Below, piece by piece: positions 1-36,031 of a stretch of 36,031 nucleotides of DNA (positions within the stretch are counted from its first letter, which is position 1; every line of letters begins with the position of its first letter). This stretch comes from a virus. The stretch lies in the IMG/VR virus record IMGVR_UViG_3300034062_000755, positions 1-36,031 of that record. One strand, written 5' to 3'. Under the pieces are notes generated by a model, which searched no databases, was not told where the DNA came from, and saw nothing but the letters and a program-made list of their open reading frames with translations. Position numbers and translations under genes: made by a program.

Positions 1-248
1 ATACGGGATCAGCAGGCGCGTTCGTTGTTAATGGCGGCGCTCTTGGAACTCCGTCCTCTGGCACGCTGACAAGTTGTACGGGCTTGCCTGTTTCAACGGG
101 CATTTCCGGCCTTGGAAGCAACGTCGCCACATGGCTTGCTACGCCGTCGAGCGCGAACCTTGCTGCTGCGGTGACGGACGAGACGGGTACTGGCGCCCTG
201 GTGTTTGCCAATACGCCAACCTTGGTGACGCCGGTATTGGGTACGCCG
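1..248. repeat. Terminal repeat, left copy (matches 35784-36031)
   Basis: Bases 1-127 are identical to 35784-35910. The next 121 bases align without gaps but differ at 11 positions, all at third codon positions and all synonymous in the tail-fibre frame. The exact part can be a circular-assembly overlap. The diverged part shows two real sequence versions, either strain variants or two fibre repeat units. Confidence 0.9.
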
Positions 249-611
249 ACCTCGGGCAACCTGTCTAACTGTACGGCTGACGGCACTAACGCGGTTGGCT
301 ATCGAAACATCCCGCGTTCAGGATCGGCCAAGACCACCTCGTACACGCTGGCTACCGGCGACGTTGGTGAGTTTATTGAAGTCGGATCTGGCGGCTCGAT
401 CACGATCCCTGACGCCACGTTTGCTTTAGGCGACGTTGTGTCAGTGTTTAACAACACCTCTGGCGCTATCACGATTACCTGCACGATTACGACGGCGTAT
501 ATCGCGGGTACGGATACAGACAAGGCTACGGTGTCATTGGCTACAAGAGGCGTGGCGACAATACTGTTCCTCTCGGGTACGGTCTGCGTTATCTCTGGCA
601 ACGTGAGTTAA
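1..611 (+). CDS. Tail fibre protein, C-terminal part (5' end outside the window)
   Basis: The reading frame is open from the first base (first full codon at 3) to a TAA at 609-611. It encodes a Gly/Ser/Thr-rich fibre repeat (TGSAGAFVVNGGALGTPSSG, then a TPSSANLAAAVTDETGTG block), followed by a compact C-terminal domain of about 100 residues rich in beta-type residues (GDVGEFIEVGSGGSITIPDA). Such low-complexity repeats are typical of trimeric phage fibres that carry a receptor-binding tip. The frame matches exactly the fibre gene that runs off the right end at 36031, so both are inferred to be one gene. If the repeated 248 bases are merged, the protein would be 410 residues. The true length is uncertain because the repeat unit number may be collapsed. 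Confidence 0.85.
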   Translation, partial: TGSAGAFVVNGGALGTPSSGTLTSCTGLPVSTGISGLGSNVATWLATPSSANLAAAVTDETGTGALVFANTPTLVTPVLGTPTSGNLSNCTADGTNAVGYRNIPRSGSAKTTSYTLATGDVGEFIEVGSGGSITIPDATFALGDVVSVFNNTSGAITITCTITTAYIAGTDTDKATVSLATRGVATILFLSGTVCVISGNVS

Positions 612-614
612 GCC

Positions 615-2618
615 ATGAGCGGTTCACAGCAACTTTTGCTGGCCGCTGTACAGCAGGCCGTAGCAACTGATCCTGATTTTGAGTACACCACTCTGCTGCT
701 GCCCGGTAACGGCACCAACGGAGCGCAGAACAATACGTTTCTAGACTCGTCTACCAACAACTTCACGATCACCCGCAACGGCAACACGACGCAGGGTACG
801 TTCTCACCCTTCTCGCAGACGGGGTGGGGGAACTATTTTGATGGCGCTGCAGCAACGCGCTTGACGATGCCGAGTAACACGGCGTTTGCGTTTGGTACTG
901 GCGCGTATACGGTTGAAGGTTGGGTATATTTGAATGCTCAAGCAGCCACTCAGTCCTCGTTTTTTGAGGCTGGGACAAATACCGGAGCATTGAGTACGTC
1001 AATCTTAAACAATGGAGCCGTTTCTTTAGGTACATACGGAGTGGGAGCCGTTTTTTCTTCTTCGGCAAATTCGGTTACACCAAATCAATGGTTTCACGTT
1101 GCTGTTGTTAGAAATAGCACTGCTAGCAACGACACGAAGATCTATGTAAATGGAACTGCTGTTGCAACAGGAACCGACAGTTCAAACTGGACTGTAACGA
1201 CGACTCCAGCAATCGGTGGAATAAACCTTTCGGGATATACCTTAAATGGTTATATCTCAAATCTTCGCGTAGTCAAAGGCACAGCGGTCTACACGGCCAA
1301 CTTTACGCCTCCGACTACTCCGCTGACCGCAATCACCAACACCTCGTTGCTGACCTGCCAAAGCACCCGCTTCATCGACAACAGCACCAACGCCTTTGCC
1401 ATCACCCGCAACGGTGACGTATCGGTACAGGCTTTCTCCCCGTTCAACCCCACGGCTGCTTGGTCTGCCTCGACGAATGGCGGCAGCGGGTATTTCGATG
1501 GGAGTGGGGATTATCTGACCACCACGACTTCTTCCGCGTTTGACCTTTCAAGCGGAGATTGGACGATTCAAGGTTGGTATTACCCAACGGCCTACTCTGC
1601 CGGAAACAACGTACTTATTTATGTAGGAACGTCGGCGGGAGATAAAATTGTCATTGCGGATATTTCAACTGGCGGCAGCGGACTGTACTATTTGCTGAAT
1701 GGTTCACCCGTTATTACATCCTCAACAAAGGCACCGCTTAATGCTTGGTCATTCTTTGCTTTGGTCAAGAGCGGAAGTACAACGACCCTGTATCTGAACG
1801 GCGTTTCTCTTGGAACTACTACATCTGTTCCAACGTCGTCTAACAAAAGCGTTAACCTCGGATCAGATGCGGGTGCCGCAGTATTCCAAGGGTACTTTGC
1901 GGATATTCGGATTCTTAAGGGAACGGCTAACACCGCAGTCCCAACCGCCCCGCTTACGGCCATCACCGATACCTCGCTCCTGCTCAACTACACCAACGCA
2001 GGCATCTACGACGCTACGTCCAAGAACGATCTTGAGACGGTCGGCAACGCGCAGATCAGCACGACGCAGAGCAAGTTCGGCGGCTCGTCGATGTATTTCG
2101 ATGGGACGGGAGATTGGCTTGCCATTCCTGCTACGCAAAACATTGTTTTTGGAACCGCTGACTTTACGATTGAGATGTGGTTGTATTCCGGCTCTCAAAG
2201 CGGCACAAGTGTCCGAATGATGGGTAATGGTGCTGGCGGTAGTTGGGCGAGCGGAAAATACATCCTCACCACTACGACTGCTGCAAACCCAAACAAATTT
2301 ACGTTTGCCGTTAATAATACATCGCCTGTTGATTTACTTGTTTCAACAACGACTTTTAACGACAGCACTTGGCGACACGTTGCAATTACGCGATATGGCA
2401 ATGTGTTCCGACTGTTTGTAAATGGAATTCAAGAATCTACCAATACTTCGTCTGCTTCTGTGGATAACGGCACGGCGGTTCAAATCCGTATTGGTAGCGG
2501 CGGTATTTCCGGTGACGCTGATTGGGCGGGCTACATCGACGACCTTCGCATCACCAAAGGCATCGCCCGCTACACCTCTAACTTCACCCCGCCGAGCGCG
2601 GCGTTCCCGCTTCTGTGA
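615..2618 (+). CDS. Three-module LamG/concanavalin-like lectin protein, probable fibre-tip or adhesin
   Basis: The 667-residue product has no signal peptide. It is built of three related ~165-190 residue modules (about 70-235, 270-450 and 470-660). Each carries a YFDG/GDWL-type strand, a W-x-x-H/F-V-A-type strand with 'LFVNG' or 'IYVNG', and an end motif R-I/V-x-K-G-x-A-x-Y-T-x-N-F-T-P-P. This pattern is that of LamG/concanavalin A-like domains, which often bind sugars. The paired phrase STNNFTITRNG / STNAFAITRNG shows internal duplication. It starts 3 bases after the tail-fibre stop, so a role in host-surface binding is inferred. Glycan specificity cannot be read from the sequence. Confidence 0.75.
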   Translation: MSGSQQLLLAAVQQAVATDPDFEYTTLLLPGNGTNGAQNNTFLDSSTNNFTITRNGNTTQGTFSPFSQTGWGNYFDGAAATRLTMPSNTAFAFGTGAYTVEGWVYLNAQAATQSSFFEAGTNTGALSTSILNNGAVSLGTYGVGAVFSSSANSVTPNQWFHVAVVRNSTASNDTKIYVNGTAVATGTDSSNWTVTTTPAIGGINLSGYTLNGYISNLRVVKGTAVYTANFTPPTTPLTAITNTSLLTCQSTRFIDNSTNAFAITRNGDVSVQAFSPFNPTAAWSASTNGGSGYFDGSGDYLTTTTSSAFDLSSGDWTIQGWYYPTAYSAGNNVLIYVGTSAGDKIVIADISTGGSGLYYLLNGSPVITSSTKAPLNAWSFFALVKSGSTTTLYLNGVSLGTTTSVPTSSNKSVNLGSDAGAAVFQGYFADIRILKGTANTAVPTAPLTAITDTSLLLNYTNAGIYDATSKNDLETVGNAQISTTQSKFGGSSMYFDGTGDWLAIPATQNIVFGTADFTIEMWLYSGSQSGTSVRMMGNGAGGSWASGKYILTTTTAANPNKFTFAVNNTSPVDLLVSTTTFNDSTWRHVAITRYGNVFRLFVNGIQESTNTSSASVDNGTAVQIRIGSGGISGDADWAGYIDDLRITKGIARYTSNFTPPSAAFPLL

Positions 2619-2626
2619 GATAACCC

Positions 2627-2956
2627 ATGACGCTTTATAGTTTCAAAGGCCACTACCCCGTCGAGCAGATCGACAACAACAAGGGTTGGTACGAGGTGCC
2701 TGCCAAGCCGGAAGCGCCAGAGGGTAAGGAAGTTGCGTGGCTCAACGGCGAATGGGTCGTGCGTGATCCCAAGCCCGAGGATCGCCCCGGCTACCAATGG
2801 AACTGGAACCACAGCGAAATGGCATGGGTGGAGTGCGAGTACGTTGTGACGCTGCCAGAAAGCGAGGTGCCGCCGGTTATCGAGCCGACGCCTGTCACCG
2901 CCTCTGCTGTTGTCAGCAACGAGTTTGACATTACCGTAAATGGAGAGCCTATCTAA
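2627..2956 (+). CDS. Small fibre-associated protein, possible tail-fibre assembly helper
   Basis: The product is 109 residues, acidic, and rich in Pro and Trp (KPEAPEGKEVAWLNGEW, then RDPKPEDRPGYQWNW). Short proteins of this style commonly follow phage fibre genes and some act as fibre assembly chaperones, but no diagnostic chaperone domain is recognisable here. It lies 8 bases after the LamG gene, and its stop overlaps the next start (TAATG at 2954-2958). The function is inferred from position only. Confidence 0.6.
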   Translation: MTLYSFKGHYPVEQIDNNKGWYEVPAKPEAPEGKEVAWLNGEWVVRDPKPEDRPGYQWNWNHSEMAWVECEYVVTLPESEVPPVIEPTPVTASAVVSNEFDITVNGEPI

Positions 2957-3252
2957 TGGCCGAGTGGAAAGTAGAAAGCCTTACGGCTTATCCGAAACTC
3001 AATGACAAGGAGAACGTGGTCTATTGCGTCCATTGGCGTTGCGATGCGCTGGATGCTGTAACGCAGTTGTCTGCGCCATCGGGGAACTTCATTCCATTTG
3101 AGGATTTGACCGAAGGCGTCGTGCTGGGCTGGGTGTGGGATAGAATCTCAAAGTCCGGTATGGAAGCCCTTGCCGCCAAGATCAAGGAAGAGGCCGAGAA
3201 TCCAGCGCCGGTGGCCGTCGAGGTCAAACTGCCTTGGGTTGGGAGTAACTGA
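2956..3252 (+). CDS. DUF7936-like phage protein
   Basis: The product is 98 residues. The N-terminal half reads as a short beta-sheet protein (AEWKVESLTAYP, then NVVYCVHWRC). It is followed by PFEDLTEGVVLGWVWDRI and a helical C-terminus ending in Pro-rich KLPWVGSN. Small proteins with the same 'W-K-V ... P-x-x-D-L-T-E-x-x-V-L-G-W' pattern recur beside fibre and portal genes of aquatic phages; the family assignment is from memory of the pattern. The start overlaps the preceding stop by one base, suggesting coupled translation. The role is unknown. Confidence 0.65.
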   Translation: MAEWKVESLTAYPKLNDKENVVYCVHWRCDALDAVTQLSAPSGNFIPFEDLTEGVVLGWVWDRISKSGMEALAAKIKEEAENPAPVAVEVKLPWVGSN

Positions 3253-3254
3253 AT

Positions 3255-4922
3255 ATGGCTGATTCGCGCGCTGCTGAAGTTCTGGAAGGATACGATCGTC
3301 TCAAAGGCGCGCGTGGCACTTGGGAGAATCATTGGCAGGAAGTAGCCGAGCGCGTATGGCCGACGATGGCCGAGATGACGGGCTGGCGTACACCGGGCGA
3401 AAAGCGATCCGAGAAGATCTTCGACTCGACTGCCCAGCGAGCTCTGCCGCGGTTCGCTGCCGCGATGGACTCGATGCTGACTCCCTCTACGCAAATGTGG
3501 CACGGGCTGCGCACAGGTGTCCCAGAGCTCGATGACGACGTAGCCGTGCAGCGGTGGTGCGATGCGGTGCGGGATATGATGTTCCGGCAGCGTTACGCTC
3601 CGACCGCTAACTTCGCTTCGCAGGCGTTTGAGTGCTACATGAGTCTCGGTGCGTTCGGTACGTCGGCGCTCTTCGTCGATGAGATCCCAGGCGTCACGCT
3701 GCGCTATCGAGCGATCGCCCTCTCGGAGCTGGTGATCGACCTTGACCATACAGGCCGCGTCGATACCGTTTACCGCTCGTTCCAGCTCTCTGCTCGTCAA
3801 GCGATGCAGATCCCGGGCTGGGCTGACAAGCTGCCGCGTGGAATCGTGGGGCAGGCCAAGAGCGCGCCGAACACGATGTTTGAGTTCGTGCATTGCGTTC
3901 GCCCGAATTACGATTACAAGGAAGGCATGGCCGGCCCTGACGGGATGCGATATGTATCTCGGTATGTATCGCGCGAAGGCCAGGTGCTGCTCGAGGAAGG
4001 CGGCTATCGGGTGATGCCGTATGCGGTCGGTCGGTACGTTACCGGGCCGCGCGAGATTTATGGACGGTCTCCGGCGATGGAGGCTCTTGCGGATATCAAG
4101 TCGCTGCAAGAAATGGAAAAGACCATGCTTCGGATGGCGCACCGCATGGTTGACCCGCCGCTCATCTTGACCGAGGAGGGGGCGTTAAACGCCTTCTCCG
4201 TGCGTCCTAATGCATTGAACTACGGGTATCTGCGAGACGACGGTACTCCGCTCGTTCAGCCGCTGATGACGGGTGGCAATCTGCCGATTGGCATCGAGAT
4301 GTCGGATCAGAAGCGCCGCGCTGTGAACGATTCGTTCTTGGTGACGCTGTTCCAGATCCTCGTAGAGTCGCCGCGCACGATGACGGCGACCGAAGTGCTC
4401 CAGCGCGCGCAGGAAAAGGGCGCTTTGCTCGGGCCGACGATGGGCCGCCAGCAGTCAGAGTTCTTGGGGCCGATCATCGATCGCGAGCTCGACCTTCTGT
4501 CTGCGAGCTTCTCGCTACCGGAACCGCCTCCGATGCTGCTCGAGTACCTATCCTCGGGTGGCGAGATCCTGCCGAAGTATCAAGGGCCGCTCGCTCGGTT
4601 GATGAAAACCGAGGAGGCTGCCGGCATCCTGCGCACGATTGAGGCGATGCTGCCGGTTGCGCAAGTCTCTGGCGATATGTCGGTGCTGCGCCGCATCAAT
4701 GCAGACGAGGCGATCAAGCTCATTGCCGAGGCCAACGGTGTGCCGGCCAAGGCGCTGCGCACCGATGAGGAGCTCGAGGAGATGGATGCTGCTGACGCTC
4801 AAGCCGAGCAGACGCAAGCCCTGCTGGCCGCGGCTCCGATCGCTGGGCAGGCCGCTGAACGATTTGCAAAGGCCGAACAGATCGCGGCATCGGCCCCGCG
4901 TAGAGCAGTCCCGGGAGTTTGA
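3255..4922 (+). CDS. Portal (head-to-tail connector) protein, T7-type
   Basis: The 555-residue length fits the T7-like head-to-tail connecting family (about 500-560 residues). The N-terminus (EGYDRLKGARGTWENHWQEV, then WPTMAEMTGWRTPGEKR) and the segment around FDSTAQRALPRFAAAMDSML are typical of that family, as is the 'YGRSPAMEALADIKSLQEMEK' region near residue 275 and the Gln-rich helical C-terminus. Twelve copies would form the ring at the packaging vertex, through which the terminase pumps DNA and to which the tail tube attaches. The start is ATG at 3255, two bases after the previous stop. Confidence 0.93.
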   Translation: MADSRAAEVLEGYDRLKGARGTWENHWQEVAERVWPTMAEMTGWRTPGEKRSEKIFDSTAQRALPRFAAAMDSMLTPSTQMWHGLRTGVPELDDDVAVQRWCDAVRDMMFRQRYAPTANFASQAFECYMSLGAFGTSALFVDEIPGVTLRYRAIALSELVIDLDHTGRVDTVYRSFQLSARQAMQIPGWADKLPRGIVGQAKSAPNTMFEFVHCVRPNYDYKEGMAGPDGMRYVSRYVSREGQVLLEEGGYRVMPYAVGRYVTGPREIYGRSPAMEALADIKSLQEMEKTMLRMAHRMVDPPLILTEEGALNAFSVRPNALNYGYLRDDGTPLVQPLMTGGNLPIGIEMSDQKRRAVNDSFLVTLFQILVESPRTMTATEVLQRAQEKGALLGPTMGRQQSEFLGPIIDRELDLLSASFSLPEPPPMLLEYLSSGGEILPKYQGPLARLMKTEEAAGILRTIEAMLPVAQVSGDMSVLRRINADEAIKLIAEANGVPAKALRTDEELEEMDAADAQAEQTQALLAAAPIAGQAAERFAKAEQIAASAPRRAVPGV

Positions 4923-4924
4923 CG

Positions 4925-5158
4925 ATGGATGCGCAGATGCTTTTCAACGTACTGGTCGGCGTGTCCGGGTTCTTGGGCGGGTGGATTCTGAATAACATCA
5001 GCCGCTCGATTAACCAGCTTGATCGGGATGTGCGCAATATGCCGCACGTTTACGTTACCAAGGCCGACTACCGGGACGATATCCATCACATTCGCCGGAC
5101 GCTGGATGACATTTTTAACCTGATCAACCAGCTCAATACGACTAAAGCGGATAAGTAA
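4925..5158 (+). CDS. Small single-pass membrane protein with coiled coil
   Basis: The product is 77 residues. A hydrophobic stretch (FNVLVGVSGFLGGWILNNI, about residues 5-23) is followed by a charged helical part with DRDVRNMP and a Lys-ending tail. The ATG at 4925 is preferred over the in-frame TTG at 4919 because GGAG lies 9 bases upstream. It is the first of four consecutive small membrane proteins before the endolysin. A place in the lysis cassette, for example as a holin modulator or spanin-like part, is inferred from context. No lipobox or other decisive motif is present. Confidence 0.7.
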   Translation: MDAQMLFNVLVGVSGFLGGWILNNISRSINQLDRDVRNMPHVYVTKADYRDDIHHIRRTLDDIFNLINQLNTTKADK

Positions 5159-5159
5159 T

Positions 5160-5309
5160 ATGGAGCTGTTCGAGATTTTCACCCGTGCATGGCCGGTGAT
5201 TCTCGCACTCATCACGCTAATCATCGTTCTGTCAAAGCTGGATCTTCGAGTGGCTGTGCTCGAGGATAAGATCAAGACATTATTTGATCTGCTCAACAAG
5301 GGGAAATAG
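5160..5309 (+). CDS. 49-residue single-pass membrane protein, holin-like
   Basis: ATG 5160 to TAG 5309 encodes a short protein with one strong transmembrane segment (WPVILALITLIIVLSKL, residues 11-27), then a charged amphipathic helix (RVAVLEDKIKTLFDLLNKGK). It starts one base after the previous stop, so translation is probably coupled, since no good Shine-Dalgarno site is seen. The size, topology and place upstream of the endolysin fit a minimal pinholin or antiholin, but that is inference. Confidence 0.65.
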   Translation: MELFEIFTRAWPVILALITLIIVLSKLDLRVAVLEDKIKTLFDLLNKGK

Positions 5310-5313
5310 CAAA

Positions 5314-5571
5314 GTGACCATGCAAAAGATTGTGGATATGTTATTCCCTGTATTGCTGGCTGCTGTTGGCTGGCTGTTGACGGAGATCGCGTCTTTTAAC
5401 AATCGCCTACTGTCGGTTGAGAGCAAGATGCCAGCCCTGATTACAGCGGAAGGAGTTCCGACTGACAGCCCGGTATCGGCAGAGCGACGGCACAAAATGA
5501 AAGAAGAGATTTATACCGACATCCATGACTTGCAAGTGCGGGTCAAGCTCATAGAGGAACGCAACAAATGA
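5314..5571 (+). CDS. Small membrane protein of the lysis region
   Basis: The product is about 85 residues: one N-terminal hydrophobic segment (IVDMLFPVLLAAVGWLLTEI), then a soluble helical tail (ERRHKMKEEIYTDIHDLQVR) that ends in a coiled-coil-like stretch. GTG at 5314 has GGGGA 9 bases upstream. ATG at 5320 in the same frame is an alternative. The last four bases (ATGA, 5568-5571) overlap the next start. The layout, an N-terminal TM plus a long coiled coil, would also suit an inner-membrane spanin, but no outer-membrane partner is seen. Confidence 0.7.
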   Translation: MTMQKIVDMLFPVLLAAVGWLLTEIASFNNRLLSVESKMPALITAEGVPTDSPVSAERRHKMKEEIYTDIHDLQVRVKLIEERNK

Positions 5572-6053
5572 TGACGATGCTTTCGACGTTTCTGTCGTTC
5601 CTCGCTGGTGGCCTGCCGAAGATCCTTGAGTTCTTCCAAGACCGGCAGGACAAGTCGCATGAGCTCGCCATCCTGCGTATGCAGAAGGAGCGGGAGCTGG
5701 AGCTCGCCGCCAAGGGCTTTGCCTCGCAGGAAAAGATCGAGGAGATCAAGACCGAGCAAGTGCTGGCTCAGACTTATGCCGAAGAACGGGTCGCGCTGTA
5801 CAAGCACGACGAGGCGATCGGCAAGGGCGCCAGCCAATGGATCATCAATCTGCGAGCCAGCGTCAGACCTGTTGTGACTTATATCTTTGTGCTGGAACTT
5901 GTTGTTTTGAATGCAACTGGTGTATGGTACGCCTATAGCACCGGCATTCCTTTTGCCGTGGCTATGGATAACGTCTTTGGCGAAGATGAAATGTTGATTC
6001 TGTCCAGCATCATTGCTTTTTGGTTCGGGACACAGGCATTTAGCAAAAGATGA
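5568..6053 (+). CDS. Holin-type membrane protein (3TM-holin-like)
   Basis: The product is 161 residues. A weakly hydrophobic N-terminus (FLSFLAGGLPKILEFF) is followed by a long charged helical region (about 20-90: DKSHELAILRMQKEREL, then QEKIEEIKTEQ) and two clear C-terminal transmembrane segments (VVTYIFVLELVVLNATGVWY and MLILSSIIAFWFGTQAF). This is the pattern of the phage 3TM holin family, which permeabilises the inner membrane to release endolysin. It overlaps the endolysin start by ATGA at 6050-6053, the classic holin-endolysin arrangement. Confidence 0.75.
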   Translation: MMTMLSTFLSFLAGGLPKILEFFQDRQDKSHELAILRMQKERELELAAKGFASQEKIEEIKTEQVLAQTYAEERVALYKHDEAIGKGASQWIINLRASVRPVVTYIFVLELVVLNATGVWYAYSTGIPFAVAMDNVFGEDEMLILSSIIAFWFGTQAFSKR

Positions 6054-6559
6054 ACACAAGCGAGCAGGCGCTCGCGTCGATTAAGAAACACGAAGGTGTG
6101 CGCCTGCGACCGTATTTATGCCCTGCCAAACTCTGGACGGTGGGCGTCGGCCATATGCTCTATCCCGAGCAGGCTCGTTTGCCGGTGGTGCGTACCGCCG
6201 ATAATGGCAATTTCCCTCTGCGCCGGGACTATCCGCTAAAACAAGAGGACGACCGTGTCTGGGACATTGACGAAGTGGATGCTCTACTTGCTCAAGACCT
6301 TAAACGGTTTGAGTCGGGCGTGGCCCGATATTGCTCTGTTGATCCTGATCGTCAAGGCCAGTTCGATGCCTTGGTGAGCTTTGCCTTTAATGTCGGTCTT
6401 GGCAATCTCCAGCGTTCGACGCTGCGCATGAAGCACAACCGAGGCGATTATTGGGGCGCTGCATCGGAGTTCATGAAATGGACAAAAGCCGCAGGAAAGG
6501 TTCTGCCAGGTCTGGTAAGCCGAAGGCAGGACGAAGCAAGGATGTATCTGTCCCCGTAA
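6050..6559 (+). CDS. Endolysin, T4/P21-type lysozyme (glycoside hydrolase 24)
   Basis: The product is 169 residues. The catalytic segment KKHEGVRLRPYLCPAKLWT contains E15, C24 and T30, with spacing E-x8-C-x5-T exactly that of T4 lysozyme E11-D20-T26. Here Cys replaces Asp, the E-C-T triad known from P21-like endolysins. Later family features are FDALVSFAFNVGLGN and the GLVSRRQDEARMY C-terminus. The enzyme cleaves the MurNAc-GlcNAc bond of peptidoglycan. No signal peptide or SAR segment is visible at the N-terminus, so release should depend on a holin. Confidence 0.93.
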   Translation: MNTSEQALASIKKHEGVRLRPYLCPAKLWTVGVGHMLYPEQARLPVVRTADNGNFPLRRDYPLKQEDDRVWDIDEVDALLAQDLKRFESGVARYCSVDPDRQGQFDALVSFAFNVGLGNLQRSTLRMKHNRGDYWGAASEFMKWTKAAGKVLPGLVSRRQDEARMYLSP

Positions 6560-6750
6560 TTCAGATGTATGACGGGGTTTGGTATCGAGTCAAAGGTTAT
6601 ACCTTCACCGAGTGCTGCGATTGCGCCTTGACCCACAAGGAGCAATATCGACTCGTTGATGGGCATTTGGAATGGACAGCGGTGCGCGATGACGAACGTA
6701 CCGAAGAACGCCGAAAGGAACTCGGCATCAAAGTAACCAGAAAGAGGTGA
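6478..6750 (+). CDS. Small Cys-containing basic phage protein
   Basis: The product is about 90 residues. A Lys/Arg-rich start (DKSRRKGSARSGKPKAGR) precedes a compact part with WYRVKGYTFTECCDCALTH and DGHLEWTAVRDDERT. The C-C-x-C-x(3)-H group may bind metal. The ATG at 6478 has GGAG 8 bases upstream and lies inside the endolysin gene, giving an 82-base overlap. An internal ATG near 6565 would remove the basic arm and the overlap. Similar 'GY-x-H/E-x-C-C-D-C' proteins occur in other phages, function unknown. Confidence 0.65.
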   Translation: MDKSRRKGSARSGKPKAGRSKDVSVPVIQMYDGVWYRVKGYTFTECCDCALTHKEQYRLVDGHLEWTAVRDDERTEERRKELGIKVTRKR

Positions 6751-6754
6751 TGCT

Positions 6755-7819
6755 GTGGTAGCCGCCAAGGCGACTGATGATCAGATCATTGCGACGCTGC
6801 AAAAATACAATGGCATCCGTGCCAATGCAGCATCGGAACTTGGGATGAATGAGCGCACTCTTTTGCAGAGATTAAATCGCATGAGAAAGCGTGGATACGA
6901 GATCCCGAAATCAACGTATCAACCTGGTAGGCAGATCCCGAATGAGGAAGCGTTCGAGTTCACGCCGATACCAGACGACGACGTATCGATCGACGAACTC
7001 ATCGAGCAGCGCAAAAGAAAATTCCAGCACAAGCGCGAGCACGAGGAAGCGAGCAAGCTCATTCCAATTCGCATCAAGATCCCGGGGCCGATTGGTCTTC
7101 TGCATTTTGGCGACCCGCACGTTGATGACGACGGCACCGACATCGAGGCGCTCGAGCGTCACACAGAGCTGTGTCGCAAGGTTGAGGGGCTTTTTGCCTG
7201 CAACGTCGGCGACACCACGAACAACTGGGTTGGCCGTTTAGCAAGGCTTTACGGAGAGCAGGCGACATCTGCGGCGCAGGCATGGAAACTTGCAGAATGG
7301 TTTGTCGATCGCTGCCGCTGGCTCTATATGCTGGCCGGCAACCATGATGCATGGTCAGGAGCGGGAGATCCGCTGAAATGGATCGCAAAACAGCAAGTCT
7401 CAAACTACAAATCTAGCGAGGCCCGCATCGCCTTGAAATTTCCGAATGGCGCAGAGGTGCGTGTCAATGCTCGCCACGATCACAGCGGCTCGTCGGTGTG
7501 GAATCCCGCTCACGGGCCGATGAAAGCCGCGATGCTCGGCACTCGAGATCACATTTACGTCGCCGGGCATAAGCATGAAAGCGCCTACTCGGTGCTGAAA
7601 GATCCGATTAACGGCATCACGATGCACCTTCTGAAGGTGGCCAGCTATAAGGTGTACGATCGATTTGCAAAAGAGAAAGGTTTCCGCGATAACGCGCTCT
7701 CGCCTTGCGCGGTCACAACGATCAACCCGCTACTGCCGCCGAGTCATCCAGACATGATCAAGGTTTGGTGGGAGCCAGAAGAAGGCGCGGAGTATCTGAC
7801 ATGGCTGCGGAACCGATGA
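6755..7819 (+). CDS. Metallophosphoesterase with N-terminal helix-turn-helix
   Basis: The product is 354 residues, starting at GTG 6755 with GAGGTG upstream. Residues 5-50 form a Fis-type HTH (NAASELGMNERTLLQRLNR). A linker with a coiled part follows. From residue 112 there is a calcineurin-like phosphoesterase core: FGDPHVDDD (D120, H122), NVGDTTNN (D153), AGNHDAW (N196, H197), ARHDHSGS and AGHKHES, the full two-metal site. The substrate could be a nucleotide, a DNA end or a phosphoprotein. HTH fusion suggests action on DNA or a nucleotide signal, but this is inference. It lies in the late region between lysis and head genes. Confidence 0.85.
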   Translation: MVAAKATDDQIIATLQKYNGIRANAASELGMNERTLLQRLNRMRKRGYEIPKSTYQPGRQIPNEEAFEFTPIPDDDVSIDELIEQRKRKFQHKREHEEASKLIPIRIKIPGPIGLLHFGDPHVDDDGTDIEALERHTELCRKVEGLFACNVGDTTNNWVGRLARLYGEQATSAAQAWKLAEWFVDRCRWLYMLAGNHDAWSGAGDPLKWIAKQQVSNYKSSEARIALKFPNGAEVRVNARHDHSGSSVWNPAHGPMKAAMLGTRDHIYVAGHKHESAYSVLKDPINGITMHLLKVASYKVYDRFAKEKGFRDNALSPCAVTTINPLLPPSHPDMIKVWWEPEEGAEYLTWLRNR

Positions 7820-8094
7820 GCCTGATTCTGCTGTCGTTCCTCTGCTGCCTTGTGGTGGCAGATGGAATCCTGACGCATGAGATTCTGCGTCGCGGCGGTC
7901 GAGAGATGAATCCAGTTTTGCGCAAACTGTTTGAGAAGATCGGCGTCGTCGAGGGACTGGTGCTATCTCGAGCAATGCTGATTATGGTTTTCATTGCGTC
8001 GCTGAATTCCATGCCAGTTCTCGGGTGGGTGGCGCTGAATGTGTTCTATGCGTTTGTGGTCGCTCACAACGCCAAACAACTGATGGGTGATTGA
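7816..8094 (+). CDS. Small multi-pass membrane protein
   Basis: The product is 92 residues with three hydrophobic stretches (SLILLSFLCCLVVADGIL; LVLSRAMLIMVFIASL; LGWVALNVFYAFVVAH) and a short polar loop containing GREMNPVL. The D-x-x-x-T-x-x-x-L and E-M-N-P-x-L pattern recalls DUF5658-like small membrane proteins. ATG 7816 is chosen because it forms an ATGA overlap with the upstream stop. ATG 7801 is an in-frame alternative. The function is unknown. Confidence 0.7.
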   Translation: MSLILLSFLCCLVVADGILTHEILRRGGREMNPVLRKLFEKIGVVEGLVLSRAMLIMVFIASLNSMPVLGWVALNVFYAFVVAHNAKQLMGD

Positions 8095-8405
8095 TGCCGA
8101 GTATGGTTGCTGTGATGCGCGCTCGAGTTGCTCGAGTGCTGTTTCGATCTCGCGCCTACAAGCGAGCCCTGATCGATGGTAAGACGAATCAGTTATCGCA
8201 AGACGGGCAGATCATCCTCGCCCATCTGAAGCGATTCTCCCGCTACGGGAAACCGCCTGTCGCCGTGGATAAGGCCGGCGCGACAGATATGTTCGAGGTT
8301 GGCCGCATGGTCGGTCGCCAAGAAACGGTGCAGCTCATTGTCGAGGCGCTGCAACTGGACGAAAAGACCTTGACCAATCTACAAGAGGAATTCATCGATG
8401 AGTGA
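8094..8405 (+). CDS. Bbp19-like phage structural-region protein
   Basis: The product is about 103 residues. The stretch GQIILAHLKRFSRYGKPPV, then DMFEVGRMVGRQETVQLIVE, matches my recollection of the Bbp19-like family named after Bordetella phage BPP-1. The family sits just before the scaffold and capsid genes in BPP-1-type podoviruses, as here. The first ATG (8094) overlaps the previous TGA by one base; ATG 8103 is possible. The last eight bases overlap the scaffold start. The molecular role is unknown. Confidence 0.8.
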   Translation: MPSMVAVMRARVARVLFRSRAYKRALIDGKTNQLSQDGQIILAHLKRFSRYGKPPVAVDKAGATDMFEVGRMVGRQETVQLIVEALQLDEKTLTNLQEEFIDE

Positions 8406-9255
8406 CGATCAAGGGTCTGCGGAAGCAGGCAACCCGACTGCTCCGGCAGCGGCTCCCGCGTGGTACGCGCCGGAAGGGATCGACCAAGGAACGGCAAGCC
8501 AGCTTGGAGAGCTGGTCAAGGCCAAAGGATGGAAGGGGCCGGCTGACGCCCTGTTGTCGTATCAGAATCTCGAGAAGGTGTTCGGCGCTGACAAGGCTGG
8601 ACGCACGATTCTCGCCCCGAAGTCGGATGACGACGCCGAAGGCTGGAGTGCCGTCTATAACCGCCTAGGACGCCCGGAGAGCGCCGACAAGTACGAGTTG
8701 CCAGTACCGGAAGGGGATGACGGTTCGTTCGCTCAGGCTGTCGCTCCGGTGCTTCACGATCTTGGCCTGACTAACAAGCAAGCCAAGGGTCTCGCCGAAT
8801 GGTGGAATCAAACGTCCACACAGCGGATAGAGATGGAGCGCGAGGCTTTCTTGAACAAGTCCGAGGAGGAATTCTCGGCATTGCGTCGGGAATGGGGTGC
8901 CGCGGCTGACCAGAACATCGAGCTTGCCAAGCGAGCGGTCGCCAAGTTCGGCGTTGCTGCCGGATTGGATGCTGACGGTCTCGAGCGATTGGAGCAGGCG
9001 ATCGGCACCGGCCCGATGATCAAGCTGTTCCAAGCGGTCGGTTCGGCGTTTGCGGAAGGCACGTTTGTCGGATCTGAAGCGCAGACCGGCGGCGCGCTGA
9101 CTCCGCAGGCTGCAAAGAACAAGATTGCTGGGATGTTCGCGGATCAGGAGTTCATGGGTCGCTACATGAACCGTGACGAGAAGGTTCGTCAAGGTGCGAT
9201 CGAGGAGATGATGCGACTGCAACGAATGGCTAACCCAGAGCTGTTTACAGAGTAG
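8398..9255 (+). CDS. Capsid scaffolding-like protein
   Basis: The product is 285 residues, acidic and Ala/Glu-rich, with a low-complexity N-terminus (GNPTAPAAAPAWYAPEG). A central region contains AEGWSAVYNRLGRPESADKY, a phrase typical of podovirus scaffold/head-assembly proteins. A charged helical C-terminus follows (DEKVRQGAIEEMMRLQRM). It lies directly before the major capsid gene, the usual scaffold position, and ends upstream of a hairpin and terminator. It would guide procapsid assembly and then leave. No protease motif is seen. Confidence 0.85.
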   Translation: MSDDQGSAEAGNPTAPAAAPAWYAPEGIDQGTASQLGELVKAKGWKGPADALLSYQNLEKVFGADKAGRTILAPKSDDDAEGWSAVYNRLGRPESADKYELPVPEGDDGSFAQAVAPVLHDLGLTNKQAKGLAEWWNQTSTQRIEMEREAFLNKSEEEFSALRREWGAAADQNIELAKRAVAKFGVAAGLDADGLERLEQAIGTGPMIKLFQAVGSAFAEGTFVGSEAQTGGALTPQAAKNKIAGMFADQEFMGRYMNRDEKVRQGAIEEMMRLQRMANPELFTE

Positions 9256-9266
9256 TTGCTAGTGTG

Positions 9267-9295
9267 ATACGCGCGAGGTACTATCCTCGGCGTAT
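9267..9295 (+). other. Stable hairpin after the scaffold gene
   Basis: ATACGC (9267-9272) pairs with GCGTAT (9290-9295), and CGAGG (9274-9278) pairs with CCTCG (9285-9289), with one bulged G and a six-base loop. No U-tract follows, so this is not a classic terminator. It lies 12 bases after the scaffold stop and 22 bases before a true terminator. It may protect the scaffold mRNA 3' end or be a processing site. Confidence 0.6.
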
Positions 9296-9316
9296 TCTCC
9301 TGTGAGAGCTAGACTT

Positions 9317-9349
9317 GAGACCCGGGAGAAATCTCGGGTCTCTTTTTTT
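9317..9349 (+). terminator. Rho-independent terminator between scaffold and major capsid genes
   Basis: GAGACCCG (9317-9324) pairs perfectly with CGGGTCTC (9335-9342) around a ten-base loop, followed by seven T (9343-9349). It would end or attenuate transcription from the portal-scaffold side and lets the capsid gene be expressed at its own level. Confidence 0.9.
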
Positions 9350-9497
9350 GCGCATAGGACAGGGCAAGTCGCAAGACCCCAACTGACAGTCGGAAAGACG
9401 ACCGATCGGTGAGAGCGTATCTCGCAAGGATTCTGGCCCCGGCAACGGACAAGCCATCCGAGAAACACTACATATTTAGTTTTTTTGGAGGGCTATC
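9350..9497 (+). promoter_or_regulatory. Leader region of the major capsid gene
   Basis: The 148 bases after the terminator hold no gene. They contain a perfect 10-base palindrome ACCGATCGGT (9401-9410), an AT-rich stretch ending in eight T (about 9470-9486), and a strong GGAGG six bases before the capsid ATG. A promoter is expected here, since a terminator precedes a highly expressed gene. No convincing -35/-10 pair is visible, so the promoter is inferred rather than seen. Confidence 0.4.
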
Positions 9498-10385
9498 ATG
9501 GCCGACAATATTGCATCAGTTTATGCCGTACAGTACGGCACTAACATCTCGCTGCTTTTGCAGCAAAAGGGCTCCAAGCTGCGCACTTCTGTGCAGACTG
9601 GTTCGTACAAAGGCAAGCAGTCTGAAGTCGTCACGCAGTACGGTGCTACCGCTGCTCGTGCCGTTTCGACCCGCTATTCGCCGATCGTCCCGGTCAACAC
9701 TCCTAACGCTCGCCGTTGGGTGTTCCCAGAAGATTTCGATTGGGCTGACCTGATCGACAACTTCGACAAGCTCCGTCTCCTCGCTGATCCGCAGTCTGCC
9801 TATGCGCAGAACGGTCTGTACGCGATGGGCCGTGCGATGGACGATGTGATCATCAACGGTATGCTCGGCGACAACAAGACGGGCGAAGCTGGCGGCACGA
9901 CCACGGGCTTTGACACGACCAACCAGCGCGTTGCTGTGAACTACGCTGCCTCGGGCAACGTGGGCCTCACGGTCGACAAGCTGCGCGAAGCGCGTCGCAT
10001 CCTGATGGAGAACGAGGTTGATCTCGACGCGGAGCCGGTGTATTGCGCCATCTCTGCCGAGCAGCACGATGATCTCTTGGGCCAGATCCAAGTGGTCTCG
10101 AGCGACTTCAACAGCGACACTCCGGTGATGAAGGATGGCAAGGTCATGCAGTTCCTTGGCATCAACTTCATCCACAGCGAGCGTTTGCCGACGAGCTCGA
10201 GCCATCGCCGCTGCCCGGTGTGGGTGCCTTCGGGCGTTCACTTGGGTATGTGGAATGACATCATGTCTGACATCACGCAGCGTCGTGACCTCTCCTCGCA
10301 CCCGTATCAGGTTTACCTGATGGGTACCTTTGGTGCTACCCGCACCGAAGAGAAGAAGGTCGTTGACATCCTCTGCGCTGAATAA
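9498..10385 (+). CDS. Major capsid protein
   Basis: The product is 295 residues. The N-terminus (NIASVYAVQYGTNISLLLQQ, then KGSKLRTSVQTGSYKGKQSE), the RRWVFPEDFDWADLIDNFDK segment near residue 75 and AYAQNGLYAMGRAMDDVIIN are characteristic of the capsid family found in BPP-1/BcepC6B-type and many aquatic podoviruses. Strong GGAGG ribosome binding and its own leader after a terminator fit high expression. The HK97-type fold is expected from the family but not provable by eye. It follows the scaffold gene. Confidence 0.9.
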   Translation: MADNIASVYAVQYGTNISLLLQQKGSKLRTSVQTGSYKGKQSEVVTQYGATAARAVSTRYSPIVPVNTPNARRWVFPEDFDWADLIDNFDKLRLLADPQSAYAQNGLYAMGRAMDDVIINGMLGDNKTGEAGGTTTGFDTTNQRVAVNYAASGNVGLTVDKLREARRILMENEVDLDAEPVYCAISAEQHDDLLGQIQVVSSDFNSDTPVMKDGKVMQFLGINFIHSERLPTSSSHRRCPVWVPSGVHLGMWNDIMSDITQRRDLSSHPYQVYLMGTFGATRTEEKKVVDILCAE

Positions 10386-10399
10386 GGGAGTAAACGAAA

Positions 10400-10903
10400 A
10401 TGGCAGTTGTAGCAGTTAAGTCAACCCTTATCACCAACGCAGACGCCCTTCCGGCTGTGCTCAATAGCCCCCGTGTAGACGGTGGTTTTGAGCGCATCGA
10501 GGTGGCGACCGCTGCGATCACCTCTGGCGACAACACGGGTTCGACGTACCGTATGTTCCGCGTTCCCTCGAATGCGGTGATGACGGATCTTCGAATCTAT
10601 TCGCCGGACATCGGCACCACGACGATCTCCGACATTGGCCTGTATCGCACAGCCAAGGACGGCGGCGCTGTGGTCGATGCTGACTTCTTTGCCTCGGCTC
10701 TGTCTCTCAAGGACGGCGCGATTAACGGCACGGATGTTCTGCACGAGTCGGCTGTGTTCTCGATCGCGAACAGCGGCAAAGAGCTGTGGGACGCCCTCGG
10801 CCTCACCTCTGACCCGTCGGTGTTCTACGATGTGGCTTTCACGCTCACCGCAGACGCTGATGCGACTGCGACCGTGAAGCTCATCGGTCGTTACGCGGCG
10901 TAA
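10400..10903 (+). CDS. Head decoration-like structural protein
   Basis: The product is 167 residues, predicted rich in beta strands (RIEVATAAITSGDNTGSTYR, then MFRVPSNAVMTDLRIYSPD), with no signal or membrane segment. It starts 14 bases after the capsid stop and is followed directly by a terminator, so capsid and this gene form a separate high-expression unit. In related phages the gene after the capsid codes for a virion protein of this size with the same 'YRMFRVPS ... DLRIYS' style. Decoration or stabilisation of the head is inferred. Confidence 0.65.
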   Translation: MAVVAVKSTLITNADALPAVLNSPRVDGGFERIEVATAAITSGDNTGSTYRMFRVPSNAVMTDLRIYSPDIGTTTISDIGLYRTAKDGGAVVDADFFASALSLKDGAINGTDVLHESAVFSIANSGKELWDALGLTSDPSVFYDVAFTLTADADATATVKLIGRYAA

Positions 10904-10910
10904 GAAACAA

Positions 10911-10940
10911 GGGCGGGTCGGGAAACCGGCTCGCCCTTTT
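10911..10940 (+). terminator. Rho-independent terminator with GNRA loop
   Basis: GGGCGGGTCGG (10911-10921) pairs along its whole length with CCGGCTCGCCC (10926-10936), with two G-U pairs, closed by a GAAA tetraloop and followed by TTTT. It ends the capsid/decoration unit. The short T run suggests partial read-through into the tail genes. Confidence 0.9.
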
Positions 10941-10956
10941 CTCCTAGGAGAGAATC

Positions 10957-11148
10957 ATGGCAGATCGTTTTTACGGTATTGATCGCGGCGAGCAAGGCGT
11001 TCGTAACGTGACGGAAGGCTCGTCATCGACGGCGACCACGGACGTTGAAGTGCGCGTAGACCTGATCGGAATGAGCAAGCTCGAAGTTTTGCTTGCTCTT
11101 GACACGATCAAGGAAGCAATTCTTCAAGATACTTGGCCGCCGGCTTAA
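10957..11148 (+). CDS. Small protein of the head-tail junction region
   Basis: The product is 63 residues: a polar start (GIDRGEQGVRNVTEGSSSTA), then a strand and two helices (TTDVEVRVDLIGMSKLEVLL, ALDTIKEAILQDTWPPA). AGGAG lies eight bases before ATG. The position between decoration protein and tail tube A suggests a small virion or assembly part. No family can be named with confidence. Confidence 0.7.
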   Translation: MADRFYGIDRGEQGVRNVTEGSSSTATTDVEVRVDLIGMSKLEVLLALDTIKEAILQDTWPPA

Positions 11149-11166
11149 CGGTCTCGGGGTCTCCCG

Positions 11167-11769
11167 ATGGCCGCTAGCAATGTAGCAATCGCAAACCTCG
11201 CGCTGACAAAGCTCGGGGATTTGCGCATTTTGAATCTCACGGACAACACTAAGCCTGCCCGTGAAGTGAATGCCGTGTTCGATATGACACGGGACTATCT
11301 CCAGCGCCGATTCTCTTGGCGCTTTTGCATTAAGCGAGCGAATCTCGCTGCCGACACAACGACTCCGCTTTGGGATTGGGCCTATCAGTATCCGTTGCCC
11401 ACCGACTGTATGCGCATCCTGCAAGTCGGCCAATGGTATCCGACGCCTGACCTGTCGGATCTGATCTCGACTGGCGGTCAAGAGTATGTGGTTGAGGGAA
11501 AGTACATTCTCTCGAATCAGGCTGGCCCGTTGAAGCTGCGCTATCTGTCCCGGGTGACTGACCCGGTACAGTTCGATGCGGCGTTCGATATGGCTTTCTC
11601 CGCCTACCTTGCATACATTCTCGCCGAGCCTTTGACGGCGAGCGCGGAGCAGAAGCAGATGGCTTATAACGATTATCGTAATGCGATAAAGGATGCCGTC
11701 ATCGCCAACGCGATTGAAAACCCACCGGAGTCTCTCGCAGACCAGACTTGGATCTTGGCGAGGCTGTAA
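11167..11769 (+). CDS. Tail tubular protein A-like (adaptor/gatekeeper)
   Basis: The product is 200 residues. The start ASNVAIANLALTKLGDLRI and the segment NAVFDMTRDYLQRRFSWRFCIKRA are the hallmark of T7 gp11-type tail tubular protein A / head-tail adaptors. The later QYPLPTDCMRILQV and YNDYRNAIKDAVIANAIE also fit. The ring it forms joins portal to nozzle. The length is usual for the family (about 190-200). It lies three bases before the tube B-like gene. Confidence 0.88.
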   Translation: MAASNVAIANLALTKLGDLRILNLTDNTKPAREVNAVFDMTRDYLQRRFSWRFCIKRANLAADTTTPLWDWAYQYPLPTDCMRILQVGQWYPTPDLSDLISTGGQEYVVEGKYILSNQAGPLKLRYLSRVTDPVQFDAAFDMAFSAYLAYILAEPLTASAEQKQMAYNDYRNAIKDAVIANAIENPPESLADQTWILARL

Positions 11770-11772
11770 CGC

Positions 11773-14643
11773 ATGGCAAAGGTTTCGCCTGCGATCTCGA
11801 ATTTCAACGGCGGCGAGGTCGGCCCTCTCTTATCTGGCCGCGTCGACTTTGAGAAATACTCGAGCTCCTGCTACAAGATGGAGCGTTTTGTTCCGACCGT
11901 GCAGGGGCCGGCCAAGCGAATGCCTGGTACACGGTTCGTTTTGCCGACCAAGTATCAGGACAAAGTTTCGTATCTCAAGCGATTTGAGTTCTCGTTCGAT
12001 CAAGCCTATGTGCTTGAGTTCGGCGACCAATACGTTCGTTTCTTTACCGATCGCGGTGTGGTACTCGGTGACACACTTGATATCACCAATATCACTAAAG
12101 CCAATCCTGGCGTATTAACGTACACCGGCACCGATCCTGCCGACGGCGACTGGTTCCTTGTGAGCGGCGTTGAGGGCATGACCGAGCTCAATGGCCGATA
12201 TGTGCAAGTCTCAAGCGTCAATACCGGCGCAAATACTTTTTCTCTGAAAGACTGGTTTGGCAATGCCATTGACACGACTAACTATGGCACATACGTCTAC
12301 AACGGCGATCTGCAAAAAGTCTATGAGATTGCGAGTCCGTACACCGAGGCCGATTTAACGAATCCAGAAGGCGGCTGCGCGCTTTCTATCGTCCAGTCTG
12401 GTGATGTGCTCTATATCGGCTGCGAGGGCTATGCGCCGCGCACGTTGACCCGTAGTGGTAACACGAGCTGGGCATTCGCGACTTACGCTCCGACCGATGG
12501 CCCGTTCCAGGTCGAGCCAATCGACTACAAGAATTTCACGCTCGGTGCATCATCTGGTACTGGCGTCTCGCTTGCCTGTACGACAAACATATTTGAGAAC
12601 GAGCACGTTGGGATGCTGCTCCGGCTGGAGCCGGTCAACATCACGACGCCGCCTTGGGAAACGAATAAGGCGGTCTCTGCGACCAATCTGCGCAAGTCTG
12701 ATGGCAAGTATTACGAGGCCACCAACTCCGCTACAACGGGCTCTGTGCGCCCTATACACGAAGAAGGCACCGAGTCTGATGGTGCGGTGACTTGGGAGTA
12801 TCTGCACCCCGGCTACGTCATCGTCAAAGTGACTGCGATTACAGATGCGCAGAATGCGACCGTTGACATCATCGGCCCGGGCATTGCTCCTGCCGAGGTG
12901 GTTGCCGGTGACGATTGCCGTTACCGGATTGGCGCATGGGGTGAGGCGACAGGCGCTGCGTTCCCGTACAAGGTCGCTTTCTGGCGCGATCGACTGTGGT
13001 GGGCTGGCAATCAGCAGATTTATGCGTCTGTGGCCGGCGACTACTTGTCTATGGCTCCCGATACACTCGGTGAGATTCTGGCCGATAACGCGATCTCGCT
13101 GACGCTTTCGGTCGGCACGGTCGACAAGATCCGCTGGATGACGGCATCGGATGTGCTGCTCGTTGGCACGGCAGGCTCCGAAGTCGCCGTGCAGGAGATT
13201 ACGCCGAACCAAGTGCTTGGCCCCGAGAACGTCAAGTACGAGATCCAGTCGGCTGAAGGTTCGCGAGAGCTGGAGCCGGTGCTGGTCGAAGATTCCGTGC
13301 TGTTCGTGCGCATCGGTGGCCGACGCATTCTCGAGCTGCGGTTCGACATCCAGTCTGACTCTTGGGTTCCGCGCGACATGAACGTGCTGTATCCCGAGAT
13401 CACGCAGTCCGGCATTGTCGAAATGGCTTACCAGAAGGAGCCGGACAACATCATCTGGACGGTGCTATCTAACGGTCGCTTGCTTGGCATGACTTATGAC
13501 CGAGAGCAGAACGTCTACGGCTGGCACCGCCATCCGATTGCAGGAACGAATTCCAAGGTCAAGTCAGCGCAAGTCATTACTAGCCCAGATGCTAGTGTCA
13601 ACGACGTTTGGGTGATTGTTGAGCGATTGATTACATCTGCGTCTGTAGCCAACTATCAACTGCTTGAAGATGGCTCGTTTTTGTTGCTTGAAGATGGATT
13701 TAAGGTGTTGTCTGAAACATCTGTTTCCGGCGCAAACACTCGCAAATACGTTGAGTATTTTGCTGAAGGCTTTGAGCAAAATGATGATATTGAGGGAGCG
13801 GTCTATCTTGATACCTCTCTTGAGTTTGACGGCGCTGTAGCAGAAACATTGTTGCCGGGTTCTGGCGCGATTGTTCGTGGCGCTACGAATGTCCCATTCA
13901 CGGTGACATCATCGTTTGAATTGACAACAGAAGCTGATGATTTCCTGCTTACTGAAGCCAGCGAATTCATCGCGATGAATGATGATGTGTTTGTTGCTGG
14001 AGATGTTGGCCGAGAAATCCGAGTTCGCTATTTCGATGAATCCATTGAGCAATGGCGCACTTCTCGAGCGTTGATCACAAGCTATGTCAATGAGAATGAA
14101 GTTCGCTGCACGATTCTTTCTCCGTTCCAAAGTGAGAATGAGATCCCGGCCAATGGCTGGCGCATGACTTCTACGGTTATCAAGGGTCTCTGGCATCTTG
14201 AAGGGCAGACTGTTTCTGCTCTGGCTGACGGCGCAGAAGTTGAAAACTTGATTGTGTCCAATGGATCTATCACGCTGCCGGTGGCTGCTGCTCGAGCACA
14301 GATCGGTCTGCCGTATACGTCTACGCTTGCCACTCAAAGGATTGATGCGGGTGCCACGGATGGCACGGCGCAAGGCAAGACCAAGCGATACCATCAGATC
14401 GTGATGCGCCTCTATGCAAGTCTCGGTGGCAAGGTCGGGCCGGATGCGACGAACACGGATTACATCCTGTATCGATCGCTGTCAGACTACATGGATGAGA
14501 CGCCGCCGATCTTGACCGGCGACACCGATAAGTTCCCGTATCCCGGTGGATACGAAACCGATGGCCGAATCTGGGTGCTGGCCGATCAGCCGTTGCCGCT
14601 GACTGTGGTTGCGATGTATCCGCGATTGAGGACGGAGGACTAA
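11773..14643 (+). CDS. Tail tubular protein B-like (nozzle) protein with period-8 repeats
   Basis: The product is 956 residues. The opening AKVSPAISNFNGGEVGPLLSG and DFEKYSSSCYKMERFVPTVQ, then GPAKRMPGTRFV, is typical of podovirus nozzle (T7 gp12-like) proteins. KVAFWRDRLWWAGNQQIYAS and the later WHRHPIAGTNSKV also fit. It is longer than T7 gp12 (~800) because of an insert around 627-740 with octad repeats (LLEDGSFL / LLEDGFKV; LTTEADDF / LLTEASEF). The DNA there is more AT-rich than its flanks. It forms the tail end through which DNA leaves. The stop overlaps the next ATG (TAATG). Confidence 0.87.
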   Translation: MAKVSPAISNFNGGEVGPLLSGRVDFEKYSSSCYKMERFVPTVQGPAKRMPGTRFVLPTKYQDKVSYLKRFEFSFDQAYVLEFGDQYVRFFTDRGVVLGDTLDITNITKANPGVLTYTGTDPADGDWFLVSGVEGMTELNGRYVQVSSVNTGANTFSLKDWFGNAIDTTNYGTYVYNGDLQKVYEIASPYTEADLTNPEGGCALSIVQSGDVLYIGCEGYAPRTLTRSGNTSWAFATYAPTDGPFQVEPIDYKNFTLGASSGTGVSLACTTNIFENEHVGMLLRLEPVNITTPPWETNKAVSATNLRKSDGKYYEATNSATTGSVRPIHEEGTESDGAVTWEYLHPGYVIVKVTAITDAQNATVDIIGPGIAPAEVVAGDDCRYRIGAWGEATGAAFPYKVAFWRDRLWWAGNQQIYASVAGDYLSMAPDTLGEILADNAISLTLSVGTVDKIRWMTASDVLLVGTAGSEVAVQEITPNQVLGPENVKYEIQSAEGSRELEPVLVEDSVLFVRIGGRRILELRFDIQSDSWVPRDMNVLYPEITQSGIVEMAYQKEPDNIIWTVLSNGRLLGMTYDREQNVYGWHRHPIAGTNSKVKSAQVITSPDASVNDVWVIVERLITSASVANYQLLEDGSFLLLEDGFKVLSETSVSGANTRKYVEYFAEGFEQNDDIEGAVYLDTSLEFDGAVAETLLPGSGAIVRGATNVPFTVTSSFELTTEADDFLLTEASEFIAMNDDVFVAGDVGREIRVRYFDESIEQWRTSRALITSYVNENEVRCTILSPFQSENEIPANGWRMTSTVIKGLWHLEGQTVSALADGAEVENLIVSNGSITLPVAAARAQIGLPYTSTLATQRIDAGATDGTAQGKTKRYHQIVMRLYASLGGKVGPDATNTDYILYRSLSDYMDETPPILTGDTDKFPYPGGYETDGRIWVLADQPLPLTVVAMYPRLRTED

Positions 14644-15068
14644 TGGAAGTCGTCTCGTTCAACGCTAAATATCTGCGAGCTATGGTGCTGCAAGATGCCC
14701 AGCAAGTCATGGCCCCTCTGGTGTTTGATGATGAATACTGCGAGCAGCTCGTGGCAGCCGGCCCCGCCTACACCGTATTGGCTGGCGAGAAGCCCGTCAT
14801 GTGCGCAGGCGTGGCAGAGATGTGGGCGAACCGATATGCCGCATGGGCATGGCTGGCAAAAGATGCAGGGCCGCACATGGTTGGCCTCACGCGGATCGTT
14901 GACGACTATCTGAACACTCGCCCGTATCGCCGAATTGAGGCGTATGTGGATGCTCGTTTCCCGCAGGGGCATCGATGGGCAAAGATGCTGCGGTTTGAGT
15001 TTGAAGGCTTGATGCGCTCGTTTGGGACAAGCGGTCAAGATATGGCGATGTATTCGAGGATTCAGTAA
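14643..15068 (+). CDS. GNAT-like internal virion/assembly protein (T7 gp13-type position)
   Basis: The product is 141 residues. A fold like the N-acetyltransferase (GNAT) type is suggested by the order of segments (VLAGEKPVMCAGVAEMWANR, AWAWLAKDAGPHMVG, YRRIEAYVDARFPQGHRWAK, LRFEFEGLMRSFG). T7 gp13 (internal virion protein A, DUF2833) has the same gene position between nozzle and gp14-like protein. The acetyl-CoA-binding loop is not clearly conserved, so a structural or assembly role is more likely than catalysis. It is overlapped by one base at both ends. Confidence 0.75.
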   Translation: MEVVSFNAKYLRAMVLQDAQQVMAPLVFDDEYCEQLVAAGPAYTVLAGEKPVMCAGVAEMWANRYAAWAWLAKDAGPHMVGLTRIVDDYLNTRPYRRIEAYVDARFPQGHRWAKMLRFEFEGLMRSFGTSGQDMAMYSRIQ

Positions 15069-15577
15069 TGGCGCAGTTCATACCATTTATTGCTGCTGCT
15101 GCCTCCGCTACGGCGACGATCGCTGAAACAGCGCAGGCTCGCAAAGTCGGCGAGGCGCAAGCTCGAGGGCTAGAGGAGCAGGCCCGTGCTGCATCTTTGG
15201 AGGCTGGAGCCGCAGAAGAAGCGCAGCGCAGGCAAGCTCGTGAGGCGTTTGGCGCTACACGAGCGGCTGGTGCGCAGATGGGATTGCTGGAATCGGCATC
15301 CTTTGCTGATGCTTACTCGCAAGCCGCGACTGCTGCCGAGTTAGATGCGCTCAATATCCGGTACGAAGGCGAAGGTCGCCGACGCGGGTTGATGTTTGAG
15401 GCTGGCGCTACCCGTGCCGCCAAGCCGTTATGGGGACCGGCAATTCTTTCCGCTGGTACCAATGCTTTGATGGCATTTTCTGCCGCTGGCGGTAAGCTGC
15501 CGACTGGCGGCGGTGCGCCAAAAGCGCCCAGATCTAGCAGTCTGATGGCGCGCAATCCGTTCAAGGGAGCCGCGTGA
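15068..15577 (+). CDS. Internal virion protein, T7 gp14-like
   Basis: The product is 169 residues. A hydrophobic Ala-rich N-terminus (FIPFIAAAASATATIAE) leads into a long Ala/Glu/Arg coiled coil (residues 25-90: EQARAASLEAGAAEEAQRRQ) and a Gly/Ala-rich segment (SAGTNALMAFSAAGG). T7 gp14 has the same layout and is ejected first to form the outer-membrane channel. It starts at the base shared with the previous stop and ends overlapping the next gene. Confidence 0.8.
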   Translation: MAQFIPFIAAAASATATIAETAQARKVGEAQARGLEEQARAASLEAGAAEEAQRRQAREAFGATRAAGAQMGLLESASFADAYSQAATAAELDALNIRYEGEGRRRGLMFEAGATRAAKPLWGPAILSAGTNALMAFSAAGGKLPTGGGAPKAPRSSSLMARNPFKGAA

Positions 15578-17607
15578 TGGCAAAGCTCGAGTTCTATCGA
15601 CAGCAGACGACGCCGCGCGTCATTGCTCCTGATGTTGGAGGGCTCGGGCGTATCCAGTCTGGTTTAGCGCAGACCGGCGAGGCTATTGCTCGAGGCGCTG
15701 TGGTTGCCGGCCAGATGGTTGAGCGCCGCAATCTGGAGATTGAGAAGCGCAAAGAGGATGAAGCTGCGATCGATGCCTCTGCTCGAGCCGTTGCGATTAA
15801 GTCAAAGTGGATGACGCGATCACAAGAACTGGAGCAAGAAGCTGCGGCCAATAGTGAATTTGAAGGATTTACCGATCTTGCTCGCACGGCCTATGACGAG
15901 ATCGTTTCCGAGGAGCTGAAGCAAACCAAGTCGGAAAGCGCGAATGCGTGGCTACGACAGCGCGCAGATGAATACTCGCTGAACGTATTTGATGGCGCAT
16001 CTCGATGGGAAGCGCAGCGCAAGGTTGAGCGTGATGTCAATCTTGTTGGGCAGTCTTTGGATCAGGCTCGGCAGATTGTTGGTTCAAAGCCGCAAGACTA
16101 TGCGGCTACCCGTGACGATCTTGCCCTGCAATACGCTCGGTTGCCGCCAGAGAAGCGAGCCGAGGCATGGGCTGCTGCTCGCCAGCGCCTTGCTTATGAC
16201 GCCGGATTTGGTGCGATGCGCCAGAATCCGCGCGCTATAGATAAGGCGCTCAAGGCAGAACCCGGCAAGTCTGGTATTGACTACATCGATGAGCTTGGCG
16301 CAGATGAGCGATTGCAGTTGCGCGCGCAGACTGATTCTGAATTACGCCGATTAGAAGCAGAAGCGAAGTCAAGGCAGGCAGAGCGCAGAGAAGCATTGCG
16401 TGAGCGCATTGCCGATCAATCTGCATTGCTATCCGCTGGCTATGGTGTGAGCTCGCCGATCAGCCGCACAGAGTTTGTGGCTGCTGGCATGGGAGACCAA
16501 TATGGCGACTATCAGGAGTCGTTGAGAGTTGGAACAGTAGCGTCTGGTATGGTTGGCATGGATAGCAAACAGATTGCCGAGCTACTGGCTAAGGAAAAGC
16601 CTGCGCCGACAGAGACTGGATTTGCGGAAAGAAGCAAGCGATATCAGTTACTGGTCAGCTCTGCAAAGACCATCGTTTCGGAGCGAACAGCAGATCCGAT
16701 TCAGTTTGCTGCGAATCGCAATCTGATGAAGATCACGCAGCTCGATCCTGCCGATCCTGTCGCGTTTGCTTCCGAACTAAAGAATCGCTCGACTGTCTCG
16801 CGCACGATGACAAGGGAGTACGGCACTCCGATGGCGCTGATGACTAACGATGAGGCCAAGGCGTTCTCGGCATTTGCCTCTGGCATGACCTCTGTTGAGA
16901 AAGTCAGTTTGTTTACAGGCATTCGCCGATCGCTGCCGGATGACGCCTATCAAGCCGTGATGGGTCAGATCCGAGCAGATAGTCCGGTAACTGCGATGGC
17001 CGGATCTATGCTCGGTCGAGAGTCGCAGATTATTACGAAAGAGGGTGGCTGGTTCTCTCGCCCGTCTACGTTGCCGGCGTTCTCTGTTGCCGAGCGCATA
17101 TTGCAAGGCGAGGATTTGCTGAACCCAACGACTGGCGAAAAAGAAGCAATGGGTCGCGGCAAGTTCCCGATGCCGTCTGATGGCGATCTGAGAGCGCAAT
17201 GGGTCGGTCTGACGGGTGATGCCTATCGTGCCTCGCCAGAAGTAGAAGCGACCGCCTATCAGGCTTATCGTGCGTTTTATGCTGCCGAGGCTGCTCGCCG
17301 CGGAAACTACACCGGCGAGTTTGATTCTGAAGTGTCTGACATGGCTGCTCGAGCGGTATCTGGTGGCGTCACCGAGATTGGTGGCTACAACATCCTGTTG
17401 CCTTGGGGCATGGATGAGGACAGCACGATTAACGATCTGAACAAGCAATGGCCGGCTGCTCGCAAAACGGCGGGATTGCCGGATTCTGTTGAGCTTGATG
17501 ATGTGGCGCTGGTCACGGTTGGTAACGGCGTTTATATGGCGACCGATGGCACGGCTCCGTTGAAAGACAAGAATGGTCGCGTGGTTTACTTGCGAGTGAA
17601 TCCGTGA
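15577..17607 (+). CDS. Internal virion protein, T7 gp15-like position
   Basis: The product is about 676 residues, highly charged and helical. Long coiled-coil stretches run through residues 45-180 (RRNLEIEKRKEDEAAIDASA, QELEQEAAANSEFEGF) and 235-290 (LRRLEAEAKSRQAERREAL). ATG 15577 (TGATG with the previous stop) is chosen; GTG 15574 is also in frame. In T7-like phages the second core protein is ejected into the periplasm and inner membrane to build the DNA channel. No lysozyme or transglycosylase motif is seen. Confidence 0.75.
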   Translation: MAKLEFYRQQTTPRVIAPDVGGLGRIQSGLAQTGEAIARGAVVAGQMVERRNLEIEKRKEDEAAIDASARAVAIKSKWMTRSQELEQEAAANSEFEGFTDLARTAYDEIVSEELKQTKSESANAWLRQRADEYSLNVFDGASRWEAQRKVERDVNLVGQSLDQARQIVGSKPQDYAATRDDLALQYARLPPEKRAEAWAAARQRLAYDAGFGAMRQNPRAIDKALKAEPGKSGIDYIDELGADERLQLRAQTDSELRRLEAEAKSRQAERREALRERIADQSALLSAGYGVSSPISRTEFVAAGMGDQYGDYQESLRVGTVASGMVGMDSKQIAELLAKEKPAPTETGFAERSKRYQLLVSSAKTIVSERTADPIQFAANRNLMKITQLDPADPVAFASELKNRSTVSRTMTREYGTPMALMTNDEAKAFSAFASGMTSVEKVSLFTGIRRSLPDDAYQAVMGQIRADSPVTAMAGSMLGRESQIITKEGGWFSRPSTLPAFSVAERILQGEDLLNPTTGEKEAMGRGKFPMPSDGDLRAQWVGLTGDAYRASPEVEATAYQAYRAFYAAEAARRGNYTGEFDSEVSDMAARAVSGGVTEIGGYNILLPWGMDEDSTINDLNKQWPAARKTAGLPDSVELDDVALVTVGNGVYMATDGTAPLKDKNGRVVYLRVNP

Positions 17608-19598
17608 GTTTCTTATCGATTAACGATCGGCAGAGACGCGAGGTTGAGCAGCAGGCGTTGCTGATTGAGCCTGCGCAAGAATCGTTTGAGCCTGATTGGT
17701 TTGAGGGCGTTCCGACTGGTATTGGCACGGGCGTTGCTCGAGCTGTTGGCGTAGCAAATCAGTTGGCCGGCGCTGTTGAATATCAAGTTGGCCGCGCATT
17801 TACAGAGCCGCTTGACATGGTGTTTGACACCAAGGCAACCGAGGCGCTGCGTAGAATTACGATTGAGGAGCCAGCCAAGTTTACGGCTGCGCAGACTCCA
17901 GATCCGCTAACCGTTGGCGCTGCTGGTCGAGTTCTTTATAGCGTTGTTGGTGTCGGCGCTCCTGCTATTGCTGCCGGAATTGTTGGCGGCCCGGCTGCTG
18001 CTGCGGCGGCGGCTGGTGGATTCCAGATGACCGGCACGATGACCGATCTCATGCAGCAAGGTGTGGATGAGCGCACCGCTATTGGTGCAGCAACTATCGA
18101 TGGTGCGCTAACAACGGCTGGAGTTGCAATTCCCGCTGCGATTGGTGGTCGAGTCGCGCTGAACACTTTGCTCTATGGCCCTGGCGTTAACGTCGCGCAA
18201 GATGTCGTTGCGTCTAAAGGTATTGGCGCATATCTCAAATCGCAAGGCTATGACGAGCTGGCGCAACGATACTCTGAGTTGCAGTCTGAGCAGTTAGCTG
18301 CTGATGTCATTCTTGGTGCTGCGTTTGGCTATCTAGGTGCTCGATCTGCTCGAATCAATTCGGTCGTGTCGCAGCGCGAGATTCAGCGCGGATTGACGCC
18401 AGATGAGGCTGCTGACTCTGTTTTGCCAATGCAACCGACAGGGCCGGCATATAAGCCGCTGGAAGTTCCTCGGCAGGCTGACTCCTATGACGAGCTGGCT
18501 GCGCGCATATACGATGAATTGCGTGAGTCCAAGAAGCAGGATATCGACCTAAACGATGTAGGCCAGATTCGTAAGTTTCTTGGCGATCCCAAAGTTGAAT
18601 CTTTAGCGCAATTCATTAAGCGCACGGGCGGCATTATTGATGACGGTGGCGAGCTATCGTCACGCGATATCACGAATAAGACGATGCCGGGTCTTGTCCG
18701 AAAGGATACGCCGGACAATCGGCGCGTTGCTGGATGGGACGGTGTGCGTGAGCGCATCTTCGATGCTGGTTATTTCCCAGAGAAGAATGACTATAACGAG
18801 ATCACTGATTCCGAAATAGTCGATGCTCTGGAAAGCGATCTTTTCCGTGACAAGGTTTACAACGGCAAAGTTAGAGAGAAGCTCGAGGTTATCCGTCAAA
18901 GCCGGTTCTTTAACGACTCTATGTCGTATGAGGGCATCACGCCGGACATGACGCCGACGCAGATTGCTGATCGGTTGCGCATGATTGACGACGAGGCTCG
19001 AGCCAATGATGAGCGCGCGGTCGGCCCAGATGAGGAAATGATTCGCGAATACGATCAGTTTGCCGAGTCTATGGATGCGGCAATGGTCACTCGCAATCGA
19101 GCGAATCTGGAGCTGGATACTGCCCCTGGCATTCCAGCGAACCGGGCGGCGTTGATGACGCATCTTGCTCGCATGAAGGTTGCCGTCGAGCAGATGCTGC
19201 GTGGTGAGCCTGTGTCGGTGGATAACGTCGGTAAGGGCGGCACATTTGCGCCGAGACCGAAGATCAATATTGATGATGCTGAAATCATTAAGGCGCTGCG
19301 CGAGTCTGGGTTGCCCGGGGTGCTAGACGAGATCGATATGCTGGAAGCCGAATTGGCTGGCCGCGGTCGAGACTTTGAGGGCCGGGCTATTGATATGTCC
19401 GACATCGATCGCCCTCGAGGTGAGATGATGCGAATTGGCGACGAGGAGTTTCCGGCTGATATGGAAGTTGCTGGCGACGATGGCATGGTCACGGTACGCA
19501 ATGGAATGCGCGATTCCGAGGATGCGATCCGTCGAGCCGAGCAGGAATATCTCGGATTCCCGGCAGCGGTGAATTGCGCATTGAGGCACGGCGAATGA
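17604..19598 (+). CDS. Internal virion protein with Gly/Ala-rich hydrophobic segment
   Basis: The product is 664 residues, starting at GTG 17604 (GTGA overlap). After about 65 polar residues there is a strongly hydrophobic Gly/Ala region, about 110-185 (RVLYSVVGVGAPAIAAGIVG, GPAAAAAAAGGFQMTG), that could insert in membranes, followed by an acidic helical C-terminal half. In context it is part of the DNA-ejection core, a gp16-type role split over two genes here. No enzymatic motif is recognised. The last four bases (ATGA) overlap the next gene. Confidence 0.75.
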   Translation: MSFLSINDRQRREVEQQALLIEPAQESFEPDWFEGVPTGIGTGVARAVGVANQLAGAVEYQVGRAFTEPLDMVFDTKATEALRRITIEEPAKFTAAQTPDPLTVGAAGRVLYSVVGVGAPAIAAGIVGGPAAAAAAAGGFQMTGTMTDLMQQGVDERTAIGAATIDGALTTAGVAIPAAIGGRVALNTLLYGPGVNVAQDVVASKGIGAYLKSQGYDELAQRYSELQSEQLAADVILGAAFGYLGARSARINSVVSQREIQRGLTPDEAADSVLPMQPTGPAYKPLEVPRQADSYDELAARIYDELRESKKQDIDLNDVGQIRKFLGDPKVESLAQFIKRTGGIIDDGGELSSRDITNKTMPGLVRKDTPDNRRVAGWDGVRERIFDAGYFPEKNDYNEITDSEIVDALESDLFRDKVYNGKVREKLEVIRQSRFFNDSMSYEGITPDMTPTQIADRLRMIDDEARANDERAVGPDEEMIREYDQFAESMDAAMVTRNRANLELDTAPGIPANRAALMTHLARMKVAVEQMLRGEPVSVDNVGKGGTFAPRPKINIDDAEIIKALRESGLPGVLDEIDMLEAELAGRGRDFEGRAIDMSDIDRPRGEMMRIGDEEFPADMEVAGDDGMVTVRNGMRDSEDAIRRAEQEYLGFPAAVNCALRHGE

Positions 19599-22114
19599 GA
19601 CAGGCGTGTATTACAGCGGTTGAGAAAGCGATTGGCCGATCGATTACCCAAGCGGAAGCTCGGAATATCGAGGCTCGCATTCGCAATGCAATGGTTATGG
19701 TTGCGCGCCAGCAGGGCAATGCTTATCAATCGCTGTCTAAGCAAGAGCAGTTGCGCGCTGCCGCTAACTATGCGGCTAACGAATTAGTCGCAGAGGCGCA
19801 AAAGAAGGCGCAGCGATTGCGGTTGCAGATTGCAGCGCATGATGCCATTGAGCGATATACCGCAGAACAGGTCAGACTTGGTGCCGATCCTAATCGTCTT
19901 GAGGCGTTTGAACGTTTGCTGGCAGGCAAGGCAGACGGCAAAAACAATAGCACCTCGGTAGAGGTTGAGGCCAAAGGTATTGCTGCTGGCGCGATGGGTC
20001 GATTGGCCGATGCGTGGGAAGCGATCAGCCCCAGAATGTTTGGCATCTTTGCCAATAAGGATGGCGAGGAACAATTCGTTCGCGCCGCTTATGGCGATAC
20101 TGCCGGCATCAGGCCGGAGATTATCAGGGCTGCAAAAGAGTGGAGCGCGGTTGCAGAGACTTTGCGCACCCGTTTCAATGCTGCTGGCGGTGACGTTGGT
20201 CGATTAAATAATTGGGGCTTGCCGCAGGCTTGGTCTCAGGATATTGCTATCCAGCTCGGTCGCGATCAGTTCGTCAATGACATGATGGGCTGGGTCGATC
20301 GATCGATCTATCGCAAAGATGACGGCACGTTGTTTAACGATGCCGAGATGCGCAAGTTTCTCGAGGAGGCTTGGCTCACCATCTCGACCGATGGTGCTAA
20401 CAAGCAAAAGAACGTCACCGGCTACGGCGCTGCCATTAAGGCGAACCGAAACAACAGGGCTCGCCAGTTGCATTTCAAGGATGGAATGTCCTCGGTTGAG
20501 GCGTTGCGCAAATGGTCTGGTCGGTCTGTGTTTGAAGCGATGGCTGGTCACGTTAGCCGCATGGCGCGTGATGTGGCGCTTGTCGAGAAGTTTGGGCCGA
20601 ATGCGGATCTCACGGTTGAGTATTTCATACAGGCATTGGCCGATGAATCCAAGGTTGCGCTTGCTGGTCAGCCTGGATTCAAGGCATCTCTGATCGATAG
20701 GCGAGCAGCCTCTGCCGCTAACCTTTATAACTACGTCGCTGGCAACAATCCTCCTCCGGCTAACCTTCGAGTTGCGCAAGCATTCTCTGCGCTGCGATCG
20801 TTGTTCGTAGCAGCCAAGCTCGGAAGCGCGACCATTACCTCTATCTCGGATGAAGGCACTCTGATATTAACGAGCCGCGTTAATAACCTTCCGATGTTCA
20901 AAGTGTTTCGCAATGAGATGCGCGCATTTAATTTGGCTGACCGTGCCGAAAAGCAGCGAGCGCGTCGAGCTGGATTGCTAGTCAATACGATGCTGGATGA
21001 GGTTAATCGGTTTGGCGATGAGACGCTCGGATCTCACGTTCCAGCTAAGATTGCTTCTACGGTGATGCGTCTCTCTGGCCTTAATGCTGTGACCGAGGCT
21101 CGGCGTCGAGCGTTCTCTGTCACGATGATGGATACGATCGGCCAGCTCACGCGGCAGTATCAACTTGTCACCGATCTTGATCCGCAGGATTGGAAGATTC
21201 TGCGCAGCAAGGGCATCACGCAAGAAGTGTGGGATATCTGGCGCAAAGCAAAGCCGGACACATGGAGCGGCAGCGATACCGTTCTGACGCCGGAGAGAAT
21301 CTATCAGGTGCAGGGCGTTAGCGATCTGGATAAAGAGCGAGCGGCGACAAAGCTGCTGGCTGTGGTTATCGATGAGCGTGACATTGCTGTTATCGAGCCC
21401 GGTGCTCGAGAGAAGGCTACGCTCCTCGGTGGCACGATCCCCGGCACGGCAACAGGCGAGCTGGCTCGCGCGTTCTGGCAGTTTAAGACGTTTCCGTTTG
21501 CCATCATCAATCGGCATTGGCGTCGCGGCCTTGGGATGTACAGCAATACATCTGGCAAGGTCGGATATATCGCCACATTGGTTGCGCTCCAGACTGTGAT
21601 GGGTGCGATTGCAATGGAGATTGGCGACATCCTGTCTGGGAAAGATCCGCGTACGTTGAACCCAGAAAGCGCCTATGGCCCGAAAAACCTGATTGCCGCA
21701 TTGCTTAAGGGCGGTGCGCTTGGTTTGTATGGTGACTTCTTGTTTGCTGATGCGACGACCTATGGACGCACATTGGCTGGTGCTATCGGCGGCCCGATGC
21801 TTGGAGCAATCGAGGACACCTATAAGTTGACGGTTGGCAATGTGCAGGAATTGTCGCAAGGCAAAGACACTAATTTCGGTGCAGAGGCTGTCAGGGCGGC
21901 TAGAGGGTATACTCCCGGCGCGTCGCTTTGGTACACAAAGACAGCGACTGATCGGCTGATCTTCAACCAGATGCAAGAGTATTTTGACCCCGGCTATCTT
22001 GCCCGAGCTCGAGCAAAGGCGAAGCGGGAATACGGAACGACCTATTGGTGGAACCCCGGCCAGCCGATAAGTCGTGCGAGAGCGCCGGAGCTTGAGGCTA
22101 TCGTAGAGGAATAA
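19595..22114 (+). CDS. Large internal virion protein (terminal member of the ejection set)
   Basis: The product is 839 residues from ATG 19595 (an in-frame upstream TTG at 19574 is less likely). It is mostly helical: an Ala-rich start, QLHFKDGMSSVEALRKWSGR near 300, WQFKTFPFAIINRHWRRG near 635, and two hydrophobic stretches near 660 (YIATLVALQTVMGAIAMEI) and 705-740 (LLKGGALGLYGDFLFADATT). The phrase AFWQFKTFP-x-x-x-x-x-R-H is common in the largest ejection proteins of aquatic podoviruses. It probably enters the cell with the DNA. No transglycosylase Glu motif is found. Confidence 0.78.
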   Translation: MRQACITAVEKAIGRSITQAEARNIEARIRNAMVMVARQQGNAYQSLSKQEQLRAAANYAANELVAEAQKKAQRLRLQIAAHDAIERYTAEQVRLGADPNRLEAFERLLAGKADGKNNSTSVEVEAKGIAAGAMGRLADAWEAISPRMFGIFANKDGEEQFVRAAYGDTAGIRPEIIRAAKEWSAVAETLRTRFNAAGGDVGRLNNWGLPQAWSQDIAIQLGRDQFVNDMMGWVDRSIYRKDDGTLFNDAEMRKFLEEAWLTISTDGANKQKNVTGYGAAIKANRNNRARQLHFKDGMSSVEALRKWSGRSVFEAMAGHVSRMARDVALVEKFGPNADLTVEYFIQALADESKVALAGQPGFKASLIDRRAASAANLYNYVAGNNPPPANLRVAQAFSALRSLFVAAKLGSATITSISDEGTLILTSRVNNLPMFKVFRNEMRAFNLADRAEKQRARRAGLLVNTMLDEVNRFGDETLGSHVPAKIASTVMRLSGLNAVTEARRRAFSVTMMDTIGQLTRQYQLVTDLDPQDWKILRSKGITQEVWDIWRKAKPDTWSGSDTVLTPERIYQVQGVSDLDKERAATKLLAVVIDERDIAVIEPGAREKATLLGGTIPGTATGELARAFWQFKTFPFAIINRHWRRGLGMYSNTSGKVGYIATLVALQTVMGAIAMEIGDILSGKDPRTLNPESAYGPKNLIAALLKGGALGLYGDFLFADATTYGRTLAGAIGGPMLGAIEDTYKLTVGNVQELSQGKDTNFGAEAVRAARGYTPGASLWYTKTATDRLIFNQMQEYFDPGYLARARAKAKREYGTTYWWNPGQPISRARAPELEAIVEE

Positions 22115-22117
22115 CCA

Positions 22118-24046
22118 ATGACTGTTTCATCATCCACTTCTCGAGTCAGCTATTCTGGCAACGGCGCAACCGTCGTGTTTGCCGTCCCGTTCTACTTCCT
22201 TGCGAACAGCCAGCTCTTGGTGGTGCTGCGCTCGTCGACTGGAGTAGAAACGACACAGGTGCTTGGAACCAACTACACCGTCACAGGTGCAGGAGTTCTG
22301 ACTGGCGGCACCGTAACGATGACTGCTGCTCCAGCAGCCGGCACGACGCTCGTCATTTCGCGAAATGTCCCGCTGACGCAGGAGACGGATCTTCAGCCGA
22401 ACGATCGCCTGCCAGCAGAGACGCTTGAGCAGTCCATCGATAAGCTGACGATGATTACGCAGCAGCTTGATGAGGTGAACGATCGCACGATCAAGTTCCC
22501 GCTGTCTGACTCCTCGAGCATTTCTCCGTCGCTTCCAAGCTCAAGCGATCGCGCTGGCAAGTTTCTGAAGTTTGATTCGACTGGCGCCCCGATTGCGGCA
22601 GCTATGCCGTCTTATTACGTCAGCGTTCAAGACTTCGGCGCAAGAGGCGATGGCGTAACGGATGACACGGCTGCGATTCAACTTGCTGTTAATACGGCAA
22701 AATCCGTTTTCTTCCCTGCCGGCACTTACAGAATCACAGCTCCGATTGTTCTGTCACAGAACAACTTCGAAGTGACTGGTATCAAGGGCAAGTCGATTTT
22801 GTTAGGGTCTGGTGGCGGCTCGATTCAGGGATTGTTGCGAGTCTCTACTGCATTCACCGCAGAGAATGGCGTCATTGAGAATATGACGTTTGACTCTGAT
22901 GACTCCACCAAGACTCGATGGGGAATTTTCTCTCCATCTGGTGTGTATCTGTCGCATCTCTTGATTTCTGATTGTGACTTTTACGGTCGTTTGTCTGCTG
23001 GTATCAAGGGCGTTCTGATTGGCTCTCATGTTTATCGATGCACGTTTGCCGTTTTTGGTACGGCTGGCGCTGGCACGATGAAGGCAATCGAGTCGATTGG
23101 AGCTGCCCCTGTTAATCTGACCAACATCAATGTCATTGAGCAATGTTGGATTAAGAACTGCGGAACACCGCAGTCAATCGTTGAATTCCAGACTGGCTAT
23201 GAACTTGTTTTCCGTGATTGCATCATGGAGTTTGTCACTCCAACCGCGGCAGTTGTTTTGCTTTCTGGGATCTTGTTTCCGAAGTTTGAGGGATGCTGGT
23301 TCGAGGACGCGCAAGGAACTACCGATGTCGGCAAGTCTGTCATTTGGGTTCGTCAGGATGGCAACGGTATTTTCTCGGAAGTTCTTACAGTTGATAACTG
23401 TTTGTTCCACACCTATTCAACAGTTCCATCTGGTCTGATCAACTTTGGGGACAGCCCAAGAAAAGTTTGCAACTTCACCAAAAACGTCATGGTGTCGTTG
23501 CAATCGCCGGTTATTGTCGGCGGGAATACAGTTGCCTCGTTTGTGTCTACTTATGGCAATTATGCAACGGTGGGTACTGGTGGTGATGCGACTGGATTGC
23601 AGTACAACTCGCCTGCCAAGTTTGATCTGAATATTGCTGTCCCTGGCGTTGAGTTTCCTGCCACACAAGTCTCTGATAATCGACCTAATGTTCTGGACGA
23701 TTATGAGGAAGGTACTTATACCGTCACCGACCAATCCGGCGCTGGCCTGACGTTTTCAACAGGGACAGGTAAGTACACCAAGGTCGGGCGATTGGTGACG
23801 TTTAATTGCACGGTGGCGTATCCATCAACCGCAAATACTAGTGCGGCGATTATTTCCCGTCCCCCGTTTGTCAATACAGATGAGGCTGCTGTCAGCCTGA
23901 TGACCAATGTCGGAAGCGCCTTGCAGGGGTACCTTATCTCTACTGGCGTGAACTTTTATCCTGCTGGATCATTCACGCCGACGACCAATGCCGATCTATC
24001 AGGCAAGGTGCTGTACGTCTCTGGCGTATATATGACTAGCTCGTGA
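22118..24046 (+). CDS. Tailspike with T7-gp17-type anchor and pectate-lyase-like beta-helix
   Basis: The product is 642 residues. Residues 1-150 form the phage tail-fibre N-terminal anchor (TSRVSYSGNGATVVFAVPFY, QETDLQPNDRLPAETLEQSI). At 168-220 the signature VQDFGARGDGVTDDTAAIQ and VFFPAGTYRI opens a right-handed beta-helix of the pectate lyase superfamily, probably a polysaccharide depolymerase or binder. The end (NVLDDYEEGTYTVTD, KYTKVGRLVTFN) is the recurrent C-terminal receptor/trimerisation module. The catalytic residues and sugar cannot be assigned. It converges with the minus-strand operon, overlapping its last gene by 11 bases. Confidence 0.88.
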   Translation: MTVSSSTSRVSYSGNGATVVFAVPFYFLANSQLLVVLRSSTGVETTQVLGTNYTVTGAGVLTGGTVTMTAAPAAGTTLVISRNVPLTQETDLQPNDRLPAETLEQSIDKLTMITQQLDEVNDRTIKFPLSDSSSISPSLPSSSDRAGKFLKFDSTGAPIAAAMPSYYVSVQDFGARGDGVTDDTAAIQLAVNTAKSVFFPAGTYRITAPIVLSQNNFEVTGIKGKSILLGSGGGSIQGLLRVSTAFTAENGVIENMTFDSDDSTKTRWGIFSPSGVYLSHLLISDCDFYGRLSAGIKGVLIGSHVYRCTFAVFGTAGAGTMKAIESIGAAPVNLTNINVIEQCWIKNCGTPQSIVEFQTGYELVFRDCIMEFVTPTAAVVLLSGILFPKFEGCWFEDAQGTTDVGKSVIWVRQDGNGIFSEVLTVDNCLFHTYSTVPSGLINFGDSPRKVCNFTKNVMVSLQSPVIVGGNTVASFVSTYGNYATVGTGGDATGLQYNSPAKFDLNIAVPGVEFPATQVSDNRPNVLDDYEEGTYTVTDQSGAGLTFSTGTGKYTKVGRLVTFNCTVAYPSTANTSAAIISRPPFVNTDEAAVSLMTNVGSALQGYLISTGVNFYPAGSFTPTTNADLSGKVLYVSGVYMTSS

Positions 24047-24236
24047 GTCGGTGGATCTCTGCCTTTAGGGCATTGATCTCATTGGCAAGGACGCTGGCCT
24101 CCGTCCAGAGGCCGCGCATCCGAAGAGTCGCAAGCGCGTTATCGATGCGCCAGTCACGCTCTTGGCCGTAGCCCCACGGTGCGGCCTTGAGTTCTTCTGC
24201 CCACGCTCCCGGTGGGCTCTCCTTGTCGACTGTCAT
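24036..24236 (-). CDS. Small helical protein, last gene of the minus operon
   Basis: The product is about 66 residues, with WAEELKAAPWGYGQERDWR and a leucine-rich helix ending NEINALKAEIHRLTS. ATG 24236 is chosen because GAGGT lies five bases upstream; ATG 24248 is also in frame. It overlaps the preceding gene by about 80 bases and the convergent tailspike by 11. The function is unknown. Confidence 0.65.
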   Translation of the reverse strand: MTVDKESPPGAWAEELKAAPWGYGQERDWRIDNALATLRMRGLWTEASVLANEINALKAEIHRLTS

Positions 24237-24363
24237 ATTCGACCTCATCTGTGCCGGGTTCGTAACTGAAATGATTGCAACGATAATCTGCCGGCCAATC
24301 GTTGGCGTAGCAGAATAGCTGCTTGCCGTCGTGCCTGGAGTGTCGGCAGCTTCGACAGTTCAT
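24154..24363 (-). CDS. Small Cys-rich, probably zinc-binding protein with an odd C-terminal extension
   Basis: The product is 69 residues. The first 40 (MNCRSCRHSRHDGKQLFCYA, then DYRCNHFSYEPGTDE) carry C3, C6, H8, C18, C29 and H31, a small zinc-knuckle pattern seen in many phage genes. Residues after the EPGTDE phrase lie in the next gene's DNA in another frame and are Arg/Gly-rich (VGRRTQGRTVGLRPRA). This suggests the natural end was lost by a shift or stop mutation. It starts by ATGA overlap with the upstream gene. Confidence 0.65.
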   Translation of the reverse strand: MNCRSCRHSRHDGKQLFCYANDWPADYRCNHFSYEPGTDEVEYDSRQGEPTGSVGRRTQGRTVGLRPRA

Positions 24364-24701
24364 GCGTAATATGCCGGGGTAAGTTCTCGCATCGCCGTCG
24401 CAGACTGATCTTCGGATGTCTGCTGTCGGGTGCGGAAAAATCCTGCATGGTCTGGGTACATCTTCATAAAGCGACGCGAATAGAAAGCGCGATAATTGTT
24501 GTTCAACTTGAATGAGGTTAGCCCGTCGCCGCCGACGCTATCCTTTTCCCATCGTATGCGCTCGAAGATCGCATTCACGGAATAGTTTTTATACCCGCGA
24601 TCGATCATCTGGAATGTGAACTGGACAAACATCTCCCACACCTCGGGATGCCGCCGATGAAACTCGGCGACTTGCTGCCTCATCTCCTCATGCCTGTTCA
24701 T
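24360..24701 (-). CDS. Conserved-looking phage protein beside NinB
   Basis: The product is 113 residues: QVAEFHRRHPEVWEMFVQFT, then DRGYKNYSVNAIFERIRWEK and FKLNNNYRAFYSRRFMKMYP. It is basic and aromatic, which would suit nucleic-acid binding. The 'HPEVW..F ... G..NYS...I..R.RW' pattern is familiar from phage genomes next to recombination genes, but no function is known to me. It overlaps NinB by 14 bases and the next gene by ATGA. Confidence 0.7.
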   Translation of the reverse strand: MNRHEEMRQQVAEFHRRHPEVWEMFVQFTFQMIDRGYKNYSVNAIFERIRWEKDSVGGDGLTSFKLNNNYRAFYSRRFMKMYPDHAGFFRTRQQTSEDQSATAMRELTPAYYA

Positions 24702-25098
24702 AGGATGGCTCCGGTATGTGGATGCCGAGCTCCGCGCACTTGGCCTCGATCAACGCAAGATAGTCGCTGAATTCCTGCTTGGTAAGCTTGCTGGATCTGC
24801 GGATCGGCTTGTGTCGTTTGCGGCCAAACCCCTCGATGACTTCTGAACCGAAGGCTTCGATCAAGAAATACTCGTGCAGATCGTCTGTCGTCCAGCCTCG
24901 CAGCATTTCGCCGCCTCCCTCGAGGATGCTGGGATATATGACACCCCATAGGAATGCGTTCTGCCTGTCGGATCGTTTCGGCTTGAATGCCTCGATCGTG
25001 ACTTGCCATGAGATGGCAGGATCAAGCCCTCGCACCAAGACCGAGACCGCTTGCGCGATCTGGTCTGGTTGAGTGCCGCGAGGGAATACTCGTTTCAA
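24688..25098 (-). CDS. ninB: NinB-like recombination protein
   Basis: The product is 136 residues from a TTG start that forms a TTGA overlap with the upstream stop; no in-frame ATG exists early. The family pattern is visible: KPKRSDRQNAFLWGVIYPSI, then LHEYFLIEAFGSEV, and the ending LTKQEFSDYLALIEAKCAEL with GIHIPEP. NinB (lambda Orf) binds single-stranded DNA and SSB and helps load annealing proteins in place of host RecFOR. It sits with the exonuclease, annealing and SSB-like genes. Confidence 0.85.
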   Translation of the reverse strand: MKRVFPRGTQPDQIAQAVSVLVRGLDPAISWQVTIEAFKPKRSDRQNAFLWGVIYPSILEGGGEMLRGWTTDDLHEYFLIEAFGSEVIEGFGRKRHKPIRRSSKLTKQEFSDYLALIEAKCAELGIHIPEPSYEQA

Positions 25099-25376
25099 AA
25101 CGGGATGTCCGAGATGTCGTCGTCGCTAAACGTCTCGACGACTTGCTGCTGCTTCGGTGCCTGCCGCGGTTCGGCGAGACCATCCTTCGGTTTGACGGAC
25201 AGCGAGAAGTATTTCTGGCCTGCCAACTTGCCGTTCTGCCCGGTCTTGAGCCAGCCGTTGAGCCAATACTCGACGCCGTTGATGTTGATGCTGCCGGTGT
25301 AGTCCGGCTGGTTCTCGCTCTGCTTGCGATCGTTCTTGGCGAGCAGGCCGCGGTTGGTGTTATCGAATTGCTTCAC
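25095..25376 (-). CDS. SSB-like protein with acidic DIPF tail
   Basis: The product is 93 residues. A short core of probable beta strands (TGSININGVEYWLNGWLKTG, then KLAGQKYFSLSVKP) resembles small OB-fold/DUF736-like proteins. It is followed by a Gln/Pro linker and the acidic end FSDDDISDIPF, nearly the same as the SSB C-terminal tip (DDDIPF) that recruits repair proteins. It is inferred to coat or mark single-stranded DNA made by the neighbouring exonuclease. The core is shorter than a full SSB OB fold (~110). ATGA overlap with the exonuclease gene. Confidence 0.7.
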   Translation of the reverse strand: MKQFDNTNRGLLAKNDRKQSENQPDYTGSININGVEYWLNGWLKTGQNGKLAGQKYFSLSVKPKDGLAEPRQAPKQQQVVETFSDDDISDIPF

Positions 25377-25972
25377 AGGCTCATCTCCTTCAATGCTTTG
25401 GTTTTGCGTCGAACTTCTTCGAGGAACTTCTCGACCTTCTCGGTCATGTTCAGAATGTCGGCTTGATTGCGCGTCACGCGGATCACGTTCAAGCGCAGGC
25501 GCTCTGGCAGCTTGTTCTGATACACGACGTAATCACACCAGTCTCTGCCGGTCACAGCGAGCTGCCATTGAATCTGGTTGTAATGATCGGTCGGAACTTT
25601 CTTCGACTCGAGCAAGTCCAAGGCGGTCGCCGGCTGTACACACTTAATCTCGATCAGGCCGTCATCACCGACAAGGCCATCGGGTGAGCATCCTGCCTCG
25701 AGCTTCGGGTGCCGGACGAATCCCGTCTGATCGACGATGACCGCATTACGAGCCATATAGGCGGCGCGAGCTTCATCCTCGGTGTCAATGCCGTGCTGCA
25801 TAGCGGGGCTGACATAGGTCTCTGTGGTTTCTCCTGTGAGGCGCTCGCAGACGAGTTGCGCTTGATAGTTGCGATACCCGGCTTTGCTGCTATCCATCAA
25901 GACGTTGGAGATAGCACTCCCGGTCACAAGGCCAAGACGAGCCGAGTACCATTCGGGTGATCTCTGTTCCAT
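25373..25972 (-). CDS. YqaJ-type (lambda-Exo-like) recombination exonuclease
   Basis: The product is 199 residues starting at ATG 25972, overlapping the previous TAA (TAATG). The start EQRSPEWYSARLGLVTGSA is the YqaJ signature. The active site shows E65 in HGIDTEDEA, D98 in SPDGL, E108 and K110 in IEIKC, and YNQIQWQLAVTG near 131-142. It is a PD-(D/E)xK fold nuclease. The expected activity is 5'-3' digestion of one strand of duplex ends, giving 3' tails for the DUF1071 annealing protein in the same operon. Confidence 0.92.
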   Translation of the reverse strand: MEQRSPEWYSARLGLVTGSAISNVLMDSSKAGYRNYQAQLVCERLTGETTETYVSPAMQHGIDTEDEARAAYMARNAVIVDQTGFVRHPKLEAGCSPDGLVGDDGLIEIKCVQPATALDLLESKKVPTDHYNQIQWQLAVTGRDWCDYVVYQNKLPERLRLNVIRVTRNQADILNMTEKVEKFLEEVRRKTKALKEMSL

Positions 25973-26514
25973 TATTCCTCCGCTGAATGCCAATCGGTTT
26001 GCCGACGCAGAAACGTCGGCCATGAAAGCGTGTCCGTGAACGAGCGATCCTCGAGCAGGACATGGTTGGTGGGTTGGGCGGTGTATCGCCCGTTGGTGAG
26101 CTGCATGAAATAGAACTCTTTGGATTGCGTCGGTGTGGCGCTAAACGCATCACCGATCGGAACCAAAGTAAACAGGTAGTGTCCCTGATATTCACCACCC
26201 TTGCACTTGGCTTTGCCGTTCATGCCGGCGAGATACGGGTACTCGATCATGCTGAACTCGTAGCCGTAGGCGTCCCATGTTTGGGCGTCGGCAGCAGTCC
26301 ACGGTGCTGCGTTGTTACGGTGTGCAACCTGATGCAACGGCACGTTACGGTAAACCGCTCCGCACTCGAGCATTACATGGCAGCCGAAGGCGCGGCCCGG
26401 GTAGCAAGTCAGGCCGAACCAGACGCCCTGCAACCAGTCATGCTGGCCGAGGGCGTTTGGCTCCACCCAGACATACTGATGCGCTGGGAGCGCCCCCGCA
26501 TGGGAGTAAATCAT
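25972..26514 (-). CDS. Unknown protein of the recombination operon
   Basis: The product is 180 residues from ATG 26514 (ATGA overlap; ATG 26520 is also possible). It is rich in aromatic residues and His: YSHAGALPAHQYVWVEPNAL, WLQGVWFGLTCYPGRAFGCH, VYRNVPLHQVAHRNN, then AQTWDAYGYEFSMIEYPYL. No signal peptide or membrane segment is seen. I recall similar 'YRNVPLHxxAH ... WD-x-YG' proteins in other podoviruses, also without function. It lies between the exported protein and the exonuclease. Confidence 0.65.
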   Translation of the reverse strand: MIYSHAGALPAHQYVWVEPNALGQHDWLQGVWFGLTCYPGRAFGCHVMLECGAVYRNVPLHQVAHRNNAAPWTAADAQTWDAYGYEFSMIEYPYLAGMNGKAKCKGGEYQGHYLFTLVPIGDAFSATPTQSKEFYFMQLTNGRYTAQPTNHVLLEDRSFTDTLSWPTFLRRQTDWHSAEE

Positions 26515-26843
26515 TCCCATCCTCGCTGGTTCAGATCGAAGTTGCCGATCGGTCGGCGGCGCATGATGTTCTCGCTCGGCCACACCAGTAGGACAGAGCC
26601 GTACTCGTGTTTCCAGCAGCCCTCGTTTGTCTCACCATCTCGAGTGAAATAGAAGGCTCGCTGCAATCCATCGAGATTGGCCTTGCTTGTGCCGAACTGG
26701 TTGGTGTCCATCTTCAGCAAGCATGGGTCGGTGGTCAGTATGGTCTTGCCTCCGAACTTGGGATCGTTATCGGCGGTTGCAAAGACGCCAGCATCAGCGG
26801 CAATCGAGCCGAGAGCAAGAGCAGCAATAATCATTTTACGCAT
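26511..26843 (-). CDS. Small exported (periplasmic) protein
   Basis: The product is 110 residues from ATG 26843. The N-terminus MRKMIIAALALGSIAADAG is a clear Sec signal peptide with likely cleavage after about AGVFA. The mature part has two Cys (TTDPC and NEGC) that could form a disulphide, plus GGKTILTTDPCLLK and RAFYFTRDGETNEGCW. It is the only clearly secreted product in the operon. The role is unknown; blocking superinfection or acting in the envelope are possibilities only. It overlaps the annealing-protein gene by 8 bases. Confidence 0.75.
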   Translation of the reverse strand: MRKMIIAALALGSIAADAGVFATADNDPKFGGKTILTTDPCLLKMDTNQFGTSKANLDGLQRAFYFTRDGETNEGCWKHEYGSVLLVWPSENIMRRRPIGNFDLNQRGWE

Positions 26844-27360
26844 TGGTAATCTCCTTCTTTCTGATTGCAAACTTATCTATGTAATTCTGTCGGGTGGACT
26901 CCGGCAGCGACTTGAACAGAATGGTGAGTGCATCGACGCTGGTAGCCGCAGAGAGTTTGGCATCGATCTCGGCGTCCATCTCCTCGCGCTCTGCCTCTGG
27001 CAGATCCTCGCCAGCGTAGATGTACAGGCCGAGTCCGTGCAGGGCGATGCACTTGGCAAGGCAGCGCATGATCGAGGTGTTCACCGCAAAACTGTTTGGG
27101 TTCTCGATAGGCTTGTTGCGGTGGTCGAGCACCGGCAACAGACAGGTCTTGATGTCGCCCTTGATCTCAACGCTGACCTTGACCATCCCGGTGCCATCCT
27201 TGAGGTAGACCAGAGGCAGGCCGTCGTACTCGTGAACCGTGTATCGAGCAGTTGGGTCGATCTTGAGTACCTCTGCCCAAGCCCATGCCCAGCTCAGGTA
27301 CGAGAGCCCATTCTTCTTCTCAACGTGGTCGTTGACGTTGATCTTGAGTAATTCGCTCAC
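26836..27360 (-). CDS. DUF1071 (Sak3-type) single-strand annealing protein
   Basis: The product is 174 residues, starting at GTG 27360 in a GTGA overlap. KNGLSYLSWAWAWAEVLKID (17-36) and NTSIMRCLAKCIALHGLGLY with IYAGEDLP (94-121) are the two family signatures. These proteins belong to the phage annealing (Rad52/RecT-like) group and pair complementary single strands. Together with the YqaJ nuclease and SSB-like protein it forms a Red-type recombination system. A frame extending upstream exists, but its extra residues are Arg-rich noise from the neighbouring gene. Confidence 0.85.
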   Translation of the reverse strand: MSELLKINVNDHVEKKNGLSYLSWAWAWAEVLKIDPTARYTVHEYDGLPLVYLKDGTGMVKVSVEIKGDIKTCLLPVLDHRNKPIENPNSFAVNTSIMRCLAKCIALHGLGLYIYAGEDLPEAEREEMDAEIDAKLSAATSVDALTILFKSLPESTRQNYIDKFAIRKKEITNA

Positions 27361-27533
27361 GGCAGGCCCCTGTAAATCTTGTCGAGTTCGGTTTCGATTA
27401 TTGCGTTTAGCTCGGCGAGGGCCCGGTCGCAGGCAGCGATACGCTCCTGCTCGTCGCGTTCCTGCGCCTCGATCTCTTGCTGGTGCCACCAGCTCTGATC
27501 GTCGTTACCCCAAGGGGCGTTATCGATGTGCAT
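27357..27533 (-). CDS. Small acidic coiled-coil protein
   Basis: The product is 58 residues from ATG 27533 with CAGGAG upstream. It has a Trp-rich start (DNAPWGNDDQSWWHQQEIEA), then a charged helix (ERDEQERIAACDRALAELNA). It overlaps the annealing-protein gene by GTGA. An upstream extension is open but lacks a ribosome site. The function is unknown. Confidence 0.65.
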   Translation of the reverse strand: MHIDNAPWGNDDQSWWHQQEIEAQERDEQERIAACDRALAELNAIIETELDKIYRGLP

Positions 27534-27639
27534 TGATAGTCTCCTGTCGTGAGCAACCGCGGTCGCCGCACGGGTCAAGCGCGGCAGCCAGTAAGAATAG
27601 GACGATGAGCCCGATGAACTGCGGCCAGGGCGACTTCAT
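27520..27639 (-). CDS. 39-residue membrane microprotein
   Basis: ATG 27639 to TAA 27520 encodes a short N-terminus, one hydrophobic helix (FIGLIVLFLLAAAL) and a Cys-containing tail (DPCGDRGCSRQET). The start forms a perfect ATGA overlap with the upstream stop, as for most genes of this operon, which supports that it is real. It overlaps the next gene by 14 bases. It could be a small inner-membrane regulator or exclusion peptide. No lipobox is present and the function is unknown. Confidence 0.55.
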   Translation of the reverse strand: MKSPWPQFIGLIVLFLLAAALDPCGDRGCSRQETINAHR

Positions 27640-27839
27640 CGCTCTTCTCCCGCCATGCTCTGGACGCCGGCGACATAGCCTTCAGACTTGCCCAAGGTAT
27701 AGGCGTACTCGATAGCCTGCTTGACAAGGGGGTCAAGCGACTTGTTGCCGATAAGGCTGGTCAGATCCGCAATGATGCGGTCGAGCTCTGACTGGTACTG
27801 GCGCGCTTGAAAAGTAGCAACGCAATGTTCGGTGTTCAT
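27636..27839 (-). CDS. Small helical protein
   Basis: The product is 67 residues from ATG 27839 (ATGA overlap). It reads ATFQARQYQSELDRIIADLT and AIEYAYTLGKSEGYVAGVQS, mostly helical, with a Gly-rich end. No family is recognised. A longer frame upstream is open but overlaps the zinc protein and is Arg-rich. Confidence 0.65.
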   Translation of the reverse strand: MNTEHCVATFQARQYQSELDRIIADLTSLIGNKSLDPLVKQAIEYAYTLGKSEGYVAGVQSMAGEER

Positions 27840-28144
27840 GCGACCTCCGCAAATTTGGCTTGGGCGAGGGTGGCGCAGATGCGGAAGAACTTGACCTGAT
27901 TGCATTCTTCCTTCTGCTCGGCGAGCCATTCGACGCAAGCCTCGAGATGCTCGGGGCCGTCGGTGTACAACTTGACTTCGCAATCGACGCAAGAGAAGTC
28001 CATCGCAGGCTGGCAGCCGCAGTCGCTGCACATAAGGGCGAACGTCTCGCAACGCTCGCAGTACATACCGAACTCGTCGTTCTGGTCGTAGCCTTCCGCG
28101 AAGATCTGCATCGAGGCGCAGCTATTGCAGTAGTGCTTCTTCAT
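27836..28144 (-). CDS. Multi-cysteine zinc-ribbon protein, first gene of the minus operon
   Basis: The product is 102 residues. Four C-x-x-C type pairs (CNSC at 6-9, CERC at 29-32, CSDCGC at 39-44, CVDC at 52-55) make two likely zinc ribbons, followed by an acidic helical tail (HLEACVEWLAEQKEECNQ). AGGAG lies about seven bases upstream of ATG. As the first product of the early operon it could act on host transcription or nucleic acids, which is inference. Confidence 0.75.
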   Translation of the reverse strand: MKKHYCNSCASMQIFAEGYDQNDEFGMYCERCETFALMCSDCGCQPAMDFSCVDCEVKLYTDGPEHLEACVEWLAEQKEECNQVKFFRICATLAQAKFAEVA

Positions 28145-28180
28145 CGTCGTCTCCTGTGTGTTGTTTTGCTCGACGGGAGA

Positions 28181-28211
28181 ATGTTAGCACAGGCTGCTAT
28201 CTCTATGTCAA
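28181..28211 (-). promoter_or_regulatory. Promoter of the minus-strand early operon
   Basis: On the minus strand, TTGACA (28211-28206) is followed after 19 bases by TAACAT (28186-28181), preceded by TGC, an extended -10. The expected start lies about 30 bases before the zinc-ribbon gene. The 19-base spacing is longer than ideal, and the extended -10 may compensate. Confidence 0.6.
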
Positions 28212-28222
28212 CACTTGCTAAC
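28183..28222. promoter_or_regulatory. Candidate operators for the HTH protein
   Basis: Site 1 is GTTAGCA-5 bases-TGCTATC (28183-28201; 6 of 7 arm positions symmetric) and covers the -10. Site 2 is GTCAACA-CT-TGCTAAC (28207-28222; 5 of 7) and covers the -35. The outer half-sites are perfect inverted copies of each other. This suits repression of the minus promoter by the divergent Cro-like protein. The unequal spacers (5 and 2) are a caution. Confidence 0.5.
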
Positions 28223-28260
28223 AAATTATTTTCTGGGCATCATGCGCGGCAGGAGGATCT

Positions 28261-28479
28261 ATGACATTCACGGAACTACTGTCCCACTATGGGACGCAAG
28301 CAGAGATAGCCCGGGCGTATGGCGTCAGCCGTGCCTCGGTCAATCGTTGGGCAAAGACAGGCGTGGTGCCGGAGCTGCGCGTATTGCAGTTTGAGCGCAA
28401 CCAGAACCCGCAGGAGCGCCGGCTGGAGCGCAAGCGTCTGCAAGTCGAGGCTGCCCGTCGATGGGCTGAGAAAGGCTGA
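28261..28479 (+). CDS. Cro-like helix-turn-helix regulator
   Basis: The product is 72 residues, with GTQAEIARAYGVSRASVNRW at 11-30, a clear helix-turn-helix (YdaS/Cro style), and a basic C-terminus (NPQERRLERKRLQVEAARRW). A perfect AGGAGG lies four bases before the ATG. It is divergent from the recombination operon across the operator region and is the only DNA-binding switch-type regulator recognised. With no integrase or CI-size repressor seen, an early/late control role is more likely than lysogeny. Confidence 0.85.
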   Translation: MTFTELLSHYGTQAEIARAYGVSRASVNRWAKTGVVPELRVLQFERNQNPQERRLERKRLQVEAARRWAEKG

Positions 28480-28499
28480 GAATGCCTATAAACGACAAA

Positions 28500-28513
28500 C
28501 CCCCTTGCGGGGG
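28500..28513 (+). other. GC hairpin just after the HTH gene
   Basis: CCCCC (28500-28504) and GGGGG (28509-28513) close a TTGC loop, 21 bases after the HTH stop. It is followed by CTTG rather than a T-run, so it may slow or partly end transcription but is not a strong intrinsic terminator. Confidence 0.5.
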
Positions 28514-28514
28514 C

Positions 28515-28544
28515 TTGACGCTGCCGGGGGAATGGCATTACGCT
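28515..28544 (+). promoter_or_regulatory. Weak candidate promoter into the structured region
   Basis: TTGACG (28515-28520) is followed after 18 bases by TACGCT (28539-28544). The -35 is good, but the -10 keeps only the T, A and final T. Transcription would start near 28550 and give a ~330-base leader before the next gene. Confidence 0.3.
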
Positions 28545-28878
28545 TGGGTTGCATTTCGAGCGTGATGGAATTCTGATGAACCGTTCTGGTTCTGTCAACA
28601 ACTCTGTTACGCCAAGAAGCTCGGGATCTCTGGACGGGGAAACAACGCGCAGAGAATCCTTAAACCCACACCGGGGCGGCCAGCCTGTGGGTGCGCAGCG
28701 TGTCGTCGGGAAGCGCAAATGGCAATCGGAGCAATCCGATGAAATGTAGCCGACAGCAGGGTGGCTCCGTCAGTCATCAAATCTCTGCACGATCCAGCGT
28801 TAGGCGTATTCCGTCTATGCTCCGTGCAGAGTTCACCATCAGTCATCTGGTCTAAATCAATAACTACAGGAGAAAGTC
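28545..28878 (+). ncRNA. Gene-poor region with four stem-loops; candidate structured RNA or long leader
   Basis: This stretch lacks a convincing gene. It holds ACCCACA/TGTGGGT (28664-28670 with 28686-28692), then GTCGG/CCGAC (28705-28709 with 28750-28754) enclosing ATCGGA-GCAA-TCCGAT (28725-28740, a GNRA tetraloop). It also holds CTCTGCACG/CGTGCAGAG (28783-28791 with 28823-28831), itself enclosing TAGGCG-TATTC-CGTCTA (28801-28817). Two copies of TCAGTCATC (28770-28778, 28839-28847) flank the last element. AGGAG for the next gene is at its end. It could be a regulatory RNA, a leader or a replication origin. No known RNA family is matched by eye. Confidence 0.5.
28576..28749 (+). CDS. Doubtful small open frame inside the structured region
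   Basis: ATG 28576 to TAG 28749 would give 57 polar residues (MNRSGSVNNSVTPRSSGSLD and on). There is only a poor ribosome site, the codon choice is unlike the flanking genes, and the frame runs through two hairpins. It is listed so that it can be checked; non-coding is more likely. Confidence 0.2.
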   Translation: MNRSGSVNNSVTPRSSGSLDGETTRRESLNPHRGGQPVGAQRVVGKRKWQSEQSDEM

Positions 28879-29205
28879 ATGGGTGATGAGTTCATGTATA
28901 CACCTAGCGTATATACACAGAAACCTGAGAAGAAAGCTGAAGATCGTAGTGACTATGCTGCTAAGAATTCAGCAGAGTATTGGGCTACAGCAGTTAGTGA
29001 AAATCCCCTCAATCGTTTACGTTTACTCGATGCCAAACTCGCTAGACCCGGTGTCGATGTCGAATCCATCAAGGCTCGTGCTGGTGAACTGATCCGCGAG
29101 ATCGGTGCTGCCAAAGTTCTCGGTGACCCTGATTGCGTCGGCCTCGTGCGACAACTGTTTGGTCAGCGCGGTGTCGATCGGTTGAAAGAGAGGGCATCGG
29201 CATGA
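28879..29205 (+). CDS. Small early protein after the structured leader
   Basis: The product is 108 residues with AGGAG eight bases upstream. The N-terminal half is polar with a Tyr/Lys-rich start (YTPSVYTQKPEKKAEDRSDY). The C-terminal half is helical (RLLDAKLARPGVDVESIKAR and VRQLFGQRGVDRLKERASA). The first ~160 bases are clearly more AT-rich than the rest and hold TATACAC twice (28898-28918). No replication-protein motif is seen. The stop overlaps the next start (ATGA). Confidence 0.7.
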   Translation: MGDEFMYTPSVYTQKPEKKAEDRSDYAAKNSAEYWATAVSENPLNRLRLLDAKLARPGVDVESIKARAGELIREIGAAKVLGDPDCVGLVRQLFGQRGVDRLKERASA

Positions 29206-29420
29206 ACGACGCTATCAACCCGCTGCATTACAAGGCTGGTGACATCGAGTGCATTGATGCGATCCAAGCTCAGTTATCACCGACTGAATGGCGCGGCTAC
29301 CTTCGAGGTCAGATCGCGAAATACAACTGGCGACTCGGCTTAAAGGATTCCGTCGAGCAGGACGCAGCCAAGTTGCTGTGGTACGCATCCATGCTAGCCG
29401 GGAGAGATCCTCGTGCATGA
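29202..29420 (+). CDS. DUF3310 protein
   Basis: The product is 72 residues from ATG 29202. NPLHYKAGDIECIDAIQAQL, then RGYLRGQIAKYNWRLGLKD and AAKLLWYASML, follow the DUF3310 pattern (H-Y, I-E-x-I-D, G-N/Q-x-x-K-Y-x-x-R). The family is common in phages, often called nucleotide-kinase-like, without proven activity and without a P-loop here. ATGA overlap with the upstream gene. Confidence 0.85.
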   Translation: MNDAINPLHYKAGDIECIDAIQAQLSPTEWRGYLRGQIAKYNWRLGLKDSVEQDAAKLLWYASMLAGRDPRA

Positions 29421-29676
29421 TGACGCTTATCGCAGGCTCTGGGCCTCGGTGCTGTATCAGGCGATCGCTGACGCTAATCGCAAAGGCATGGCTCGAGCTG
29501 CTCTGCATTGGATCTATAGCCCACATGATGAAGCCGGAAGTTTGCGCTGGATCTGCGATATGCTCGATTACAACTACAGCGAGGTGCAGCGTTTATGTAT
29601 GACTCGAGCAGGCCGATCAGAGATTTTACGGAGGGGTCGTGTTAGAGCTAACCCTACCCTGGCCGCCTTCGATTAA
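29413..29676 (+). CDS. Small phage protein upstream of RusA
   Basis: The product is 87 residues from GTG 29413, overlapping DUF3310 by 8 bases. ALHWIYSPHDEAGSLRWICD and MLDYNYSEVQRLCM resemble the small 'F/W-x-x-x-C-D/E-x-L-x-x-D' proteins often found among phage early genes. The last dozen residues (RVRANPTLAAFD) lie over the RusA start and look like read-through. The function is unknown. Confidence 0.65.
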   Translation: MHDDAYRRLWASVLYQAIADANRKGMARAALHWIYSPHDEAGSLRWICDMLDYNYSEVQRLCMTRAGRSEILRRGRVRANPTLAAFD

Positions 29677-30001
29677 CCATTATTGGCGCAACTATCGTGG
29701 CCGCACCGTGATCTCGAGCGACGGTCGGCAGTACAGGCTAGACGTATCCTATCGGATACTCGAGCAGGGAATCCCGCGGGATAACCTCAACTGCCGGTTG
29801 CAAGTGACGATCGATGCGTACCCACCGGACAAGCGACGGCGCGACCTGGATAACATCCAGAAGGCGCTGCTCGATGCGATCGTAGCCGCTGATGTCATTG
29901 AGGACGACAGCTTGATTGACGCGCTATCCATCACCCGGCACGACGCCTGTGAGGATGGCAAAGTGATTGTGAGAATCAGACCTTATGCCAAAGCGATGTG
30001 A
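29639..30001 (+). CDS. rusA: RusA-type Holliday junction resolvase
   Basis: The product is 120 residues (RusA 120), starting at GTG 29639 with GGAGG nearby. PWPPSINHYW opens the family, and RRRDLDNIQKALLDAI gives D69, D71 and K75, with the acidic cluster EDDSLID (D89/D90) matching the known catalytic set D70-D72-K76-D91 of RusA. It resolves four-way junctions made by the recombination system, clearing branched DNA before packaging. It overlaps neighbours by 38 and 17 bases. Confidence 0.92.
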   Translation: MLELTLPWPPSINHYWRNYRGRTVISSDGRQYRLDVSYRILEQGIPRDNLNCRLQVTIDAYPPDKRRRDLDNIQKALLDAIVAADVIEDDSLIDALSITRHDACEDGKVIVRIRPYAKAM

Positions 30002-30245
30002 AGTCTGCGGGGTGGAATACACGCACCGTTGTTGGAACACGAAGTATCACTCGATCATCATCGAGATAGAAAACAAGAACACAGTTCGAAAGCTCATTCA
30101 GAAACTAGGAGATGGCATCGATGAAGGAAGAAAATCTGCAAAGGCTCTGGGCCGAAGTAAGAAACCTAAATCAACAACTTGCAGCAGTTCACCGCGAAAT
30201 ATCCCGCGTAGAACTTGGTTTGCCGGAACCCTTCGACTTCGGTAA
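29985..30245 (+). CDS. Small Cys-containing protein with an out-of-frame-looking tail
   Basis: The product is 86 residues. The start KRCEVCGVEYTHRCWNTKYH may bind zinc (C5, C8, H14, C16). A helix follows (NTVRKLIQKLGDGIDEGRK). From about residue 50 the sequence turns Ser/Arg/Pro-rich (PKSTTCSSSPRNIPRRTW), and this DNA is also used in another frame by the next gene. A frameshift or lost stop is suspected. It overlaps RusA by 17 bases. Confidence 0.55.
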   Translation: MPKRCEVCGVEYTHRCWNTKYHSIIIEIENKNTVRKLIQKLGDGIDEGRKSAKALGRSKKPKSTTCSSSPRNIPRRTWFAGTLRLR

Positions 30246-30321
30246 AGATTGGATACCGCCGTACTTGAGGGAAGGGTCATGTATACCGTTACGGACGACG
30301 ATGTTACCGACGAAGAATTGA
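30121..30321 (+). CDS. Small coiled-coil protein
   Basis: The product is 66 residues from ATG 30121, chosen because AGGAG lies nine bases upstream; ATG 30112 touches that site. NLQRLWAEVRNLNQQLAAVH, then EISRVELGLPEPFDFGKDW, gives a short coiled coil and an acidic aromatic end. The last 14 residues overlap the next gene. The function is unknown. Confidence 0.6.
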   Translation: MKEENLQRLWAEVRNLNQQLAAVHREISRVELGLPEPFDFGKDWIPPYLREGSCIPLRTTMLPTKN

Positions 30322-30476
30322 GCAACGTAGATACCATCGTGACGCTCGCAATCGCTTGGCATACCATGCGTGAATACGAACGGGTACTGAAACGGATCTC
30401 AAGATGGCAGGACGATGGCCCCTCGATCTGGGCGCGCCGGGTGTTGAAAGAATACGAACGGAGACTCGACTCGTGA
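30279..30476 (+). CDS. Small acidic helical protein
   Basis: The product is 65 residues from ATG 30279 with GAGGGAAGG upstream. It has an acidic N-terminus (TVTDDDVTDEELSNVD) and a charged helical C-terminus (REYERVLKRISRWQDD, RRVLKEYERRLDS). It overlaps both neighbours. No family is recognised. Confidence 0.65.
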   Translation: MYTVTDDDVTDEELSNVDTIVTLAIAWHTMREYERVLKRISRWQDDGPSIWARRVLKEYERRLDS

Positions 30477-30667
30477 GCGATGGAATTAAGCTGGCCCCAT
30501 GCCCGGGCTGTAACAACAGCGGCTGGGTCGATGATGGGTTCGGCGATTGGATTAGATGCAAAGACTGCAACCCGCCTCCACCGTCAGCGAAGGTGCTGGA
30601 GTTTGTCCGAGGCGCTCGGGTGCGCAAGCCGAAAGATCCGGTAGACGACTTGCCTCCCGCGGCATAA
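30473..30667 (+). CDS. Small zinc-ribbon protein
   Basis: The product is 64 residues starting at GTG 30473 (GTGA overlap). CPGCNNSGWVDDGFGDWIRC with CKDC forms a C-x2-C ... C-x2-C zinc ribbon (rubredoxin/DnaJ-like knuckle), followed by a Pro-rich and basic tail (NPPPPSAKVLEFVRGARVRK). It may contact nucleic acid or protein. The role is unknown. Confidence 0.7.
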   Translation: MSDGIKLAPCPGCNNSGWVDDGFGDWIRCKDCNPPPPSAKVLEFVRGARVRKPKDPVDDLPPAA

Positions 30668-30676
30668 AATCTAAAA

Positions 30677-30856
30677 ATGGCAAAGAGCACCGTCAACGCG
30701 GCTGGCAACTACACGATGGCGAAAATGCGCAAAGAGCTTTTCGAGTCCATCAAGGCGCGAGCGGTGCAGGGTACAGCGGCAGGCCAATGGTCGGCGCGCA
30801 AGGCCCAGCTTCTTGCCAAAGAGTACAAGCGGCGTGGCGGGGGGTACCGCGATTGA
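30677..30856 (+). CDS. 59-residue basic phage protein (STVNAAGNYT type)
   Basis: ATG 30677 to TGA 30856. The product MAKSTVNAAGNYTMAKMRKE, then GQWSARKAQLLAKEYKRRGG, matches a small Lys-rich protein I recall from many aquatic phage genomes, always near the next gene and the terminase. High charge suggests DNA or capsid-interior binding, which is inference. The next gene starts inside its stop (TTGA). Confidence 0.7.
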   Translation: MAKSTVNAAGNYTMAKMRKELFESIKARAVQGTAAGQWSARKAQLLAKEYKRRGGGYRD

Positions 30857-31086
30857 AAGCGCCGCAGCGATCGCTGAAGGAATGGACAGCGCAGAAGTGG
30901 CGCACCAAGTCCGGTAAGCCCTCGAGCGAGACGGGTGAGCGGTATCTACCGAGCGCGGCTATCAAGGCTCTGTCGCCTGCTGAATACGCAGCGACGACCC
31001 GGGCAAAGCGAGAAGGCAAGGCGAAGGGCGAGCAGTTTGTTGCGCAACCGAAGAAGGTTGCCGAAAAGGTCAAACGATTTCGGTGA
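30853..31086 (+). CDS. DUF5872-like basic phage protein
   Basis: The product is 77 residues with a TTG start overlapping the previous stop; no ATG is available. SLKEWTAQKWRTKSGKPSSE, ERYLPSAAIKALSPAEYAAT and a Lys-rich end (VAQPKKVAEKVKRFR) fit the family as I recall it, a partner of the preceding gene in many phages. The function is unknown; nucleic-acid binding is likely from charge alone. Confidence 0.7.
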   Translation: MKAPQRSLKEWTAQKWRTKSGKPSSETGERYLPSAAIKALSPAEYAATTRAKREGKAKGEQFVAQPKKVAEKVKRFR

Positions 31087-31093
31087 GGGATCT

Positions 31094-31291
31094 ATGATGG
31101 GCAAAGGCGCAAAGATGCTCGCAAAGCACCTCGAGATGATGGACGAGGGCGAGGACTACAAGGAAGGCGAGAGCGAGGACGAAGGCGAAGAGGCCGGCGA
31201 ACTCGAACTCAAGGTCAAGTTCAAGACCGCGGCTGAACTGCGATCGTTCCTGATGCGAGGATTCGGTGGCAAAGTCAGCGCGGCTCGGTGA
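31094..31291 (+). CDS. Small strongly acidic protein
   Basis: The product is 65 residues from ATG 31094 (ATG 31097 possible) with GTGAGGGA upstream. A run of Glu/Asp (MMDEGEDYKEGESEDEGEEA) precedes a short basic-hydrophobic end (ELRSFLMRGFGGKVSAAR). It could mimic DNA or cap basic neighbours. No family is recognised. Confidence 0.65.
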   Translation: MMGKGAKMLAKHLEMMDEGEDYKEGESEDEGEEAGELELKVKFKTAAELRSFLMRGFGGKVSAAR

Positions 31292-31505
31292 CACGGGTGA
31301 CAATGAGCTCCCTCCGGTCAGGCGTGGCATCGCTGGCGAGATCCGTCTCGGCGCTGCTGCGTTCCGTCCGATCGCGGCTCGAGCAACTCGTCTCGCAGGC
31401 GCGCAAGCCGTTGCACCCACCCGCCTCGGAGGCAGAACCGAAGGCCGAATCCCGTTCTATCAAGACAAAGACACGCCGACGACGGAAACGAGACTAGTCC
31501 CGTGA
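31266..31505 (+). CDS. Small basic protein, frame uncertain
   Basis: GTG 31266 to TGA 31505 gives 79 residues (EIRLGAAAFRPIAARATRLA, then GGRTEGRIPFYQDKDTPTTE). It fits the operon by a GTGA overlap with the next gene, and its codons resemble the neighbours. A competing frame, GTG 31288 to TAG 31497, is Ser/Arg-rich and looks like a shadow, but it also starts with GTGA. Comparison with relatives would decide. Confidence 0.5.
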   Translation: MAKSARLGDTGDNELPPVRRGIAGEIRLGAAAFRPIAARATRLAGAQAVAPTRLGGRTEGRIPFYQDKDTPTTETRLVP

Positions 31506-31798
31506 AAACTCCTGCATGGCAACGCAAGGCTGGGCAGAATCCGAAGGGCGGTCTCAATGAGGCTGGACGCCGGTCTGCGAAGGCCGAGGGCATGAACCTC
31601 AAGGCTCCGGTCAAGTCCGGCGACAACCCGCGGCGCGCAAGTTTCCTTGCGAGAATGGGCAACGCTCCCGGCCCGATGAAGGACGAGAAGGGACGACCGA
31701 CCAGGCTGGCGCTTGCCCTGCGCGCATGGGGTGCTAGCAGCAAGGAAGATGCTCGAGCGAAGGCCCGGGCTATCAGCGCGCGTAATAAAGGAAAGTGA
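31502..31798 (+). CDS. DUF6321-like basic phage protein
   Basis: The product is 98 residues from GTG 31502. KTPAWQRKAGQNPKGGLNEA, then GRRSAKAEGMNLKAPVKSGD and RASFLARMGNAPGPMKDEKG, fit the phage family with W-Q-R-K-x-G-x-N-P-x-G-G-L-N. It is very basic and of unknown function, and it is usually near packaging genes. Confidence 0.75.
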   Translation: MKTPAWQRKAGQNPKGGLNEAGRRSAKAEGMNLKAPVKSGDNPRRASFLARMGNAPGPMKDEKGRPTRLALALRAWGASSKEDARAKARAISARNKGK

Positions 31799-31800
31799 CC

Positions 31801-31956
31801 GTGCCTTTAATTAAGTCATCCTCTGCTAAAGCTTTCCGCGAAAACATTCGCACCGAGATCAGGGCTGGCCGACCGACCAAGCAGGCTGTCGCGATCGCCT
31901 ACGCTACGAAGCGATCCGCTGCTGCCAAGAAGGGCGCTGCAAAGCGTAAGGGCTGA
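31801..31956 (+). CDS. 51-residue Lys/Ala-rich phage protein (DUF6496-like)
   Basis: GTG 31801 to TGA 31956, with AAGGAAAG upstream. SSSAKAFRENIRTEIRAGRP, TKQAVAIAYATKR and a Lys-rich tail follow a pattern widespread in phages just before small terminase. The stop overlaps the terminase start (TGATG). High basicity suggests DNA binding; the role is unknown. Confidence 0.7.
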   Translation: MPLIKSSSAKAFRENIRTEIRAGRPTKQAVAIAYATKRSAAAKKGAAKRKG

Positions 31957-32342
31957 TGGATAAAGTCGAGCAAGTCCGGCGCGTACTCGAGCTGATCGAG
32001 GACGGAATGTCCGAGCGATCGGCCTGCGCGGAAGTAGGAATCAGCCGCTCGACTTTCAGAACGACGGCGTTGAGAGTCAATTCGGGCGACCACTACGCGC
32101 GCGCGCTAGAAGCTCTGGCGCAGGATCAGGTCGAGAAAGCCGAGCAAGTCATCGAGGATATGCGCTCTGGCGTCATCGACGCACAGCAGGCCCGGGTCGA
32201 ACTCGATGCTCGCAAGTGGTTTGCGTCCAAGTTCCTGCCCAAGCGATACGGCGACAAGGCCGAGGTCGAGCACTCCGGCAATGTCGGTCTGACCGTCAAC
32301 GTAGTTCGTCTAACCGATGCCGACAATAACCCTGCCGCATAA
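31956..32342 (+). CDS. terS: Terminase small subunit
   Basis: The product is 128 residues. The N-terminal HTH (LIEDGMSERSACAEVGISRS, then FRTTALRV) would recognise the packaging site. A helical oligomerisation part (LAQDQVEKAEQVIEDMRSGV) and the phrase DARKWFASKFLPKRYGDKAE follow, typical of terS-like proteins that end in a short strand segment. It directly precedes and overlaps the large subunit by 26 bases. Confidence 0.85.
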   Translation: MDKVEQVRRVLELIEDGMSERSACAEVGISRSTFRTTALRVNSGDHYARALEALAQDQVEKAEQVIEDMRSGVIDAQQARVELDARKWFASKFLPKRYGDKAEVEHSGNVGLTVNVVRLTDADNNPAA

Positions 32343-33693
32343 CGGCTGGAGACCAAGACCGTACCAGATGGGGGCATGGGGTGCGCTCGAGAGCGGCACC
32401 AAGCGCCTCGCATTGGCATGGCATCGACGCTCCGGTAAGGACGACATTAGCTTGCATTGGGCTGCGGTGTCCATGATGACTCGCGTCGGTTCGGTGTGGC
32501 ATATGCTTCCGCAGGCCAACCAGTCGCGCAAAGCAATCTGGGATGCGGTTAATCCGCATACCGGCAAACGGCGCATCGACGACGCATTCCCGATGGAGCT
32601 GCGCGAATCGACTCGTGAACAGGATATGTTTATCCGGTTCAAGAATGGCTCGACATGGCAAGTCGTCGGCTCCGATAACTACAACAGCCTGGTCGGTTCG
32701 CCTCCGGTCGGCGTCGTGTTCTCCGAGTACGCGATGGCAGATCCCAACGCATGGGCGTTCCTGCGTCCGATCCTCGCTGAGAACGGCGGCTGGGCGATCT
32801 TCATCTCGACGCCTCGAGGTCGCAACCATTTCGCTCGGCTGGTCGAGTACGCCAAGCAGGATGCCGATTGGTTCGGTCAGGTGCTCACCGTTGAGGACAC
32901 GAAAGCGATTCCGATGGATACCATCCAGCGTGAGCGCAAAGAGCTACGCATGGAGCGCGGCGACAAGGAAGCCGAAGCGATCATCCGGCAGGAATACTAT
33001 TGCGACTTTGACGCAGACATCCCAGGCGCATATCTCTCGGAGCTGATCCGCAGCGCAGAAGCCAACGGCAGGATCGGCGAGTTCCCGCACGTTATCGGCC
33101 AGCCTGTCGGCACGGCATGGGATATCGGTGTCGGCGACTCCACGATCATCTGGTTCTATCAGCTCATCGGTCACAAGGTGCGCATCATCAACGTGCTCGA
33201 AGGATCTGGCGTCGGGCTCGAGTGGTACGTCAAGAAGCTGCTCGCGATGGATTACGTCTACGGCGATCACATCTGGCCGCATGACGGCGCTGTGCAGGAG
33301 TGGGGATCTGGGCAGTCTCGAGTACAGGTCGCTGCTGGCTACGGTCTCAAGCCGCGCATCCTCGAGCGCGACTCGGTGGACGACGGCATACAGGCTGCGA
33401 GAATGATGTTGCCTGCGACCGAGTTTAATACCGCACCAGATCCGTTCCCTGGCGAAACGGCAGACGAGGCGAAGTCCCGCATGACTCGCGCGCTCGACGC
33501 CCTGCGGCAGTACAGGCGCGAATACGACGACAAGCTCCAGCGGTTCAAGGACAAGCCGCTGCACGATTGGACGAGCCACTATGCTGACGCATTCCGGTAT
33601 CTCGCGAAGGGTCGCAAGCCGTTCCGCGGTACGGAACAGGCGCGTCGTCCGAGCCATCAAGTGGCAGTAGCAGACTACAGGGTGCTGGGGTAG
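32317..33693 (+). CDS. terL: Terminase large subunit (packaging ATPase/nuclease)
   Basis: The product is 458 residues. The Walker A-like ALAWHRRSGKDD (32-43), Walker B VGVVFSEYA (131-139, with E137) and coupling motif ISTPRGRNHF (163-172) form the ATPase. The RNase-H-like nuclease has AWDIGVGDST (D269, D274), WPHDGA (D323) and, near the end, DWTSHYADAFRY. It cuts concatemers and drives DNA through the portal. The family cannot be subtyped by eye into cos, pac or direct-terminal-repeat packaging. The circular map fits pac-type circular permutation. Confidence 0.93.
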   Translation: MPTITLPHNGWRPRPYQMGAWGALESGTKRLALAWHRRSGKDDISLHWAAVSMMTRVGSVWHMLPQANQSRKAIWDAVNPHTGKRRIDDAFPMELRESTREQDMFIRFKNGSTWQVVGSDNYNSLVGSPPVGVVFSEYAMADPNAWAFLRPILAENGGWAIFISTPRGRNHFARLVEYAKQDADWFGQVLTVEDTKAIPMDTIQRERKELRMERGDKEAEAIIRQEYYCDFDADIPGAYLSELIRSAEANGRIGEFPHVIGQPVGTAWDIGVGDSTIIWFYQLIGHKVRIINVLEGSGVGLEWYVKKLLAMDYVYGDHIWPHDGAVQEWGSGQSRVQVAAGYGLKPRILERDSVDDGIQAARMMLPATEFNTAPDPFPGETADEAKSRMTRALDALRQYRREYDDKLQRFKDKPLHDWTSHYADAFRYLAKGRKPFRGTEQARRPSHQVAVADYRVLG

Positions 33694-33723
33694 ACTACTT
33701 GCGCAACCCGAAAGGAGCGCCAG

Positions 33724-33921
33724 ATGTCAAGTCTTTTTAAGCCCAAGATGCCGAAGATCGAGCCGACGCCTCCACCTCCGACGGTGGACGAGGCGCAGCT
33801 CTCGCGCATTGAGCAGCGCCGCATGGCTCGTCGCCGTGGCCGCGCGTCTACGATCATGTCGACACCGGGCAGTCAGCAGACTGGTTCGGTAGCCGTGTCT
33901 AGATTGCTTGGCGGCGGCTAA
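33724..33921 (+). CDS. Small Pro- and Arg-rich virion-region protein
   Basis: The product is 65 residues with AAAGGAG upstream. SLFKPKMPKIEPTPPPPTVD, then LSRIEQRRMARRRGRASTIM, is a familiar short phage protein pattern (Pro-rich start, 'RRRGRAST' middle, Gly-rich end LLGGG) seen near head-tail genes. It may be an internal head or connector-associated protein. TAATG overlap with the next gene. Confidence 0.7.
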   Translation: MSSLFKPKMPKIEPTPPPPTVDEAQLSRIEQRRMARRRGRASTIMSTPGSQQTGSVAVSRLLGGG

Positions 33922-34709
33922 TGGCAACCAAGAAGATATCGGCGCTTACGTCTCTTGCGCAGGATTCGATCGATCCTGCCGCTGACGTATTGCCGATCAA
34001 CGACACCGGCTCGAGCGAAACGAAGAAGGCGACCGCGGCTGCGATCGTCGGCAAGTCGATCGGTGCGCTGGCTGCCACATGGAACAACGCGCTCACGACG
34101 TTTAAGGCTCGCGTGTTCAACGTCACGGATACCGCCTCGGCTGCTGGTTCTCTGCTTGATGATCTGCAAGTCGGCGGTGTCAGCAAGTGGTCGGTGCGCA
34201 AGGATGGCGTTCTGACGGTTGGCAGCGTTCCGATTGGCCGCATTACGGAGAACGATTACGGTGCGTTCTCTGACATCACCGATCAGACCGCGGTTGCCAA
34301 TACGGCTACCGGCGTGATCTGGGGAACAACGGATTATTCGAGCGGTATCTCGGTTGCGTCAAACACTCGCATCACCGTCACCAGAGCTGGCATCTACAAG
34401 TTCGATTTCAACCTGTTGCTGAAAAACACCAGCAGCTCGTCGCACATTGCTAGTTTCTGGCTGCGTAAAAACGGAAGCGATGTTACCAATTCCAATACTG
34501 ACGCGACGGTTCCGGCTCAAGGTGGCGGCATCCCTGGTACTGCTGTTGTGACGATCGTGTTCACGCTTCAACTGGCTGCCAGCGACTACATCGAAGTCAT
34601 CTGGTCGACGCCGAACGTAGCAGTCACGCTTGATCACACGGCTGCGCAGACTTCACCAACTAGGCCGGTTACACCATCGGTCATCGCAAACATCAATCGA
34701 ATCGCCTAA
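33921..34709 (+). CDS. Fibre-like protein with C1q-like C-terminal domain
   Basis: The product is 262 residues. Residues 1-50 (TKKISALTSLAQDSIDPAAD, then LPINDTGSSETKKATAAAIV) resemble the start of the tail fibre at 35162 and are probably a common anchor. A short central part follows. From about 110 a beta-sandwich of C1q/TNF type is suggested by NTRITVTRAGIYKFDFNLLL, SSSHIASFWLRKNGSDVTNS and ASDYIEVIWSTPN. Such domains form trimers and bind surfaces or stabilise fibres. Confidence 0.75.
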   Translation: MATKKISALTSLAQDSIDPAADVLPINDTGSSETKKATAAAIVGKSIGALAATWNNALTTFKARVFNVTDTASAAGSLLDDLQVGGVSKWSVRKDGVLTVGSVPIGRITENDYGAFSDITDQTAVANTATGVIWGTTDYSSGISVASNTRITVTRAGIYKFDFNLLLKNTSSSSHIASFWLRKNGSDVTNSNTDATVPAQGGGIPGTAVVTIVFTLQLAASDYIEVIWSTPNVAVTLDHTAAQTSPTRPVTPSVIANINRIA

Positions 34710-34721
34710 TCGGAGATTGAA

Positions 34722-35009
34722 ATGGCAACAGGCATTGTTCTCGCATCTAACGCTAGCGCAACGGGCGCATGGTTCCAATGGCCGGGTGGTCGCGGTGAGT
34801 TTCGCGTCGAAGCCACATTCGGCGGTGGCACGGTCAAGCTCGAGTGCAAGGGGCCGAACGGCACCGCACAGGATGTCGGCACTAACACGACGTTGACCGC
34901 CTCTGGTGGCGGCATCTTCGAGCTCGGTGCTGGTGAAATTCGCTGCAATATCGCGACGGCTACTGGCGTCTACGCTATGGCTCTGCGAATTCCGTCTGCT
35001 GCGTTCTAA
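34722..35009 (+). CDS. Small beta-rich structural protein
   Basis: The product is 95 residues with GGAG eight bases upstream. It is beta-rich and Gly-rich (ATGAWFQWPGGRGEFRVEAT, VKLECKGPNGTAQDVGTNTT) and ends in ATGVYAMALRIPSAAF. The pattern resembles small marine phage virion proteins with a jelly-roll-like fold, lying between fibre genes. The function is inferred only from position. TAATG overlap with the next gene. Confidence 0.65.
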   Translation: MATGIVLASNASATGAWFQWPGGRGEFRVEATFGGGTVKLECKGPNGTAQDVGTNTTLTASGGGIFELGAGEIRCNIATATGVYAMALRIPSAAF

Positions 35010-35158
35010 TGCGAACCGAAGAGCGCACATCGTCGAGGACGGCTCCAAAAACCGAGCCTCGCCCCGGGCCTGCGCCAGCGCCATCGGTAGGTTCTTTGCT
35101 GCTCGAAAATAGTTCATTCATTTTGCTAGAGACCAGCGATAAGCTGCTTTTGGAGTAA
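35009..35158 (+). CDS. 49-residue protein with octad LLxE repeats
   Basis: ATG 35009 (sharing one base with the previous TAA) to TAA 35158. The basic, Pro-rich first half (RTAPKTEPRPGPAPAP) is followed by LLLENSSF-ILLETSDK-LLLE, an exact eight-residue period. The same octad occurs in the nozzle-like protein at 11773-14643. The tail fibre starts three bases later. The coupled start and the repeat support a real gene; the role is unknown. Confidence 0.6.
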   Translation: MRTEERTSSRTAPKTEPRPGPAPAPSVGSLLLENSSFILLETSDKLLLE

Positions 35159-35161
35159 GTC

Positions 35162-36031
35162 ATGGCCGATACCAAGATTAGTGCGTTAAGCTCCGGAGCA
35201 CCGGCGCAAGCAGGCGACGAGACTGTTGTTGCTCGGTCTGGAGCAAACTACAAGCTCACGGTAGCAAACATCGTTGGCTATCTCGGCACTCCGATCACCG
35301 TCGCGAATGGCGGTACTGGTCAATCGTCGTATACCGACGGCCAGTTGTTGATTGGCAACTCCACCGGCAACACGCTCTCGAAGGCGACGTTGACGGCTGG
35401 AAGCGGCATCAGCATCACCAATGGCTCTGGCTCGATCACGATTGCAGCAACGGGCGGCGGCGGCACGGTTACTTCGGTCAGCGGTACAGGTACGGTCAGC
35501 GGCTTGACGCTGACTGGCACGGTGACGAGTTCTGGCAGCTTGACGCTCGGCGGTACGCTCTCGGTCAACCTTGCATCGAGTGTTACGGGTACGCTGCCGA
35601 TCGCTAACGGTGGCACCGGATTAACCAGCGGAACAAGCGGCGGCGTGTTGGCCTTTACCGCATCCGGAACGATTGCCTCGTCGACTGCGCTGGCTGCAAA
35701 TGCGTTGGTTGTCGGTGGCGGCGCTGGCGCTGCGCCGAGCAGCATTACAACGGGTACCGGCGTTGTTACTGCGCTGGGCGTTAATACGGGATCAGCAGGC
35801 GCGTTCGTTGTTAATGGCGGCGCTCTTGGAACTCCGTCCTCTGGCACGCTGACAAGTTGTACGGGCTTGCCTGTTTCAACGGGCATTTCCGGCCTTGGAA
35901 GCAACGTCGCTACATGGCTTGCTACGCCGTCAAGCGCAAATCTTGCCGCTGCGGTGACAGACGAGACGGGTACGGGCGCGCTGGTGTTTGCCAATACCCC
36001 GACCTTGGTGACGCCGGTATTGGGTACCCCG
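35162..36031 (+). CDS. Tail fibre protein, N-terminal part (3' end outside the window)
   Basis: The first 290 codons are open to the right end, from ATG 35162 with GGAG eight bases upstream. The anchor (ADTKISALSSGAPAQAGDET, ANYKLTVANIVGYLG) is like that of the 33921 gene. Next come Gly/Thr/Ser repeats with NGGTG motifs (ITVANGGTGQSS, LPIANGGTGLTS) and the unit shared with bases 1-248. It continues in the same frame at the left end of the window and is inferred to end at 611. Confidence 0.87.
   Translation, partial: MADTKISALSSGAPAQAGDETVVARSGANYKLTVANIVGYLGTPITVANGGTGQSSYTDGQLLIGNSTGNTLSKATLTAGSGISITNGSGSITIAATGGGGTVTSVSGTGTVSGLTLTGTVTSSGSLTLGGTLSVNLASSVTGTLPIANGGTGLTSGTSGGVLAFTASGTIASSTALAANALVVGGGAGAAPSSITTGTGVVTALGVNTGSAGAFVVNGGALGTPSSGTLTSCTGLPVSTGISGLGSNVATWLATPSSANLAAAVTDETGTGALVFANTPTLVTPVLGTP
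35784..36031. repeat. Terminal repeat, right copy (matches 1-248)
   Basis: The first 127 bases are identical to 1-127; the remaining 121 align with 11 synonymous third-position differences. The frame continues across the join. The coincidence of 127 exact bases with a common largest assembly word size suggests the exact part is where an assembler closed or branched. Confidence 0.9.

Follow-up and report, generated by a model that had tools for sequence, protein, structure and literature searches.

What lies between the Cro-like regulator gene and the first rightward early gene of this phage, at positions 28480-28878 of the 36,031-base IMG/VR virus record analysed here (the window)? An earlier note had called the stretch gene-free, the window's only long gap and a row of stems ending at a ribosome site, and had offered a regulatory RNA, a structured leader or a replication origin as its role. 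None of its open reading frames (66, 54, 41, 143 and 79 amino acids) is convincing as a gene, and a protein gene through the region can be rejected because no frame is kept among relatives, in which indels of every phase occur. The gap is the longest in the window but has company (e.g. 9256-9497), while a Shine-Dalgarno sequence, AGGAGA at ~28869, does close it ahead of the gene at 28879-29205. A tRNA/tmRNA search of the region found none, and the Rfam search that the note had proposed gave no family at the gathering score of Rfam 15; permissive settings returned a chance match to PVT1_3 alone (E 0.3), leaving group I/II introns and RNase P without Rfam support as identities.

The folding energy of the region is moderately unusual (z = -2.6 on the + strand and -2.3 on the - strand), which is modest by itself, and the case for a functional RNA therefore rests on comparison. 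With the downstream protein (28879-29205) as query we retrieved 31 viral loci, whose upstream DNA carries the same element with obvious paired substitutions. The element, which we call RNA I, is ~300 nt long and runs on the + strand from about 28551 to 28848, with two pseudoknots. In an alignment of 37 diverse members the proposed structure has standard pairs in 95.5% of pair cells and two-sided changes at 34 of 50 pairs, giving a covariation score of 0.457, against 0.05-0.09 for controls in which the pairing partners were slid by 1-3 columns (29-43% paired). Aligning relatives, as the note had advised, thus revealed the compensatory changes whose absence, like a conserved protein frame, would have spoken against an RNA. 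G-U far exceeds A-C in the helices (121 and 22 cells, respectively), which makes + the RNA strand. We firmly conclude that RNA I is a structured RNA not described before, which covaries, is widespread and has a promoter-like sequence of its own.

A scan of IMG/VR with two short patterns from the most conserved parts of RNA I, whose listed matches are a lower bound, was followed up by a profile search that places it in at least 211 freshwater viral loci, many of them redundant; 39 copies differ from one another by more than 10%. BLAST and pattern searches of 50,697 phage records gave no match, nor did a plasmid collection or the GTDB genomes, the last searched with two strict patterns that distant copies could escape.

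The stems described earlier are real, although they form not a simple row but two crossing pseudoknots with alternative pairings (Table 1), and the first ~60 bases of the region, a terminator-like hairpin and a promoter, lie outside the RNA. The GCAA-loop hairpin at 28725-28740 and the GTCGG/CCGAC helix around it, Pd and PK2 here, had been read exactly, and both show compensatory changes. Many unpaired bases are invariant. There is little covariation evidence for pairing between GGGG(C/U) and GCUCC, because both are nearly invariant.

Table 1. Features of the region, its neighbours and its counterparts in related loci. Positions refer to the window unless a locus (L) is named.
Feature	Position	Strand	Remarks
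Cro/YdaS-like regulator gene (PF14549 P22_Cro)	28261-28479	+	upstream of the region
Terminator-like hairpin, CCCCC-TTGC-GGGGG	28500-28513	+	cassette start; kept behind different upstream genes
Sigma70-type promoter, TTGACG-18 bp-TACGCT	28515-28544	+	
5' arm hairpin with conserved TGTCAA	28551-28613	+	covaries; also in DUF1376 or type II RNA relatives
Helix Pa (28625-28632/28650-28658)	28625-28658	+	conserved loop GWCGGGGAAACNACGCG
Helix Pb	28665-28670/28686-28691	+	99.5% paired; two-sided changes at 6/6 pairs
GGGG(C/U) in Pb loop	28673-28677	+	complementary to GCUCC 28764-28768
Pseudoknot PK1	28679-28682/28720-28723	+	98.0% paired; two-sided changes at 3/4 pairs
Helix Pc	28692-28696/28713-28717	+	100% paired
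Crossing pseudoknot PK2	28705-28709/28750-28754	+	100% paired; two-sided changes at 4/5 pairs
Variable GNRA-type hairpin Pd inside PK2	28725-28729/28736-28740	+	90.6% paired
Strand P (28761-28765, RUGGC) pairing with repeat R1 (28767-28778)	28761-28778	+	96.2% paired
Hairpin Pe (28784-28791/28823-28830), inner stem 28802-28805/28813-28816	28784-28830	+	
Repeat R2	28836-28847	+	can take R1's place on strand P
First rightward early gene, MGDEF... family	28879-29205	+	usual cassette partner in the window's subgroup
Iteron array and AT-rich repeats in DUF1376 gene	L019:2807-2914; L241:4311-4416		also L028, L272, L335, L246, L253
Type II RNA	L261:2200-2520; L021:2226-2440		also L231, L282, L294, L316, L322, L331-L333, L340-L361

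Two sets of pairings in the 3' part of RNA I are mutually exclusive. Repeats R1 and R2, which share 7-11 nt, change in concert across the family, and strand P fits R1 as well as R2, with both pairings conserved; likewise, ACG in the 5' arm of Pe (28789-28791) can pair instead with CGU of the core (28699-28701) in 100% of members, with two-sided changes. These alternatives (P-R1 or P-R2, and Pe or core CGU) suggest a two-state fold. In L085 and L053, and partly in L111 and L102, R1 still equals R2 over 7-11 bases though strand P no longer matches. No extra exact copies of the repeat, as would be found if it served as a DNA iteron, occur elsewhere.

RNA I travels with its promoter. The pattern TT[GT]AC, a spacer of 17 or 18 bp and TAnnnT is found in 173 of the 197 loci with enough upstream DNA, and the variants obey the consensus (TTTACA and TTGCGT at -35; TATTTT, TACTCT, TATCCT and TATGAT at -10); we infer a transcription start at about 28551. 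The terminator-like hairpin overlaps the -35 box and in the majority of copies follows AAACGA(C)AAA, while the genes further upstream vary (Cro-like, DNA methyltransferase or divergent genes). DNA methyltransferase genes are often found 5' of the cassette. The promoter spacer forms an inverted repeat of variable sequence that may be an operator. The inverted repeats at 28521-28538, in the spacer, and 28539-28566, across the -10 box, vary in sequence between phages while their symmetry is kept; possibly they are operators co-evolving with the repressor or Cro. A long-range RNA helix between TTGAC and GTCAA was rejected because the -35 variants TTTAC and TTGCG fit the promoter consensus and break the pairing.

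What RNA I might do is suggested by what replaces it. Between a shared promoter and shared downstream genes, a single slot holds RNA I, a second structured RNA (type II, below) or a gene for a DUF1376 protein. Locus L019 shares the Cro gene, the promoter cassette and the MGDEF gene with the window but has a DUF1376 gene in RNA I's place; such a gene is present in four of four contigs lacking the RNA and in none of 18 contigs carrying it, an exclusion that may partly reflect lineage, since the RNA-minus contigs are few and come from related phages. Conversely, RNA I was found in none of 27 DUF1376 loci, in a search that detected its positive controls. We take DUF1376 proteins as putative initiators from a database label and from iterons: they match PHROG 'primosomal protein' families over their N-terminal part, and their genes contain GCGAACGCAAT iterons spaced by 11 bp, followed by 14-bp AT-rich repeats. 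Iterons and AT-rich repeats inside an initiator gene are the textbook layout of an origin, and the array is likely to be a theta-type origin. The lambda-type O gene likewise contains ori iterons, and its replication slot comes first in the right operon, after cro. A slot after cro is common to both systems, and the DUF1376 alternative shares the internal iterons, whereas the RNA-bearing phages have neither these nor the initiator's DNA-binding half.

No iteron array was found near RNA I, no DnaA box lies within -300 to +700 of any RNA I copy, and no match to Phage_rep_O, IstB/DnaC or DNA_pol_A was found in the RNA-plus contigs, in which DnaB_C appears in two larger phages only, near the RNA. 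The first gene after RNA I varies; frequently it encodes a short protein whose matches to O-like initiators or primosomal families are confined to their C-terminal part: several RNA-plus contigs match phrog_678 at residues ~195-319 of 346 only, and several match phrog_6451 at 175-257 of 272 only, where DUF1376 phages match 1-120. The window's own gene at 28879-29205 is without an O-like domain.

Loci encoding the short O-like C-terminal protein also led to the second RNA. RNA I is present in 44 of 80 such loci. Of those lacking it, 31 extend far enough upstream to show the slot: four carry DUF1376, and most of the others another structured RNA, termed type II and divided into subtypes a and b, which again follows the common promoter and 5' arm. 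For type IIa, represented by 15 distinct copies, 56 pairs are predicted, 98.9% paired, with two-sided changes at nine of the 56. Type II is apparently unrelated to type I, which was absent from the 21 type II loci examined, and the L021 copy has no Rfam match. A DUF559 (Vsr-like) endonuclease gene often lies 3' of type II RNA (L021:2422-2961, L261, L282, L320). There would thus seem to be two undescribed structured RNA families, both common in lake viruses, and a natural swap of an RNA for a protein gene in one slot, which offers a testable case of an RNA taking over the job of an origin-binding protein.

Most simply, the slot would be where replication is initiated, and RNAs would carry out this step in the majority of these phages. 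RNA I probably belongs to the replication module, and we give roughly an even chance to its being a replication origin or initiation element, in principle like ColE1 RNA II, as judged from sequence. Such a portable cassette would place a terminator hairpin, a promoter and a ~300-nt non-coding RNA in the replication-initiation slot, and the transcript would act in cis at or near the origin, either as a preprimer or R-loop RNA in the manner of ColE1 RNA II or as a scaffold that, aided by the downstream protein, brings in the host's helicase loading and so replaces the DNA-binding half of the initiator. Opening would take place in the AT-rich stretch that directly follows the RNA, where mean GC dips to 0.43 from ~0.555; the stretch fits this role but also that of a ribosome-binding region, in which low GC is usual. 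The fuller version, in which types I and II each replaced the origin-binding half in a large group of freshwater phages and left an initiator split between RNA and protein, with the RNA marking the origin and a short O-like C-terminal protein loading the host helicase, seems to us rather unlikely. If true, the origin reading would explain how replication starts in small phages without recognisable initiators. Among the roles first offered, a conserved structured RNA is therefore established, and the proposed origin gains support from the exchange with DUF1376 and its iterons. GC skew was uninformative. Phages can also replicate by host proteins alone or by recombination, and the window phage has Sak and YqaJ; this weighs against the origin reading, as do the lack of DnaA boxes around RNA I and of an O-like domain in the window's own first gene.

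An RNA-based origin has precedent in ColE1 RNA II and in the alternation of RepA and RNA among mycobacteriophages. ColE1 replicates via RNA II without a plasmid-encoded initiator (PMC5043065), and RNA I resembles RNA II in being a structured RNA with its own promoter (here promoter-like), in having alternative folds that may matter and as a predicted stand-in for an initiator. It differs in its length of ~300 nt, its unrelated sequence and its place in front of phage genes; the antisense RNA (in ColE1 also named RNA I), R-loop and RNase H site are features of ColE1 (PMC5043065). In the cluster A mycobacteriophages RedRock, Alma and LadyBird a non-coding RNA region is needed for prophage replication and relatives use RepA, according to the excerpted account in PMC7157519; RNA and protein alternate among relatives there as here, if DUF1376 is taken as the protein initiator. 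By the same excerpt, those origins serve prophage maintenance beside parABS in Actinobacteria, whereas the present slot follows Cro at the head of an early operon, and conserved structure is not among the features it describes, in contrast to the two covarying families here (PMC7157519).

No terminator was found after R2, and RNA I continues into the Shine-Dalgarno sequence and gene as a leader would, which counts against an origin role. It is accordingly possible, if on the unlikely side, that RNA I serves in cis as a 5' leader, either altering how the long rightward operon is transcribed, by antitermination like that of HK022 put, or regulating the first genes riboswitch-fashion: it is promoter-proximal on the operon's own transcript, travels with its promoter, is present whichever gene comes first and offers the alternative pairings that are typical for switches, and a strong terminator-like site (9317-9342) lies within the late operon. 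However, where DUF1376 fills the slot the same promoter, 5' arm and downstream genes occur in its absence, so the operon does not need the RNA as such; moreover, terminator-like sites downstream on the + strand are few, no more than chance, and no link to a ligand-related gene was seen. Like put, RNA I is structured and lies close to the promoter of an early phage operon, but put, with two short stem-loops, is a far smaller RNA that acts on RNA polymerase, while the double pseudoknot, single copy and replaceability by a protein gene set RNA I apart in architecture (PMC9378689).

We consider it improbable that RNA I acts in trans, whether in host take-over, as a scaffold or as a decoy, made from its own promoter and processed at the 3' end, since the lack of a terminator, its nearly constant position at the head of the same operon and the exclusion by DUF1376, which such a role does not predict, weigh against the promoter, the many invariant unpaired bases and the varying first gene that would suit it. 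RNA I does recall GOLLD, ROOL and OLE, large ornate RNAs of bacteria and phages with unknown roles, although it is smaller, differs in structure and setting and has no match in Rfam (PMC12286853).

Least of all do we expect a translation device or ribozyme, in which ribosomes would start at the RUG of strand P and hop over Pe from R1 to R2 (or the RNA would be spliced there): RUG precedes R1 in 146 of 146 copies, R1 and R2 share their 7-11 nt, and the gene of L144, L065 and L148, which has no normal start, shows an open frame reaching back to R2 in the R1 (RUG) phase, but RUG is forced by pairing with GUCAY and has no Shine-Dalgarno ahead of it, the R1 phase is shifted in members such as L038 and L097, and the joined and gene frames fall into phases 43/30/27 over 100 distinct configurations, no clear excess over one third when common ancestry is allowed for, so that the hop is unsupported as a general rule. 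In L144, L065 and L148 hairpin Pe breaks the frame although it is open back through R2.

Some minor observations concern the record and the cassette. Similar tail-fibre-like repeats are encoded at both ends of the window (1-80 and 35950-36031), so that the record probably represents a circular or permuted genome, nearly complete and broken within a repetitive gene. The hairpin at 9317-9342 carries a T7 tail and lies between two genes of the rightward structural operon. The RNA cores of L051 and L072 are near-identical while their 3' modules differ (GATGGCTCC.. and GTGAGGCTCC.., respectively), each with its own matching R1 and R2, a modular exchange by recombination. In one RNA I copy (L189:2239-2340) hairpin Pb is tandemly duplicated.
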